This document shows, piece by piece, positions 1 through 64,000 of a stretch of DNA of 64,000 bases (within the stretch, counting starts at the first letter, position 1; each line of letters starts with the position of its first letter). Source of the stretch: Dyella sp. 2HG41-7 (GTDB taxonomy: Bacteria > Pseudomonadota > Gammaproteobacteria > Xanthomonadales > Rhodanobacteraceae). The stretch covers positions 558,001 through 622,000 of the forward strand of contig NZ_JAJEJV010000004.1 of assembly GCF_021390675.1 (NCBI RefSeq). Reading direction: 5' to 3'. The notes below the pieces were generated by a model. The model did not search any database. It saw only the letters and a list, made by a program, of their open reading frames with translations, and was not told where the DNA came from. The position numbers were made by a program, and so were the translations under genes.

Positions 1-5
1 CAGCG

Positions 6-476
6 ATGGAATTCAACGCCACTCTAATCGGCGAAATGATCGCATTCGCGATCTTGATCTGGTTCTGCGCGCAATTCGTCTGGCCGCATCTCAACAAGGC
101 CATCGAAGAGCGTCAGCTGAAGATCGCCGAAGGTCTCAACGCGGCCGAGCGTGCGCACGCGGAATTGAAGGCTGCCGACAACAAAGCGGCGGCCGAGGTC
201 AAGCAGGCGCGTCAGCAAGCGACCGAGATCATCGATCGCGCGCAGCAGCAGGCCAACCAAATTCTGGACAAGGCCCGCGCCGACGCCGTGACCGAGATCA
301 ATCGCCAGAAGGCGGCCGCGCAGGAAGAAATCGCTTCGATGGCGCAGCGCGCACGCGAAGAATTGCGTGAACGCGTCGGCGCGCTCGCCGTGCAAGGCGC
401 ATCGAAGATCGTGCAGCGCGAAATCGATCCGGCTGCGCACAAGGCGATGCTCGACCAGCTCGCGACCGAGATCTAA
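6..476 (+). CDS. atpF: ATP synthase F0 subunit b
   Basis: Peripheral-stalk subunit of the F1F0 ATP synthase, linking the membrane a/c sector to the F1 head. The 156 residues match the usual length. One N-terminal transmembrane helix (about residues 6-27, with the [13 protein letters not shown] stretch) is followed by a long Ala/Glu/Lys/Gln-rich helical coiled coil, the standard b-subunit plan. It is the first gene visible; atpB and atpE are expected just outside the window. atpH begins 3 bases after its stop, so the two are co-transcribed. Identity is firm from composition, length and gene order. Confidence 0.97.
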
Positions 477-479
477 TCG

Positions 480-1016
480 ATGGCCGCCCAGTCGATCACT
501 CTCGCTCGTCCTTACGCCCGCGCCGCTTTCGAGCTGGCGCAGGCCGAAGGTGCGCTCGCCGTTTGGTCACACGCATTGGCGTTCGCCGCCGAAGTGGCGA
601 GGGACGCGCGCGTGGCCGCGCTCAGCACCGATCCGCGCGTATTGCCGGAACAGCTCGTCGCGCTGCATCTGCCCGAAGGCATGAAGGCGGACAGCGCGTT
701 TGGCAAGTTTCTCGGCGAGTTGGCCGAACAGCATCGCATGTCGCTGCTGCCGGACATCGGCGCGCTGTACGAAACCTATAAGCGCGAATCCGAGTCGCAG
801 TTGCTGGTGAAGATCACCAGCGCGATGGCTCTGGATGCCGCGCAGGCCGAGCAGCTCAAGGAGTCGCTCAAGCGCCGCTTCAAGCGCGAGATCGAACTGG
901 AAACCCAGGTCGATCCTTCGCTGCTGGGTGGCGTGGTGATCGATACCGGCAGCGAAGTGATCGACGGCTCCGCCCGCGGTCGCCTGCAACGCCTGGCCAG
1001 CGCGCTCACGAATTAA
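480..1016 (+). CDS. atpH: ATP synthase F1 subunit delta
   Basis: The delta subunit (OSCP homologue) sits on top of F1 and joins it to the b stalk. The protein has 178 residues, normal for the family. It starts with the typical ARPYARAAFELA helix and ends with the conserved LLGGVVIDTGSEVIDGSARGRL segment that marks AtpH C-termini. It lies 3 bases after atpF and 23 bases before atpA, in the standard operon order. Confidence 0.97.
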   Translation: MAAQSITLARPYARAAFELAQAEGALAVWSHALAFAAEVARDARVAALSTDPRVLPEQLVALHLPEGMKADSAFGKFLGELAEQHRMSLLPDIGALYETYKRESESQLLVKITSAMALDAAQAEQLKESLKRRFKREIELETQVDPSLLGGVVIDTGSEVIDGSARGRLQRLASALTN

Positions 1017-1039
1017 GCATACAAATCTAGGATACGACC

Positions 1040-2590
<1,551 letters not shown>

Positions 2591-2605
2591 GCACGGAATA
2601 GGGAA

Positions 2606-2637
2606 CAAGGATCGCAACGCCATCGCGTCGATCCTTG
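2606..2637 (+). other. inverted repeat between atpA and atpG
   Basis: A 9-base stem CAAGGATCG / CGATCCTTG encloses a 14-base loop, 16 bases after the atpA stop. No T-run follows, so it is unlikely to terminate. An intercistronic hairpin affecting mRNA stability or segmental expression is a reasonable reading but unproven. Confidence 0.5.
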
Positions 2638-2681
2638 ATTCCAATTCACGTACCTAGAGCGAGCAAAGCGAGCGAAGAGAC

Positions 2682-3581
2682 ATGGCAGGCGGACGCGAAA
2701 TCAAATCCAAGATCAAGAGCACGCAGAACATGCGTAAGGTGACGCGCGCGCTCGAAATGGTCTCGGCCTCCAAGATCCGCAAAGCGCAGGATCTCATGAA
2801 GGCCTCGCGCCCGTATGCGCGCACCATGCGCAAGATGATTGCGCACGTCGCGCACGCCAGCACCGATTTCCAGCATCCGTTCATGACCGAGCGCAGCGAC
2901 GTCGCGCGCGTGTGCTACGTCGTGGTCACCACCGATCGCGGATTGTGTGGCGGTCTTAACTCGAACTTGTTCCGTCGTCTGCTGCCCGCGATCCGCGAGT
3001 GGCAAGACAAGAACGTGCAGGTCGACGTCGTGGCCATCGGTCAGAAGGCTGTGCAGTTCTTCCGCCGCCTCAAGGGCGTCAACCTGATCGGCAGCGCCAC
3101 GCACCTGGGCGAGCGCCCGAAGGTGGAGCAGCTGATCGGCGTGATCAAGGTGGTGCTGGATTCGTACACCGAAGGCAAGTTGGACCGCGTGTTTCTCGCC
3201 TACAACGACTTCGTCAACACGATGACGCAGAAGCCGACCATCGATGCGCTGCTGCCGCTGCCGGCAGTCGCCGCCGAGATGGAAGCGCAGAAGGTTGCGG
3301 GCGCGACGCTGGAGCAGTCGCACGACTGGGATTACATCTACGAACCCGATGCGGCCACCGTGCTTGAGCACGTGATGACGCGTTACATCGAATCGGTGGT
3401 GTATCAGGCGGCGCTGGAAAACCTCGCCAGCGAACACGCCGCGCGCATGGTCGCGATGAAGTCCGCGTCGGACAACGCGACCAAGGTGATCGGCGAATTG
3501 ACGCTCAGCTACAACAAGGCGCGTCAGGCGGCTATCACGCAAGAAATTTCCGAAATCGTAGGTGGTGCAGCAGCGGTGTAA
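2682..3581 (+). CDS. atpG: ATP synthase F1 subunit gamma
   Basis: Central rotor shaft of F1, 299 residues, slightly longer than the roughly 287 of E. coli. The N-terminal coiled-coil helix ([20 protein letters not shown]) and the C-terminal helix ([22 protein letters not shown] with [12 protein letters not shown]) are both conserved, and they form the rotating antiparallel shaft. The central fold begins with the [12 protein letters not shown] motif. It sits between atpA and atpD as expected, but the gap to atpD (138 bases) is unusually wide and holds a double-hairpin repeat. Confidence 0.97.
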
Positions 3582-3593
3582 GTTTGCACAAGT

Positions 3594-3643
3594 GCGGTCA
3601 TCCTTGACCGCGAAGATCAAAAAGCGGTCATCCGTGGCCGCAT
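3594..3643 (+). repeat. double-hairpin repeat, copy A (atpG-atpD gap)
   Basis: Two adjacent hairpins: 3594-3611 (GCGGTCA, loop TCCT, TGACCGC) and 3624-3641 (GCGGTCA, loop TCCG, TGGCCGC), joined by a linker ending AAGATCAAAAA. The same module recurs after atpC at 5671-5724 with base changes on both sides of one stem pair. No T-run follows. It resembles a REP-type intergenic element or a processing/stability hairpin between operon segments. Confidence 0.65.
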
Positions 3644-3698
3644 TTTTCACAAAGAGCAAGCGACCTTCGTTGGGCGCTGAGTTAGACCAAACACTTAA

Positions 3699-5153
<1,455 letters not shown>

Positions 5154-5166
5154 TCGATCGTTCCAA

Positions 5167-5194
5167 CCGGAGTCGCCCGCACGGGTGACTCCGG
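5167..5194 (+). other. long inverted repeat between atpD and atpC
   Basis: An 8-base outer stem CCGGAGTC / GACTCCGG encloses an inner CCCG / CGGG stem. It begins 14 bases after the atpD stop and has no T-run. This is a stable intercistronic hairpin, more likely to protect or process the transcript than to terminate it, since atpC lies downstream. Confidence 0.6.
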
Positions 5195-5242
5195 CAAGAC
5201 AACATCATTTCCGTTCGATACGTCGAACGAAGCGAGAACGTT

Positions 5243-5665
5243 ATGAGCACCATTCGTTGCGACATCGTCAGTGCCGAAGCCGAAATCTTTCACGGCGATG
5301 CGGTGATGGTGGTCGCCACCGGCGAGTTGGGCGAGCTAGGCATCACGCCGCGCCACGCCCCGCTGATCACGCGCCTTAAGCCCGGCCACATCGATGTGGT
5401 ACTGGAAGGTGGCGAGCGTCAGCAGTTCTACGTCTCCGGCGGCATTCTCGAAGTGCAGCCGCAGGTGGTCACGGTGCTGGCCGATACCGCCGCGCGCGCC
5501 GCCGACCTGGACGAAGCCGCCGCGCAGCGCGCCAAGAAAGAAGCCGAGGACGCGCTGGCCAATCGCACCGACGCGGTCGAAGTGTCCGAGGCGCAAGCCA
5601 AGCTCGCCCAGGCACTGGCGCAGCTCCAGGCGTTGGAACGCCTGCGCAAGAACCTGAAGCACTGA
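5243..5665 (+). CDS. atpC: ATP synthase F1 subunit epsilon
   Basis: Epsilon subunit at the foot of the central stalk; it couples rotation and can inhibit ATP hydrolysis. The 140 residues have the N-terminal beta-sandwich ([17 protein letters not shown], with [20 protein letters not shown]) and a C-terminal helical hairpin rich in Ala, Glu and Lys. It is the last gene of the operon; a double-hairpin repeat and then a terminator follow. Confidence 0.97.
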
Positions 5666-5670
5666 TGTGG

Positions 5671-5724
5671 GCGCTCGTCCTTGAGCGCAGAAAAAGATCA
5701 AAAAGCGGCCATCCATGGCCGCAT
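5671..5724 (+). repeat. double-hairpin repeat, copy B (after atpC)
   Basis: The module of 3594-3643 recurs. Hairpin 1 is GCGCTC...GAGCGC (5671-5688), where copy A has GCGGTCA...TGACCGC, a compensatory change. Hairpin 2 is GCGGCCATCCATGGCCGC (5705-5722). The linker AAGATCAAAAAGCGG is identical in both copies. It begins 5 bases after the atpC stop. Confidence 0.65.
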
Positions 5725-5768
5725 CGTCAAAAGAAGCTGCGATCTCCTTGCGCAGCGCGATTGACTAG

Positions 5769-5795
5769 ACGCCGGCCTTGCGCCGGCGTTTTTAT
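5769..5795 (+). terminator. rho-independent terminator of the atp operon
   Basis: Stem ACGCCGGC / GCCGGCGT with a 5-base loop, followed by TTTTTATTT. It stands between atpC and glmU, so glmU probably has its own promoter in 5796-5884. Confidence 0.85.
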
Positions 5796-5884
5796 TTGCA
5801 CACCGCTTTGACGCCGCCATGCCCTTAGCACGACCGAATGAACAGGTATCCTTAACGCTGGACCGCCCAGGTATCAAAACCGCC

Positions 5885-7258
5885 ATGAGCCAACCCTCTC
5901 TGCACGTGATCGTCCTCGCCGCCGGCGAAGGCAAGCGCATGAAGTCCAAGAAAGCGAAGGTGCTGATGCCGCTCGCCGGCCGGTCCCTGCTCGCGCACGT
6001 TCTCGCGACGGCACGTGCGTTGGGCCCCGAAGCGATTCACGTCGTTTACGGTTTTCATGGCGATCAGGTGCTGGCGGCGTTCAAGGATCAACCGGATCTG
6101 CGCTGGACCTTGCAGGCCGAACAACTGGGCACGGGTCATGCCGTCGGACAGGCTTTGAAAGACGTCCCCGATAACGCCAAGGTGCTCGTGCTTTACGGCG
6201 ACGTACCGCTCACGCGCGTAGAAACGCTGCATCGCCTAGTGTCGACGGAAAGCAATCTATCCATGCTCGCCACGCGCGTAGCCATGCCTTACGGCTACGG
6301 TCGCGTTCAACGCGACGGCAACGGGTACGTGCGCGCCGTCGTCGAGGAAAAAGATGCGGATGAAACGCAGCGCGCCATCAATTTGATCAACACCGGCATC
6401 GTGGCCGGTGACGCTGCTGCGCTCAAACAATGGATCGGCAAACTCGACCGTAACAACGCGCAAGGCGAGTATTACCTCACGGACATCTTCAAGATGGCCG
6501 CGTCGGAAGGCAAATCGGCCGAATGCATCGAGTGCGAAGACGCAATGGAAGCCGCCGGCGCCAATACGCCGTGGCAATTGACTGAACTCGAAGATGCCCT
6601 TCGTCAACGTGCGGTGCAGGCGCTGTCGCTCAACGGCGTGCGCTTCGCCGATCCGCGCCGCGTCGATGTGCGTGGCGAGGTCGCCGTTGCGAGCGATGTG
6701 GAAATCGATATCGACGTCATTCTCGAGGGCAACGTGCAACTCGGCGACGATGTGCGCATCGGGCCTTACACGCGCGTAAAAGATGCGCAGCTGGCCGCCG
6801 GCACCGTGGTGCTGGCGCACTGCGATCTGGATGGCGTCGTAACGCACGGCCCGTGCATCATCGGACCGTTTGCACGCTTGCGCCCCGGCACGGTGTTGGC
6901 GTCCGGCGTGCACGTGGGCAACTTCGTGGAAACCAAGAAGACAACGATTGGCCAGAATAGCAAAGCCAATCATCTGAGCTATCTGGGCGACACGGTGATC
7001 GGTCGTGGCGTCAACGTCGGCGCCGGCACGATCACGTGCAACTACGACGGCATCAATAAGTTCGTCACCACCATCGAAGACAATTCGTTTATCGGCTCCA
7101 ACACCGCGCTGGTAGCGCCGGTGACCGTGGGCGCCGGTGCGACGATCGGTGCGGGCTCGGTGATCACCAAGGACGCACCGGCCGGCGAACTAACCGTGGC
7201 GCGTGCGAGGCAATCTACGCTCATGGGTTGGAAACGTCCGACCAAGCAGTCCAAATGA
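5885..7258 (+). CDS. glmU: bifunctional N-acetylglucosamine-1-phosphate uridyltransferase / glucosamine-1-phosphate acetyltransferase
   Basis: Makes UDP-GlcNAc for peptidoglycan and LPS: the C-terminal domain acetylates GlcN-1-P and the N-terminal domain adds UMP. The nucleotide-binding motif LAAGEGKRM is at residues 11-19 with the following Lys-Val-Leu. The C-terminal half shows left-handed beta-helix hexapeptides ([31 protein letters not shown]). I chose the ATG at 5885 (457 residues, as in E. coli) over an in-frame ATG at 5819 that would add 22 unconserved residues. glmU beside atp is a common gammaproteobacterial arrangement. Confidence 0.97.
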
Positions 7259-7264
7259 TCATGC

Positions 7265-7289
7265 CGCTCCGCTGCTAGAAAGCGGAGCG
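7265..7289. terminator. hairpin between convergent glmU and xanB2
   Basis: A 9-base stem CGCTCCGCT / AGCGGAGCG with a 7-base loop, 6 bases after the glmU stop and 11 bases before the xanB2 stop. No clear T-run on either side; probably a bidirectional terminator. Confidence 0.5.
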
Positions 7290-7299
7290 TCGCGCAGGA

Positions 7300-8292
7300 T
7301 CAGACGTAGCGCCATCCGTCTATTTCCACCAACAACTCACGGCGGCATACGTCGCCGTGCATCAACAGCGCGGGCACGCCGGGCAAGCGATGCTGCAGAA
7401 TGTCGCGTACGCGTGGCGCGTCGGTGGCGTGACGAACGTACACTTTGAGCGGCGAATGCGTGTCGAAACCGGCAGCCATCTCTGCTGTGCTCAGCAATGT
7501 TTCCAGATTCGTCAGCGTTTCGTTGAGTTGCGCTTCCAGATCGCCTTCGTGCGCCGACGCATGACCGACCACCGCCGCCGTGCCCGAGATAGCCAGCGCA
7601 TCGTGCGCAGGCATCAACATCGCGCGCGCGAAACCGGGTGAGGTGCGGCCGTACTGGCGCGGATAACGCCATGCGCTCACTTGGCGAGGATTTTCTATCG
7701 GCGTTCCAGCATCGATGCTGGCCAGCAAATAGATTTGCAGCGCGCGTTTCGTGTCGTGATGACCGATAGCGGTGGCGGCCGGAAAACCTTCCGCGAAAAA
7801 ATCCCCGAGACCGGCGGCGCGGCCGTCGCAAAACTGCTTGTAGCGTTCGGTATCGCCATCGCCTTCGTTAATGTCGCCGATGTAGTTCCAGATGCGCAAC
7901 ACGTTGCGTTCACGGCGCGTACCCATGAAGTCGCGCAAGGCCGCATAAGCCTCACGGGCGGCGCCTTCGATGCCGCCGTGCGCGTTTTCGTTCATTTCAA
8001 CCGCGGCGAATACCCAGCCGCCGCCGCTGGACCACCGCACGTCCCCGTGACGGCCGCTGGTGACCTCGCCCTCGACCTGCCACAACTCCAGCGGAGATGG
8101 CGCATCAAAACACTCCAGCGCTACGCATAACGAGCGTGGATCGTCGTCCTGAGGCGAGCCGGCGCCGAAACCGAAAACGGCCAGTGTGTCGGGCTCAGCC
8201 AACGCCTCTGCAAGCGGCGCCATGCGATACGTGACGCGCGGCGTACGCGGTAAAGCGGGTTGAGCCTGCAGGTTTTCGCTTGCCTGAACCAT
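7300..8292 (-). CDS. xanB2: XanB2-type chorismatase (3-hydroxybenzoate synthase)
   Basis: Member of the FkbO/Hyg5/XanB2 chorismatase family, which hydrolyses chorismate to hydroxybenzoates and pyruvate. In Xanthomonas, XanB2 supplies 3-HBA for xanthomonadin and 4-HBA for ubiquinone. Recognisable parts are RNVLRIWNYIGDINEG in the middle, the SAWRYPRQYGRTSPGFARA segment and the C-terminal CRRELLVEIDGWRYV. I chose the ATG at 8292 (330 residues, the family length); 40 in-frame residues upstream look non-coding and overlap the divergent ACP promoter. Its neighbours are ACP, dehydratase and ketosynthase genes, which supports an aryl-polyene starter-unit role. The balance between 3-HBA and 4-HBA cannot be read here. 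Confidence 0.88.
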   Translation of the reverse strand: MVQASENLQAQPALPRTPRVTYRMAPLAEALAEPDTLAVFGFGAGSPQDDDPRSLCVALECFDAPSPLELWQVEGEVTSGRHGDVRWSSGGGWVFAAVEMNENAHGGIEGAAREAYAALRDFMGTRRERNVLRIWNYIGDINEGDGDTERYKQFCDGRAAGLGDFFAEGFPAATAIGHHDTKRALQIYLLASIDAGTPIENPRQVSAWRYPRQYGRTSPGFARAMLMPAHDALAISGTAAVVGHASAHEGDLEAQLNETLTNLETLLSTAEMAAGFDTHSPLKVYVRHATDAPRVRDILQHRLPGVPALLMHGDVCRRELLVEIDGWRYV

Positions 8293-8385
8293 GCGTGCAG
8301 CCGAGGACGACAGAACCCCTATGTTACACTGGCCGGCCACCCAGCCTCGGGGGCTGGCCATGCATCCGGAGCCGTGAAACCCAGC

Positions 8386-8655
8386 ATGCCCACGCAGACC
8401 GCCGCCGAACACGAACTGGCCATCCTGATTGTGGACGCCCTCAATCTGGAGACGATCGATCCCGCGCAGATCGATCCACAGGCGCCTTTATTCGGCGGGG
8501 ACCTGGGGCTGGATTCGATCGACGCCCTGGAGATCGCGCTCGCGGTTTCCAAACGCTACGGTATGCAACTGCGCTCGGATCATCCGGACAACCAGCACAT
8601 CTTCAGCAGCTTGCACGCGCTTTCCGAACATATTGAACGGGAGCGTACGGCCTGA
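8386..8655 (+). CDS. acyl carrier protein of the aryl-polyene-like cluster
   Basis: Small acidic acyl carrier protein of 89 residues. The phosphopantetheine attachment site is Ser44 in LGLDSIDALEI. It would carry the growing aryl-polyenoyl or acyl chain for the cluster's ketosynthases and dehydratases. Start ATG 8386; an in-frame GTG at 8374 is a possible alternative. It diverges from xanB2 with 93 bases between and heads a four-gene plus-strand run. The conserved position next to xanB2 suggests the XanC-like ACP of xanthomonadin synthesis, by context only. Confidence 0.88.
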   Translation: MPTQTAAEHELAILIVDALNLETIDPAQIDPQAPLFGGDLGLDSIDALEIALAVSKRYGMQLRSDHPDNQHIFSSLHALSEHIERERTA

Positions 8656-8722
8656 GGCCGCGGTTAAGCCGGCTGACAGGTCGAATCCGCATCATCGGCG
8701 TGTATTCCATCAGGCAAGTCAC

Positions 8723-9034
8723 GTGGATCAGCGCGCCTCTGACAACCGATTCCAAACGACGTTTTGCGTAACGTCGGAGCATCCGTGCCTCCCTGGGCAT
8801 TTCCCGGGACAGCCGCTGGTGCCTGGGGTGATTCTGCTTGAGCACGTCGCCAACGCATTGCGAGATTGGCGCAATCAACGAATAGCGCGTATCGGAGAAG
8901 CAAAATTTCTTGCGCCGTTGCGTCCAGGCGAAACGGCCGAGCTTGAGTTGTCGGAAAAGTCCGGGCACGTTCGTTTCGAAATGCGTTGCGACGGTCATGT
9001 GATTGCACGCGGCGTGGTCGAGGGTGCGGCGTGA
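8723..9034 (+). CDS. ApeI/FabZ-like hot-dog thioester dehydratase
   Basis: Short hot-dog protein (103 residues from GTG 8723) with the FabZ-type signature HPCLPGHFPGQPLVPGV; the His in GHFPG is the usual catalytic residue. It would dehydrate 3-hydroxyacyl-ACP to enoyl-ACP. No ATG fits: the frame is open from 8429 but overlaps the ACP gene, and the GTG at 8723 has a weak AGG at 8711-8713. Its stop overlaps the GTG of the next gene (GTGA), indicating translational coupling. Resembles ApeI-type dehydratases that work in aryl-polyene pathways. Confidence 0.75.
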   Translation: MDQRASDNRFQTTFCVTSEHPCLPGHFPGQPLVPGVILLEHVANALRDWRNQRIARIGEAKFLAPLRPGETAELELSEKSGHVRFEMRCDGHVIARGVVEGAA

Positions 9035-9978
9035 GCGATCATTGGCAAAATCAGCGAGAGGGCGGCAATCGATTCTGGTTGAGCGTGCTGGTGGCCGCCG
9101 CGCTGAATCTGGGTCGTCGCTTTCTGTTGCTCTGTCTCTATCCCATCAGTCTTTATTACCTGCTGCGGCGTGGCGCGGAACGTCGTGCGTCGCGCGATTA
9201 CCTGACGCGTTTGTTCGGCCGTCCTGCGCGAATGCGCGAGGTGTTCAAGCATCTCTATTTCTTCGCAACCACGATGCTCGATCGCATCTATCTGCTGGCG
9301 CACGGTGAGCGCGATTTCGATATTGAGGTCGGCGGCATCGAAGAGCTTCAGCATCGCATCGCGCAAGGGCGTGGTGTGTTGTTGGTCGGCTCGCATCAAG
9401 GCAGCTTCGAAGTGATGCGTGTGCTGGCAGCGCGTTGTCCCGATGTGCCGTTGCGCGTCTTGCTGGACAAACAAAAAACGCCGGCGATCACCGAGTTGCT
9501 CGAAGCTCTGGCTCCGCAGGTGGGCGACGCCGTGATCGACGTGTCGCAAGGCGGCGCGGCCATCACGTTGGCCGTGGCGGAAACCTGTCGCACAGGCGGC
9601 ATGGTGGCGCTGCTTGCGGATCGCGGGCGTTCGCACGAAACGCTGCGGCGCGTGGATTTTCTGGGCGAGCCCGCACCCTTTCCCATCGGCCCGTGGTTGT
9701 TGGCGAGCACGCTGCAGGTGCCGGTGATGCTGTGCTTCGGTCTTTATCGGGGCAAAAACCGCTACGCGCTGCACTTCGAGCCGTTTATGGAAAGCGTGGA
9801 TATTCCGCGCGAAGCGCGTCATCAGGCCATCGACACGGTGCTGCGCCGCTATGCGCAGCGCTTGGAACACTATGCTCGCGCGGAGCCGTATAACTGGTTC
9901 AATTTCTACGATTTCTGGCAGCAGGAAAGCACGCAAGACGCCGCCGTCACCCATCCACGCGCCGCGCGCGAGGCCTAA
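9031..9978 (+). CDS. LpxL/HtrB-family acyltransferase
   Basis: Membrane-associated acyltransferase of 315 residues (GTG start overlapping the previous stop by 4 bases). A hydrophobic N-terminal segment (VLVAAALNLGRRFLLLCLYP) precedes the catalytic motif GSHQGSFEV, equivalent to the H-x4-D/E motif of lauroyl/myristoyl transferases, with Glu in place of Asp. ADRGRSHE and the PFPIGPWLLA region follow. In aryl-polyene and xanthomonadin clusters such a protein moves the finished polyene from ACP to a lipid or sugar acceptor; that role here is inferred from neighbours. Confidence 0.8.
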   Translation: MSDHWQNQREGGNRFWLSVLVAAALNLGRRFLLLCLYPISLYYLLRRGAERRASRDYLTRLFGRPARMREVFKHLYFFATTMLDRIYLLAHGERDFDIEVGGIEELQHRIAQGRGVLLVGSHQGSFEVMRVLAARCPDVPLRVLLDKQKTPAITELLEALAPQVGDAVIDVSQGGAAITLAVAETCRTGGMVALLADRGRSHETLRRVDFLGEPAPFPIGPWLLASTLQVPVMLCFGLYRGKNRYALHFEPFMESVDIPREARHQAIDTVLRRYAQRLEHYARAEPYNWFNFYDFWQQESTQDAAVTHPRAAREA

Positions 9979-9980
9979 GC

Positions 9981-10415
9981 GTGCAGACGCGAAACGTTTG
10001 GGAATCGCTTATTCCGCACGCTGGCGCAATGGCGCTTATCGACGCCGTGGCGAATTGGACCGAGACGACGATCCACGCCATCGGCGAGCGGCATAAGCCG
10101 GGCGAGCATCCGCTGCGCAATGCGTCGGGTCTGCATGTCGTGCATCTGATCGAATACGGCGCGCAAGCCACAGCGGTGCATGGCGCGCTGCTCGCCAGCG
10201 CGCGCGGTGACACCAAAATGCGCGCGGGCCGATTGATCAGTGTTCGAGATGCGCAGTTTGCGATCGAATACATCGATCTTTCTGACGGTCGCCTTGATAT
10301 CCATGCCGAGTGCTTCTACGCCGATGAGCAGGGCGCGCAGTACACCTTCAAAGTCGAACAAAACGGGAAGTTGTATGCAACCGGTCGCGTGACCGTGATG
10401 TACGCCGACGCGTAG
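9981..10415 (+). CDS. ApeP-like hot-dog 3-hydroxyacyl-ACP dehydratase
   Basis: A 144-residue hot-dog protein starting at GTG 9981, 2 bases after the acyltransferase stop. The N-terminal SLIPHAGAMALIDAV and the HLIEYGAQATAVHGAL helix are typical of the ApeP/COG4706 group. Characterised ApeP pairs with ApeI as a dehydratase in aryl-polyene synthesis. Having an ApeI-like gene two positions upstream makes that heteromer likely here. The gene converges on the glycosyltransferase with only 5 bases between. Confidence 0.78.
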   Translation: MQTRNVWESLIPHAGAMALIDAVANWTETTIHAIGERHKPGEHPLRNASGLHVVHLIEYGAQATAVHGALLASARGDTKMRAGRLISVRDAQFAIEYIDLSDGRLDIHAECFYADEQGAQYTFKVEQNGKLYATGRVTVMYADA

Positions 10416-10420
10416 TTTAG

Positions 10421-11185
10421 CTAGACGATGCGGCGCGAGTACGTATCGTCCACGATCATGGGCGCGGCGCGGGAGCGGCTGTAGCTCGCCCAGATTTTGC
10501 CGTAATGCCAAAGGCGCCCCATGGTGTAAAACGCGATCCGCGTCACGTCACGCACCGGGCTGAAATGACTGAGGCGGAATGATCGCTCGTAACGCGAAGC
10601 GATCGGGACCGACACAATGCCGAGTCCTTTTTCGCGCGACGCCGCAATCAATAGCGCGGCTTCGAATACGAAATTCTGCGCATCCAGTTCCACCAGTTCC
10701 AACGCGCTACGCGGATACCAGCGTTGTCCGCTTTGCGTATCGGCAATCGGCTGCGCGCACGCCCACGAAATGCCCCAATCCGCCAACGCATTTGCGCGTC
10801 GACGGCCTTTGGGTTGCTGGTCGCGCTGGAGCAAGCGTGCGCCGATCACGATGTGATCGGGAAAACGTTGGCCCACGTCGACCAGGCGCGGAATATCTTC
10901 GGCGAGATGCTGGCCATCGCCATCCATCGTCGCGACGGCGTCGAACCCTTGCCGCAACGCTTCACGAAAGCCCGTGCGCAATGCCTGGCCTTTACCTTGT
11001 CGATAGGAATGACGCAGCAGCGTGACGGGCAGCGAACGAACGATATCGGGCGTGCGATCGTCGGAGCCGTCGTCGATAACGATCACGGGTGCATTCAACC
11101 GCAATGCGGATTTCACCACCGACGCGATCGCCTTCTCTTCGTTGAGGCAGGGGATCAATACGCACCATCGCGTCGTGCTGCTCAT
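10421..11185 (-). CDS. family 2 glycosyltransferase (DPM1/DPG synthase-like)
   Basis: A GT-A glycosyltransferase of 254 residues. N-terminal VLIPCLNEEKAIASVV, then VIDDGSDDRT, and the metal-binding DGDGQH motif (for DxD) are clear. QSGQRWYPR resembles the acceptor-side segment of polyprenol-phosphate transferases. The C-terminus lacks an obvious membrane anchor. ATG 11185 overlaps the stop of the upstream ketosynthase-like gene (ATGA), so it is in the same operon. GT2 genes are regular members of aryl-polyene and xanthomonadin clusters; sugar donor and acceptor are unknown. Confidence 0.82.
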   Translation of the reverse strand: MSSTTRWCVLIPCLNEEKAIASVVKSALRLNAPVIVIDDGSDDRTPDIVRSLPVTLLRHSYRQGKGQALRTGFREALRQGFDAVATMDGDGQHLAEDIPRLVDVGQRFPDHIVIGARLLQRDQQPKGRRRANALADWGISWACAQPIADTQSGQRWYPRSALELVELDAQNFVFEAALLIAASREKGLGIVSVPIASRYERSFRLSHFSPVRDVTRIAFYTMGRLWHYGKIWASYSRSRAAPMIVDDTYSRRIV

Positions 11186-11973
11186 GCGGCCATCTCGTTC
11201 TGGACGTGCAATCCTAAATGTTCCGATACCGCCACCACACACTCGGCTTCGCCGCGCGCCAGCATGGCCAGTAGCGGCAGACAGCCGGCGGATGGGTTGT
11301 TGCGCATCCACGTCGCGAAATGTTCGGGAAGTGGCGGGTGAATGGGCTCCGATCCCTTTGTCGTCGAAAGACTCAATGTCACACCTGCGTCTGTGGCAGG
11401 AGCGAGCACCAGCGCGCAGCCAAACGCGAACGTGCATCCGATCAACTCGCCCAGCGGTCCTGCACCGGCCGTATCGCTGCAAACAAGCACGATCGGGCGA
11501 TCATCGGCGCAAGCCAATGCGACGGCTTCCAGCAAACCAGCGCCGAAACTAGCGCTTCCCGCGCACGTCGCACTCGATGGCGCGCGACAACCGGTGGCGA
11601 TGGTCCAATAACCCGCAGCGGCGTTGTGCACGGAATTATGGAAACGCGTGGGCGACAGCTCAGTAGGTGTGCCTGCCAGCACGCGGCACATGTAATCCGT
11701 CGTGGCTTGATCGCCATAGGCCGAAGCGAACACGCATGCCAAATCTTCTGCGGCGCGCCCACTTAAGGCGACGGCCTGCGTAGCGGCCTCGATTGCGACG
11801 AGCACGCTCTCGGGCGCACGTCGTCGTTCGTTCGGCGATAACGCCGACGCGGTCGGTCGCGCGCCTGGAGGCTCCGGGGCTTCTCCGACAAGCGCACGAC
11901 GCAACGCATCGAAATTCGCGAGCTGCGGCGACCACAGTCCGATGCCTTCCACACGAACACACAACGCGCTCAT
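11182..11973 (-). CDS. beta-ketoacyl synthase-like protein, N-terminal half only (chain-length-factor type)
   Basis: A 263-residue protein resembling only the N-terminal half of a ketosynthase: RFHNSVHNAAAGYWTIATG, then SATCAGSASFGAGLLEA where a KS has its active-site region. The C-terminal KS half with the two catalytic His is absent. This matches the ApeC-type chain-length-factor partner, which pairs with a full ketosynthase such as ApeO. It overlaps the full KS gene upstream and the GT2 gene downstream by 4 bases each (ATGA), so equimolar production with the KS is plausible. Confidence 0.78.
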   Translation of the reverse strand: MSALCVRVEGIGLWSPQLANFDALRRALVGEAPEPPGARPTASALSPNERRRAPESVLVAIEAATQAVALSGRAAEDLACVFASAYGDQATTDYMCRVLAGTPTELSPTRFHNSVHNAAAGYWTIATGCRAPSSATCAGSASFGAGLLEAVALACADDRPIVLVCSDTAGAGPLGELIGCTFAFGCALVLAPATDAGVTLSLSTTKGSEPIHPPLPEHFATWMRNNPSAGCLPLLAMLARGEAECVVAVSEHLGLHVQNEMAA

Positions 11974-13181
11974 GCGGCGTTCTCCGCCGACGCGCGTGCA
12001 AAGGCGAGACATGCGTTGCTGCCGCCAAATCCGAACGAATGACTGAGCGCGACCTTCAGTGGGCGTGCTTCGTTGCGCCATGCGAAGTGCGTGGAACATG
12101 CGGGATCGGCTTCACGAACGCCGGCATTGCCAGGCACGAATCCCTCACGTAACGCGAGCAACGTAATCGCCGCTTCAAGCATGCCTGCCGCACCCAGCGT
12201 GTGGCCGGTCAGTGCTTTGGTGGAGCTCACGCGTGTGTGCGCCGGAAACAATCGCGCGATCAAGGCAGCTTCCATAGCGTCGTTCTTGTGGCTCGCCGTG
12301 CCATGCAGGTTGATGTAATCCACATCCGAGACGTCGAGTTGCGCGCGCGCGAGCGCATCGCGTAATGCCAGCTCGGCGCCGACGCCTTCCGGATCGGGCG
12401 TCGACATATGGTGCGCGTCGCTCGATTCGCCGCAGGCGAGCAATCGCAGCGTTGCATCGGGTTGCGCATCGACACGTTCCAGCAATGCGAATCCCGCTGC
12501 TTCGCCGATGGAAATACCTCGGCGTGCAGCATCGAACGGACGGCACGGTTCGGGCGATACGAGTTCCAGCGCGTTAAAACCAAACAACGTGCTATCGCAC
12601 AGCGAGTCGACGCCGCCCACGACAGCCGCGTCGACGAGCCCCAATCGAATCAGTCGTTCCGCGCTGGCGAACACCTTGGCGCTGGACGAGCACGCGGTGG
12701 AGATGGTCAGGCACGGGCCGCCAATGTCCAACGCTTTGGCGACGAAAGCGGTCAACGAGTGCGGCGTATGGATTGCCGTGCGGTGCAAATCGTCCGGCAG
12801 GCGTGCGCCGTCCAGACGCCGGTAGCCTTCTTCCGTCGCGCCGATGCTTGCCGTGGATGTGCCCAACAGAAGCGCAAGACGCATCGCACCGTAACGTGCT
12901 CGCGCCGCCTGTACTTTGGCGAAAAAATCGTCCTGATTCAGCCCTGTCCAGGCAAGGCGATTGTTACGACAATCCCATGGCGCGTAAGCGTCTGGCAACG
13001 GCTGGCTTTCTATGCCAGCGACGCGTCCGATCCAGCAAGCCAGCGGCGCGCTACTGAAATCGTTCGTGCGCAGGCCGCTTTGTTGCTGTTGAAGTGCATC
13101 GAGATGGTCGCTCAGGCCGAAGCCCAATGCAGAGGTTGCAGTGAAGGCCGACACCGCGAGCGGAAGGGTTGTCACGCGCAT
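11970..13181 (-). CDS. FabF-like beta-ketoacyl-ACP synthase of the aryl-polyene-like cluster
   Basis: Complete 403-residue ketosynthase with the Cys-His-His triad: Cys164 in TACSSS, His293 in HGTAS and His327 in ALTGHTLGAAG. It would condense malonyl-ACP with the aryl or acyl primer. It leads a leftward operon with a truncated KS-like partner and a GT2, each joined by 4-base overlaps. The FGFGGSNACL tail is the usual KAS II ending. Housekeeping fabF is unlikely given this context; ApeO-like function is inferred. Confidence 0.88.
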   Translation of the reverse strand: MRVTTLPLAVSAFTATSALGFGLSDHLDALQQQQSGLRTNDFSSAPLACWIGRVAGIESQPLPDAYAPWDCRNNRLAWTGLNQDDFFAKVQAARARYGAMRLALLLGTSTASIGATEEGYRRLDGARLPDDLHRTAIHTPHSLTAFVAKALDIGGPCLTISTACSSSAKVFASAERLIRLGLVDAAVVGGVDSLCDSTLFGFNALELVSPEPCRPFDAARRGISIGEAAGFALLERVDAQPDATLRLLACGESSDAHHMSTPDPEGVGAELALRDALARAQLDVSDVDYINLHGTASHKNDAMEAALIARLFPAHTRVSSTKALTGHTLGAAGMLEAAITLLALREGFVPGNAGVREADPACSTHFAWRNEARPLKVALSHSFGFGGSNACLAFARASAENAA

Positions 13182-13300
13182 GTCATGAGCCTAGCGAGGG
13201 CTTTAAGGCTTGCCTAGATGGCGTTTCGGCGCGCGCTAACCGGCGTTCACGCTGCGACGCGGTAAGCTGCCGCAGCTTCCTGCGGCCGTCGCCTTGCTAA

Positions 13301-14239
<939 letters not shown>

Positions 14240-14242
14240 TGC

Positions 14243-14890
14243 TTATTCGAGCGGCTGCGAGCCGCTGAAACGCACCGGCGTGGCGCCTTTCACCGGGCCG
14301 ATCTGCGCCGAGTCGCTGACTTGAAGCACCACTTCGCGGCGGAAATCCAACGTACCGCGCACGACGGCGTGCGGTCCGATCACGACGTGCGGCGGGTGAT
14401 TGGTATTGTTCCAACCGTGCGTCTCGTGCACGACGATGCCGCCGTCCACTTGCGAATCTTCGCCGACGAAAATGCTGCCGCTGACCGTTTCGATGTTTCC
14501 GCCGACGTGCGCGTGTTTGAGTTCGATCGCGCCGTTGACGTTAGTGACGTTACTGGCGACCACTGCGCCCTGGTCCAACGAGACGGCGCCATTGGTGCTT
14601 TCCACGGCGCCAGTCACCTTTGCGCCCTGATCGAGCGATACGGAGCCGTTCACCGTGTGCAGGCTGTTTGCCTGCGCGCCCGAGCCCAGTTCGACGGCGC
14701 CGTTGACGGTGCTGGCTTCCTGGACAGTGGCGCGGTCGCCAATCGACACCGAGCCGTTTACGGCGCTGACGTTGCCGGCATGTTCGCCCGCATTCACGGA
14801 TACGGTGCCGTTGATTTTGCTGATGTCCTGGCCCGTGGCGGCCAACGGCAAGATCAGGGCGAGGGTCAGGGACAGGGTGGTGAGGCGCAT
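14243..14890 (-). CDS. exported VNG-repeat protein (predicted beta-solenoid)
   Basis: A 215-residue protein with a signal peptide (MRLTTLSLTLALILPLAATG) and then about six tandem repeats of roughly 18 residues centred on VNGSVSL or close variants (INGTVSV, VNGSVSI, VNGAVEL, VNGSVSL, TNGAVSL, VNGAIEL, VSGSIFV). This is the pattern of a right-handed beta-solenoid or bactofilin-like fold. The C-terminal 60 residues are non-repetitive. I do not recognise a named family. It converges on hemF with 3 bases between the stops and seems monocistronic. Confidence 0.75.
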   Translation of the reverse strand: MRLTTLSLTLALILPLAATGQDISKINGTVSVNAGEHAGNVSAVNGSVSIGDRATVQEASTVNGAVELGSGAQANSLHTVNGSVSLDQGAKVTGAVESTNGAVSLDQGAVVASNVTNVNGAIELKHAHVGGNIETVSGSIFVGEDSQVDGGIVVHETHGWNNTNHPPHVVIGPHAVVRGTLDFRREVVLQVSDSAQIGPVKGATPVRFSGSQPLE

Positions 14891-15037
14891 GTCGGAAGCT
14901 CCGTAGGATGGGACGAAAGATAGGATGCGCGCGACGGCCCCGGGGTTTAGCGTGACTTCCGACAGGGTCGGGAATTGACGCGGCTAGGCATGGCCTGCAC
15001 CATTCCCTACTTATTCCGCTTCACTCGAATCCATCTC

Positions 15038-15781
15038 ATGCACAAGCTCGTTTTGATCCGCCACGGCCAATCGCAGTGGAACCTCGAAAACCGCTTCAGC
15101 GGTTGGGCCGACGTCGATATCACCGAACAAGGCGCGGCCGAGGCGCGCGAATCGGGCGAGCTGCTCAAGCAAGCCGGTTATCACTTCGACGTCGCGCACA
15201 CGTCGGTGCTCAAGCGCGCGGTGCGCACGCTGTGGCACGTGCAGGACGCGATGGATCTGATGTGGATTCCGGTGCTCACCGATTGGCGCCTCAACGAACG
15301 TCATTACGGCGCCCTCACCGGCCTCAACAAAGCGGAAACCGCCGCCAAATACGGTGAGGATCAGGTCAAGGTCTGGCGCCGCAGCTACGACATCCCGCCG
15401 CCGCCGCTCGAACGCGATGCGAATCCGTCGCTGCACGATCCGCGTTATACGAACCTTGATCCGAAACTGATTCCGGACACCGAGTGCCTGAAAGACACCG
15501 TGGCGCGCGTGATGCCTTACTGGAATGAAGTGCTCGCGCCGGCCATTCGCAGCGGCGAGCGCGTACTGCTGGTGGCGCACGGCAACTCGATTCGCGCGCT
15601 GGTGAAGTATCTGGATGGCATTTCCGACGACGACATCGTCGAATTGAACATCCCGAACGGCGTGCCGCTCGTGTACGAATTCGACGATCAGCTCAAGCCG
15701 ATTCGCCACTACTACTTGGGCGACGCGGACGCGATTGCGGCCAAGATGGCGGCGGTGGCGAATCAAGGCAAAGCCAAGTAG
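15038..15781 (+). CDS. gpmA: 2,3-bisphosphoglycerate-dependent phosphoglycerate mutase
   Basis: Interconverts 3- and 2-phosphoglycerate in glycolysis and gluconeogenesis. The histidine phosphatase signature [10 protein letters not shown] carries the phosphorylated His at the N-terminus. [26 protein letters not shown] and the second His in [14 protein letters not shown] complete the dPGM active site. Start ATG 15038 gives 247 residues, against 250 in E. coli; an in-frame upstream ATG at 14975 adds an unconserved extension. Confidence 0.96.
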
Positions 15782-15865
15782 CAAGAAAATACGTGGCAGG
15801 CGTCAATCGCCTGTCACGAAATGCGCTGCTAATGTGGAAGCGCTCATCAGGGAGGAGCACATTGC

Positions 15866-16405
15866 ATGGCACCCCATTTGACTACGCCGCTGGTGTTGAT
15901 TCCGTTGATCGCGTTTGCCGTGTGGCGGCGTGTGCGCAGCCAGTTCGGGCTGCAGCCGATCCGGCGCAAAAGAATGATCGCGCGCATCGCCATCTTTGCC
16001 GTGCTTGCATGCCTCATCACGCTCTTTGCCATGCACAACGTGCAGCTGTTGGCTGGACTGGCGGGAGGTTTAGTCGCAGGTGCGGCGCTCGGCTTGGTCG
16101 GGCTTCGCTTGAGCCGCTTTCAGGTCGATCCGGTGAAAGGGGATTGCTACGTTCCCAATCCCTACGTCGGCGCCATCGTCACCACGGTGTTCCTGGCGCG
16201 ACTCGTATGGCGTTTCGCCATGGTCGCGCCGCAGATCCAGGATCCGACCGGCGCCACGCCGCCCATCCACGGTCCCGATATCGGCCAGAGTCCGCTGACC
16301 CTGGCGGTATTTGGCCTGCTGGTGGGGTACTACATCTGCTACTTCGCGGGCTTGCTGATCCACCATCAGCGCTTGCTGCGCAGCCGGCCCGGTTTGCAGG
16401 AATAA
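15866..16405 (+). CDS. small multi-pass membrane protein (CcdC/DUF1453-like)
   Basis: A 179-residue inner-membrane protein with about five hydrophobic segments: near residues 9-20, 38-56, 60-80, 102-118 and 142-165. The basic stretch RRVRSQFGLQPIRRKRM follows the first segment and RFQVDPVKGDCYVPNPY lies in the middle. The layout recalls CcdC/DUF1453 proteins, but no catalytic motif is visible and the function is unknown. It converges on glnB with 8 bases between. Confidence 0.65.
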   Translation: MAPHLTTPLVLIPLIAFAVWRRVRSQFGLQPIRRKRMIARIAIFAVLACLITLFAMHNVQLLAGLAGGLVAGAALGLVGLRLSRFQVDPVKGDCYVPNPYVGAIVTTVFLARLVWRFAMVAPQIQDPTGATPPIHGPDIGQSPLTLAVFGLLVGYYICYFAGLLIHHQRLLRSRPGLQE

Positions 16406-16413
16406 GCCCTGGA

Positions 16414-16929
<516 letters not shown>

Positions 16930-16934
16930 CTACC

Positions 16935-17192
16935 ATGATGGGGAGGCAGGATATCGACCAAATTGCCCTACGACTTGTCTCGTTGGTTCCTCCAGGGATG
17001 GTAGACGCGCACAAGGATTTGCGCGCCAATTTCAGCGATATCCTGGCGCAGGGACTGCGCCATCTCGAGCTGGTTACCCGTGAGGAGTTCGACGTTCAGG
17101 CCCAGGTATTGGCGCGGACCCGCGCCCGGGTCGAGGAACTCGAAAAGCGCGTGGCGGAACTCGAAGCCAGCGTGTCGTCTCGTGGGGCATAG
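16935..17192 (+). CDS. ubiK: ubiquinone biosynthesis accessory factor UbiK
   Basis: An 85-residue UbiK/YqiC (BMFP) protein. The N-terminal amphipathic part (DIDQIALRLVSLVPPG) and the C-terminal coiled coil (REEFDVQAQVLARTRARVEELEKRVAELEA) are diagnostic. With UbiJ it helps the soluble Ubi complex for aerobic ubiquinone synthesis; ubiJ and ubiB lie at 26.0-28.3 kb. Start ATG 16935 has GAGG eight bases upstream; a second ATG follows immediately. ubiK next to comM is a familiar Xanthomonadales order. Confidence 0.9.
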   Translation: MMGRQDIDQIALRLVSLVPPGMVDAHKDLRANFSDILAQGLRHLELVTREEFDVQAQVLARTRARVEELEKRVAELEASVSSRGA

Positions 17193-17203
17193 CCAGTTCC
17201 GGT

Positions 17204-17256
17204 AGCCGTCCCCGATTCGTCACCATCACCCCAAGGAATCGGGGACGGCTGTTTTT
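17204..17256 (+). terminator. strong rho-independent terminator after ubiK
   Basis: A 15-base perfect stem (17204-17218 with 17236-17250, AGCCGTCCCCGATTC and its complement) followed by GTTTTTCC. Separates ubiK from comM. Confidence 0.9.
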
Positions 17257-17331
17257 CCTCTCAAACAGGTTACGGGGTCGCTCGATGGACCGATCAATCA
17301 GCGACTTCCTTAGCCGTCGCCGGCGCCACCC

Positions 17332-18846
17332 ATGAGTCTGGCCGTCACGCTAAGCCGTGCCCAGGAAGGGGTTGCCGCACCGCAAGTGATGGTCGAAGTG
17401 CACCTTTCCGGTGGCCTGCCCAGCACGCATATCGTTGGCCTGCCCGAAGCTGCTGTCCGCGAAGCGCGCGACCGCGTACGTGTGGCCATTCAAAGCGCTG
17501 CTTTCGAATATCCCAACCGCAAGGTGACGGTAAACCTTGCGCCGGCCGAGTTGCCGAAGGATGGCGGACGTTTCGATCTCGCCATCGCCTTGGGCATTCT
17601 CGCGGCCGGGAATCAGGTGCCGCGCGAAAAGCTCGACGATTGCGAATTTCTCGGCGAGCTGGCGCTTTCGGGTCAGTTGCGCCCCGTGTCTGGCGTGTTG
17701 CCTGCGCTGCTCCGCGCCAGAGCGCGTGGCCGCCGCGTGGTCGTGCCACGCGCAAATGCGGAAGAAGCCGCGCTGATTTCCGAAGTCGATGTTCGGGTCG
17801 CCGATACGCTGTCCGATGTCTGCGGCTGGCTGCGCGGCTCGCATGAGCTCACACCGCCGACATCGGTGCTGACCCTGACCGGCGACGATGCAGGTCCCGA
17901 CCTCATCGATGTACGCGGGCAACTGCAGGCGCGCCGTGCGTTGGAAATCGCTGCGGTCGGCGGTCATCACTTGTTGCTGATGGGGCCGCCAGGTACCGGT
18001 AAAACCATGCTGGCGGAACGTTTGCCCGGCATCTTGCCGCCGATGAGCGAATCCGAAGCGCTGGAAACTTGCGCGGTGATGTCGGTGGCGGGTCAAACCG
18101 TGGATCCCGCGCAATGGCGTCGCCGTCCCTTTCGCGCGCCGCACCACACTGCTTCGGCGGTGGCGCTGGTCGGTGGCGGTTCGCAACCCAAGCCGGGCGA
18201 GATTTCGCTCGCGCACAACGGCGTGCTGTTTCTCGACGAACTTCCCGAGTTCAGTCGGCACGTACTGGAGGTTCTGCGCGAACCCATGGAGTCGGGACAG
18301 ATTCTGATTTCGCGCGCGGCGCGGCAGCTTCATTTTCCCGCGCAATTCCAACTTATCGCGGCGATGAATCCTTGCCCCTGCGGCTATTCCGGCGATACCC
18401 GTCAACGTTGCCGCTGCACGCCCGATCAAGTGCAGCGCTATCGCTCGCGCATTTCCGGGCCGCTGCTCGATCGCATCGACTTGTGCGTGGAAGTGCCGGG
18501 TATGCCCTTGAACGAATTGAGCGCGCCGCGTACCACGCGCGACGAAGATTCCGCCACGGTGCGCAAGCGCGTGATGCGCGCCCGTCAGCACGCCTTGGCG
18601 CGTGCCGGTCGCCCGAATGCCGAGATCAGCACACGCGAACTCGAACGCGATTGCGCATTAGGTCCGAACGAACGCAAATGGTTCGATGCGGCGTTGGAAC
18701 GCCTCGGACTTTCCGCGCGCGCCTACCATCGCACCTTGCGTGTCGCGCGCTCGATCGCCGATCTGGATAACGGCGCGGCGGCATTGGATCGCCATCACTT
18801 GGCCGAAGCGCTGCAATATCGGCGTCTATCGTTGCTTTCGGACTAA
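17332..18846 (+). CDS. comM: ComM/YifB-family AAA+ ATPase (Mg-chelatase-like)
   Basis: Hexameric AAA+ helicase; ComM promotes branch migration during natural transformation. The 504 residues comprise an N-terminal Lon-protease-like fold (GLPSTHIVGLPEAAVREARDRV), Walker A GPPGTGKT at 218-225, Walker B VLFLDELPEF, the MNPCPCGYSGD zinc-like cysteine block and a C-terminal Mg-chelatase domain (LSARAYHRTLRVARSIADL). The length matches E. coli YifB. Whether this strain is naturally competent cannot be judged here. Confidence 0.93.
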   Translation: MSLAVTLSRAQEGVAAPQVMVEVHLSGGLPSTHIVGLPEAAVREARDRVRVAIQSAAFEYPNRKVTVNLAPAELPKDGGRFDLAIALGILAAGNQVPREKLDDCEFLGELALSGQLRPVSGVLPALLRARARGRRVVVPRANAEEAALISEVDVRVADTLSDVCGWLRGSHELTPPTSVLTLTGDDAGPDLIDVRGQLQARRALEIAAVGGHHLLLMGPPGTGKTMLAERLPGILPPMSESEALETCAVMSVAGQTVDPAQWRRRPFRAPHHTASAVALVGGGSQPKPGEISLAHNGVLFLDELPEFSRHVLEVLREPMESGQILISRAARQLHFPAQFQLIAAMNPCPCGYSGDTRQRCRCTPDQVQRYRSRISGPLLDRIDLCVEVPGMPLNELSAPRTTRDEDSATVRKRVMRARQHALARAGRPNAEISTRELERDCALGPNERKWFDAALERLGLSARAYHRTLRVARSIADLDNGAAALDRHHLAEALQYRRLSLLSD

Positions 18847-18850
18847 ACAA

Positions 18851-18874
18851 TCGCCCCGGCTTGCACCGGGGCGA
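18851..18874. terminator. hairpin between convergent comM and aceA
   Basis: A 9-base stem TCGCCCCGG / CCGGGGCGA with a 6-base loop in the 48-base convergent gap. On the minus strand it is followed by a T-rich TTGTTTAG; probably a bidirectional terminator. Confidence 0.65.
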
Positions 18875-18894
18875 CGTCGTTCCCTGTTACCAAA

Positions 18895-20190
18895 TCACGC
18901 CGCCGAAGCGCGATGAAATTGCGCTTCCTCGGTCGATCCCTTCAGCGCCGTCGTCGACGACTGACCCTGTTGGATCGCTTGCGTCACCGCATCGAAATAA
19001 CCGGTGCCGACTTCGCGCTGATGCTTCACGGCCGTAAATCCACGTTCGGCCGCTTCAAATTCTTTTTCCTGCAGGGCAACGAATGCGCTCATCTGATGTT
19101 GCGCATAGCCATGCGCCAATTCGAACATGCTGTAGTTGAGGCTGTGGAAGCCCGCCAGCGTAATAAATTGGAATTTGTAACCCATTGCGCCGAGTTCCTT
19201 CTGGAACTTCGCGATGGTCGCGTCGTCCAGATTGCGCTTCCAATTGAAACTCGGTGAGCAGTTGTACGCGAGCATTTTGCCTGGGAATTTCGCGTGGATC
19301 GCTTCGGCGAACTGACGTGCTTGCTCCAGATTCGGCTTGCTGGTTTCGCACCAGATCAAATCGGCATACGGCGCGTAGGCGAGGCCGCGGCTGATCGCCT
19401 GTTCCAAACCGGGGCGCACGCGGAAGAAACCCTCTACCGTGCGTTCGCTCGTGGTGAAAGGCTTGTCGTTGTCGTCGATGTCGGACGTAATCAAATCCGC
19501 CGCATCGGCATCCGTGCGTGCAATCAGCAACGTCGGAACGCCGAGCACATCGGCGGCGAGGCGCGCGGCATTCAACTTCTCCACCGCTTCGCGCGTCGGT
19601 ACCAACACCTTTCCGCCCATGTGACCGCACTTCTTCACCGAAGCAAGTTGATCTTCGAAGTGCACGCCTGCGGCGCCGGCCTCAATCATCGCCTTCATCA
19701 ATTCGAATGCGTTGAGCACGCCGCCAAAGCCTGCTTCCGCATCGGCGACAATCGGCACCATCCAGTCGGTATCGTCCTTGCCTTCGGCGTGATGCAATTG
19801 ATCGGCGCGCAGCAACGTGTTGTTGATGCGCTTGACCACCAGCGGCACGGAGTTGGCGGGATACAGCGATTGATCCGGATACATTTCGCCCGCGATATTG
19901 GCATCGGCCGCCACTTGCCAGCCGCTGAGATAAATCGCCTGCAAACCGGCTTTTACCTGCTGCATGGCCTGATTTCCGGTCAGCGCACCGAGCGCATTGA
20001 CGAACGTGTCTCCATGCAGCGATTTCCACAAGCGTTCCGCGCCGCGTCGTGCGAGCGAATGTTCGATCGCGACGGTGCCGCGCAGGCGCGCGACGTCCTC
20101 GGCGGTGTACGCGCGCTGGATACCCCTCCAACGAGGATTGTTCTTCCAGTCCAGCGCAATATGTTCGGCAGTCGGCAGATGGGTTTTCAT
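18895..20190 (-). CDS. aceA: isocitrate lyase
   Basis: Cleaves isocitrate to glyoxylate and succinate, the first step of the glyoxylate bypass, allowing growth on acetate or fatty acids. The 431 residues contain the catalytic KKCGHMGGK loop (Cys188) and the FNWKRNLDD and YNCSPSFNW segments. Start ATG 20190 (E. coli has 434 residues). It lies 35 bases after aceB on the same strand, forming an aceBA operon. Confidence 0.97.
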
Positions 20191-20225
20191 ACTGTGTGCT
20201 CCGTAAACGTTTCGATGGCGCGCGA

Positions 20226-21836
20226 TCAGGCGAGCTGTTCGTAAGCGGGAAGGGTGAGGAAGTCGGCGAGTTCGTCGTCGTGCATCAGCGTTGAAAGCAA
20301 CTGCGCCGCTTCGGCGGCGCGTCGTGCGCCGGGGAACGTGCTTTCCTGCAAACGATGCGTGTGCGCGGCGAGCGCGTGATCGAACAGCGCGAAATCGATC
20401 GGCGCGTGATCGGGGAATTCCAGGTCGCCGTGATGCAGCCACTGCCACAGCTGCGAACGCGCGATCTCGGCCGTCGCGGCGTCTTCCATCAGGTTGTGGA
20501 TCGGTACGCAGCCGAGACCTTCAAGCCATGCCGCGGTGTAACGAAGCGACACTTCCACGTTGTTGTCGAAACCGGCGCGGCTGATCGTGCCACCGCACGG
20601 CGCGATCAGCATGTCGCGATCTGCCACGACATCGTCGCGTTTCACGTGCAGCTGGTTCGGCGTCGGCATATGGCGATCGAAAATATCCATCGCCACGGGC
20701 ACGAGCGCCGGATGCGCCACCCACGTGCCGTCGTGACCGGCCTGCACTTCGCGCAATTTGTCCGCGCGCACTTTCGCCATCGCCTTGTCGTTCGCGTCGT
20801 CGTCGCCCTTGATCGGAATCTGCGCCGCCATGCCGCCCATCGCGAACGCGCCGCGGCGATGGCAGGTTTGAATCAGCAGCTCGGAATAGGTTTTGAGGAA
20901 CGGAACAGTCATCACGACTTGGCTGCGTTCCGGCAGCAAGCGATCGCGATGTCCGCGCATCGTTTTCAGGTACGAAAAGATGTAATCCCAGCGGCCGCAG
21001 TTCAGACCGACCGCGCGATCGCGCAACGCGTGCAGAATTTCATGCATCTGGAACACTGCGGGCAGCGTTTCGATCAGTACCGTGGCTTTCATCGTGCCGT
21101 GCGGCAGGTCGAGTTCTTCTTCGGCCAAACTCATCACGTCGTTCCACAACGCGGCTTCTTCCATCGCTTCGAGCTTGGGCAGATAGAAATACGGGCCGAG
21201 GTCGCGTGCGTGCAGCGCATGGGAGTTGTGGAAAGCGAAGAGGCCGAAATCTACCAGTGCGCCCGCCATCGTTTCGCCGTCCACGCGGAGGTGGCGTTCC
21301 GGCAGATGCCAGCCACGCGGACGCACCACCAGCACGGCGGGATTGTCGCCGACGCGGTAGTGCTTGCCCTTGGGCGCGCGGTATTCCAGCGTGCCGGCGA
21401 CGGCGTCGCGCAGGTTGATCTGGCCGTCGAGCTGATTGGCGAAGCTTGGGGCGGACGAATCCTCGAAATCCGCCATAAACACCTTCGCGCCGGAATTGAG
21501 CGCGTTGATGATCATCTTGCGTTCCACCGGGCCGGTGATTTCCACGCAGCGGTCCTGAAGGGCGGTGGGAATCGGGGCTACCGTCCAGTCCGATTCGCGG
21601 ATGGCCAGCGTGTCCGCCCGGAAATCCGGAAACGCGCCCGCGTCATAGCGAGCCTGGCGCTGACGACGCGCTTCCAGCAGCTGCTGGCGACGAGGTTCGG
21701 CAAAGCGGTGCAACCGGGCCAGGAAGGCCAGAGCCTCCGGGGTGAGGATGTCTTCGTAGCCGACGGTTTTTGCCTGAACCTGTACGGGCTGACTAAGGGC
21801 GGGCTGGCTGACGATTTTTTCGCTCGGTACTGCCAT
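20226..21836 (-). CDS. aceB: malate synthase A
   Basis: Condenses glyoxylate with acetyl-CoA to malate. The 536 residues include [12 protein letters not shown], the [14 protein letters not shown] metal-site region, [12 protein letters not shown] and the C-terminal catalytic [12 protein letters not shown] stretch. I chose ATG 21836 because GGAGAA lies directly upstream; an ATG five codons earlier lacks a site. The operon aceBA is divergent from a LysR gene, which is the likely regulator. Confidence 0.96.
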
Positions 21837-21914
21837 GTGCTTCTCCACCATGGGTGACGACGGGTCTGGGGGAGAAGCTAGTTATCGAGTCTAGATTTGA
21901 CAAAACAAATGTTT

Positions 21915-21935
21915 CAATTTTTACTATTCAAATTG
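21915..21935. promoter_or_regulatory. AT-rich aceB/LysR divergent promoter with inverted repeat
   Basis: The 159-base gap between aceB and the LysR gene has a notably AT-rich stretch (about 21893-21965) in otherwise GC-rich DNA. In it, CAATTT-N9-AAATTG is an inverted repeat of the size LysR-type regulators bind. It is a candidate operator for both divergent promoters. Confidence 0.45.
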
Positions 21936-21995
21936 TCAATACATACGCTAAAGTACTGATAGAACTGTCATGCAGAACCCGGCTTGAGGCTGAAC

Positions 21996-23009
21996 ATGAC
22001 GAAAAAGCTACCGCCGAGCCCGCCCAAACGATCAACTCGCAAGAAGAATCCGCCCGCCGACGCGGGGCGCTACTACTACAAGGGCAACCGGCTCAAGCAG
22101 ATGCGCGCCTTTGTGGCGACGGTAAAGCTGGGTACGCTGAGCCGGGCTGCTGAAGCGTTGTACCTGTCGCAGCCATCGGTCAGCCTCCAGTTGCAGGCGC
22201 TTGAGCGCGAGTTGGGGGTGCAACTGCTGCAACGCAGCCGTCGACGCATCAACCTCACCGACGCCGGCGAAGCGCTTTACGAACTGGCGCGCCCGTTGGT
22301 GGAAGGTTGGGAGCATCTGGATCGCGACTTCCAAACCAAAATCAAAGGACTGCCATCGGGCAGGCTGACGGTGGCCGCGGGCACATCGACCATCCAGTAC
22401 TTGCTGCCCGATCTGGTGCGGCGCTATCGGGAAAGTTTCCCCGACGTGCAACTTCAACTGGCCAACGTCACCGGCAAGGACGGCATGGCCTTGTTGCGCG
22501 CGGACGAGGCCGATTTTGCGGTCGGCTCCATGCTGGATGTGCCCAACGACATCGCCTGGGCGCCGGTCTATCAGTACGACCCGATGCTGATCATGCCGCT
22601 GGATCACCCGCTGGCCGCCAAGGAAAACGTGCTGCTGGACGATCTCTCGCCGTATGGGTTGATTCTTCCTCCGCAGCGTTTGTCCACGTATCGACTGGTG
22701 GATCTCGTCTTCCAGCAACGACAAGTGCCGTATCACGTCGCGATTGAAGTCGGTGGCTGGGAGGTGATCAAAGAGTACGTCGCGATGGGTTTGGGCATTT
22801 CCATCGTCACGGGCATCTGCATTACCGATGCCGATCGCCAGCGCTTGGCCGTGCGCAATATGCGCCAATACTTTCCGCAACGCAGCTACGGCGTGGTCAT
22901 GCGCAAAGGCAAATTTCTCACGCAGGAGGCCAGGGCCTTTATCGATTTGATTCGTCCGGGCTTGCTTACGCATCGCGACTACGACGAGTCCGGTCATTCC
23001 GAACGCTGA
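21996..23009 (+). CDS. LysR-family regulator divergent from aceBA
   Basis: A 337-residue LysR-type regulator. The winged helix-turn-helix is at residues about 35-95 (RAFVATVKLGTLSRAAEALYLSQPSVSLQLQALERELG) after a basic, proline-rich N-terminal extension of about 30 residues (KKLPPSPPKRSTRKK). The effector-binding domain resembles the CysB/Cbl branch (DFAVGSML, GWEVIKEYVAMGLGISIVTG). Start ATG 21996 has GAGG just upstream. Divergence from aceBA suggests it controls the glyoxylate bypass; the effector is unknown. Confidence 0.85.
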   Translation: MTKKLPPSPPKRSTRKKNPPADAGRYYYKGNRLKQMRAFVATVKLGTLSRAAEALYLSQPSVSLQLQALERELGVQLLQRSRRRINLTDAGEALYELARPLVEGWEHLDRDFQTKIKGLPSGRLTVAAGTSTIQYLLPDLVRRYRESFPDVQLQLANVTGKDGMALLRADEADFAVGSMLDVPNDIAWAPVYQYDPMLIMPLDHPLAAKENVLLDDLSPYGLILPPQRLSTYRLVDLVFQQRQVPYHVAIEVGGWEVIKEYVAMGLGISIVTGICITDADRQRLAVRNMRQYFPQRSYGVVMRKGKFLTQEARAFIDLIRPGLLTHRDYDESGHSER

Positions 23010-23056
23010 TCGACGCCGCGTTAGACTCCAACGGAACATCACCACAAGGCAACCTC

Positions 23057-23503
23057 ATGAACCTTCGCACCGTCGTTATGGCAACCGCCGTGATGGGTTG
23101 TTTAGGCAGTTCCTGCTATGCCGCCGATCAAGACGCTCAAGTGCTGGAGCCCGTGCATCGCTTTTTCGACGCATTTGGTAAACAGGATAAAGCCGGCATG
23201 CTCGCCGTGGTCGCGCCGAATATCGAAATCACCAGCGTGCAGCAGAACGCCTTGCATCGCGTAAGCATGGACAAGCTGGCGACGAATATCGCCGCGCATA
23301 AAGGCGGCGCCATCGCCGAGCATATCTATCAGCCCATCGTGCATGTGGATAACGATCTCGCCGTCGTGTGGGCGCCCTACAAGTTCACCGTGGACGGCAA
23401 GGTGCAACACTGCGGCACGGACGTCTTTACGCTCGGAAAAATTGCAGATCGCTGGACGATCATCGGCGTGTCCGACAACGAACGAAAAGGGAATTGCCAG
23501 TAA
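23057..23503 (+). CDS. exported NTF2-like (SnoaL/DUF4440-type) protein
   Basis: A 148-residue protein with a signal peptide (cleavage near CYA-AD) and one NTF2-like fold: VHRFFDAFGKQDKAGMLAVVAPN at the front, then VHVDNDLAVVWAPYKFTVDGKVQHCG and VFTLGKIADRWTIIGVSDN. Such proteins include enzymes and binding proteins of many kinds; no active site is assigned. It stands 47 bases after the LysR gene and may be read through with it, but no functional link is evident. Confidence 0.75.
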   Translation: MNLRTVVMATAVMGCLGSSCYAADQDAQVLEPVHRFFDAFGKQDKAGMLAVVAPNIEITSVQQNALHRVSMDKLATNIAAHKGGAIAEHIYQPIVHVDNDLAVVWAPYKFTVDGKVQHCGTDVFTLGKIADRWTIIGVSDNERKGNCQ

Positions 23504-23555
23504 CGATTTTCGGTGAAAGTGATGCGCGCGAGCGAATCGCGCGCATCACACTGCG

Positions 23556-24191
23556 TCAACTGCGCTGCTGCAGGGCAAGCCTTACGCCGAAAGCCACGAA
23601 GACCGTTCCGCAAAAGCGATCCATCCATTGCTCGACATTCGGACGCGTTGTCAGCAGCCGAAAAATACGGCCGCCCATCAGCGCAAGCACCGTCGACCAC
23701 GTAAAACCGATACCGATAAAGCTCAAGCCAAGCAGCGTCAGCCCGAGCTGCGGGTGCTGAGCATGCATGGAGACGAACTGCGGAAGAAACGCGAGAAAGA
23801 ACAGCGCGACTTTGGGATTGAGCACGTTGGTCAACATGCCTTGCCGGAACGCGGCGGCAAATCCTTTACCCTTCGTCTCCGTCGGCTTGCGCGCGCTTAC
23901 ACGCGAAAACAGCATGCGAAGGCCAATCCACGCGAGATACGCCGCGCCGAGATACTTCAGGACACTGAATGCGATGGCGGAGGCCATCAGAATCGCGGAA
24001 ATGCCAAGCACGGCGGCCAGCGTGTGCACGATGCAACCCGCATTGATCCCAAGCACCGCCGCCATGCCGACACCGTGTCCTTCGCGCCCGCTGCGCGTAA
24101 GGATGTAAAACGTATCGAGTCCCGGCGTGATGCTGAGTGCAATGCATGCAATCAGAAACGCATCGTAATGCTGGATGCCGAACGTGCTCAT
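23556..24191 (-). CDS. LysE/RhtB-family amino-acid exporter
   Basis: A 211-residue inner-membrane protein with about six hydrophobic helices. The family signature SITPGLDTFYILTRSGREGHGVGMAAVLGINAG starts near residue 20, and KGFAAAFRQGMLTNVLNPKVALFFLAFLPQFV is the second diagnostic block. Members export homoserine, threonine, lysine or related amino acids; the substrate is not predictable here. It is the last gene of a leftward run beginning at trmL, 14 bases after the acyltransferase gene. Confidence 0.87.
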   Translation of the reverse strand: MSTFGIQHYDAFLIACIALSITPGLDTFYILTRSGREGHGVGMAAVLGINAGCIVHTLAAVLGISAILMASAIAFSVLKYLGAAYLAWIGLRMLFSRVSARKPTETKGKGFAAAFRQGMLTNVLNPKVALFFLAFLPQFVSMHAQHPQLGLTLLGLSFIGIGFTWSTVLALMGGRIFRLLTTRPNVEQWMDRFCGTVFVAFGVRLALQQRS

Positions 24192-24205
24192 GCGTCTCTC
24201 CGTTG

Positions 24206-24802
24206 TCAGGCTTCGGTGTTGCGATGCTTGCCGCGATACGGGCGAAACATCGCGCGTATCGTCGCCATATCTGCGTCGTGATCGTCGCTGGCATATATCA
24301 GCGAACCCAGCGTAAACGTTTTGCTCGGATAATCGATAAATACCGGCTGGATCGGCACATGCGCCTCATGCGCAATGCGCAAAAAGCCGGATTTCCAATG
24401 TTTAACGCGCTTGCGTGTGCCTTCCGGCGTAATGCCCAGCCACATCCGTTCCTGCTCGTTAAAGCGATTCACCATCTGATCGACGACATTCAACGCCGCG
24501 CTGCGATTGATCGGAATCAAGCCGACCGGGCGCAGAATGATGCCGAGCGGACCGTCCAGCACTTCGCGCTTGATCATCACGTTGATGTTGATGCCCAAGC
24601 CGATCTTCATCATCAGGCCCCACACGCCGTCCCAATACGACGAATGCGGTGCGCCGATAATGATGAGTTTGGGGATGTTCGGCAGCTCGCCGAGCAGGCG
24701 CCAGCCGGAAAGGCGCAGCAGGCCACGCATCAACCAGGGCCAGAAGCGATTGTGGAGCGGCGGCGCTTGCGCCGGCGTCGCTGGAAGAATGGGCTCGCTC
24801 AC
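24206..24802 (-). CDS. PlsC-like 1-acylglycerol-3-phosphate acyltransferase-family protein
   Basis: Acyltransferase of 198 residues with the catalytic H-x4-D motif (His53-Asp58 in HSSYWD) and the phosphate-binding PEGTR at 126-130. It is shorter than typical PlsC and resembles bacterial acyltransferases of the YihG/OlsA-like size class; the acceptor is unknown. Its ATG overlaps the arfB stop by 4 bases, indicating coupling. Part of the trmL-lysE leftward run. Confidence 0.82.
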   Translation of the reverse strand: MSEPILPATPAQAPPLHNRFWPWLMRGLLRLSGWRLLGELPNIPKLIIIGAPHSSYWDGVWGLMMKIGLGININVMIKREVLDGPLGIILRPVGLIPINRSAALNVVDQMVNRFNEQERMWLGITPEGTRKRVKHWKSGFLRIAHEAHVPIQPVFIDYPSKTFTLGSLIYASDDHDADMATIRAMFRPYRGKHRNTEA

Positions 24803-25221
24803 TCGTTGCTCCAGGAACGCGACCGATTTTGTTTGACCTTGGCGCGTTGTTGCTTGCCGTCCAGGCGCCGTTGTTGCGAAGCGCGTGTGGGCTTCGTCGC
24901 AATGCGTTTCTTGGGCACGACCAACGCACCGTGCAGAATTTCCGTCAGGCGTTCCCGCGCATCTTCGCGATTGCGGCCCTGATCGCGGAACCGTCGCGCC
25001 TGGATCACCAGTACACCGTCGTCCGTCAAACGCCGATCCCGTCGCGCGAGCAGACGTTCGCGTACCTCCTCGGGCAATGAGGGCGACTGCAACACATCGA
25101 AGCGCAATTCCACCGCGCTTTCGGTGCGATTGACGTGCTGGCCGCCGGGGCCGTCGGCGCGCAGAAAACGCACCACCAACTCGGACTCCGGCAGGGAAAT
25201 GGAACGGCTTATGATCAACAT
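24799..25221 (-). CDS. arfB: alternative ribosome-rescue factor ArfB (peptidyl-tRNA hydrolase)
   Basis: Releases peptides from ribosomes stalled on non-stop mRNA. The 140-residue protein has the GGQ catalytic motif at residues 26-28 (DGPGGQHVN) and a basic C-terminal tail (KKRIATKPTRASQQRRLDGKQQRAKVKQ) that inserts into the empty mRNA channel. It lacks the codon-recognition domains of RF1/RF2, as expected for ArfB. It lies 9 bases after truC and overlaps the acyltransferase gene. Confidence 0.93.
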   Translation of the reverse strand: MLIISRSISLPESELVVRFLRADGPGGQHVNRTESAVELRFDVLQSPSLPEEVRERLLARRDRRLTDDGVLVIQARRFRDQGRNREDARERLTEILHGALVVPKKRIATKPTRASQQRRLDGKQQRAKVKQNRSRSWSNE

Positions 25222-25230
25222 GTCGCCAGT

Positions 25231-25959
25231 TTAGCTGGTCGACATGGCATCCATGGTTTCAGTGGTTGGAAGCGTCCAGCCAAAGCGTTCGACCAATGCC
25301 TGGAAGGCGGCGTCCAACGGTGCCTCGATCAGCATCGGCCTGCCATCAATCGGATGACGGAAGCTCAGTCGCCAGGCATGCAGCAGCATGCGATGGCAAC
25401 TGAAATACTGCTTGTAGAGACGATTGTGGTCGCTGCGCCCGTGCTGGCAATCGCCGATCACCGGGTGATGGATATGCGCCATATGCTTGCGGATCTGCCG
25501 GAACCGACCCGTTTCCGGCTCCGCCAGCACCAGGGCGTAGCGTTGCTGCGGATAGCGGCCCAAGGCGATGGGCACTTCGACCGTCGCGAGCCGGCGGTAT
25601 GCGGTGCGCGCATCACGTCGCGGGCCGGTATCGCGCGAGCCGGGCAGCGGATAGTCGACCGCGCCTTCGGTGGGTTCCGGCCAGCCGCGCACGACGGCGA
25701 GATATCGCTTGTGCACATCCCGGCCCATAAATTGCTCGCCGAGCGCGGCAGCGACGTCGCTGGAGCGGGCGATCAGCAGCACGCCGCTGGTGGCGCGGTC
25801 GAGGCGATGCGCCAGATACACCGTGCCGCCGACTTGTTCGCGCAAGACGTCAATCAAAAACGTATCGGCATTGCCGACCATTTTCGAGCGATGCACGGCA
25901 AGACCAGCGGGTTTGTTCACCGCGATCAGCGCGTCGTCCTGGTAGAGAATGTCGAGCAT
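25231..25959 (-). CDS. truC: tRNA pseudouridine(65) synthase TruC
   Basis: RluA-family pseudouridine synthase of 242 residues. The catalytic aspartate is Asp54 in HRLDRATSGVLL. TGRFRQIRKHMAHIHHPVIGD followed by GRSDHN and the CHRMLLHAWRLSF block matches TruC, which modifies U65 of tRNA. No S4 domain is present, consistent with TruC. It lies 47 bases after ubiB and 9 before arfB. Confidence 0.9.
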   Translation of the reverse strand: MLDILYQDDALIAVNKPAGLAVHRSKMVGNADTFLIDVLREQVGGTVYLAHRLDRATSGVLLIARSSDVAAALGEQFMGRDVHKRYLAVVRGWPEPTEGAVDYPLPGSRDTGPRRDARTAYRRLATVEVPIALGRYPQQRYALVLAEPETGRFRQIRKHMAHIHHPVIGDCQHGRSDHNRLYKQYFSCHRMLLHAWRLSFRHPIDGRPMLIEAPLDAAFQALVERFGWTLPTTETMDAMSTS

Positions 25960-26006
25960 GGTTGTTCGCTTCGTCGGCGCAGCTAGCCGCTACACCGAAC
26001 AGCCCG

Positions 26007-27653
26007 TTATCGCCGCATCCAGCCGAACGCAAACGAGAACAAGCCCGCCAGGCCCATGCCAGCCGGCAGCCATGGCCCATGTTGCGAAGCAAAGGCCCAC
26101 AGCAGCGTTGCGCAAACGATCAGCGTCGTGCCGAGCAAGGTCGCGCCGATCACTTCCAGCATGCGACGCACCATGCGGCGCTGATGCATCAGGTGATCGG
26201 CGTCATGCATCAGTTTCTGTTCGCCCGCGGCGACCTGGCGCATCGCATCGCGCACTAGATCGGGCCATTGCGGCGCGTTATGGAACCACTCTGGCAAGCG
26301 CTTGCGAATATCGCGCAGCGTGCGCTTGAGGCTGTAACGCTCGTGCAAAATGCGTTTCAGTACAGGATGCGCCACGGCCCAGATATCGATATCCGGATCG
26401 AGCATACGGCCCACGCCTTCGATATTGAGCAGCGTCTTTTGCAACAGGATCAACTGCGGCTGCAGCGTCAGCTCAAACTTGCGCGCGGTCTGGAACAGCT
26501 TCACCACCAATTCGGCCAGCGAAATTTGCGAAAGCGGGCGCGTGAAGTACGGTTCGCACACGGTGCGCACAGCGGCTTCCAGCTCGTCCAATCGCACGTT
26601 CGACGGCATCCAGCCGGCATCCACGTGCAACTTGGCGATGCGCGCGTAATCGCGTTCGAACAGCGCGATAAAGTTCTGCGCCAGCCAATACTGATCCGCT
26701 TCGGGCAGCGAGCCCATGATGCCGAAATCCAGCGCGATAAAGCGCGGTTCGGTCGGGCGCATGGGATCGACCCAGATATTGCCCGGATGCGCATCCGCAT
26801 GGAAAAAATTGTCGCGGAACACCTGCTCGTAAAACAGGCGCACACCTTTGGCTGCAAGCTCCTTGCGATCGATGCCGGCGGCGTCGATCGCCACGATATC
26901 GTCGCAACTGACGCCCGTGACGCGTTCCAGCGTCAACACTTTCGCGGTGGTAAGTTCCCAATGCACTTCGGGCACGTAGAGATCGACGCCGCTGATGAAA
27001 TTGCGGCGTAGCAAGCTCGCATTCGCGCCTTCGCGCTGCAAATCGAGCTCGTTTTCGAGCATTTTCTCGACTTCGCTCACCACTTCGCGCGGGCGAATCT
27101 TGTCGGCGTTCGGATGCCAGCGCTGCGCCAGTTGTCCCAGCGAATGCAGCAGACTGATATCGCGCGCGATGCGTTGCGCGATACGCGGACGAAGCACCTT
27201 CACCACCACGGCGCGACCATCGTGCAAGGTGGCGGCGTGCACCTGTGCGATCGACGCCGACGCCAACGGCGCGGCATCGAAACTCGCATAGAGCTTGTCA
27301 ACGGGCAGCTTCAGTTCGCGCTCGACGATGGCGCGCGCTTCATCGCCGGGAAACGGCGGCACCTGATCCTGCAGCAGCGCGAGTTCGTCGGCGATATCGC
27401 CGGGAACCAGATCGCGTCGTGTCGACAGCACCTGACCGGCTTTCACGAAGATCGGACCGAGTTCGTTCAACGCAAGACGAATGCGCGCGCCGCGCGAAAG
27501 CGGACGCACGTCGATCGGCGGCCGACCCAGCAAGGGACGTACGAATTTCAGCGGCCGGAACAAATGCGTCGCGTCGATCAACTCATCGAGCCGGTAACGC
27601 ACCAATACGATGGCGACGCGCAGCAGGCCGGGTACCACCTTCAGCGGCGTCAC
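26007..27653 (-). CDS. ubiB: UbiB, ABC1/ADCK-family kinase-like protein of ubiquinone synthesis
   Basis: Atypical protein-kinase-like ATPase needed for coenzyme Q synthesis. The 548 residues hold the family-specific KxGQ motif ([11 protein letters not shown]), an Ala-rich loop ([11 protein letters not shown]), the catalytic-loop equivalent [10 protein letters not shown] and metal site ALDFG, and two C-terminal transmembrane helices ([21 protein letters not shown], then [15 protein letters not shown]). Its ATG overlaps the end of ubiJ by 4 bases. Confidence 0.95.
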
Positions 27654-28300
27654 GCGTGCGATCCCCGTTGCAGACGTTCGAGTCGCGCAAGGCGCGCTTC
27701 GAGCCGTTCGGTGCGTTCGCGCAAGGCATCCACATCGTCGAGAAAGCCTTCCACCTCGCCGGGCGCCACGGCCATCTGCGCTTCGTCACGCAACCACGCC
27801 GCGCTGTCTTGCGTCAGATGCGAGGCGGTTTCGCGCGCATGCGCAAAACCTTCGCCAATGGCCTTGGCCATCGGCACACCCAGCACATCGCCGAAAGTGC
27901 GTGTGAACACTTCTTCGAAATCCGGCGCGAAACCACTGGCCAGTTTTTCCAGGCGGCGCGCCAGTTCGGCGTCGCCCGCAATCTCTACCTTGCCGGGCGC
28001 AAGGCTTTCGTTGTTCCTGCGAAACAGCATCGACAACAGGCTGCCGGGCGTGGCCGCGACGCGCAGATCGCTGCTGTCCGGGGCCGGCCCGACCTTCAAG
28101 CGGTCGCGCTCGACGGTGATGGCAAGCGCCATCTCCACGCCGCGCAAATGCACTTGCACGCTGCGGCCATCCAGCGCAGGAAGCTTCGCCTGGGTGTCCG
28201 GGTCGAGCGACAACGCGTGATTCAGCGCGGTTTCCAGCGCGCGACCCGCCAGTTTGTGCAGCGGACGAGGAAGCAATGGGGGCGAAGGGGCGACAGTCAT
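27650..28300 (-). CDS. ubiJ: ubiquinone biosynthesis accessory factor UbiJ
   Basis: SCP2-domain lipid-binding protein of 216 residues that organises the soluble Ubi complex. The SCP2-like sheet region ([52 protein letters not shown]) is followed by a helical tail with a coiled coil ([23 protein letters not shown]). Start ATG 28300 gives the usual length. The 4-base overlap with ubiB and the UbiK gene elsewhere in the window complete the aerobic Q-synthesis accessory set. Confidence 0.88.
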
Positions 28301-28349
28301 GCCGGAATTGTAGCCGGCTAGGCGTCGCCCTTGCCGCGAAGTAAACGAT

Positions 28350-28820
28350 TTAAGGATCGACCGCGCCCGGAAACCCAAGCTGGCGCCACACCTCATAGAC
28401 CGCTACGGCCACGCTGTTGGACAGATTGAGGCTACGGCTGCCCGCGCGCATCGGCAGACGCAAACGCTGTTCCGCCGGCAGTGCGGACAGCACCGCATCG
28501 GGCAATCCCGCCGTTTCGCAGCCGAACAGCAGCGCGTCGCCGTCGGCAAAGCGTGCGTCCACGTGCCAGGTGCGTCCGCGTGTGGAAAACGCGAAAACGC
28601 GCGGGTGATCGAGCGAGGCCAGGCAGGTGTCGAGATCGTCATGCACGCTGACGCGCGCGTACTCGTGGTAATCCAGGCCTGCGCGCTTGAGGCGTGCGTC
28701 GTCGAGTTCGAAGCCCAAGGGGCGGATCAAGTGCAGCGCGGCGCCAGTGTTGGCGCACAAGCGGATCACGTTGCCGGTGTTGGGCGGGATTTCGGGGCGA
28801 AAGAGGATGACATGCAGCAT
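28350..28820 (-). CDS. trmL: tRNA (cytidine(34)-2'-O)-methyltransferase TrmL
   Basis: SPOUT methyltransferase of 156 residues that methylates the wobble base of tRNA-Leu isoacceptors. The N-terminal [27 protein letters not shown] is nearly diagnostic. The knotted C-terminus carries [11 protein letters not shown] and [26 protein letters not shown]. It heads the leftward housekeeping run; two small-peptide genes lie just upstream on the same strand. Confidence 0.95.
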
Positions 28821-28859
28821 GCCGCCATTATCGGACGGCTGGGCGATCTTGTGGGCAGA

Positions 28860-29033
28860 TCAGCCAACCGTCCGAGCATTCGCGTTCGCCGAGGCGCTGA
28901 TGGCGGCGACGGCGTGGCCGGATGTCGTGGCGTTCGGTACAGGCTTGGCGGTGATCATGGCGATCAAGGTCAGACCGCAGAGCAATGCGCAAACGCCAAA
29001 CAGGCCGCGGAGGAAAAGCGTTTCGAATTTCAT
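28860..29033 (-). CDS. small single-pass membrane peptide, paralogue 1
   Basis: A 57-residue gene. The N-terminus MKFETLFLRGLFGVCALLCG is followed by hydrophobic LTLIAMITAKPV, forming one membrane helix or uncleaved signal anchor (about residues 8-28). The tail is Ala/Ser/Thr/Asn-rich, ending RTVG. An excellent ribosome site (AAGGAGATACCACC) precedes the ATG. It is paralogous to the next gene upstream (29069-29275): N-terminal 30 residues and leader GGAGATAC are shared while the tails differ. No known family recognised; it is probably transcribed from the sigma-54 promoter at 29328. Confidence 0.78.
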   Translation of the reverse strand: MKFETLFLRGLFGVCALLCGLTLIAMITAKPVPNATTSGHAVAAISASANANARTVG

Positions 29034-29068
29034 GGTGGTATCTCCTTATACGAGGAAAAACGTGGTGG

Positions 29069-29275
29069 TCAGATCACTGCGCGCACGCAGATCATGTCGC
29101 CGATGCCCGGAAGTACGCAGGTGGAAGGTGCAGAGGCAAGCAACGTCGCCATCGAACTATTGGCCGCGACTTGGCTCGGCGTGGGCTTGCTGGTGACCAT
29201 CGCTGCCAGGATCAGTCCGCAAACCAGCATGCATGCGACAAACAAACCGCGAAGTATCACTGTCTCGAATTTCAT
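29069..29275 (-). CDS. small single-pass membrane peptide, paralogue 2
   Basis: A 68-residue peptide, MKFETVILRGLFVACMLVCG then LILAAMVTSKPTPS, a membrane helix at about residues 8-28 matching its neighbour. The tail ends with two cysteines about ten residues apart (STCVLPGIGDMICVRAVI), which could form a disulfide outside the membrane. Ribosome site TTGGAGATACGGAC. It is the first gene downstream of the sigma-54 promoter, with about 40 bases of predicted leader. Function unknown; secreted signal, toxin-like or envelope-stress peptide are all open. Confidence 0.8.
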   Translation of the reverse strand: MKFETVILRGLFVACMLVCGLILAAMVTSKPTPSQVAANSSMATLLASAPSTCVLPGIGDMICVRAVI

Positions 29276-29327
29276 GTCCGTATCTCCAATTCAGAGGAAA
29301 GGGACCTAAGGCCCTCGCCCTTGAATG

Positions 29328-29344
29328 AGCAATCCCCGTGCCAA
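29328..29344 (-). promoter_or_regulatory. sigma-54 (RpoN) promoter for the small-peptide genes
   Basis: Minus-strand TTGGCACGGGGATTGCT matches the sigma-54 consensus YTGGCACG-N4-TTGCW at every specified base, with correct GG/GC (-24/-12) spacing. Transcription would start near 29316, leaving about 40 bases before the ATG at 29275. A palindrome array about 95-135 bases upstream fits an enhancer-binding site. Confidence 0.85.
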
Positions 29345-29409
29345 GGCGTGACCTGCCATCAATGTATTGATCTATATGGATTTATCTGAAATCGCCGCAC
29401 GCGACAGAT

Positions 29410-29450
29410 TGTCCGCGGACACCGGACACCACCAAGCGGACAGTGTCCGC
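29410..29450. promoter_or_regulatory. GGACA/TGTCC palindrome array (putative enhancer site)
   Basis: A perfect 12-base palindrome TGTCCGCGGACA (29410-29421) is followed by a CCGGACACC half-site and then GCGGACAGTGTCCGC (29436-29450), a 7-base inverted repeat around one central base. At least five GGACA/TGTCC half-sites fall within 41 bases. Location upstream of a sigma-54 promoter suggests binding of an NtrC-family activator dimer pair; it could also act on the divergent lipoprotein gene. Confidence 0.7.
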
Positions 29451-29565
29451 GGCCGGACGCGGGCGCGAGCGCGCTAAGCCTGCGTTCGGCGATAAACCGC
29501 GGCAACGCGCTACGATGCAAAGCGGACGCACTGCTTTCCCATTCCTCGCTTTCATGGAGTTACGT

Positions 29566-29988
29566 ATGCGCAAGACTCTGTTGCTGCTCGCGCCGGTTGT
29601 GCTGCTCGGCGGCTGTACCTGGGGCATCAATCCCGATCCGGGATCGAGCGCCGTCCGCACGGTGTGGAGCGGCGATGTGACGGGTTGTCGCGATCTGGGC
29701 AAGATCACGGTGTCCGTGATGGATCACGTCGGACCGTTCGATCGCAACGACATCAAGGTGCGCGACGAATTGCAGGTGCAGGCGCGCAACAGCGCCATGA
29801 GCATGCATGCGGATACCATGAAGCCGCTGGGCGATCCGGTCGACGGCAAGCAGGAATGGGAAGCGTATTCCTGCGGCAATCATCAGGTGGGGCCGTCAGC
29901 GCCGCCTCCGATGCAGAATCAAAATCCGGGCGCGCAGCCGCCGCCCGCGCAACAGAGCGGTGGTTTCCAGACCTATCCCAGCCACTAA
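29566..29988 (+). CDS. DUF4156-like lipoprotein
   Basis: A 140-residue lipoprotein: signal peptide MRKTLLLLAPVVLLGG with lipobox LGGC and the lipidated cysteine at position 17. The mature domain (VTGCRDLGKITVSV, ELQVQARNSAMSMHADTMKPLG, EAYSCG) resembles DUF4156 lipoproteins, whose role is unknown. The last 35 residues are Pro/Gln-rich and probably unstructured. Start ATG 29566 has GGAG six bases upstream. It diverges from the small-peptide genes across the palindrome array. Confidence 0.78.
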   Translation: MRKTLLLLAPVVLLGGCTWGINPDPGSSAVRTVWSGDVTGCRDLGKITVSVMDHVGPFDRNDIKVRDELQVQARNSAMSMHADTMKPLGDPVDGKQEWEAYSCGNHQVGPSAPPPMQNQNPGAQPPPAQQSGGFQTYPSH

Positions 29989-29999
29989 GGGCCGTTGAT

Positions 30000-30614
30000 T
30001 CAATCTCCAAACACGCCATGCAGGTAACCCTGCATGGCGCGCTGCAATTGCGCTAACGCAGCCAGTTTGCCCGGCATGCCCGGTTCGGCTTGGATCGCCG
30101 CAGCGCCTTTCATCATTTGCTGCACCACGACGGCGGCCGCATAGGTTTCTTCCTGCGAGCGGTGCGGCGCGCGATGCGCCAGCAACGCCTGCAACTCCGC
30201 GCGAAAGCGTCGACGAATGATCATCGCGTCCGCCGCCGGTGTCACCGACGATTCCACCAGCGTCACGAACGCGGGATGACGCTTGCGGAACCCGATCAGA
30301 AACGGGCACAGCTGCGCGGCCCATTCCTCGGTTGTCCACGTCGACGATTGCTCGGCGAGTTTTCCCAATTGCGTGTAAAAGTCCTGCGCGTATTGCTCCA
30401 GCAGCGCGCGCGCCAAGGTCTCCTTGGTCGGAAAAAATTGATAAAGCGACCCGATGGCCGCGCCCGCGCGCGCGGCGACTTCGGTCATCGTGGCCGCCTC
30501 GTACCCCTTCTCGACAAAACACGAAGCCGCCGCCTCCAGCAGCGCCGCAACCCGGTCGTGACCGCGTTGGCGCTGGGGTTTGCGATGGGTGTCCATTGAT
30601 TTTTGTGAGGGCAT
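30000..30614 (-). CDS. TetR-family repressor
   Basis: A TetR regulator of 204 residues from ATG 30614, which has GGAG at suitable distance; ATG 30596 is a shorter alternative. The helix-turn-helix is RVAALLEAAASCFVEKGYEAATMTEVAARAGAAIGSLYQFFPTKETLARALLEQY. The C-terminal ligand domain is not assignable. It diverges from an isochorismatase-fold hydrolase gene; two related palindromes lie between and over the starts, so it probably represses both itself and that hydrolase. Confidence 0.88.
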   Translation of the reverse strand: MPSQKSMDTHRKPQRQRGHDRVAALLEAAASCFVEKGYEAATMTEVAARAGAAIGSLYQFFPTKETLARALLEQYAQDFYTQLGKLAEQSSTWTTEEWAAQLCPFLIGFRKRHPAFVTLVESSVTPAADAMIIRRRFRAELQALLAHRAPHRSQEETYAAAVVVQQMMKGAAAIQAEPGMPGKLAALAQLQRAMQGYLHGVFGD

Positions 30615-30619
30615 CCTCA
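30606..30619. promoter_or_regulatory. TetR operator, imperfect site
   Basis: TGAGGGCATCCTCA, one base from perfect symmetry per half, shares the TGAGG...CCTCA core with the perfect palindrome at 30628. It overlaps the predicted tetR start region, as expected for autoregulation. Confidence 0.6.
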
Positions 30620-30627
30620 TAAACTCC

Positions 30628-30647
30628 AAGTGAGGATATCCTCACTT
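30628..30647. promoter_or_regulatory. TetR operator, perfect 20-base palindrome
   Basis: AAGTGAGGATATCCTCACTT is perfectly self-complementary and lies in the divergent tetR-hydrolase gap, 20 bases before the hydrolase GTG. Length and symmetry suit a TetR dimer or a pair of dimers. Confidence 0.78.
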
Positions 30648-30666
30648 TTCAAATTCGGAGAATCCA

Positions 30667-31236
30667 GTGGAAAAGCTCGATCCGCGCCGTACGGCGCTTG
30701 TTCTTATCGACCTGCAGAAGGGTATCGTACCGTTCGCGGGCGGTCCTCACACGGCGGCGGATGTCATGAACAAGGCTGGCTCGCTCACACGTCGCTTCCG
30801 CGAATTGGGCGCTCCGGTCGTGCTCGTGCGCGTGGGTTGGTCGGCCGACGGGGGCGACGCGCTGCGCCAAACCGTCGATCAACCCAATCCAGCCCGAACC
30901 CTTCCTGCCGACTGGTTGGAATTTGCCGATGAGCTAGGCGTCACCGACAGCGACATCTGCGTGATCAAGCGTCAATGGGGTGCGTTCTACGGCACGGAAC
31001 TCGAATTGCAATTGCGTCGTCGCGGCGTCGAACAGATCGTGCTCGGCGGCATCTCCACCAACATTGGCGTGGAATCCACCGCGCGCAATGCATGGGAACT
31101 GGGCTTCGGCATCGTGTTCGCCGAAGATGTGATGAGCGCCGCCAGCGGCGAGCATCATGCGTTTGCCGTGAACAATATTTTTCCGCGACTCGGACGTGTG
31201 CGTTCCGCCGCGCAAACTCTCGACATGTTGAGCTGA
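30667..31236 (+). CDS. isochorismatase-family hydrolase (YecD-like)
   Basis: Cysteine-hydrolase-fold protein of 189 residues, GTG start with GGAG just upstream. The fold's Asp ([13 protein letters not shown]) and Lys ([14 protein letters not shown]) are present. The position of the usual nucleophilic cysteine reads [18 protein letters not shown], so Gly replaces Cys, as in the YecD-like and true isochorismatase branches. A nicotinamidase or amidase mechanism is therefore unlikely. Controlled in all likelihood by the divergent TetR. Confidence 0.82.
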
Positions 31237-31254
31237 TCGAAAACCGATCGCATC

Positions 31255-31286
31255 GCATCTCTCGCGACATTGTGCGCGAGAGATGC
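31255..31286 (+). terminator. hairpin downstream of the hydrolase gene
   Basis: A 12-base perfect stem GCATCTCTCGCG / CGCGAGAGATGC with an 8-base loop, 18 bases after the stop codon. No T-run follows, so terminator function is probable but not certain. Confidence 0.55.
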
Positions 31287-31585
31287 GCCGCTTATGCGTC
31301 GATCGCGTGCTTTGCCATCATGCAATCACACCACGCGCTCCCATATCGACTACCCTCATTCCGTTTCTCTTCGTCAGCGTCACGCCCTCGCGACGGCTCC
31401 TTCACGGCCATTTGTTATGTCGTCGCTTGCTTTACGTCTGTCGGATGTTGCACTGCCGCGTCAACAACATCCCTATGACAAAAGCGATTTGATCGCCGCG
31501 CAGTGACATTTGCCTCGATTTAGCAATTTCTGAATTTATTGCACTGCAGCGCAGGTGCGCATTACGGCCGCTTTACAAGCCGCCA

Positions 31586-31599
31586 TGAAAACGTTTACG
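31586..31599. promoter_or_regulatory. LacI-type operator candidate upstream of lacI
   Basis: TGAAAACGTTTACG is a near-palindrome centred on CG, the form bound by many LacI/GalR-family regulators. It lies about 54 bases before the lacI ATG and could serve autoregulation of the whole lacI-TBDR-ABC operon. Confidence 0.45.
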
Positions 31600-31652
31600 T
31601 TTGCGCCGCTGTTGGGGTTACGGGTCATCAATTTCTCGGCGGGATACGTTCG

Positions 31653-32717
31653 ATGACGACCAAAAGTGCAACCATCAAGGACGTGGCGCGCGAGGCGAAA
31701 GTCTCCGTGGCATCGGTGTCGCGCGTGCTCAACGGCACCGGCGGCGTGACGCCTGCTACGCAGAAAATCGTGCGCGAAGTGGCGGCGCGATTGCATTACG
31801 TGCCGGACAACGCCGCACGCAGTTTGATTACCGGGCGCACGAACACGATCGGCGCGGTATTGCCCGATCTCTACGGCGAATTCTTCTCTGAACTGATTCG
31901 CGGCATCGATCTGGCGGCGCGTGCGCGCGGCCTGCATTTGCTGGTCTCCAGTTCGCACGACGGCGTGGAAGATGCTGCCGCGGCGGTGCGCGCCATGCGC
32001 GGACGCGTGGACGGCATGCTGATTCTTTCCGAATACGTCGACGTGGCGTTTCTGGAAGAAAACCTGCCGGAGAAATTGCCGGCGGTGTTGCTGGATAGCC
32101 CCGTCAAAAGCGCACGCTTTCCCGTGCTCAATATCGACAGCCGCGCCGGCGCCGTCGCGATGGTGCAGCACCTGATCGAAGCCGGACGCCAGCACGTCGC
32201 ATTCATTACGGGCCCGAAAAACAACTTCGACGCGCAACAGCGTGAGAAGGGCTATCGCGCTGCCATGGCCAAGCATGCGCCGGGCGTGCCGCTCGCCATC
32301 GTGGCCGGCGACTTTACCGAGGAATCGGGCTATCGCGCCGCACGCGAATTGCTGGCGCAGAAAAAACGTCCGCAAGCCGTATTCGCCGCCAACGACATGA
32401 TGGCGATCGGCTGCCTTTACGCCTTCAAAGAAGCCGGCATCGATGTTCCGGGAGACATCGCATTAGCCGGTTTCGACGACATCTTGATCGCGCGTTACGT
32501 CACACCGCCGTTGAGCACGGTGCAGGTGCGTATCGCCGATCTTGGCCGCATTGCATTGGAGCGCCTCGCGGCTTTGCTGGATCCGGCCGACAAGACACCG
32601 TCATCGGTGCAGACGTTGGGATGCGACGTCGTCATCCGCGATTCCTGTGGGGGAAAACCCGGCGCAGACGCTGCGCCACGCGAGCCTCGTCGGTCGCGAC
32701 GCTCATCACATACATAA
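31653..32717 (+). CDS. LacI-family regulator of the glucan locus
   Basis: LacI/GalR regulator of 354 residues. The N-terminal helix-turn-helix ATIKDVAREAKVSVASVSRVLNG and hinge are intact. The sugar-binding domain shows DGMLILSEYVD, VFAANDMMAIGCLYAFKEAG and LAGFDDILIARYVTPPLSTV. A basic tail of about 20 residues (APREPRRSRRSSHT) extends past the usual end. It stands 30 bases before the TBDR gene on the same strand, so it probably represses its own operon until the sugar ligand appears. Confidence 0.88.
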   Translation: MTTKSATIKDVAREAKVSVASVSRVLNGTGGVTPATQKIVREVAARLHYVPDNAARSLITGRTNTIGAVLPDLYGEFFSELIRGIDLAARARGLHLLVSSSHDGVEDAAAAVRAMRGRVDGMLILSEYVDVAFLEENLPEKLPAVLLDSPVKSARFPVLNIDSRAGAVAMVQHLIEAGRQHVAFITGPKNNFDAQQREKGYRAAMAKHAPGVPLAIVAGDFTEESGYRAARELLAQKKRPQAVFAANDMMAIGCLYAFKEAGIDVPGDIALAGFDDILIARYVTPPLSTVQVRIADLGRIALERLAALLDPADKTPSSVQTLGCDVVIRDSCGGKPGADAAPREPRRSRRSSHT

Positions 32718-32747
32718 CGCCGTTTTACTTTCGGGAAGGGGAGAACC

Positions 32748-35700
32748 ATGAAAGCCGGATCTCAATACAAAAAACTCATGCTCGCGCGGCTCATTGCGGT
32801 ATCGATAACGACCGCCGCAGCGCTGCCGACAATTTCATTCGCACAAAGCTCCGACGCCACGCTGCGCGGCACGGCGGCAGCCAACACCACGGTAACGGCG
32901 AAGAACGTCGCCACGGGCTACTCGCGCGTCACCACCTCGGGCGCGGACGGCACGTACGCGTTGGTCGGCTTGCAGCCGGGCACGTATCAGGTCGATGCCG
33001 GTCCGGGTACGCAACACACCGTCACGCTGACTGTGGCGTCGACCGCGACACTCAACCTCACCACAGCGGCGCCCACAACCGCGCCGGCCGGTACTCGGAA
33101 TCTCGGGGCGGTCACGGTTACGGCGACCACGCTGCAGGAAATGACCACGTCGGAAGTCGGCACGACCGTTACGCAACGCGAAATTTCCACCGTGCCGCAG
33201 ATCACGCGCAACTTCCTGGAATTTGCCGACACCGTGCCCGGCATGGTGTTCACTGTGCAGCAGAACGGCAACACCAGCTTGCAATCGGGCGGTCAGGCGC
33301 CGGCCGGCATCAACGTCTACATTGACGGCGTGGGCCAGAAAAATTACGTCGAAAACGGCGGCATCAGCGGTCAGAACAACACGCAGGGCAATCCGTTTCC
33401 GCAGCTGGCTATCGGCGAATACAAGGTCATCACGTCCAACTACAAGGCGGAGTACGACCAGATTTCCAGCGCAGCGGTGACCGCCGAAACCAAGTCGGGC
33501 ACCAACGAATTCCACGGCGAGATTTTCGGCGACTGGACCGACACTCGTATGCGTTCGGAGACGCCATCCGAAACGGCCATCAACCAGAAACAGCCCTCCC
33601 ACGACAAGGAATACGGCTTCGCATTCGGCGGTCCTATCATTCAGGACAAGGCGCATTTCTTCCTCGCGTACGAGGGCAAGGAATACGACACGCCGATTGC
33701 GGTGGTGCCCGGTGCCGCGTCGCCGCAGATTCTCGCGCAATTGCCGCCGAGCGTGCTCGCGCAACTTGGGCCGTCGAGTTTGCCGTTCAAGGAAAACTTG
33801 TACTTCCTCAAGTTCGACTACGAGCCCACCAATCGCGATCGCATCGAGGTGAGCGGCAAGTACCGCAATGAAACGGCGATTACGGGTACGGGCACTGGCG
33901 TGGCGGCGTCTTCGGCGCTCAATCAGATCAACTACGACCGCCGCTTCGACATTCGTTGGGATCACAGCGCGGACGCCTGGTTCAATCGTCTGCAATTCAC
34001 CTATGAAAATGCGTTCTTCAAGCCAAGCGCCGTAAATATCGGCAACGGTTCTACGTACACGCCGTTCGATAACCAGAACACGTCGATCCTGACGGTGGGC
34101 GCCGCCGATCCGCGCGGTACGCAGAACAAAGGGCAAAAAGGTCCGGCCATCCAAGACGATCTGACGTTCAACGATTTGGAATGGCACGGCGACCATGTGA
34201 TCAAGATGGGCGTCAAGTACAAGATGGTGCAGCTGCTCGCGCAAGACGCGGGCGAGTTCAATCCACAGTTTACTTACGATGTGACGCCCACGGGAACATT
34301 GGCGGCGCCGTATCAAGTGCTGTTCCCGATTGCGCTGCCGGGCTTGAGTCCGGTGGTCAGAACTAACGATCGCCAGTTCGGTACGTATATTCAGGACGAC
34401 TGGACCATCGACGATCACCTTACGGTGAATCTGGGCATTCGCTGGGATTACGAACAAACGCCTTCGTACCTCAACTTCGTTACGCCTGCTTCGGTGGTTG
34501 CAGCGCTCAATTCGCAAAACCCGAACGCGCCGGCGGGCACGACGTACGCGCAATCGCTGGCCGCGGGCGGCGTCAATGTCAACGACTACATCAGCACCGG
34601 CAACAATCGCCATGCGCAGATGAATGAATTCCAGCCGCGTTTCGGTTTTTCGTACGACATCAATGGCGATCAGGCGCACGTGATCCACGGTGGCGCGGGA
34701 CGTTCCTACGACCGCACCATCTACGAGATTCTGCAACTGGAAGAAACCAAGCTTGCTCTAGCCGAAGCGACAATCACCTTCCCGAATCAGTATCACTCGT
34801 GCACACCCAGTCCCAACTGCATTCCCTGGAACCCCGCGTATCTCAGCGGCATCGGCGTGCTACAGGGCTTGCTGACCGGCACGACGGCCGGTCGCGAAGT
34901 GGATCTGATGAACAACAATCTGCGCACACCGTATTCCGATCAGATTAGCCTCGGTATGCGCAACCAGATCGGCGAGTGGGTCACCGACGTCACCTGGGCG
35001 CAGGTCAATCGCTTCAACGGCGTGGTCTTTACGTTGGGCAATCGCTGGCCGAACGGCGCGTTCTGGCAAGGCGGCAGTCAACCGTGGGGCCAAAGCATTC
35101 CGGGTTTCGGAAGTCTGATCATCGCCAACAACGGTCTTACGCAGAAAACGCAGCAATTCTTGGTTTCGGCGCAAAAACCGTATACAGCGGAATCGGGTTG
35201 GGGCATCAATATCGCCTACACCTACACCAAGGCGAAGCAGAACAACGATAACCAGGACGTCACCGACCAATACGCGTTCGACGAAGCGACGATCCAGGAC
35301 TATCCGTACCTCAATTCGGCCGTCGCCAAGCACCGCCTTGTCGTCGCCGGGTCGAACGATGCGCCGTGGGGACTGCTGTTCGGCTACAAACTTACTTTGG
35401 CCACGCCGATCCCCGCTATCAACCTGGCGTGCTACGGTGCGCCCGCTCCTGGAAATGGCAGCCTCGGTAGCGGATGTCTGCCGTATTCGTACACGCCTTC
35501 GGGGTCACGGTTCTTGAGCGGTCCGATCTTTGGCTACCGCTCCATCGATTTCCAAGTCACGAAGAACTTTAAGATCTATCAAAACTTCAACGGTTACGTT
35601 CGCTTCGATCTGCTTAATGCGTTCAATTGGAACAACTACAGCGATTACAACTACAACCCCGGTCAGAACGGCGTGTTGAACCGCGTCATGGCCTCTTACG

Positions 35701-35765
35701 ATCCGACCGGCAACATTCTCGGTACGCCGCGCGAAGTCAAACTGACGTTGGGAATTAAGTTCTAA
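32748..35765 (+). CDS. Oar-like TonB-dependent receptor with N-terminal carboxypeptidase-regulatory domain
   Basis: Outer-membrane receptor of 1005 residues. A signal peptide is followed by a CarbopepD-regulatory beta-sandwich (TVTAKNVATGYSRVTTSGADGTYALVGLQPGTYQV), a plug domain (EVGTTVTQREISTVPQITRNFLEFADTVPGMVF) and a beta-barrel ending in the aromatic-terminated KLTLGIKF. Such receptors take up oligosaccharides using TonB energy. The ribosome site GGGAAGGGGAGAACC is strong. It lies between a LacI gene and a GH144-like glucanase, so it probably imports the glucan or its fragments. Confidence 0.9.
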   Translation: MKAGSQYKKLMLARLIAVSITTAAALPTISFAQSSDATLRGTAAANTTVTAKNVATGYSRVTTSGADGTYALVGLQPGTYQVDAGPGTQHTVTLTVASTATLNLTTAAPTTAPAGTRNLGAVTVTATTLQEMTTSEVGTTVTQREISTVPQITRNFLEFADTVPGMVFTVQQNGNTSLQSGGQAPAGINVYIDGVGQKNYVENGGISGQNNTQGNPFPQLAIGEYKVITSNYKAEYDQISSAAVTAETKSGTNEFHGEIFGDWTDTRMRSETPSETAINQKQPSHDKEYGFAFGGPIIQDKAHFFLAYEGKEYDTPIAVVPGAASPQILAQLPPSVLAQLGPSSLPFKENLYFLKFDYEPTNRDRIEVSGKYRNETAITGTGTGVAASSALNQINYDRRFDIRWDHSADAWFNRLQFTYENAFFKPSAVNIGNGSTYTPFDNQNTSILTVGAADPRGTQNKGQKGPAIQDDLTFNDLEWHGDHVIKMGVKYKMVQLLAQDAGEFNPQFTYDVTPTGTLAAPYQVLFPIALPGLSPVVRTNDRQFGTYIQDDWTIDDHLTVNLGIRWDYEQTPSYLNFVTPASVVAALNSQNPNAPAGTTYAQSLAAGGVNVNDYISTGNNRHAQMNEFQPRFGFSYDINGDQAHVIHGGAGRSYDRTIYEILQLEETKLALAEATITFPNQYHSCTPSPNCIPWNPAYLSGIGVLQGLLTGTTAGREVDLMNNNLRTPYSDQISLGMRNQIGEWVTDVTWAQVNRFNGVVFTLGNRWPNGAFWQGGSQPWGQSIPGFGSLIIANNGLTQKTQQFLVSAQKPYTAESGWGINIAYTYTKAKQNNDNQDVTDQYAFDEATIQDYPYLNSAVAKHRLVVAGSNDAPWGLLFGYKLTLATPIPAINLACYGAPAPGNGSLGSGCLPYSYTPSGSRFLSGPIFGYRSIDFQVTKNFKIYQNFNGYVRFDLLNAFNWNNYSDYNYNPGQNGVLNRVMASYDPTGNILGTPREVKLTLGIKF

Positions 35766-35877
35766 CTGTTTTCTGTGACGGTCAGGTAAGCCTGCGAATC
35801 CCGGCATGAGCCCCCTCCGCGTGTCGGGATTCGCGCGCTTACTTTCACCCGGCCATGTGAATCGACGCATTCTGATC

Positions 35878-37341
35878 ATGAACAAGCATTTCTTCCGCCG
35901 CGCTACGCTGAATGTGTTGTGTGCCGCTCTGGCTTTCACTAGCGGCGCGGCATGGTCGACAGAACCCAAAGCGCCCACACACAGCTTCGACACGCTCTCC
36001 AAGCCACAGCAAGCGATGGTGGAAGATTTGGAGAAGCGCACGTTCCAGTGGTTCTGGGACGGCGCCAACCCTGCCAATGGTCTGATTCCGGACCACTACC
36101 CTGGTCCTTCGTTTGCAAGCATCGCGTCGGTCGGTTTCGGTTTGACGGCGTACGGTATCGGCGCCGAGCGCGGCTACATCACGCGTGACCAGGCGGTGGA
36201 TCGTACTCTGGCGACGCTGCGTTTCTTCGCGAACGCCTCGCAGAACGATAGCGAAGACGACACCTCCGGCTATCACGGCTTTTTCTATCATTTTCTCGAT
36301 ATGAAAACCGGCAAGCGTTTTGCGCGCTGGACGGAATTGTCGAGCGTCGATACCACGTGGCTGCTTAGCGGCGTGTTGTTCGCGCAGTCGTACTTCGATC
36401 GCGACACGCCGAAGGAAAAGGAAATCCGTTCGCTCGCCGACACCATCTATCGCCGTGTCGATTGGGCATGGATGCAACCGCGCGCACCCTTGGTCAGCAT
36501 GGGTTGGACGCCGGGCGGCAAATTTATCGATGCGGACTGGAAAGGCTACGACGAAGGCATGCTGGTTTACATCCTGGCGCTGGGTTCGCCCACGCATACG
36601 ATTTCCAGCGATGCGTGGTCCGCATGGACGAGCACCTATCCCAAGCAATGGGGGCGGTTCGAAGGGCAAACGTTTCTGAATTTCGCGCCGATGTTTGGGC
36701 ATCAATACAGCGAATCGTGGGTGGATTTTCGTGGCATTCGCGATACGTGGAGTCGAGAACACGGATTGGATTACGTCGAGAACGGTCGCCGCGCCGCCTA
36801 TGCGCAGCGCGCGTACGCCATCGCCAATCCGTCGCACTGGAAAGACTACGGCGCCAACGTCTGGGGCCTAACCGCCTGCAATGGTCCCGGCGACATCATG
36901 CTGCGCATGCCCGATAGCAGCATGCGCCGATTCGACGGTTACACCGCGCGCGGTGCCGGACTGGACTATATTTCCGACGACGGCACGATCGCGCCGACCG
37001 CTGCGGGCGGCTCCATCGCCTTCGCGCCGGAAATCGTGGTGCCGGCCTTGCAGGCGATAAAGGATCGCTATGGTGACGATGTTTACGATCGCTACGGCTT
37101 TGTCGATGCATTCAATCCCAGCTTCGATACGGACATTCCGCCGAAAGAAGGACGCGTGGTGCGCGGCAAAGGCTGGTTCGATACGCTGCAGATCGGCATC
37201 GATCAGGGGCCCATCGTGTTGATGATCGAAAACTGGCGCAGCGGATTTGTGTGGAGCGTGATGCGCAAGAATCCCTATATCCGCAAAGGCCTGCAGCGCG
37301 CAGGCTTCACCGGCGGATGGTTGGATAAAGCCGTGAAATAG
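35878..37341 (+). CDS. exported GH144-like glucanase (PF10091 glycoamylase family)
   Basis: Secreted (alpha/alpha)6-barrel hydrolase, 487 residues from ATG 35878, with signal peptide ending near AAWS-TE. Family blocks include LEKRTFQWFWDGANPANGLIPDHYP, ASIASVGFGLTAYGIGAERGYITR, GFFYHFLDMKTGKR with TELSSVDTTWLL, and QIGIDQGPIVLMIENWRSG. Characterised GH144 members are endo-beta-1,2-glucanases or sophorohydrolases; that specificity here is inference. It is followed after 2 bases by the ABC binding-protein gene, so cutting and import are coupled. Confidence 0.82.
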   Translation: MNKHFFRRATLNVLCAALAFTSGAAWSTEPKAPTHSFDTLSKPQQAMVEDLEKRTFQWFWDGANPANGLIPDHYPGPSFASIASVGFGLTAYGIGAERGYITRDQAVDRTLATLRFFANASQNDSEDDTSGYHGFFYHFLDMKTGKRFARWTELSSVDTTWLLSGVLFAQSYFDRDTPKEKEIRSLADTIYRRVDWAWMQPRAPLVSMGWTPGGKFIDADWKGYDEGMLVYILALGSPTHTISSDAWSAWTSTYPKQWGRFEGQTFLNFAPMFGHQYSESWVDFRGIRDTWSREHGLDYVENGRRAAYAQRAYAIANPSHWKDYGANVWGLTACNGPGDIMLRMPDSSMRRFDGYTARGAGLDYISDDGTIAPTAAGGSIAFAPEIVVPALQAIKDRYGDDVYDRYGFVDAFNPSFDTDIPPKEGRVVRGKGWFDTLQIGIDQGPIVLMIENWRSGFVWSVMRKNPYIRKGLQRAGFTGGWLDKAVK

Positions 37342-37343
37342 CC

Positions 37344-38657
37344 ATGCGCCGATACCCGTCACGAGTTCGTCTAGTGCAGACGCTGTGGCGCGTGATGGGC
37401 GCGGCGATGATTGTTGCTTGGCTGACGTCGTGCGCGCCGCAGCACGCAGACTCGCACACGCTTACGTTCTGGACGATTGGCAGGGAAGGCGAGGCGATCA
37501 CCCAACTCCTTCCGGAATTCGAACGCGAAAATCCGGATATCCATGTCGTCCTGCAGCAGCTGCCGCTAACGGCGGCGCATCAGAAATTGCTCACCGCATT
37601 CGCAGGCGACTCCACGCCCGACATGACGCAAATCGGCAATACATGGATGCCGGAATTTGTGGCGCTGGGCGCTTTGCAGCCTTTGCAGGCGCGTGTGGCG
37701 ACGTCGCAGGTCGTGCGTCCGGATGACTATTTCGCCAGCATCTGGTCGACCAATGTCTACGACGGCGTTGCGTATGGCATTCCGTGGTATGTCGACACGC
37801 GCTTGTTGTTTTACCGTCGCGATATGTTGAAGGCCGCAGGTTTCGATGCGCCACCGCGCGACTGGTCGGAGTGGCGGCGCATGCTGGCGGCGTTGAGTCA
37901 TCCCGATCATGATCGGTACGGCATTTTGCTGCCGACGAACGAATACGATCAGCTTACGGCGCTGGCGTTGCAGCAGCCGGATTCGCTCTTGCGCGACGGC
38001 GGTCGCTACGGCAATTTCGAAAGCGCAGGATTCAAGCGTGCGCTGACGTTTTACGTCGATACGTTCCGCATGCACGAGGCGCCCGATATCACCAATATCG
38101 AGGCTGGCAATCCGTGGTCGGAATTCGGTCGCGGCGTGTACAGCTTTTATTTCTCCGGACCGTGGAATATCGGCGAATTCCGCAAGCGTTTGCCGGCGTC
38201 TGAACAAGACGACTGGGATACGGCGCCGCTGCCAGGTCCCGATGGTCCCGGTGCATCGGTAGCAGGCGGTTCCAGTTTGGTGGTGTTTCGCAAATCCGAA
38301 CACAAAGACGCGGCATGGAAGTTGGTCGAATACCTTTCCCGGCCGCAGGTGCAAGATCGCTTCTACGACTTGCTTGGCGACATGCCGCCGCGACGCAGCT
38401 CCTGGAGTCAGGGCAGCCTTCGAGATGACCCCAAAGCGCAAGCATTCCGCGAACAATTGGAGCGCGTGAAGCCAACGCCGCCGGTGCCGGAGTGGGAACA
38501 GATCGTCAACGAGATGCAGCTTGTCGCGGCGCAGGCTGTCGCAGGCGATCTCACCATCGATCAGGCGACCGCCGAAATGGATAAGCGCGCGGATCGCATT
38601 CTGGAAAAGCGGCGCTGGATGCTCGATCGTCCTCAACACGCCGGTGTATCGCTATGA
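37344..38657 (+). CDS. ABC sugar importer, substrate-binding lipoprotein
   Basis: Extracytoplasmic solute-binding protein of 437 residues (family 1, MalE/UgpB-like). Lipobox LTSC after MGAAMIVAW predicts lipid anchoring. TLTFWTIGREGEAITQLLPEFERENPDI is the typical first lobe; YGIPWYVDTRLLFYRRDML and GRGVYSFYFSGPWNIGEF mark the ligand cleft. Starts 2 bases after the GH144 stop and overlaps the first permease gene by 4 bases. Likely binds oligosaccharide released by the glucanase. Confidence 0.9.
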   Translation: MRRYPSRVRLVQTLWRVMGAAMIVAWLTSCAPQHADSHTLTFWTIGREGEAITQLLPEFERENPDIHVVLQQLPLTAAHQKLLTAFAGDSTPDMTQIGNTWMPEFVALGALQPLQARVATSQVVRPDDYFASIWSTNVYDGVAYGIPWYVDTRLLFYRRDMLKAAGFDAPPRDWSEWRRMLAALSHPDHDRYGILLPTNEYDQLTALALQQPDSLLRDGGRYGNFESAGFKRALTFYVDTFRMHEAPDITNIEAGNPWSEFGRGVYSFYFSGPWNIGEFRKRLPASEQDDWDTAPLPGPDGPGASVAGGSSLVVFRKSEHKDAAWKLVEYLSRPQVQDRFYDLLGDMPPRRSSWSQGSLRDDPKAQAFREQLERVKPTPPVPEWEQIVNEMQLVAAQAVAGDLTIDQATAEMDKRADRILEKRRWMLDRPQHAGVSL

Positions 38658-39532
38658 ATCGGCAGCACGCGGCATGGATGTTTCTGGCGCCGGCGGCCAT
38701 CGTGTTGGGCGTGTTCTTTCTCGTGCCGGTGATCGGGGCGTTCGTATTGAGCCTCACCGACTACGATCTTTATGCGCTGGCGGATTTGCATAACTTGCGC
38801 TTCGTCGCCTTCGGCAACTACTGGGCGCTGCTGCATCGGCCCCTGTTCTGGGCGGCTTTGTGGCATACGGTGTATTTCGTCGTCGTAGCGGTTCCGTTGT
38901 CGATGATCGTCTCGCTATGCGCCGCCTTGCTGCTGCATTCGCCCTTGGCGCGCTGCAAACCCTTTTTTCGCACCGCTTTGTTTGCGCCCGTCGTGACCAC
39001 CGTGGTCGCTGTCGCGGTGGTGTGGCGGTATCTTTTCAATACCAAGTACGGCTTGGTGAACTACGTCTTGGCCGGAGTCGGTATCCACCCCATCGATTGG
39101 CTGGGCGATCCGCATTGGGCGATGCCTGCGATCATCCTGTTCGCGGTGTGGAAGAACTTCGGCTACAACATGATCATTCTGCTGGCGGGTTTGCAGGCGA
39201 TACCCGCCGACTATTACGAGGCGGCCCGTATCGACGGCGCATCGGCGTGGCAGCAGTTCCGCCACATCACGCTGCCGATGCTCGCGCCCATCTTGTTGAT
39301 GGTGGGGATACTTACCGTGTCGGGCTACTTCCAGCTCTTCGCCGAGCCGTACGTGATTACCGAGGGCGGTCCGCTGGAAAGCACCGTAAGCGTGTTGTAT
39401 CTGATGTACAACGAAGGCTTCAAATGGTGGAACCTCGGTTCCGCATCGGCCATCGCTTTTCTGCTGTTTGTGATCATGTTCGTTGTTACCGCTTGCATGC
39501 TGCGTTTCGGGCGACAGGAGAGCGAGGCATGA
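38654..39532 (+). CDS. ABC sugar importer permease 1 (MalF-like)
   Basis: A 292-residue permease with about six transmembrane helices. The EAA loop that contacts the ATPase reads YEAARIDGASAWQQFRHITLPMLAPILL. WKNFGYNMIILLAGLQ precedes it. ATG overlaps the binding-protein stop (ATGA) and its own stop overlaps permease 2. Forms the membrane channel with the next gene. Confidence 0.92.
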   Translation: MNRQHAAWMFLAPAAIVLGVFFLVPVIGAFVLSLTDYDLYALADLHNLRFVAFGNYWALLHRPLFWAALWHTVYFVVVAVPLSMIVSLCAALLLHSPLARCKPFFRTALFAPVVTTVVAVAVVWRYLFNTKYGLVNYVLAGVGIHPIDWLGDPHWAMPAIILFAVWKNFGYNMIILLAGLQAIPADYYEAARIDGASAWQQFRHITLPMLAPILLMVGILTVSGYFQLFAEPYVITEGGPLESTVSVLYLMYNEGFKWWNLGSASAIAFLLFVIMFVVTACMLRFGRQESEA

Positions 39533-40350
39533 ATCCGCGCATCGCCAAAGCGCTGATCAATGGCTTGCTGATCGGCGGCACGATCGTTGCGCTTTTCCCA
39601 TTGCTGTGGATGTTGTCGGTATCGTTGATGCATCCGAGCGAAGCTAGCGCGCTGCCACCGCCGCTGTTGCCGGCGCATGCCACGCTTTACAACTATCAGG
39701 AATTGTTTGTGCGGGCGGGTATGGGGCGCTATCTGTTCAACAGTTTGCTCGTCTCCGTCGTTATCACCGTACTATCGCTTGCGTTGAACATCATGGCGGG
39801 GTATGCGTTCGCAAAGCTGCGATTCGCAGGGCGCGACACGGTGTTTAAGGCGGTGATCGGCATGCTCGCCATCCCTGCGCAAGTGGCGATGCTGCCATTG
39901 TTTCTAATGCTGAAACCCATTGGCCTGGTGAACAACTACGGCGGCGTGATCGTGCCGGCAATGGCGAGCGCGTTCGGTATTTTTCTCGTTCGCCAGTATG
40001 CGCGCGGCATTCCCGACGAATTGCTGGAGGCGGCGCGCATCGACGGCGCGAGCGAGTGGCGCATCTTCTCGCGCATCGTGCTTCCTTTGCTGAAACCGAT
40101 CATGGTGACGCTGGCGATCTACACCTTTCTCACCGCATGGAACGATTTCATGTGGCCATTGATCGTGCTGACAGGGCAGGAGCATTACACCTTGCCGCTA
40201 GGGCTGGCATCGTTAGCGCGCGAACATGCGCAGGATGCCGAGCTGATGATGGCCGGCTCGGTCGTCACCGTGGTGCCGGTATTGGCGTTGTTTCTGGCTC
40301 TGCAGCGTTATTACCTGGAAGGCTTATTGCTCGGCAGCGTAAAAGGCTAG
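39529..40350 (+). CDS. ABC sugar importer permease 2 (MalG-like)
   Basis: Second permease, 273 residues from ATG 39529. Six predicted helices; the EAA motif is LEAARIDGASEWRIFSRIVLPLLKPIMVT, and FLTAWNDFMWPLIVL is a conserved MalG-type helix. Last gene of the rightward operon; it converges on the ATPase gene with 22 bases between. Confidence 0.92.
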   Translation: MNPRIAKALINGLLIGGTIVALFPLLWMLSVSLMHPSEASALPPPLLPAHATLYNYQELFVRAGMGRYLFNSLLVSVVITVLSLALNIMAGYAFAKLRFAGRDTVFKAVIGMLAIPAQVAMLPLFLMLKPIGLVNNYGGVIVPAMASAFGIFLVRQYARGIPDELLEAARIDGASEWRIFSRIVLPLLKPIMVTLAIYTFLTAWNDFMWPLIVLTGQEHYTLPLGLASLAREHAQDAELMMAGSVVTVVPVLALFLALQRYYLEGLLLGSVKG

Positions 40351-40372
40351 GTGTGCGATGCCGCGAGGGTCC

Positions 40373-41464
40373 TCACACAATGCGCGTTCCGCTTTCCGCA
40401 TCGAAGAAATGCTGGCGGTCGGTGGTGATACTCAGCTGCAGGACGCTGCCGGGCGCGGATACATCGTGAGGCGGTACGCGCGAAACAATCGCTTTATCGC
40501 CGAAGCGCAGATTGAGAAAGATCTCGTTGCCCACGGGCTCGATAACTTCCACTTTTGCTTCCAGCGCGGCAGTGTTCGATGCCGTCGGCTGGAGATCTTC
40601 CGGGCGCACGCCGAGTACGACTTCGCTTCCGTTCCAAGTCTGCAACGCAGCTTCTTGCTGTGGCGACAAGCGCAACGGTATCGATGCGTGCGGCATCGAC
40701 AGATGCCAGCCGTTTTCGGGCAGCAAACGCCCACGCAGAAGATTCATTGCCGGCGAGCCGAGAAAGCCCGCGACAAACAGATTCGCCGGCTGGTGGTACA
40801 AATTCATCGGCGTGTCGATCTGCTGAATCTTGCCGCCGTCGAACACCACAATGCGCTCGCCCAGGGTCATCGCTTCCACCTGGTCGTGCGTAACGTAAAT
40901 CGTGGTGGTGCCGAGCTGCCGGTGCAGTCGCGCGATTTCCACCCGCATCGACAAACGCAACCGTGCGTCGAGATTGGAAAGCGGCTCGTCAAGCAAAAAC
41001 ACTTTAGGTTCGCGTACCAGCGCGCGTCCGAGCGCCACGCGCTGACGTTGTCCGCCGGACAGCGCTGCCGGTCGAGCATCCAGGCGATGCTCCAGCTCCA
41101 GCCATTTCGCCGCCTCATGCACGCGGCGGTCGATCTCGTCTTGCCGTTTGCCGCGCAGATGCAGCCCAAAGCCCAGGTTTTCCGCGACAGTCATGTGCGG
41201 ATAAAGCGCGTAATTCTGAAACACCATCGCCACATCGCGATCTTTCGGCGCGATGTCGTTGACGGTCCGTCCGTCGATGCGCAGCGAGCCCGACGTGATG
41301 GGTTCCAATCCGGCGATCATGCGCAGCAAGGTGGTTTTGCCGCAGCCGGAAGGGCCCACCAGCACCAGCAATTCGCCGTCCGCAATATCGAAACTGGCGT
41401 TATCGACGCCGATATGGCCGTTGGGATAGACCTTGCGCACTCGCTCAAGACTGACAGTCGCCAT
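40373..41464 (-). CDS. ABC sugar importer ATPase (UgpC/MsmK-like)
   Basis: A 363-residue ATPase with Walker A GPSGCGKT (37-44), signature LSGGQ (135-139), Walker B LLDE (157-160) and a C-terminal TOBE regulatory domain (VVLGVRPEDL). It would power the importer of 37.3-40.4 kb. The gene is on the opposite strand, convergent with the permeases and divergent from the beta-glucosidase gene, so it has its own promoter. UgpC/MsmK-type ATPases often serve several importers, which may explain the arrangement. I chose ATG 41464 over 41482 on conservation. Confidence 0.92.
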   Translation of the reverse strand: MATVSLERVRKVYPNGHIGVDNASFDIADGELLVLVGPSGCGKTTLLRMIAGLEPITSGSLRIDGRTVNDIAPKDRDVAMVFQNYALYPHMTVAENLGFGLHLRGKRQDEIDRRVHEAAKWLELEHRLDARPAALSGGQRQRVALGRALVREPKVFLLDEPLSNLDARLRLSMRVEIARLHRQLGTTTIYVTHDQVEAMTLGERIVVFDGGKIQQIDTPMNLYHQPANLFVAGFLGSPAMNLLRGRLLPENGWHLSMPHASIPLRLSPQQEAALQTWNGSEVVLGVRPEDLQPTASNTAALEAKVEVIEPVGNEIFLNLRFGDKAIVSRVPPHDVSAPGSVLQLSITTDRQHFFDAESGTRIV

Positions 41465-41559
41465 CGAATTGCATTGCCCCATCTACATGCAGCGTTGGGC
41501 TATTCTCGCCGCGTAATTAGTTACATCAAGCCGCACTGCGGCATGGAGAGTTTCGCATC

Positions 41560-42912
41560 ATGACTCGCAGCTATCGCTTCCCGGCCAACTTCGTTTGGGG
41601 CGCTGCCACGTCGGCCTATCAGATCGAAGGCTCGCCCCTGGCCGATGGCGCGGGTCCCAGCATCTGGCAGCGATTTGCGCATACGCCGGGCATGATGGCC
41701 AATGACGATAACGGCGATATCGCCTGCGATCACTATCGCCGTTACAAGGACGACGTGCAGCTGATGCGTGCGCTCGGCCTTAACGGCTATCGCTTCAGTT
41801 TGTCGTGGAGTCGTGTGCTGCCGGAGGGAACGGGTCGCATCAATCAGAAAGGGTTGGATTTCTACTCGCGCCTGGTCGACGAACTGCTCGAAAACGGCAT
41901 CGAACCCAATGCGACCTTGTTCCATTGGGATATGCCTGCCGCGCTCGACGATCGCGGCGGATGGTTGAGCCGCGATTGCGCGCATTGGTTTGCCGAGTAT
42001 GCGAGTGTGGTCTTCAAGGCGTTGGACGGTCGCGTAAAGCTTTGGTCCACCATCAACGAACCGTGGGTCGTGACGGACGGCGGCTATTTGAACGGCGCGC
42101 TGGCGCCAGGGCATCGCAGCAAATACGAAGCGCCTATTGCTGCACATAATCTGATGCGCGCGAGCGGCGCCGCGATTCAGGCGTATCGCTCGGTGGGGCG
42201 ACATGAGATCGGTGTTGTGTTCAATATCGAGCCGAAGTACCCCGCGTCGCAACGTCCAGAAGATGTCGCCGCGACGCGTCGTGCGCACGCGTATATGAAC
42301 GAGCAATTCGCCGACCCTGCATTGCTTGGATCCTATCCGCCGGAACTGAAAGAAATTTTTGGTGACGCGTGGCCCGATTTCCCCGTAGACGATTTCCAGC
42401 TTACGAAACAGCCGGTAGATTTCGTGGGCATCAATTACTACACGCGCTCCGTGGTCAAGCACGACGATAACGGTTACCCGTGCAAGGCATCACGCGTGCA
42501 CCAAAAACATGTCACGCATACGGAAACCGACTGGGAGGTCTACGAGCAGGGATTGATCGACACCCTGATGTGGTTCAAAACGCGTTACGGCAATCTGCCG
42601 TTGTACATCACCGAAAACGGCGCCGCGTTTTACGATCCGCCGGTGGCGGAAGGCGACGTCGTGAAGGATCCAAAGCGCGTCGCCTATTTGCGCGATCATC
42701 TACGCGCGTTGCATCAGTGCGTCGAAGCGGGCGTGAATCTCAAGGGCTATTACGCGTGGTCGTTGCTGGACAATCTGGAGTGGTCGCTGGGTTTTGCCAA
42801 GCGCTTTGGTTTGTATCACGTGGATTATGCGACGCTGAAACGTACACCGAAGGCTTCGGCGAAGTTTTATGCGAAGGTCATCGAAAGCAACGGTGAAGCG
42901 CTTGCCGAGTAG
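41560..42912 (+). CDS. GH1 beta-glucosidase
   Basis: Cytoplasmic retaining beta-glycosidase of 450 residues, no signal peptide. N-terminal FPANFVWGAATSAYQIEG is the GH1 signature. Acid/base Glu167 lies in TINEPW and nucleophile Glu352 in YITENG. It would split imported beta-linked oligosaccharides to glucose. A separate promoter is expected in the 95-base gap shared with the ATPase gene; GGAGAG precedes the ATG. Confidence 0.93.
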   Translation: MTRSYRFPANFVWGAATSAYQIEGSPLADGAGPSIWQRFAHTPGMMANDDNGDIACDHYRRYKDDVQLMRALGLNGYRFSLSWSRVLPEGTGRINQKGLDFYSRLVDELLENGIEPNATLFHWDMPAALDDRGGWLSRDCAHWFAEYASVVFKALDGRVKLWSTINEPWVVTDGGYLNGALAPGHRSKYEAPIAAHNLMRASGAAIQAYRSVGRHEIGVVFNIEPKYPASQRPEDVAATRRAHAYMNEQFADPALLGSYPPELKEIFGDAWPDFPVDDFQLTKQPVDFVGINYYTRSVVKHDDNGYPCKASRVHQKHVTHTETDWEVYEQGLIDTLMWFKTRYGNLPLYITENGAAFYDPPVAEGDVVKDPKRVAYLRDHLRALHQCVEAGVNLKGYYAWSLLDNLEWSLGFAKRFGLYHVDYATLKRTPKASAKFYAKVIESNGEALAE

Positions 42913-42928
42913 TTGGGTTCTCGCCTCA

Positions 42929-43048
42929 CGTCATTCCAGCGAAGGCCGGAATCCAGTATGAAAATGCGTCCGAAGGACACATTATTTTTTGTATTGAGTG
43001 CTTCGCACAACGTGTTTGCACTGGATTCCGGCCTTCGCCGGAATGACG
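42929..43048. repeat. REP/BIME-like element of two inverted hairpin arms
   Basis: Two 29-base arms (42929-42957 and 43020-43048) are inverted copies differing at one base. Each arm itself folds: arm 2 has ATTCCGGC, loop CTTC, GCCGGAAT. A 62-base AT-richer spacer separates them. It fills the gap between convergent GH1 and thrC genes and could stop transcription from both sides. The form is that of a dispersed REP pair. Confidence 0.8.
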
Positions 43049-43059
43049 GGAGGCGGAGT

Positions 43060-44391
43060 TTAAATCTCGACGTGCTGCGCAGCTTTGTCCAACAGCCATC
43101 CGCGCAGGGCGCCATCTTCCGCTGACATCGACTCCGCTGACGCCGAGCGTTGCAGCATCGCCGCCAGCGCAGACGGCACGTCGACCGAGCGGCCGATCAA
43201 CGGCTCAACCACGCTTTCGAATTTCGCCGGATGTGCGGTGGCTACAACGGCCCACGGTAAATCGTCGCCCGCCGCACGATACTGATCCAGCAGATGCAGG
43301 GCGGTCGCCGTGTGCGGGCAAAATACTTCGTCGTGTTCGCGCGCATGCTGAGCGATGGTCGCCGCAATCGTTCGGTCGTCCACGCTTTGCGCTCGGAACT
43401 GCGCGCGCAATGCTTGGTTATCCGGATACGTCCATTGCAAACGTTCGAAATTGCTGGGCGCGCCCACATCCATCGCATTGGCCAGTGTCGCCACGGCTTG
43501 GCGTGGCGTGTAATCCTCGCCCGCAAAAAAATCCGGAAGCGTCGTGTTGGCATTGCAAGCCAACCGGATCGCTCCAATCGGCAATCCCATCGCGCGTACC
43601 CACACCACGGCCAAGGCATTGCCGAGGTTGCCGGTAGGCACGATCAAATTCAGCGGCTCGCGATGCTCGCGCCACCACGCGAGTGACGCATGCGCGTAGT
43701 AACTCATCTGCGGAAGCAGACGTCCAAGGCTGATGCTGTTGGCGGAAGAAAGCGGCGATTGCGCTTGCAATGCCGCATCGTTCAACGCGGCTTTCACCAT
43801 GCGCTGGCAATCGTCGAAACGACCTTGCACGCGCAGTGCTTGCACGTTGTCGCCAAAACAGCCGAGCTGGTGGGCTTGTCGCGGCGACACGCGACCGTCG
43901 GGATAGAGAATGACGACGTCGATGCCGGGCTGTCGATGAAACGCCGCGGCGACGGCCGCGCCGGTATCGCCGGAAGTGGCGACCAGTATCGTCAGTGGAT
44001 TGGACGCATCGCTGCGCACTCGGCGCAGGCATGCTGCTAGAAAACGCGCGCCAACATCTTTGAATGCCGCGGTGGGGCCGTGAAACAACTCCAGCACCAA
44101 GGTTTTTGGATGATGCGTCAGCGCGCGCAATGGCGTAGGAAACGTTAGCGCTTCGGCGCAGATGGCAGGCAATTCGCCGGCAAGCGCATCGCCAGCAAAG
44201 AACGGGCTGAGCAGCGTGGCGGCGGTGTCGGCCAGCGTGCCGCCGGCACTGAAATCTTCGGGGCTTAGCGTTGGCAGGCGTTCGGGCACGTACAATCCGC
44301 CGTCCGGCGCAAGCCCCGCTGCAATCGCTTCGCTCAATGTGGCATGCGTGTTTGCATTGCGTGTGCTCAGGTATCGCAACGCTGCGCTCAT
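43060..44391 (-). CDS. thrC: threonine synthase
   Basis: PLP enzyme making threonine from O-phosphohomoserine, 443 residues. The Schiff-base Lys111 is in [15 protein letters not shown]-terminal MRYLSTR-like [34 protein letters not shown] and [16 protein letters not shown] are family blocks. Its ATG overlaps the thrB stop (4 bases), closing the threonine operon. Confidence 0.96.
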
Positions 44392-45377
44392 GCATGTTCT
44401 CCGGTGTCGACGGCGGGAAGCAATGTTGCTGCAGGTCCGTCGATCGGCGATACGAAGCTGTCGCTATCCAATCCGGCGTCGGCGAACGCACTGCGCATCG
44501 CGACCGCGGCGGCCTCGGCTTCGGTGCGATGTTCGAACCAGCCGAACACGCTGGGACCGCCGCCGGAAATACTGGCGCCCATCGCTTTGTGATCCAGCGC
44601 CGCCTGCTTTACGCGCGCAAAATTGGGCACCAGTGGCGCGCGGCGCGGCTCCACCAGCACGTCTTTCAACCCTTCGCGCACCAGTTCCGCATCGCCGCGC
44701 CAGCAGCCGGCAAGCACCAGCGCAAGGTTGGCGGACTGCGCGACGAATTCGCTCAATGCGTAATCGCCAGCGAGTGCTGCACGCGCCTTGCGCGTTTCGA
44801 GCACGACATGCGGATGCACCAACGCGCAATGCCACGACGGTGGCACCGATAAACGCACCAGTCGATCGCGCGTGGCGAGCACCAGTCCGCCCAACAGCAT
44901 CGGCCCGACGTTGTCGCCATGACGTCCGCCGCTGGCGACGGCTTCGCCTTCCATCGCGAAACCGTAAAGCGATTCGCGCGACAGCGGCCGTTCCAGCAAG
45001 GCATTCGCTGCCACCAACGCGGCGACGCACGATGCCGCGGAACCACCCATGCCCGATCCCAATGCAATACCTTTGTGCAGCACGATTTCGAATCCGTGTT
45101 GCAAACCGAGCGCTTTGCGCAAGGCCATCAACGCGGCGCCGGCCGTGTTCTGCGCGGCGTCCGTAGGCAGTACTTCCACACAGCCTTGTATGCCGGCGAT
45201 GCGTACGACGGGCGCATCGATGCGCCGCACTTCGGCACGGTCGCCAGCGCCGGCGATGCAATGTCCGAGGATGTCGAAACCCACGCCGACATTGCCGATG
45301 CTGGCAAAGGCCGTGGCGGATGCGACTTGCAGGCGTTGCGATGACATGGATGACTTCACGGCAAGAGGAGCGTTCAT
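44388..45377 (-). CDS. thrB: homoserine kinase
   Basis: GHMP-family kinase of 329 residues that phosphorylates homoserine. ATP-binding [18 protein letters not shown] is clear, with [15 protein letters not shown] at the N-terminus and [18 protein letters not shown] at the C-terminus. Start ATG 45377 overlaps the homoserine dehydrogenase stop by 4 bases; ATG 45347 is an alternative nearer the E. coli length of 310. Confidence 0.95.
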
Positions 45378-46516
45378 GCGCGCACCTCCAGCGACTCGGC
45401 GATGCGCAGCAAATCGGCGAACACCCCGGCGGCCGTCACTTCCGGACCGGCGCCGGGGCCCTGCACCAGCAGCGGATTATCGCGGTAACGCTGCGTGCGG
45501 AATTGCACAATGTTATCCGTAAGCCGCGTATGTGCGAACGGATGCGATGCGGGGACCACCTGCAAACGCACCTGGGCGCGGCCATCGCGATCCAGGCTGG
45601 CGACGTGGCGCAGCACGCCCTGTTCAGCTTTTGCCTCCGCCAGACGCACGGCCATGGGGACGTCCAGCTCATCCAGTCTGGCCATGAATTCGTCCAGCGA
45701 CACGTCCATCAGCGAACGCGGCACCAGGCTTTCCACGGCTACATCGTGCGACGAAAGCGGCCAGCCCGCTTCGCGCGCCAGTATCACCAACTTGCGCGCA
45801 ACGTCGACGCCGGAAAGATCGTCGCGCGGATCGGGCTCCGTGTAACCCAGCGCATGCGCTTCGCCCACCAGCGTCGAGAAGGGACGCGTGCCGTCGTATT
45901 GGCAACATAACCATGCGAGCGTGCCGGAAAACATGCCTTCGACCGAAAGCAGCTGATCGCCGGTATCGAGCAGATCACGCAACGTTTGCACTACGGGCAA
46001 TCCCGCACACACGGTTGCTTCATAACGGAACCTTCCGCCGTGCATACTCGCGGCGCGAATTGCTTGCCAACGCGATAACGGACCGCTGCTCGCCAATTTG
46101 TTCGGCGTCACGACGTGCAAACCGGACGCGAGCCAATACGGATAGTGCGACGCCACGGCATCGTTCGCGCTGCAATCGATCAGCATGGCGTGACGTCCAT
46201 CGTCGCCGCGCATGTAGGCGGCGAATTGATCCAGATCGGTGGGGCGCCAGGTTTGCGCATCGTGTTGCGCGTTGAGTTCCGGGTCGTCGCAATCGAGCCA
46301 CATGCGTCGACTCGCCGCGACGCCGCAGAGCTTCAATTCCAATCCGGCTTCGCGCAACAGACGTTCTTGCGCCGCGCGTAATTGAGCCAGCAACACGCTT
46401 CCTACTCGTCCAGGGCCGATCAAACCCACGGCCAGCGTGCGTCGGCGCGCCGTCGCAGCCTGCAAAGGCGGCAGGCGGTGTGGGTGTTCGGCGATGAGTG
46501 ATGCACAGCTTTCCAT
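45374..46516 (-). CDS. homoserine dehydrogenase, ThrA-type without aspartokinase domain
   Basis: Reduces aspartate semialdehyde to homoserine, 380 residues. NAD(P)-binding [27 protein letters not shown] and [26 protein letters not shown] match the C-terminal dehydrogenase half of bifunctional ThrA. No aspartokinase domain or ACT regulatory domain precedes it: only about 27 unconserved residues do, and the leader region lies immediately upstream. Aspartokinase must be encoded elsewhere. GGAGG lies six bases before the ATG. First structural gene of the thr operon. Confidence 0.93.
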
Positions 46517-46566
46517 GACAGCCTCCGTAGAGGCCCCGATCTCGCTGGCGGGTTTCGGTCTGCGCC

Positions 46567-46591
46567 GGCCCGCCTCGTCGAGGGCGGGACC
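46567..46591 (-). terminator. attenuator hairpin candidate between thr leader and homoserine dehydrogenase
   Basis: GC-rich stem CCCGCC / GGCGGG extended by two more pairs past a bulged base, between the leader-peptide stop (46608) and the dehydrogenase start (46516). The position fits transcriptional attenuation, but no T-run follows, so the mechanism may be rho-linked or translational. Confidence 0.5.
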
Positions 46592-46607
46592 GTTTGCGAT
46601 TAAGACT

Positions 46608-46763
46608 TTATTCGCGCACAGAAACCACCCCGAACCCGGTCGTTCCGGTTCCGGTAGTGGTCGTAATCGTCGTAATGACGCTAATCGTTGTCACCGCAAC
46701 GCAAGCACGACCGGCGTTGACCGGTGCGATAAAGCTGCGTGCTGGCGCGGATGCGTGTGACAT
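46608..46763 (-). CDS. thrL: threonine operon leader peptide
   Basis: A 51-residue leader peptide from ATG 46763. Its second half is TTISVITTITTTTGTGTT, eleven threonines and three isoleucines within twenty residues, the same style as E. coli ThrL. Ribosome stalling on scarce charged tRNA-Thr or tRNA-Ile would control the downstream structure and so the operon. It ends 91 bases before the homoserine dehydrogenase start. The predicted transcription start coincides with the ATG, so it may be translated from a leaderless mRNA. Confidence 0.87.
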   Translation of the reverse strand: MSHASAPARSFIAPVNAGRACVAVTTISVITTITTTTGTGTTGFGVVSVRE

Positions 46764-46769
46764 GGCTCG

Positions 46770-46799
46770 ACAATAGTTGTGCGCTGCAGCGACTGTCAA
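46770..46799 (-). promoter_or_regulatory. sigma-70 promoter of the thr operon
   Basis: On the minus strand, TTGACA (46799-46794), an 18-base spacer and TATTGT (46775-46770) form a good -35/-10 pair. The expected start, about 7 bases on, is the A of the thrL ATG. Confidence 0.68.
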
Positions 46800-46865
46800 C
46801 AGTTGCGACATGAAACTATGGCATGACGGTTTCGGCGGGAAAGTTTCACAAGAAACCTTATGCGT

Positions 46866-48896
46866 TCAGTGCGATAGATCGATGGCGTAAACCGCCGTGC
46901 CATCGCTGTTATCGCGAACCTGTTGCACGTCGCTCAACCCATCGGTTTGCGCGATCGACTGCTTGTCGCTGGCCGACGTAAATACCACTGCGCCGCGCGT
47001 TTTCAGATGCGCGAAATGCCACGATGCTGGCGGTAGGTCGTTCGCACCGAGCGTGGGATGCGCCTGCAACCAGCGCGCAAGAATATCGCGCGTGCCATCG
47101 GGCGCGGCGAGCACGATATTGCTGCCGTCCAAGCCAGGGAAATGTCCACCGCCGCTCGCGCGATAGTTGTTGGTCACCACGATAAAACTTTGCGAAGGCG
47201 ATACCGGTTTGTTGTTGTATCTAAGTTTCTCGATGCGCTGACCGACGGGCTTGGATACATCGATCACGTAACCGATACCTCCTTGAATCTGATCGAAGTT
47301 GAAGCCCGAGTACTTCTCGTTGATCAGCGATTGTTCGCCCGTTGCATGTGGATCGATACGATTGAAACGGCCCGCCGATGCTTCCAGCCACGCCTTGAGT
47401 TGTGCGCCGTCGATCTTCACCGCCGCAAGCGTGTTGGGATAGAAATACAAATCCGCCGCGCTGCGCAGGGTCAGCGGTCCCGGCATGACATCGGTGTAAT
47501 CGTCCGGACCGCCGAAGCCGGTGCGGAACGCCGCGGCGGCGGCCAATACGGGCGTATTCGCCAACTCGGGGTGCGAAGAACGCAAGGCGTTGCGTACGTA
47601 ATCGATCTGCGCCGCATTCACCGGCGCGAGTGCGCTCATATCGCCTTCGTCAGCGAAATAAGTACTCATGCGTACATTGCTTTGGCCGATCGGTGTATTG
47701 ACGTAGGCGATGGCGGCCTGATGCACTTTGTCGGTCGCCAGTTTGATTTGCGGATCGGCTTGCACGCAGTTGGACGGCGAAACGGTGGGTTTGCCAGCCA
47801 CCATGAGCGGCGGACAAATCGGCCACACCTGGCTGAAGCTTTTGCTTTTGTCGACGGTCCAGCGCCCTTGTTGATGCACCAGCGCAAGCCGGATCACGCC
47901 CAGATCCTTGCCGAAGAATCCACCCATCACCGCCGGCACGCCGCGCACCAAACCGTGTTCGTCGTCCACATCCTGCATGTGCGCGAAGCGCGGGCCGGGG
48001 AAATCGGTATGTTCGTGGCCGAGCAGCAACACATCGATGCCCGCCACGCCGGCGAGATGCCAACCGCCGTTTTCCATATCCGACGTATACGGCGCGGCGT
48101 TGAGACCACCGTGCAAAATCGCAATCACCAGATCCGGATGCTGCGCTTGAATCTCGGGCATGTATTTCTGCGCCGCTTCCACCACGCCGGTGACGGTGAC
48201 TTTGCCCTGCAAATTCAGCTTGTCCCATTGCATGATCGGCGGCGGCGCAAAGCCGATGATGGCGATCTTCATCGGCACGCTGAGTTGGCTGCCATCCGGC
48301 GTAAATGCGGCCATCTTGCGATGGATGATTGTCCACGGCTGAAAGATCGGCTTGCCGTCGCGCGCGCTGTTGACGTTCGCTAACACCAGCGGATAGTGCG
48401 GTCCCGCGCAACGCTGCGCGCTGCCGCCGTCCACGTTCATCGGCGTGCCGGTCACTTGCGACAGGAACGGCAGGCCGTAATTGAATTCGTGATTGCCGAT
48501 GGTGCCGCCGTCGTAGCCCACGGCATCCATCGCTTTGTAAATCGCAAGTTCTTCGTCGCAACCGACCTTGTGCACCTGCGCCTGGTAATCGGCCAGCACG
48601 CTGCCTTGAATGGTGTCGCCGGCATCGAACAGCAGGCTATTGGTGAACTGATTGCGGGCCTTGCGTATCAGGGTGACGGTGCGGTCGAAACCCAGGGTGG
48701 GGTCGGCCTTTTGCTTGTAATAGTCGTAACCCAGCACGTTTGAATGCAGATCGGTGGTTTCCAGGATCGCCACGTCCGCGCGCACGCCATCGGGTACCGG
48801 CGGCGCCGGGGACTGTTCCTGATGCGGATGGCTGGCGCATCCGGCCAGCAACAGGGCGGCGACCAGCGCGGTAAGGCGGCGAGAACGTTGGAGCAT
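46866..48896 (-). CDS. CpdB-like 2',3'-cyclic-nucleotide 2'-phosphodiesterase / 3'-nucleotidase lipoprotein
   Basis: A 676-residue metallophosphoesterase with C-terminal 5'-nucleotidase domain. Metal-site motifs appear in order: ETTDLHSN, DAGDTIQG, GNHEFNYG, AILHGG and GHEHTDFP. The C-terminal domain ends with the substrate-stacking NNYRASGGGHFPG segment. Start ATG 48896 gives a lipoprotein signal, LLLAGC, so unlike periplasmic E. coli CpdB it is membrane-anchored. Scavenges nucleotides or cyclic 2',3'-NMPs. Transcribed alone, back to back with the thr operon. Confidence 0.9.
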   Translation of the reverse strand: MLQRSRRLTALVAALLLAGCASHPHQEQSPAPPVPDGVRADVAILETTDLHSNVLGYDYYKQKADPTLGFDRTVTLIRKARNQFTNSLLFDAGDTIQGSVLADYQAQVHKVGCDEELAIYKAMDAVGYDGGTIGNHEFNYGLPFLSQVTGTPMNVDGGSAQRCAGPHYPLVLANVNSARDGKPIFQPWTIIHRKMAAFTPDGSQLSVPMKIAIIGFAPPPIMQWDKLNLQGKVTVTGVVEAAQKYMPEIQAQHPDLVIAILHGGLNAAPYTSDMENGGWHLAGVAGIDVLLLGHEHTDFPGPRFAHMQDVDDEHGLVRGVPAVMGGFFGKDLGVIRLALVHQQGRWTVDKSKSFSQVWPICPPLMVAGKPTVSPSNCVQADPQIKLATDKVHQAAIAYVNTPIGQSNVRMSTYFADEGDMSALAPVNAAQIDYVRNALRSSHPELANTPVLAAAAAFRTGFGGPDDYTDVMPGPLTLRSAADLYFYPNTLAAVKIDGAQLKAWLEASAGRFNRIDPHATGEQSLINEKYSGFNFDQIQGGIGYVIDVSKPVGQRIEKLRYNNKPVSPSQSFIVVTNNYRASGGGHFPGLDGSNIVLAAPDGTRDILARWLQAHPTLGANDLPPASWHFAHLKTRGAVVFTSASDKQSIAQTDGLSDVQQVRDNSDGTAVYAIDLSH

Positions 48897-49022
48897 GGGG
48901 CTTCCGGTGGGGCAGGTGGAATGCATGAACCTAGCAGATACGGGTGACATTCCGCGTGGGGACGGGCATCTGTTTGGTGGCCAAATGGCACTAAAATGAC
49001 GCCATTTTGACAAACAGAATAA

Positions 49023-49042
49023 GGCGCCGCCCAAGCGGCGCC
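49023..49042 (+). other. perfect hairpin in the leader of the phosphoglycerol transferase gene
   Basis: GGCGCCGC, loop CCAA, GCGGCGCC, ending 20 bases before the ATG and just upstream of the ribosome site AGCAGGGGGAG. Could slow translation initiation or stabilise the mRNA. Confidence 0.5.
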
Positions 49043-49062
49043 CTAGCAGGGGGAGCCCACAC

Positions 49063-50775
49063 ATGCCGTTACTACCATTTCGCGCTACGCGAAATAGCCT
49101 GACTGCGGTCTGTGCATGGATTTTTTTCGCCATCTGCGTGTGGTTTACCGCGTGGCAGGAACCTTTGCTGGAACAACGCCTGTTCGTGCTATCGCTGATG
49201 TTCTGCGTGTTCGGTGTTTCGCTCTTCGTATTTGTGCGCATGGCGTTCGCGCTGGTCTTCACCAGCGGACTGTTCCTGCTCTTGCGCGGCATTACGGTGT
49301 TGAAGGAAGAGTATCTGGAGTCGCCGCTGATGCCGGCGGATTTCGTGTACTACGTGCGCTCCAGCTTGTTCGAAACCTTGCGGCGTTATCCGAATATCTA
49401 CAGCGTCGGCCTTTGCGTGGTCATCGCCGTGCCCATCGTGCTGTGGTTAGCGTGGTATTGCGATAAACAGTTGTTCGTGCATTGGCGTCGCGCGCCGCGC
49501 ACTTTGCTACGCGCCGGTGGCGTTGCGCTCAGCGTGGCGGTGTTCTGGCTGTGTCTGCTTCCGACAGGGCCGTTCGAACGCGTTCACGCGCGCGGCACGT
49601 GGGAGAAAATGTCCGACGATGCAGCGCTGACGAATTTCTTCGTCAATCTGCGCGATTCAAGTGTGCATGTGCCGGCCACGGCGGACGACGCGACGGCCGA
49701 GCACGACTGGCAATCCACGGCGACGGACGTGCCTGCGGGCATCAATCCCAGCCGTTATCCCGATATCGTGCAGGTGCTGGAAGAAAGCACCTTCGATCCC
49801 GCGCCGTACACGCATTGCACCGTGCCCGAATGTCATCTGGACATGTTCAAACCCGATGCGAACACGCGCGGCACAGGCGTGATGCGCGTGCATACCTTCG
49901 GCGGCGGCACCTGGGTCAGCGAATTCGCTGCGTTGACGGGTATGCCGCAGGATATTTTCGGACCCGGCGGCATGTATGCGCCGTACGTGCTCGCCCCGCA
50001 TGTGCGCGATTCGTTGCCGCTGCTGCTGAAGCGACTGGGCTACACCACCGTCGCCATCTATCCGACGCACGGCGAATTCCTCAACGGGCACGATGCGTAC
50101 AAGTCGTATGGCGTCGACCACTTCTATGGCGCCGGCGAGTTGGGCCTGGACGATTGGGACGAAACCGACGCGCAGATGTTCGATGCGGCCAAGCGCGTTT
50201 ACGACAAGCTGAAAAAGCCCGGTCAACCGATCTTTATGATGATCCTGACCATCAATCAGCACGGCCCACACGACGATCCGATGTCGACGTTGCCGAAGCC
50301 ATTTCAAAACTTGTTGCAGGGCTTGCCGCCGGATGCAGCGTTGAACTTCGACACGTATCTGCAGCGCGTGCACGATTCCGATGTGGCGATGAAGGGTCTG
50401 GAGCACAACTTCCTCGACCGCGAGCAGCCGACGGTGCTGGTGCACTTCGGCGATCATCAGCCGTCGTTCGACAATCTGATGCACACGTTGCCGCGCACGC
50501 TGCCGCCGGCGCTGACGCCGTATCAGGATTACCTCACGTACTACATGATCAAGAGCAACGTGCCCGGCGCGCCGCTGCCGACGTATCCGATGTTGGATAT
50601 CGCGCATTTACCCGGCATGGTGCTCAAGGCGGCGGGATTGCCGATGGACCCGTATTTTTCCGCGCTGACGTCGTTACGCGAGCGTTGCAACGGCTTGTAC
50701 GCCGATTGCGACGACAAAGCTTTGGTGAAGTCGTATTACGGATGGATCTTCAATCGGTTGCACGTGTATCAGTGA
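49063..50775 (+). CDS. LtaS/OpgB-type membrane phosphoglycerol transferase (sulfatase fold)
   Basis: Inner-membrane enzyme of 570 residues: four to five N-terminal helices (about residues 15-165), then a periplasmic alkaline-phosphatase-fold domain. VQVLEESTFDPAPYTHC supplies the metal and nucleophile region, FGGGTWVSEFAALTG and VLVHFGDHQPS supply the later metal ligands. Relatives add phosphoglycerol to periplasmic glucans (OpgB) or polymers (LtaS). The acceptor is not shown by sequence; glucans or envelope sugars are likely in a Gram-negative. Confidence 0.83.
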   Translation: MPLLPFRATRNSLTAVCAWIFFAICVWFTAWQEPLLEQRLFVLSLMFCVFGVSLFVFVRMAFALVFTSGLFLLLRGITVLKEEYLESPLMPADFVYYVRSSLFETLRRYPNIYSVGLCVVIAVPIVLWLAWYCDKQLFVHWRRAPRTLLRAGGVALSVAVFWLCLLPTGPFERVHARGTWEKMSDDAALTNFFVNLRDSSVHVPATADDATAEHDWQSTATDVPAGINPSRYPDIVQVLEESTFDPAPYTHCTVPECHLDMFKPDANTRGTGVMRVHTFGGGTWVSEFAALTGMPQDIFGPGGMYAPYVLAPHVRDSLPLLLKRLGYTTVAIYPTHGEFLNGHDAYKSYGVDHFYGAGELGLDDWDETDAQMFDAAKRVYDKLKKPGQPIFMMILTINQHGPHDDPMSTLPKPFQNLLQGLPPDAALNFDTYLQRVHDSDVAMKGLEHNFLDREQPTVLVHFGDHQPSFDNLMHTLPRTLPPALTPYQDYLTYYMIKSNVPGAPLPTYPMLDIAHLPGMVLKAAGLPMDPYFSALTSLRERCNGLYADCDDKALVKSYYGWIFNRLHVYQ

Positions 50776-50793
50776 TATGCGTGCGTGAGTCGT

Positions 50794-50828
50794 GCAGGTT
50801 GGCGTCGCATTGGCGAACGCCGACCTGC
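50794..50828. terminator. hairpin between convergent phosphoglycerol transferase and nagA
   Basis: A 12-base stem GCAGGTTGGCGT / ACGCCGACCTGC (one wobble pair) with an 11-base loop in a 64-base convergent gap; probably a bidirectional terminator though no T-run is present. Confidence 0.55.
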
Positions 50829-50839
50829 AAGGATTCCGT

Positions 50840-52000
50840 TCAACCGACGGCGTGAGGCACGCCGGCCATCCACGTTTCGCGCACGGTCAACGCATCGTCC
50901 ATCACGGCGAAATCCGCCTGATATCCCGCGGCGATCCGGCCGTGCGTGCGATCCAACCCGATCCATGCGGCGGGATAGCTGCTCGCCATGCGCGATGCCT
51001 CCGCGAGCGGAAGACCAAGCATGTGCACCGCATTGCGTACCGCGCTTGCCATATCCAAACCGGAGCCGGCCAACACGCCTGCTTCGCTCTGGCAGATACC
51101 GTCGCGCATCACGATCGTCTGACCGTTGAGCACGTATTCCGGATTGTCGCTGCCGACCGGCGGCATCGCGTCGGTCACCAGCACGCACTTGCCACGCGTT
51201 TTGGCGGCGATCGCGACGCGCAAGGTCGCCGGGTGCACGTGATGACCGTCGACGATCAAGCCACACCAGCTGTACGGATCGTCCAGCGCCGCACCCACTA
51301 CGCCGGGATCGCGACTGCTGAGCGGCGTCATGGCGTTATACAAATGCGTAAATCCGCACACGCCCGCATCGAGCGCCGTGCGCGTGGTGGCGTAATCGGC
51401 GCCCGTGTGGCCCGCGACGACAACAACGCCGGCGCCACTCAATCGCGCGATCACGTGCGGCGGTACCTGATCCGGCGCAAGCGTCAACATCACCGGGCCC
51501 TTATGCGGTGCGATCAACGCTTCCACATCGTCGTCGTTCGGATGGCGGAACAAATCGGCGTTGTGAATGCCTTTGCGCGCCGTGGCGAGGAACGGGCCTT
51601 CCACATGAATGCCGAGAATCCCCGGTACGCGTTGTTCGATCGCATCGTCCACCGCCTGCAAGGCGGCGTGCATCACTTCGGCGGTGTCCGTAATCAAGGT
51701 CGGCAACATGCCGGTGGTGCCGTAGGTGCGATGCGCTTCGGCGATGCCGCGCAAAGTTTCGACCGTCGGCGCATCGTTGAACAACAATCCGCCGCCGCCG
51801 TTGACCTGCACGTCGATAAAGCCGGGCAGTAGAAGGCTGCCTTTCAGATCGTGCTTCTGCGCGTCGGCGATACGCGCATCATTGTGCGCGACGATCGCAA
51901 CGATACGTTTGCCTCGCACCAAAACAGCCAAACCTTCACGCGGACCGTGATCGCCGAGTACGCGACCATTGACCAGAGCGATTAACGGATTCGGCGGCAT
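50840..52000 (-). CDS. nagA: N-acetylglucosamine-6-phosphate deacetylase
   Basis: Removes acetate from GlcNAc-6-P, 386 residues. Amidohydrolase metal motifs: PGFIDVQVNGGGG, GIHVEGPFL, VAGHTGADY, FTHLYNAMTPLSSRDPG and VTDAMPPVG with the catalytic Asp. Start ATG 52000 shares one base with the nagB-II stop (TAATG), so the two are translationally coupled. Final gene of the leftward nag group. Confidence 0.95.
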   Translation of the reverse strand: MPPNPLIALVNGRVLGDHGPREGLAVLVRGKRIVAIVAHNDARIADAQKHDLKGSLLLPGFIDVQVNGGGGLLFNDAPTVETLRGIAEAHRTYGTTGMLPTLITDTAEVMHAALQAVDDAIEQRVPGILGIHVEGPFLATARKGIHNADLFRHPNDDDVEALIAPHKGPVMLTLAPDQVPPHVIARLSGAGVVVVAGHTGADYATTRTALDAGVCGFTHLYNAMTPLSSRDPGVVGAALDDPYSWCGLIVDGHHVHPATLRVAIAAKTRGKCVLVTDAMPPVGSDNPEYVLNGQTIVMRDGICQSEAGVLAGSGLDMASAVRNAVHMLGLPLAEASRMASSYPAAWIGLDRTHGRIAAGYQADFAVMDDALTVRETWMAGVPHAVG

Positions 52001-53034
52001 TACACAGTCTCCGTGACCTTGCGCAGATGCGGCGGAACATCCGGGTCGTAACCGCGCGCGAGCGACAAGGCGCTGGCGGCGCGATAGAAACTTTGCACGG
52101 CGAGCAACGGCGTCACGATGGGTGCGATATTGGTAGGCAGCGGCAACGCATCGGGACCTTCCGCACCGGGCGCGGCCACCCACACGCGTGCGCCGCGCGC
52201 GCGAAATTCCGCCGCGACGGCAAGCGTGTTTTCCAGCGTGCCATCGTCCTGCGCGAGGAACAGTACCGGAAAGCCTTCGCCGACCAACGCCATCGGACCG
52301 TGCTTCACTTCGGCGGCGCTGAACGCTTCCGCGTGCAGTCCGCAGGTTTCTTTCAATTTGAGCGCGGCTTCCAACGCCGCGCCGAAACCGTAACCGCGGC
52401 CGACCACGAACAAGTTGTGCACGTCGACGAGACCTTGTTCCAACGGACTCCAATCGCTTTCCCAGCCGCGACGAAGATCGTCTGGCAGACGCGCGATCGC
52501 GGCGTGCAACACGTCGTCGTTCGACCAATACGCCGTCAGCTGCAACACGGCGGCCAGCGTGGCGAGATAACTCTTGGTGGCGGCTACGCTGCGTTCGGGA
52601 CCGGCGCGCAACGGAATCACGGTATCGGCCAATGCGGCGAGCGGCGAATCTTCCACGTTCACCAATGCGATCACATACGCGCCCGCCTGCTTCGCGGCTT
52701 CGGCGCTGCGCAGCAGATCCGGGCTTTTGCCCGATTGCGAAATCGCGACAAACAGCGCGCCATCGAGTTTCAGGTTCGCATCGTAGATGGACGAAATCGA
52801 CGGCGACGCCGACGCCGTGACCAGACCGAGCCGCGTTTCGAACACATACTTCGCGTAGGCCGCCGCATGATCGGAACTTCCGCGCGCGCACGTCACGATA
52901 AAGCGCGGCGGATTCGCGCGCAGGCGTTCGCCGAGCGCTTTGAGCAGGGACGCATTCTGCGCAAGCTGTCGTTCGACAGTGGCGGCGCTTTCCTGCGCCT
53001 CGTTGTACATCAACGTGTCACGAGCGGATTTCAT
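52000..53034 (-). CDS. nagB-II: SIS-type glucosamine-6-phosphate deaminase NagB-II
   Basis: Double SIS-domain protein of 344 residues. TCARGSSDHAAAYAKYVFE and FVAISQSGKSPDLL form the first sugar-phosphate site; VGRGYGFGAALEAALKLKETCGLHAEAFSAAEVKHGPMALV forms the second, as in GlmS isomerase domains but without a glutaminase domain. Xanthomonads and Shewanella use this type instead of classical NagB to turn GlcN-6-P into fructose-6-P and ammonia. Coupled to nagA. Confidence 0.93.
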   Translation of the reverse strand: MKSARDTLMYNEAQESAATVERQLAQNASLLKALGERLRANPPRFIVTCARGSSDHAAAYAKYVFETRLGLVTASASPSISSIYDANLKLDGALFVAISQSGKSPDLLRSAEAAKQAGAYVIALVNVEDSPLAALADTVIPLRAGPERSVAATKSYLATLAAVLQLTAYWSNDDVLHAAIARLPDDLRRGWESDWSPLEQGLVDVHNLFVVGRGYGFGAALEAALKLKETCGLHAEAFSAAEVKHGPMALVGEGFPVLFLAQDDGTLENTLAVAAEFRARGARVWVAAPGAEGPDALPLPTNIAPIVTPLLAVQSFYRAASALSLARGYDPDVPPHLRKVTETV

Positions 53035-53073
53035 GGAAGCTCCAAAAATAGGGGGTGCACCATGCAGTGCTTC

Positions 53074-53229
53074 CTCTCCCCTTCGGGGAGAGGATTGAGG
53101 TGAGGGGGGGAGCCTCGCCGTAGCGCTGGCAAGTGCGGTGGAAATGAATAAAAAACTTTCTAAAACTTATTGAGGTGGGAATTTGGCTAGATTGACCCCT
53201 CACCCCAACCCCCTCCCCGAAGGGGAGAG
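53074..53229. repeat. inverted repeat element upstream of nagB-II
   Basis: Arms 53074-53107 and 53196-53229 are 34 bases each, inverted copies with 31 matches, separated by 88 bases. Each arm contains its own hairpin: CTCTCCCC-TTC-GGGGAGAG in arm 1. It fills the gap between the LacI gene and nagB-II on the same strand, and could attenuate nagB-II or mark a mobile REP-type insertion. Confidence 0.72.
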
Positions 53230-53241
53230 AGAGTGTCTTCG

Positions 53242-54270
53242 TCACGTCTGGCGCGGCGGCGCGGTCGATCCGCGCACCACCAACTCCGGCATAAAACCTT
53301 CGTTGACGATTTCGGTTTCGCGTTGCTGCAAACCGTCGATCAAATGCAGTGCGGCATGCTGGCCGATTTCGCTGGTCGATTGCCGCGCGGTTGTCAGCGC
53401 GGGCCACGCCTGTTTGGAGAACGGGCTGTCCTCGAAACCGGCGATGGACAAATCCCACGGCACGTCCAAACCCGCCGAGCGCGCCGCGGCCAATACGCCA
53501 GCCGCGATTTCGTCGTTGCAGCCGAAGATCGCCGTGGGCGGTTCTTTCAACGCGAGCAATTTGCGCGCACCGCGGAAACCATCGTCGAACGCGTAGCGGC
53601 CGGGAAGAATCAGTTTGCGGTTGAGCGCGATGCCGTAATCCTTCAACGCATCCGCGTAGCCCTGATAGCGTTCCGGGCTGGAGCGATGATGCGGTTCGCC
53701 CCACAAAAAACCGATGCGCGTGTGACCGAGCTGGATCAAATGCTCGGTGATCGCGTAGGCCGCGTCGTGGTCGTCCACATACACGCACGGCATGCCGTCC
53801 TTGGGGTCCTCGCGCGCCGCGATGATGCGCACGAAATCCACGTCGTGCGCTTTCAGCTTCGCCAGCAACGCGGATTGCTCCGACATCGGCGGCGCCAGAA
53901 TCAATCCGGCCAGACGTGCGCGTTGCACCAGCGACACCAGCTCGTCGGCCAGGCCGGGCTCGGTGGAATCGCAGGGATAAATCTGCAGCCCGAAGCCGCG
54001 CGCGCGGCACGCCGACAACACGCCGTTCTGCATATCGATGACGTAGTGCGCGTTCGGGTTGTCGTACACCAGTCCGATGGCATACGAGTGCGTGCTGCTG
54101 CGCAGGCTGCGTGCGGAAGGGTCCGGACGATAGCCAAGCTGCTCGATCGCCCGTTCCACCTTTTCGCGGGTCTCGGGCCGTACCGCCGCTTCGTGGTTGA
54201 TGACGCGGGAAACCGTCTTCAACGAAACGCCGGCGTGTTTGGCGACATCCTTGATGGTAGGGCTGTGCAA
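53242..54270 (-). CDS. LacI-family regulator of the nag locus
   Basis: LacI/GalR regulator of 342 residues, helix-turn-helix PTIKDVAKHAGVSLKTVSRVIN. Ligand-domain blocks: LIHLGHTRIGFL-like LIQLGHTRIGFLWG, IFGCNDEIAAGVLAAARSAGLDVP and SIAGFEDSPFSKQAWPALTT. Neighbours are nagB-II, nagA and the GlcNAc permease, matching NagR/NagQ-type repressors of xanthomonads; GlcNAc-6-P is the expected inducer. Candidate operators are at 55728 and 55960. Confidence 0.87.
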   Translation of the reverse strand: MHSPTIKDVAKHAGVSLKTVSRVINHEAAVRPETREKVERAIEQLGYRPDPSARSLRSSTHSYAIGLVYDNPNAHYVIDMQNGVLSACRARGFGLQIYPCDSTEPGLADELVSLVQRARLAGLILAPPMSEQSALLAKLKAHDVDFVRIIAAREDPKDGMPCVYVDDHDAAYAITEHLIQLGHTRIGFLWGEPHHRSSPERYQGYADALKDYGIALNRKLILPGRYAFDDGFRGARKLLALKEPPTAIFGCNDEIAAGVLAAARSAGLDVPWDLSIAGFEDSPFSKQAWPALTTARQSTSEIGQHAALHLIDGLQQRETEIVNEGFMPELVVRGSTAPPRQT

Positions 54271-54367
54271 CGAGAGTTCCTCCCGGGTGTCGGATGGGCA
54301 TCGTAGCCCAGTGACCGGGTCTAGTGTGGATGGCGGAAGGGCTGGAGCCTGACGTCACGAAAGCGCC

Positions 54368-55654
54368 TTAGCCGGCATGGTTACCTGCGTTATGGCCGCG
54401 CAGCCCGTAGTACAGGATGTAGAGATAGCACGGCACGATGACAATCACGAACGCGAGCTGGAAATCGATGTATTGCTTCAAATGCACAAATGCCTGCGGC
54501 AATAGCGCGCCGCCCACGATGCCCATGATCAGCAAGGCCGAACCCAGCTCGGTGTGACTGCCCAAACCCTTGATGGCCAGCGGGAAAATCGCCGGCCACA
54601 TCATGGCGTTGGCAAAGCCCAGTGCGGCCACGAACGCGACCGACGTGAGGCCATGCGTGACATACGCGCCCAAGGCGAACAGCACGCCGAGCACTGCAGA
54701 CACGGCGAGGTAGCGTTGCTGCGAAATAACGCGCGGAATCAGCAGTGAGCCAAGCACGTAGCCGGCCAGCATCGCCGCCATCGTGTACGTCGTGAAATGC
54801 GAGGTCATGCGCAGCGGCAGACCGAAACCCTGTCCGTACGTGTTGATGGCGTCACCGGCCATCACTTCCACGCCCACGTACAAGAACAGACACAGCACGC
54901 CCAGCCACAAATGCGGAAAGCTGAAAATGCCGCCCTTGCTGTGACCGATCGAGCGTTCGCTGTTCGCGCCGGACGGTTTGATTTCCGGCAGCGAGGAAAG
55001 AAGAATCCAGATCGCCAACACCACCAACAGTCCCGCCAGCGCCATATAAGGCCAAAAAACGCGTGCGGCGAATTCGGTGAGCAAGGCATCGCGCGACGGG
55101 CCGGTCGCCATCTTGGTGATCTGATCGAGAAATGCGTCGATGCCCGTCATCACCAACGCACCGAAGGCGAGCGGCGCCAGCGCGCCAGCCACTTTGTTGC
55201 AGATACCCATCAACGCGATGCGCTGCGCTGCGCTTTCGATCGGGCCGAGAATGCTGATGTACGGATTGGACGCCGTCTGCAGCAGCGACAAGCCTGCGCC
55301 GATTACGAACAACCCCGTCAACGCGCCCGGATAAACGCGAAGTCGCACGAATTCGCCGAACACCGCCGCACCGATCGCCATGATGAAAAGGCCTAAAACC
55401 ATGCCTTTTTTCATGCCCGTGCGCTTGAGCACCGCGCCTGCCGGCAACGCGAGCACAAAGTAAGAAACGTAAAACGCAAACGGCACCAGAAACGCGTTGA
55501 TGTCATCCAGCATAAAAGCCACCTTCACGAACGAAATCAGCGGCCCGTTGAGCCACGTAAAAAAGCCCATGATGAAGAACAGCACGCCGATGATCATCAT
55601 TGGCAGCAGTGTCGACGAACGTGACGCGTCGGCGGTGTAAGTGGTGGACGACAT
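54368..55654 (-). CDS. nagP: NagP-like MFS N-acetylglucosamine transporter (FucP family)
   Basis: Sugar/proton symporter of 428 residues with twelve predicted helices. FucP-family blocks: FFIMGFFTWLNGPLISFVKVAF, GAGLSLLQTASNPYISILGP with AQRIALMGICNKVAGALAP, and GFANAMMWPAIFPLAIKGLGSHTELGSALLIMGIVGGALLP. Neighbouring nag genes make GlcNAc the likely substrate. ATG 55654 is the conserved start; the open frame extends upstream without support. Control probably by the LacI protein through sites in the 412-base region upstream. Confidence 0.88.
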   Translation of the reverse strand: MSSTTYTADASRSSTLLPMMIIGVLFFIMGFFTWLNGPLISFVKVAFMLDDINAFLVPFAFYVSYFVLALPAGAVLKRTGMKKGMVLGLFIMAIGAAVFGEFVRLRVYPGALTGLFVIGAGLSLLQTASNPYISILGPIESAAQRIALMGICNKVAGALAPLAFGALVMTGIDAFLDQITKMATGPSRDALLTEFAARVFWPYMALAGLLVVLAIWILLSSLPEIKPSGANSERSIGHSKGGIFSFPHLWLGVLCLFLYVGVEVMAGDAINTYGQGFGLPLRMTSHFTTYTMAAMLAGYVLGSLLIPRVISQQRYLAVSAVLGVLFALGAYVTHGLTSVAFVAALGFANAMMWPAIFPLAIKGLGSHTELGSALLIMGIVGGALLPQAFVHLKQYIDFQLAFVIVIVPCYLYILYYGLRGHNAGNHAG

Positions 55655-55727
55655 GTAGCGTTTTCCCCGTGCATAGACCCGATGTCGACAACCGACATCA
55701 CCGTAACGGCCTTTATTGTCCTCAAGG

Positions 55728-55740
55728 CACAACGTTGTCA
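55728..55740. promoter_or_regulatory. LacI-type operator candidate, nagP side
   Basis: CACAACGTTGTCA contains the perfect palindrome ACAACGTTGT with the central CG typical of LacI-family operators, 74 bases upstream of the nagP start. Matches the second site at 55960 in form. Confidence 0.6.
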
Positions 55741-55959
55741 ATCAATGGCGTCAGATGGCGCCGACAACGTGCGTCATTTCGACCGAAGCGGCGTCTTTTC
55801 GTGATGCGCCGCAACAGCGTGGGTACTAGGCCAATTGTCCTACATGATTGGTAACAAAATCATTTGTTGTCAATAAGTTAAATAATTTCATCTGCAACCA
55901 CATCGCAAACCGTTTCGCGGCGCGGCAAACGCCGCGAAAGAACCCGTTCTACGGCATGT

Positions 55960-55973
55960 TGACAGCGTTGTCA
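55960..55973. promoter_or_regulatory. LacI-type operator candidate, kinase side
   Basis: TGACAGCGTTGTCA is an almost perfect 14-base palindrome about 95 bases before the kinase GTG. A TTGACA -35-like hexamer overlaps its left edge, so a bound repressor would block the promoter. Confidence 0.65.
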
Positions 55974-56066
55974 TTCATGACCAGACTCCGCCATCAAAGT
56001 CGTGCCAAGCGGGGAAGCTCTACGAATCAAGTAGGGCACGCACGACACAAAGCGTGAGGAGGGGGC

Positions 56067-57098
56067 GTGGTTCAGGCTGTCGTTCATGGCAAAGCGCAAT
56101 CGGCACCGACGCGGGAGCTGGCCTTTTTGGCCGCCGACGTGGGCGGTACGCATGCGCGCATTGGGCTTGTAAGTCCGCGTCCCGATGGTCGCCGTCCCGT
56201 GACGGTGCTGGAATACCGCCGCTACGCCTGCGCCGAATGGCCCAGCCTTACCGCGGTGCTGAAAGATTTCGTCGAGCAGCTCAGCGCCGGCACGCGCGTG
56301 GAGCAGTGCGCGGTGGCGAGCGCCGGTTATGTGTTGGGCGACTCCATCGTCAACGACAACCTGCCGTGGCCCGTGTCGATTCGCGATATCCGCGAAACCC
56401 TAGGCATCGCGCAGCTGGCGGTGATCAATGATTTCGAAGCGGTGGCGTACGCCACGCAATTCATGACGCAGTCCGACACCATTCCGGTGATCGAGACCAG
56501 TGCGCCGCAAACGAACGGCCCGGTGCTGGTGATGGGCCCGGGCACAGGTCTAGGTTCGGCCGTGCTTTTTCCAGGCAAGCCGCACGCCACGGTGTTGGCG
56601 ACCGAAGCGGGGCAGGTATCGCTCGCACCCGGCAACGAACTGGAAATCGACATTCTCAAGTTCTTGGCGCGCGATCGTGCGTATGTCTCCTATGAGCATG
56701 CGTTGTCCGGTCCGGGCCTTGTGAATTTGTACAACGCGATCTGCACCTTGCGCGGCGCGAAACCGAATTTGCAGTTGCCTTCCGACGTGACGCGTAGCGC
56801 CGTGGAACGCACCGATGCGGCGGCGGTGGAAGCGTTGAACGTGTTCTGCGGATTGCTCGGCAGCTTTGTCGGCGATCTCGTGCTGCTCTACGGCGCGCGC
56901 GGCGGCGTGTATCTCGCCGGCGGCATCCTGCCGCAGATTCGCGATCTGCTTTTGTCGAGCACTTTTGCCGAGCGTTTTTTCAACAAAGGCGTCATGCGCC
57001 CTTTTTTGCAACAGGTACCTGTACGGCTGATGGATCACGGCCAGCTCGGCGTCATTGGCGCCGCCGGCCTGTATTTGGATGGTCAGCACGCTCAGTGA
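56067..57098 (+). CDS. glucokinase-family sugar kinase (probable GlcNAc/glucose kinase)
   Basis: A 343-residue Glk-family kinase, GTG start with GAGGAGGGGG upstream. ATP-binding AADVGGTHARIGLV, sugar-binding NDFEAVAYA and GPGTGLGSAVLF, and VYLAGGILPQIRDLL are present. Family members phosphorylate glucose; in xanthomonad nag loci such proteins act as GlcNAc kinases, needed because the MFS permease brings in unphosphorylated sugar. The shared operator with nagP supports GlcNAc, but glucose cannot be excluded. Confidence 0.87.
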   Translation: MVQAVVHGKAQSAPTRELAFLAADVGGTHARIGLVSPRPDGRRPVTVLEYRRYACAEWPSLTAVLKDFVEQLSAGTRVEQCAVASAGYVLGDSIVNDNLPWPVSIRDIRETLGIAQLAVINDFEAVAYATQFMTQSDTIPVIETSAPQTNGPVLVMGPGTGLGSAVLFPGKPHATVLATEAGQVSLAPGNELEIDILKFLARDRAYVSYEHALSGPGLVNLYNAICTLRGAKPNLQLPSDVTRSAVERTDAAAVEALNVFCGLLGSFVGDLVLLYGARGGVYLAGGILPQIRDLLLSSTFAERFFNKGVMRPFLQQVPVRLMDHGQLGVIGAAGLYLDGQHAQ

Positions 57099-57223
57099 TG
57101 AGCGTGTCGAACGATGCAAAACGAGGTTTATTGAAACGAACCGGGCGCAAGCCCATACGCCACGCAGTACGGACATGCCGCGAACATATTCCGTGCTGAA
57201 AACGCCTCTGAGGGGAGGAAGTC

Positions 57224-60004
57224 ATGTCACATCGTAAGACTCTACTAGCCGCGAGCATCATCACTGGGCTTTGTTTGTCCGGCGCTCTGTACGCGCAGGA
57301 CAACACGCAGGCGCAACCCGCCACCAGCGCAAACCAAACCGAGCAACAGGCCGAGAAAGCCAATGCGAAACAGCTGGCGACGGTGACGGTCACCGGCATT
57401 CGCGCCAGCTTGCAGGCGTCGATGGATACCAAGCGCAACGCCGACGCCATCGTCGACGCCATCACCGCTACCGACATCGGTAAATTCCCTGCCACCAACG
57501 TTGCCGAAGCGTTGGCGCAGGTTCCCGGCGTCACGCTAGACCGCAGCATTCCCGGTACCCAGCGCGTCAGCATCGACGGCATGGACCCCAGCCTCAACGT
57601 GAGCTTGTTGGACGGCCATCCGGTCGCGCAGGCGATTTGGTTGTTCGGCGACAACCCGAACCGCGGCTTCAACTACTCGTTGCTGCCGGCGGAATTCCTC
57701 GGCCAGTTGGAAATTCTCAAGAGCCCGGAAGCGCGCGTGGTCGAGGGCAGCCTCGGCGGTACCGTGCTGATGCACACCGTGCAACCGCTCGATGTCGCTT
57801 CGGGCACGCTTAGCGGCTCGTTCGGCGTCAACTACAACGACATGGTCGGCAACCAGCGCCCGAATGGTTCGGTGTTCTATTCGTGGCACAACAGCGACAA
57901 GACCTTCGGCGTCGACGTCGCCGCGCAGCACTACGAGCTCTACACCTCGCGCGAAGGCATGGAAAACTACGGCTATAGCAGCGTGGCTTCCGTGAACACC
58001 GCTGCGTTGGCGGCTGGCAACACAGCCATCCAGAACGAAATCAATTCTGGCGCCATCAAGCCGACGGATCAGATCCCGAACCAGCTCAGTGCTGCGAACT
58101 TCCAGCAGACCGAAAAGCGCAACAGCGTGCTGGTGAATCTGCAGTATCGACCGAACCAGAATTTCGAGTCCTCGCTCAGCTTGCTGTACATGAAGGACGG
58201 TCTGGATAACACCAACCAATCGATGTACCCCTGGGCGACGCACGCGCCGGGCGGCATCACCTCGCTCGTCGAAGGTCCGAACGGCATCATCGTAGGCGGT
58301 ACGCAAGCGGGCGCCGCCTGCTTCAACAACCTTGCTTGCGCCAGTACCGCGCACACCTTCACCGACAACTATGCGCGTCAATCGATGGTCAGCACCAAGG
58401 GCATCGACTGGAAGGCGCGTTACAACGGTGACGGCTGGTCGTTGGCCGGCAATGCCGGTATCAGCACCTCCAAGAACCCGATGACGTCGTTCATCAAGGA
58501 AATCTTCTACGGCGGTCCGTTCACCTGGAACATCAATCAGGGCGTGCAGTTTACGGATCCGAGCACCGCCAACAATCCGAACTATTGGGCGGACAATGGT
58601 TGGGGCGGTAACGAAGAGACCATTCTCTACAAGGCGAAAGACACCTACGGCCAGGTCGATTTCACCAAGGACTTCGACGGATTCTTCAATGAATTGCTGG
58701 TCGGCGTGCGTTACGCAAGTCACTGGGAAAGCCAGGTCGAGCAGGCTTACACCGGTCCGCAGCAGCTGACGTTGAACGAGATCGGCTACGGTGGTCTGAC
58801 CAATCTTTCCGGCGCGAGCGATCTTGGCCTTTCCAACAGCTTCGTGCAGCACGTTCAGACGGCCGGACTCAACGCCATCAAGAACGCCGTGCTCAGCACG
58901 CCGGGCTTCGGTGCGAACAAAGACGCCAACGTCTACTACGACAACACATGGGGCGTGCAGCAGGAAAACACCGCCGCCTACGCGCAGGGCAACTTCGGTA
59001 ACGACGTCGTGCACGGCAACTTCGGCGTGCGTTTCGTGCATACCCAGTTCACCTCGTCCGGCTACAACGTCCCGGGTTACTGCGCGGCCGCCGATACGTT
59101 CAATTGCGCCTTCCCGCCCGGCTTTGGCTACATCACGCAGAAAACCACGTTCACTAACGTACTCCCGGCCGTCAACGTGGCCTGGAACATCACGCCGGAC
59201 TTCATCCTGCGCGGTGCGGCGTCGGAAACGGTGGCTTATGCGCCGTATAACCAGATGGCTCCGTACTTCGAAGCCAACGACACGGTGCTGACGGCAACGG
59301 CCGGTAATCCCAACCTCAAGCCGTATCGTTCGGCGAACTTCGATGCGTCGGCGGAGTGGTACTTCAACAACCAGTCGGTCGTTGCGGCGTCGGTGTTCTA
59401 CAAGGACGTGCTGAACTACATCGTCAACTCGGCGACGACGCAGTCCCGCATCAATGGTTCGTGGACGACTCCTGGCTTCGCACAGAGTGCGGCCGCACTG
59501 GTTGCGACCGGTCAATGTACGGCGGGAGGCGTTTGTAACTATGACGTCACCGCGCCGGTCAACGGTGGTCGCGCCAAGGTCAAGGGCGGCACGCTGAGCT
59601 ATCAGCAAGCGTTCGGCGACACGGGCTTCGGTCTGCGTGCGAACTACACCTACTCGGACGGCACCACGCGTTCGGGCGGTCTGCTGCCTTACAACTCGAA
59701 GAACGCGTACAACATCGCGCCGTACTTCGAACAAGGTCCGTACAGCGCGAGCATTTCGTACAACTATCGCAGCAGCTACCTCGCCGGTGGCTATGTGGCG
59801 GGTGCGCCGGCTACCTACGTCGACGGCTTCAAGGAACTCGACGGTTCGGTCGCTTACCAGTTCAACAAGAACTTCTCGGTCACGCTCGATATGTTGAACC
59901 TGCTCAACTACAAGTACTACGCCTACCTGGGCAGCAAGACGCAGCTGTCCGAAGAGTATGTAACCGGTCGTCAGTTCATGCTCGAAGCGCACTTCAAGTT
60001 CTGA
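57224..60004 (+). CDS. TonB-dependent receptor of the nag/chitin locus
   Basis: Outer-membrane receptor of 926 residues, xanthomonad/caulobacter sugar-receptor type. Signal peptide ends ALYAQ; a TonB-box-like TVTVTGIRASLQASMDTKRNADAIVDAI follows, then the plug (ATNVAEALAQVPGVTLDRSIPGTQRVSIDGMDPSLN) and a barrel ending FMLEAHFKF. The neighbours (GlcNAc kinase before, GH9 and GH20 after) point to chito-oligosaccharide or N-acetylglucosaminide uptake. GGGGAGGAAG precedes the ATG. Confidence 0.9.
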   Translation: MSHRKTLLAASIITGLCLSGALYAQDNTQAQPATSANQTEQQAEKANAKQLATVTVTGIRASLQASMDTKRNADAIVDAITATDIGKFPATNVAEALAQVPGVTLDRSIPGTQRVSIDGMDPSLNVSLLDGHPVAQAIWLFGDNPNRGFNYSLLPAEFLGQLEILKSPEARVVEGSLGGTVLMHTVQPLDVASGTLSGSFGVNYNDMVGNQRPNGSVFYSWHNSDKTFGVDVAAQHYELYTSREGMENYGYSSVASVNTAALAAGNTAIQNEINSGAIKPTDQIPNQLSAANFQQTEKRNSVLVNLQYRPNQNFESSLSLLYMKDGLDNTNQSMYPWATHAPGGITSLVEGPNGIIVGGTQAGAACFNNLACASTAHTFTDNYARQSMVSTKGIDWKARYNGDGWSLAGNAGISTSKNPMTSFIKEIFYGGPFTWNINQGVQFTDPSTANNPNYWADNGWGGNEETILYKAKDTYGQVDFTKDFDGFFNELLVGVRYASHWESQVEQAYTGPQQLTLNEIGYGGLTNLSGASDLGLSNSFVQHVQTAGLNAIKNAVLSTPGFGANKDANVYYDNTWGVQQENTAAYAQGNFGNDVVHGNFGVRFVHTQFTSSGYNVPGYCAAADTFNCAFPPGFGYITQKTTFTNVLPAVNVAWNITPDFILRGAASETVAYAPYNQMAPYFEANDTVLTATAGNPNLKPYRSANFDASAEWYFNNQSVVAASVFYKDVLNYIVNSATTQSRINGSWTTPGFAQSAAALVATGQCTAGGVCNYDVTAPVNGGRAKVKGGTLSYQQAFGDTGFGLRANYTYSDGTTRSGGLLPYNSKNAYNIAPYFEQGPYSASISYNYRSSYLAGGYVAGAPATYVDGFKELDGSVAYQFNKNFSVTLDMLNLLNYKYYAYLGSKTQLSEEYVTGRQFMLEAHFKF

Positions 60005-60036
60005 TGTAAAGCACCGCCTTTCTTCTTCCCCGCCAA

Positions 60037-60070
60037 GGACCTGGCGATTTTTGCCAGGTCCGTTTTTTTT
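60037..60070 (+). terminator. rho-independent terminator after the nag TonB receptor
   Basis: A 9-base perfect stem GGACCTGGC / GCCAGGTCC with a 7-base loop, followed by G and eight Ts. Textbook form. It may set a lower transcription level for the GH9/GH20 genes or mean that they have their own promoter. Confidence 0.93.
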
Positions 60071-60142
60071 CTAGGGGAAGTCGATTGCAATAAAACCAGC
60101 AGCGTCGATTCGGCGTTGCTGGCGCCTTGCAGGAGCTACCGA

Positions 60143-61978
60143 ATGAAGTCTGCTGTGCGATGGATGGTGGCCTGCCTCGGTGTGTACGCGTTGCAGGCGT
60201 GGGCTACGGAGCCGACGATTCTGGTCGATCAAGTCGGCTACGAGCGACAGGCATCCAAACAAGCGATCGTGTCCGCCGAACCGGATCGATCACTGCAGGC
60301 ATTTCAGGTCATCGACACGCTTACCGGAAAGCCGGTCTACACAGGCACGTTGCAAGACACCGGCCCGGTGGGTAAATGGGGTAAACAGCATTATTGGCGC
60401 GCCGATTTCTCCTCGATGAAATCGCCGGGACGCTATTACCTGGCGCTACAGGAAAAAGGTGCGTGCATACGTTCCGACGAATTCCTCGTGCAGGACGATG
60501 TGCTCGAGCGCAACACCCTTTCCAATGTCATCTATTACTTCAAAGGTCAGCGCGCCAGTGGCTTGATGGATAAAGCGGATCGCCGCTTGCCGCGACCCGG
60601 TGGCGAGTCAGGCACGCTGGATATCCATGGCGGCTGGTACGACGCTACCGGCGATTACGGCATCCATCTGTCGCATCAGAATCTGACCTCGTATTTCAAT
60701 ACGCAGCAACTACCGCTCGTCGTATGGAGTTTGCTGCGCAGTTACCAGCAACTGGATGCGCGGCGCGATCCGAATTTCCAGCAGTATCTGCGTCGCCTTT
60801 TGGATGAAGGTTTGTTCGGTGCGGATTTTCTGGTGCGCGACAAGCGGCCGGATGGATCGTTCTATGAATCGATCGACGCGCCTGGCAAAGACAAGTTGCC
60901 GCAGGATCGTGTGATTGGCGATCCCAATTGGCGCACGCAGATCAAACGCAGCGCCAACGATACGACACAGCGTGTCGAGCAACCCGCGCGCGGACCGCAC
61001 GCTTACGAGTCGAGCTTTCGCGCCGGCGGCGGCATGGCGATCGCCGCGTTGGCGCTCGCCAGCACCATGGATGCCGATGGCGATTTCACCCGACAGGATT
61101 ATCTGCGCACGGCGGAAGACGCCTATCGTTTTCTGGATACGCACAATAAAGCGCTGACCAACGATGGCGTCGAAAATATCGTCGACGATTACTGCGCGCT
61201 GCTCGCCGCGACGGAGCTCTATCGCGCGACGCACGATGAAACCTGGCGCGACGCTGCGGATCGCCGCGCGCAAAGCCTTATGGCGCGCCTGACCACGCAT
61301 GGCGGCCAAAAGGACTATTGGCGCGCCGACGCAGAGACGCGTCCGTTCTTTCATCCTACCGACGCCGGCTTGCCGGTAATCGCGTTGCTGGAATACGACC
61401 TCATCGCATCGCCGACGCAGCGAAGCACCGTTCGCGACGCGGTGGGCCGGTCGTTGCGTTATGAGCTGAGCGTTACCAGTGAAACGAACAATCCGTTCGG
61501 TTATGCGCGGCAACTGATACGCATGGGCAACGGCACGGTGCGCACCGCGTACTTCTTCCCGCACGATTCGGAGGCGGCGCCTTGGTGGCAGGGCGAGAAC
61601 GCGCGACTTGCTTCACTCGCGGCGGCCGCGCGCATGGCCGAACCGCTGTTTGCCGACGACGCCCATTTCCAAATGCAATTGGAAGCTTACGCTTGGAACC
61701 AGCTGCACTGGATTCTCGGCCGCAATCCTTACAACACCAGCATGCTGATGGGCAGCGGCCAGCGCAACGCGCCATACATGTTCTTCCGTTCTTACGAATA
61801 TACCAGTGCGCCTGGCGCCATCATCAATGGAATCACCGCAGGACTGGACGACGAGGATGGTATCGCTTTCAATCTGGGCTATGCGCAAACCGGTCGCGAC
61901 GACGACTGGCGCTGGACCGAACAGTGGTTGCCCCACGATGCATGGTATTTGTATGCGGTGAGTCTGCCGCACGACTGA
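60143..61978 (+). CDS. GH9-family exported glycosidase (possible glucosaminidase)
   Basis: A 611-residue protein from ATG 60143 (AGGAG upstream) with signal peptide MVACLGVYALQAWAT. An N-terminal Ig-like domain (ILVDQVGYERQASKQAIV to about residue 105) precedes a GH9 (alpha/alpha)6 barrel: HGGWYDATGDYG is the catalytic-aspartate region, with one more residue between the two Asp than the cellulase DAGD; WILGRNPYNTSMLMGSG and PGAIINGITAG are later conserved blocks. GH9 includes endoglucanases and chitin-pathway glucosaminidases; the GH20/nag setting favours the latter, by inference. Confidence 0.8.
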   Translation: MKSAVRWMVACLGVYALQAWATEPTILVDQVGYERQASKQAIVSAEPDRSLQAFQVIDTLTGKPVYTGTLQDTGPVGKWGKQHYWRADFSSMKSPGRYYLALQEKGACIRSDEFLVQDDVLERNTLSNVIYYFKGQRASGLMDKADRRLPRPGGESGTLDIHGGWYDATGDYGIHLSHQNLTSYFNTQQLPLVVWSLLRSYQQLDARRDPNFQQYLRRLLDEGLFGADFLVRDKRPDGSFYESIDAPGKDKLPQDRVIGDPNWRTQIKRSANDTTQRVEQPARGPHAYESSFRAGGGMAIAALALASTMDADGDFTRQDYLRTAEDAYRFLDTHNKALTNDGVENIVDDYCALLAATELYRATHDETWRDAADRRAQSLMARLTTHGGQKDYWRADAETRPFFHPTDAGLPVIALLEYDLIASPTQRSTVRDAVGRSLRYELSVTSETNNPFGYARQLIRMGNGTVRTAYFFPHDSEAAPWWQGENARLASLAAAARMAEPLFADDAHFQMQLEAYAWNQLHWILGRNPYNTSMLMGSGQRNAPYMFFRSYEYTSAPGAIINGITAGLDDEDGIAFNLGYAQTGRDDDWRWTEQWLPHDAWYLYAVSLPHD

Positions 61979-62050
61979 GTCACACGTGCGAACGAGGTCG
62001 CCGCTTCGGAGACAAGGCGACCGCGTGTACAACGATAACGGGATGATTTC

Positions 62051-64000
62051 ATGAAGTTAGCCGGTTTTTTTCTTTGCGCAGCCCTATGCGGCGCCGCACA
62101 GGCTTCCAGTCTGCCGCTCATTCCGTTTCCGGTGCAGATAACGACGGCCGATGGCGCGTTCCAAGTCCAAGATAAAACGGTCATCGTCGTACCGCCTCAC
62201 GACAAGGCCGCGCGCGACACTGCGCAGTACCTAGCGGATCTGCTCGCGCGCACGCGCGGACTGCATCTGACGGTGAAAGAAGGCTCGGCCGCAAACGGCG
62301 CCATCGTCTTCCAGCACGATCCGAAAGCGGCTGTCGCGCATGCCGAGGGCTACACCCTCGACGTGACGTCGCAAGGCATTCGTATCCAGGCGCGCGATGA
62401 TGCGGGTCTTTTTTACGGCGCAGTGACGCTGTGGCAACTGCTGACGCCTAACGTAGAGCAAGGTGCGGTGCAGGTATCCGCGGTACATATCGCCGACTGG
62501 CCGCGATTCGCGTGGCGTGGCGTGATGCTCGATTCCGCGCGTCATTTCCAAAGCGTCGACGACGTCAAGCAATTGCTCGATCAAATGGCCCAGCACAAAA
62601 TGAACGTGCTGCACTGGCATCTTACGGACGATCAAGGCTGGCGCATCGAAATCAAACGCTATCCGGACTTGACGCGCATCGGTGCATGGCGCACGCCGCC
62701 CGATGCAGGTCACGATGGCGAGCCGCAACGCTACGGCGGCTTTTACACGCAAAATCAGATTCGCGATGTGGTCGCTTATGCCGCCGCGCGCCATATCACC
62801 ATCGTTCCCGAAATCGATATGCCAGGTCACGCGCAGGCTGCGGTGGCGGCGTATCCCAATGTGGGCGTGACGGGTAAGCGTCCGCCGGTATCCGTCGATT
62901 GGGGCGTGAACCCCTATCTCTACAATGTCGACGACGCGACGTTCGAATTTATCGACAACGTGCTCGATGAAGTGATGGCGTTGTTCCCGTCGCACTACAT
63001 CCACGTCGGTGGCGACGAGGCGATCAAGGATCAATGGAAAGCATCCCCGGCCGTGCAAGCGAAAATGCACGCCTTGCATCTGAAAGACGAAGATGCACTG
63101 CAAGGTTGGTTTATCGGCCGCGTGGGCAGCTACCTCACTGCGCATGGACGCCGGCTGATCGGCTGGGACGAAATTCTCGATGGCGGCGTGCCGGCCGACG
63201 CCACGGTGATGTCGTGGCGCGGTACGGATGGCGCGATCAAGGCCGCCAAGCTCGGTCACGATGTGGTGATGTCGCCGGCGCCGGATCTGTATCTGGACAG
63301 CGCGCAAAGCGATCTGCCGGATGAGGCGGCTGGACGCATTCCCGTACGCGATCTGGAAACCGTGTATCGCTTCAATCCTGTTCCGTCGGTGCTCAGTGCA
63401 GCGCAAGCCGAACACGTCATGGGCGTGCAAGTGAATGCGTGGACCGAGCATATGCCCAGCATGCAGCACGTGGATCATGCTGTGTTCCCACGGTTGGATG
63501 CGTTGAGTGAAGTCACCTGGTCGTCGGCGAAGCAGCGCGATTGGAAAGATTTCCTCGCGCGGCTATCCGTGCAGTTCGAGCGGTACGCCGATCAAAATAT
63601 CCCTCACGCCGATAGCGCGTTCGCTCCCAACATTCAGGCCGACGCCAACGCAGCGCTTAAGAGCGGAAAAGCGAACGTCAAGATCTCCGATCAAGCCGGT
63701 TACGGTGCGATTCGCTACACCACCGACGGCAGCGCTCCCGATTCGCGTGCGACGCTTTACAGCAAGCCATTCGACGTCAAATGGCCCGCAACGATCAAAG
63801 CCGCCACGTTCGCGAACGACGGCAGCGAACTCGCCGCCGTGCGTACGCGCGTGCTGGACGAACAAACGTTGTTGAGTCGCCTTGGCGTGGACATGCCCAA
63901 TTGCCCAGGGAGCGATTTTCGTCTGCGCCTGCAACCCATGCCTGATGCGACGAGCATGACACCGGTGTACGCGATCAATGTGTTCGACACGTGTCAGCAA
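62051..64000 (+). CDS. GH20 beta-N-acetylhexosaminidase (truncated by window end)
   Basis: The frame from ATG 62051 stays open through the last base: 650 codons with no stop. Signal peptide MKLAGFFLCAALCGAAQA. An N-terminal GH20b-type domain is followed by the catalytic barrel: GVMLDSARHF, MNVLHWHLTDDQGWRIEIK, IVPEIDMPGHAQAA and HVGGDE with the catalytic Asp322-Glu323 pair. A C-terminal chitobiase-like region begins near residue 545 (GYGAIRYTTDGSAPDS). It frees GlcNAc from chito-oligosaccharides or glycans for the NagP-kinase-NagA-NagB-II route. Confidence 0.92.
   Translation, partial: MKLAGFFLCAALCGAAQASSLPLIPFPVQITTADGAFQVQDKTVIVVPPHDKAARDTAQYLADLLARTRGLHLTVKEGSAANGAIVFQHDPKAAVAHAEGYTLDVTSQGIRIQARDDAGLFYGAVTLWQLLTPNVEQGAVQVSAVHIADWPRFAWRGVMLDSARHFQSVDDVKQLLDQMAQHKMNVLHWHLTDDQGWRIEIKRYPDLTRIGAWRTPPDAGHDGEPQRYGGFYTQNQIRDVVAYAAARHITIVPEIDMPGHAQAAVAAYPNVGVTGKRPPVSVDWGVNPYLYNVDDATFEFIDNVLDEVMALFPSHYIHVGGDEAIKDQWKASPAVQAKMHALHLKDEDALQGWFIGRVGSYLTAHGRRLIGWDEILDGGVPADATVMSWRGTDGAIKAAKLGHDVVMSPAPDLYLDSAQSDLPDEAAGRIPVRDLETVYRFNPVPSVLSAAQAEHVMGVQVNAWTEHMPSMQHVDHAVFPRLDALSEVTWSSAKQRDWKDFLARLSVQFERYADQNIPHADSAFAPNIQADANAALKSGKANVKISDQAGYGAIRYTTDGSAPDSRATLYSKPFDVKWPATIKAATFANDGSELAAVRTRVLDEQTLLSRLGVDMPNCPGSDFRLRLQPMPDATSMTPVYAINVFDTCQQ

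Follow-up and report, generated by a model that had tools for sequence, protein, structure and literature searches.

One of the closest described parallels to the locus analyzed here is the QseF/GlrR system of enterobacteria (glmY, rpoE), for which three UAS with the consensus TGTN12ACA, IHF, and sigma-54 have been described (PMC6075780; this and the other papers named here are cited from excerpts). Both systems combine an NtrC-class regulator, a sigma-54-type promoter, an IHF-like site, TGT...ACA half-sites, and a link to the envelope, but the half-sites here are TGTCC/GGACA with a compact palindrome, and the targets are an exporter, tolC, and micropeptides, with no sRNA among them. The transport components resemble those of MacAB-TolC and DarBCD, with a HlyD-type adaptor, a LolD/DarD-like ATPase, MacB_PCD and FtsX permeases, and TolC within the regulon; in the present case, however, the ATPase is encoded apart from the permeases, eight permeases share one operon, and the proteins score below the equivalog cut-offs. 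BceAB-type modules encode an FtsX-type transporter together with a two-component system (PMC5985334), and the exporter operon described here also encodes a two-component pair, although its regulator is of the NtrC-class, sigma-54 type and the transporter has Gram-negative tripartite export parts.

For the peptides, the nearest precedent is AcrZ, a small AcrB-binding protein that tunes the pump (PMC7267776). Like AcrZ, they are small, with a single predicted membrane helix, and are linked to a tripartite exporter, in this case by a shared control element, but the pump belongs to a different superfamily and the peptides form a paralogous family. A review of MacB names YknW and AcrZ and, in the portion consulted, does not exclude that other small proteins act on MacB (PMC5985334), and a comparative study connects sigma-54 with the exterior of bacterial cells, with AtoC-like activators as the dominant group (PMC3162934). 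Judged from titles and the starts of abstracts, searches of the open-licence PMC literature listed no paper on the regulon, the site, or the peptides; the sole match to the letters of the site concerned a human gene, and the text examined of PMC10433810 and PMC9040847 contains nothing on this system.

The locus lies in a 64,000-nucleotide stretch of the Dyella sp. 2HG41-7 genome, the whole of which we call the window. Its features are as follows.

29438..29448, minus strand: UAS half-sites GGACA (29444-29448) and TGTCC (29438-29442), reading GGACAcTGTCC
29424..29428, minus strand: UAS half-site TGTCC
29410..29421, minus strand: UAS core palindrome TGTCCGCGGACA, 78 nt upstream of the -24 element
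29360..29371, minus strand: IHF-like site ATCAATACATTG, one mismatch against WATCAANNNNTTR, which we took as the IHF consensus for site scoring
29328..29343, minus strand: sigma-54-type -24/-12 element TGGCAC-GGGGA-TTGCT
29069..29275, minus strand: first micropeptide gene, 68 aa, with a predicted N-terminal membrane helix and a tail holding two conserved Cys
28860..29033, minus strand: second micropeptide gene, 57 aa, a paralogue without the Cys tail and with its own GGAG ribosome-binding site
28350..28820, minus strand: neighboring trmL/yibK-like tRNA methyltransferase gene, linked to the regulon by mere adjacency
29566..29988, plus strand: neighboring divergent gene, DUF4156 lipoprotein-like, related to the array by adjacency only

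The original prediction placed a sigma-54 consensus on the minus strand 53 bases before the first gene, and strand and distance hold, the element lying 53 nt from the ATG at 29275 with GG at -24 and GC at -12 in correct spacing. The span given for it, 29328-29344, was one base too long: TGGCACGGGGATTGC occupies 29329-29343, or 29328-29343 if the final T is counted (TGGCACGGGGATTGC(T)). Also as predicted, the two small genes are paralogous, their ORFs being 46% identical, and a GGACA/TGTCC array lies upstream of them, made up of the palindrome and three further half-sites that reach to 29448.

Taken alone, the promoter match proves nothing, since the exact -24/-12 pattern is at chance, with 15 matches in the 4.26-Mb genome and 15 in the reversed control; the sigma-54 consensus was accordingly dropped as evidence by itself. 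The sequence TGTCCNNGGACA, which is palindromic so that every place is scored on both strands, occurs at 7 places in the genome against 2 in the control. A composite pattern, TGTCCGCGGACA-N55-80-TGGCAC, marks 3 sites in the window's own genome and recurs across 138 of the 197 family genomes, every row giving 0 matches for the control; because the pattern needs only the -24 half, some odd-spaced matches may be non-promoters. In a sample of 250 genomes of the order, 51 carry the composite element, of which 43 are among the 52 family members sampled and 8 among the 198 remaining genomes. Of these 8, L139 and L140 have an adaptor of matching type behind the site, identified in both by reading, and the others may be chance matches. 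L139, L140, and L141 come from a different family within the order and likewise show TGGCAC, an IHF-like site, and an array of TGTCC half-sites, with the palindrome at 67 nt as against 79.

When 41 genomes were searched at the protein level, 21 yielded the peptide: all 16 of the genus (own genome included), 5 of 9 other family members, and none of the 16 genomes outside the family. At all 21 best peptide loci TGGCAC-N5-TTGC is present with a palindrome at -78 to -81, and the half-site array too recurs at fixed spacing before the peptides at all 21 loci first compared. We tallied leading peptide genes solely in loci fetched for peptide matches (n=47), because loci fetched by DNA pattern would bias the count; one of the 47 (L113) lies in a stretch widened to include a DNA-pattern match. 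In every one of these genes TGGCA-N7-TGC begins 36-69 nt ahead of the start codon and two or more half-sites occupy the enhancer position, and 28 of the 47 have the exact palindrome. Two more peptide genes that the text pattern missed (L112, L118) have a -24/-12 element at 61-62 nt with 3 or 4 half-sites upstream. Over all loci, the -24/-12 element was found in 73 of 74, half-sites in 73, and the palindrome in 52, compared with 0.16% in shuffled upstream DNA, and the lone exception is by its sequence a false text-pattern match.

The arrangement is equally regular among 97 unique composite sites, in which the search itself fixes TGGCA and TGC: position 6 of the element is C in 93, the palindrome-to-element spacing is 76-80 nt in 89, and 94 have at least one additional half-site in the 60 nt that lie upstream of the palindrome (10% in shuffles). 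An IHF-like site with at most one mismatch occurs in 57% of 60 peptide promoters (3.9% in base shuffles) and in 50% of 22 adaptor promoters (2.6% in base shuffles); it occurs in 0 of 7 tested permease promoters and is also absent from 43% of the peptide promoters. The -24/-12 element and the palindromes, whose conservation in relatives was part of the test set by the original prediction, are both kept there (both at 21/21 loci, the element with at least two half-sites at 47/47 peptide genes, the composite in 138/197 genomes).

These sites do not serve peptide genes alone. Of the 97, 60 precede peptide genes, 22 an operon for a HlyD/MacA-type adaptor and exporter, 8 a lone FtsX/MacB permease gene, 5 tolC (as pcm-tolC or tolC operons), and 2 other genes, the 97 being a sample of loci from 30 pattern-matched genomes plus further chosen ones, with one site first classed as other reassigned to permease after its protein was read. 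For the 70 sites in loci reached by DNA pattern, the corresponding counts are 33, 22, 8, 5, and 2. The window's own genome has five TGTCCGCGGACA places, four of which have a -24/-12 element 78-79 nt on, and those outside the window are listed here.

C4:316246: before a lone permease gene
C4:3494678: before the adaptor operon
C4:3720246: before a 28-aa peptide gene
L068:5812-5823 (gene span 6663-8009): fifth site, before pcm-tolC, with only a degenerate -24/-12 element

In another genome (G042, L157) the full composite element stands directly before tolC. A fourth peptide of the own genome, 28 aa long, is found elsewhere, on L073. Because the element also precedes an exporter operon, permease genes, tolC, and further peptide genes, the window unit is part of a regulon, and the idea of a unit dedicated to its peptides has to be given up. 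The companion idea, an NtrC-family regulator acting in trans on other targets as well, finds support in the sequence: four of the five own-genome sites are accompanied by the element, and that element also precedes an operon whose last genes include one for a regulator. Single composite sites were seen before three other kinds of gene: in one genus, a lipoprotein-like gene of about 600 aa that might be an additional target (L145, minus strand, site at 420); in a different family of the order, a 55-aa membrane-type peptide with no resemblance to those described here (L143:449, plus strand); and a protein (L087) resembling a secreted-looking one that follows a peptide gene in L117.

The exporter operon has all its genes on the minus strand, in the order adaptor, LolD/DarD-like ATPase, eight permeases, alpha/beta hydrolase, NtrC-class response regulator, and histidine kinase. 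In the own genome (C4; L072:1847-6699 and L083:3867-14461) the eight FtsX/MacB-type permease genes form four alternating pairs alongside one ATPase and one adaptor gene; 5 of the 8 permeases were scanned and the remaining three assigned from their sequence starts alone. Four permeases compared with ADOP gave alternately first- or second-half matches of 168-191 bits, so that each covers one half and none the full length of TIGR03434 (622.3 bits). The MacB model, a fused ATPase and permease (966 bits), does not describe these separate genes, for which the permeases score at most 52.9 and the ATPase 216.7 bits, and the adaptor reaches 53.6 bits against the MacA cut-off of 342. Among NCBIfam models, the ATPase scores best against the darobactin exporter ATPase and also matches one for a bacteriocin exporter, in both cases below cut-off; the scores against the DarBCD models were 259.6 bits for DarD (cut-off 375) and 73.8 bits for DarC (cut-off 450).

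The response regulator of this operon combines a receiver, an AAA+/Sigma54_activat domain with GAYTGA, and a Fis-type HTH, and is by these features a bEBP. It falls short of the NCBIfam equivalogs GlrR/QseF (292.4 bits, cut-off 763), PEP-CTERM PrsR TIGR02915 (345.9 bits, cut-off 502.6), and AtoC NF008469 (352.3 bits, cut-off 714). A Sigma54_activat search of the genome returned 9 matches, 6 strong and 3 of 21-31 bits, and none of the 9 lies within C4:558001-622000, in agreement with the initial view that the window holds no activator gene. The genome has a single copy of rpoN and thus contains both rpoN and an NtrC-class activator, as a sigma-54 promoter requires.

Queried with the regulator's receiver, 178 of 197 family genomes gave a match at 1e-25; a few of the 19 without one still carry the element (among them G106, G125, and G132), and several of these regulator-negative genomes are incomplete, but G106 is 99% complete. 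Linkage between regulator and site was assessed in 56 genomes, those among the matches listed for both. In 48 of the 56, site and regulator share a contig, and in every one of these a site lies 5,525-26,020 nt upstream of the regulator and on its strand, a linkage expected by chance in about 0.8% per whole genome and more often on short contigs; the other 8 have the two on separate contigs. Where the exact palindrome is missing (L159, L163, L165, L167), TGTCC arrays and a -24/-12 element still precede the adaptor gene, the promoter of three further loci (L160, L161, L164) being outside judgement, and four genomes in which no peptide was detected have arrays ahead of the exporter operon. Of 16 regulator loci, 15 contain the helix string SRQALYRRM, the gene end of the 16th (L147) lying outside the stretch. 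Because of the upstream same-strand site in 48 of 48 genomes, the kept arrays, and the constant SRQALYRRM helix, the regulator is the best activator candidate, and on these grounds the response regulator of the exporter operon is likely to be the trans activator of the array.

The residues flanking SRQALYRRM are of two types, RAAxxLGL...RYG and QAAxxLGL..., and the regulator C-termini split into L083/L151/L158/L166/L168 on one side and L159-L165, L167, L139, and L140 on the other. The QAAxxLGL type occurs mostly in genera without the exact palindrome.

In the loci, 80 distinct peptides of 27-76 aa were matched. Within a diverse set of 31, E4 and F12 are invariant and C15, C19, and M26 nearly so, and AlphaFold gives one helix over residues 2-28, with low confidence past about residue 33. 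A single membrane helix is predicted (best 19-residue hydropathy 2.56), in line with an AcrZ-like size and helix. Among ten orthologues of the genus, differences per codon position were 0.18, 0.05, and 0.34 for residues 1-28, 0.42, 0.23, and 0.49 for residues 29-50, and 0.28, 0.25, and 0.34 for residues 51-68. By this measure the predicted helix is under strong purifying selection, the middle (29-50) appears loosely constrained, and the two-Cys end displays little third-position excess. The start is constant between paralogues and the tail variable; the 68-aa class keeps two Cys in its tail, forms of 27-29 residues have almost no tail, and 13 distinct forms of 28 residues are the helix alone.

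Neither window peptide has a Pfam or NCBIfam model above cut-off. A large collection holds 525 related proteins, named hypothetical or uncharacterized where shown, with no Pfam domain in the 120 listed. At E 1e-6, 110 of the 197 family genomes gave a peptide match, a count from which short forms may escape, with 1-7 detected paralogous copies per peptide-bearing genome. In raw counts that ignore relatedness, 105 of the 197 genomes have both peptide and composite site, 5 the peptide only, 33 the site only, and 54 neither; with 33 of the 138 site-bearing genomes thus lacking a detected peptide, the exporter operon can persist without peptides. The idea that the peptides are translated leaders for one constant gene downstream fails as a general rule, because the following genes vary. 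Genes for 28-aa peptides lie 11 nt before serine-hydrolase-like genes in L106 (5718-6860, minus strand) and L120 (plus strand), the best model of the L106 hydrolase being AmpH at 143.6 bits against a cut-off of 266, and in L117 a peptide gene precedes the other, secreted-looking protein mentioned above.

The explanation that we favor, and regard as probable on the strength of these genomic patterns, is that the regulator switches on the exporter and the peptides together through the array, the peptides being inducible one-helix accessory subunits. Its two halves differ in standing: we are highly confident in the regulatory part, and hold the role of the peptides as exporter subunits to be plausible but tentative. 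In such a scheme, the histidine kinase would sense stress of an envelope or antimicrobial-peptide type, and the phosphorylated regulator would occupy the TGTCC half-sites. IHF would bend the DNA between array and promoter, and the regulator would act with RpoN polymerase to set off joint transcription of exporter and peptides. The regulator would also positively autoregulate its own operon and raise the extra permeases and TolC, while the peptides would enter the inner membrane and modulate the MacB/FtsX-type permeases. A bolder version, which we put forward as a conjecture with about one chance in three of being right, holds that sigma-54-inducible micropeptides, down to a bare 27-residue helix, are dedicated and interchangeable subunits of a multi-permease MacB/ADOP-like exporter, co-switched with TolC by one two-component system.

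Two other accounts keep the same regulon and assign the peptides a different role. They could act on the sensor or the bilayer, either as feedback on the histidine kinase or as envelope-stress micropeptides independent of the exporter. Small one-helix proteins often modulate kinases or membranes, and this precedent, together with co-regulation with an envelope system and the serine hydrolase genes (best model AmpH, below cut-off) that adjoin some 28-aa genes, makes the account worth stating; we nevertheless think it unlikely, as transporter genes are the commonest other targets. Somewhat less likely again is that the peptides are cargo of the exporter, bacteriocin- or signal-like, with the helix as leader and the tail as released product. 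The darobactin and bacteriocin exporter models matched by the ATPase would suit such a role, as would paralogues that share a start and vary in the tail, and the conserved two-Cys tail of many peptides, kept in the 68-aa class, would likewise fit an exported product. Yet both ATPase matches are below their cut-offs, ATPase and adaptor alike miss those for darobactin, the genes next to the peptides vary, the 27-29-residue forms are nearly tailless, and in the ten orthologues the helix is the conserved part, with residues 29-50 loosely constrained.

The regulatory half of the favored explanation has rivals of its own. Given six strong Sigma54_activat matches in the genome, another NtrC-class activator might bind the array, be it FleQ-, PilR-, or NtrC-like (labels that we assign to own-genome activators from reading their proteins) or one of two without a recognizable receiver, and the position of the exporter would then be incidental. 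We regard this as very improbable in view of the cis linkage in all 48 genomes with a site on the regulator's contig, against a chance of about 0.8% each for whole genomes and more on short contigs, and of the arrays that front the exporter operon in four genomes with no peptide detected; the NtrC-, PilR-, and FleQ-like activators are disfavored as binders by the same linkage to the exporter-operon regulator. That the -24/-12 match and the palindromes reflect chance or some other purpose, and that the peptide ORFs are not genes, can draw on the chance-level count of the exact -24/-12 pattern by itself. Set against the zero control matches of the composite, the -24/-12 element and half-sites at 47 of 47 leading peptide genes, and a codon-position pattern that is that of a protein gene, its probability is close to nil.

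With joint control of exporter and peptides by the operon's own regulator as the preferred reading, what was an orphan promoter now belongs to a regulon whose targets are clear, whose site is 12 bp long, and for which there is a candidate activator gene, in a soil bacterium of a genus that is not known to be pathogenic. It also brings in a widespread family of peptides that has no Pfam model and has so far been annotated as hypothetical proteins, and its members are concrete candidates for small proteins acting on MacB. The distribution of sites suggests how an autoregulated exporter switch gained short target genes in some genera, only exporter targets being seen elsewhere. If the proposed subunit role is true, the FtsX/MacB superfamily would have small-protein partners that are duplicated within genomes and present across much of a bacterial family.
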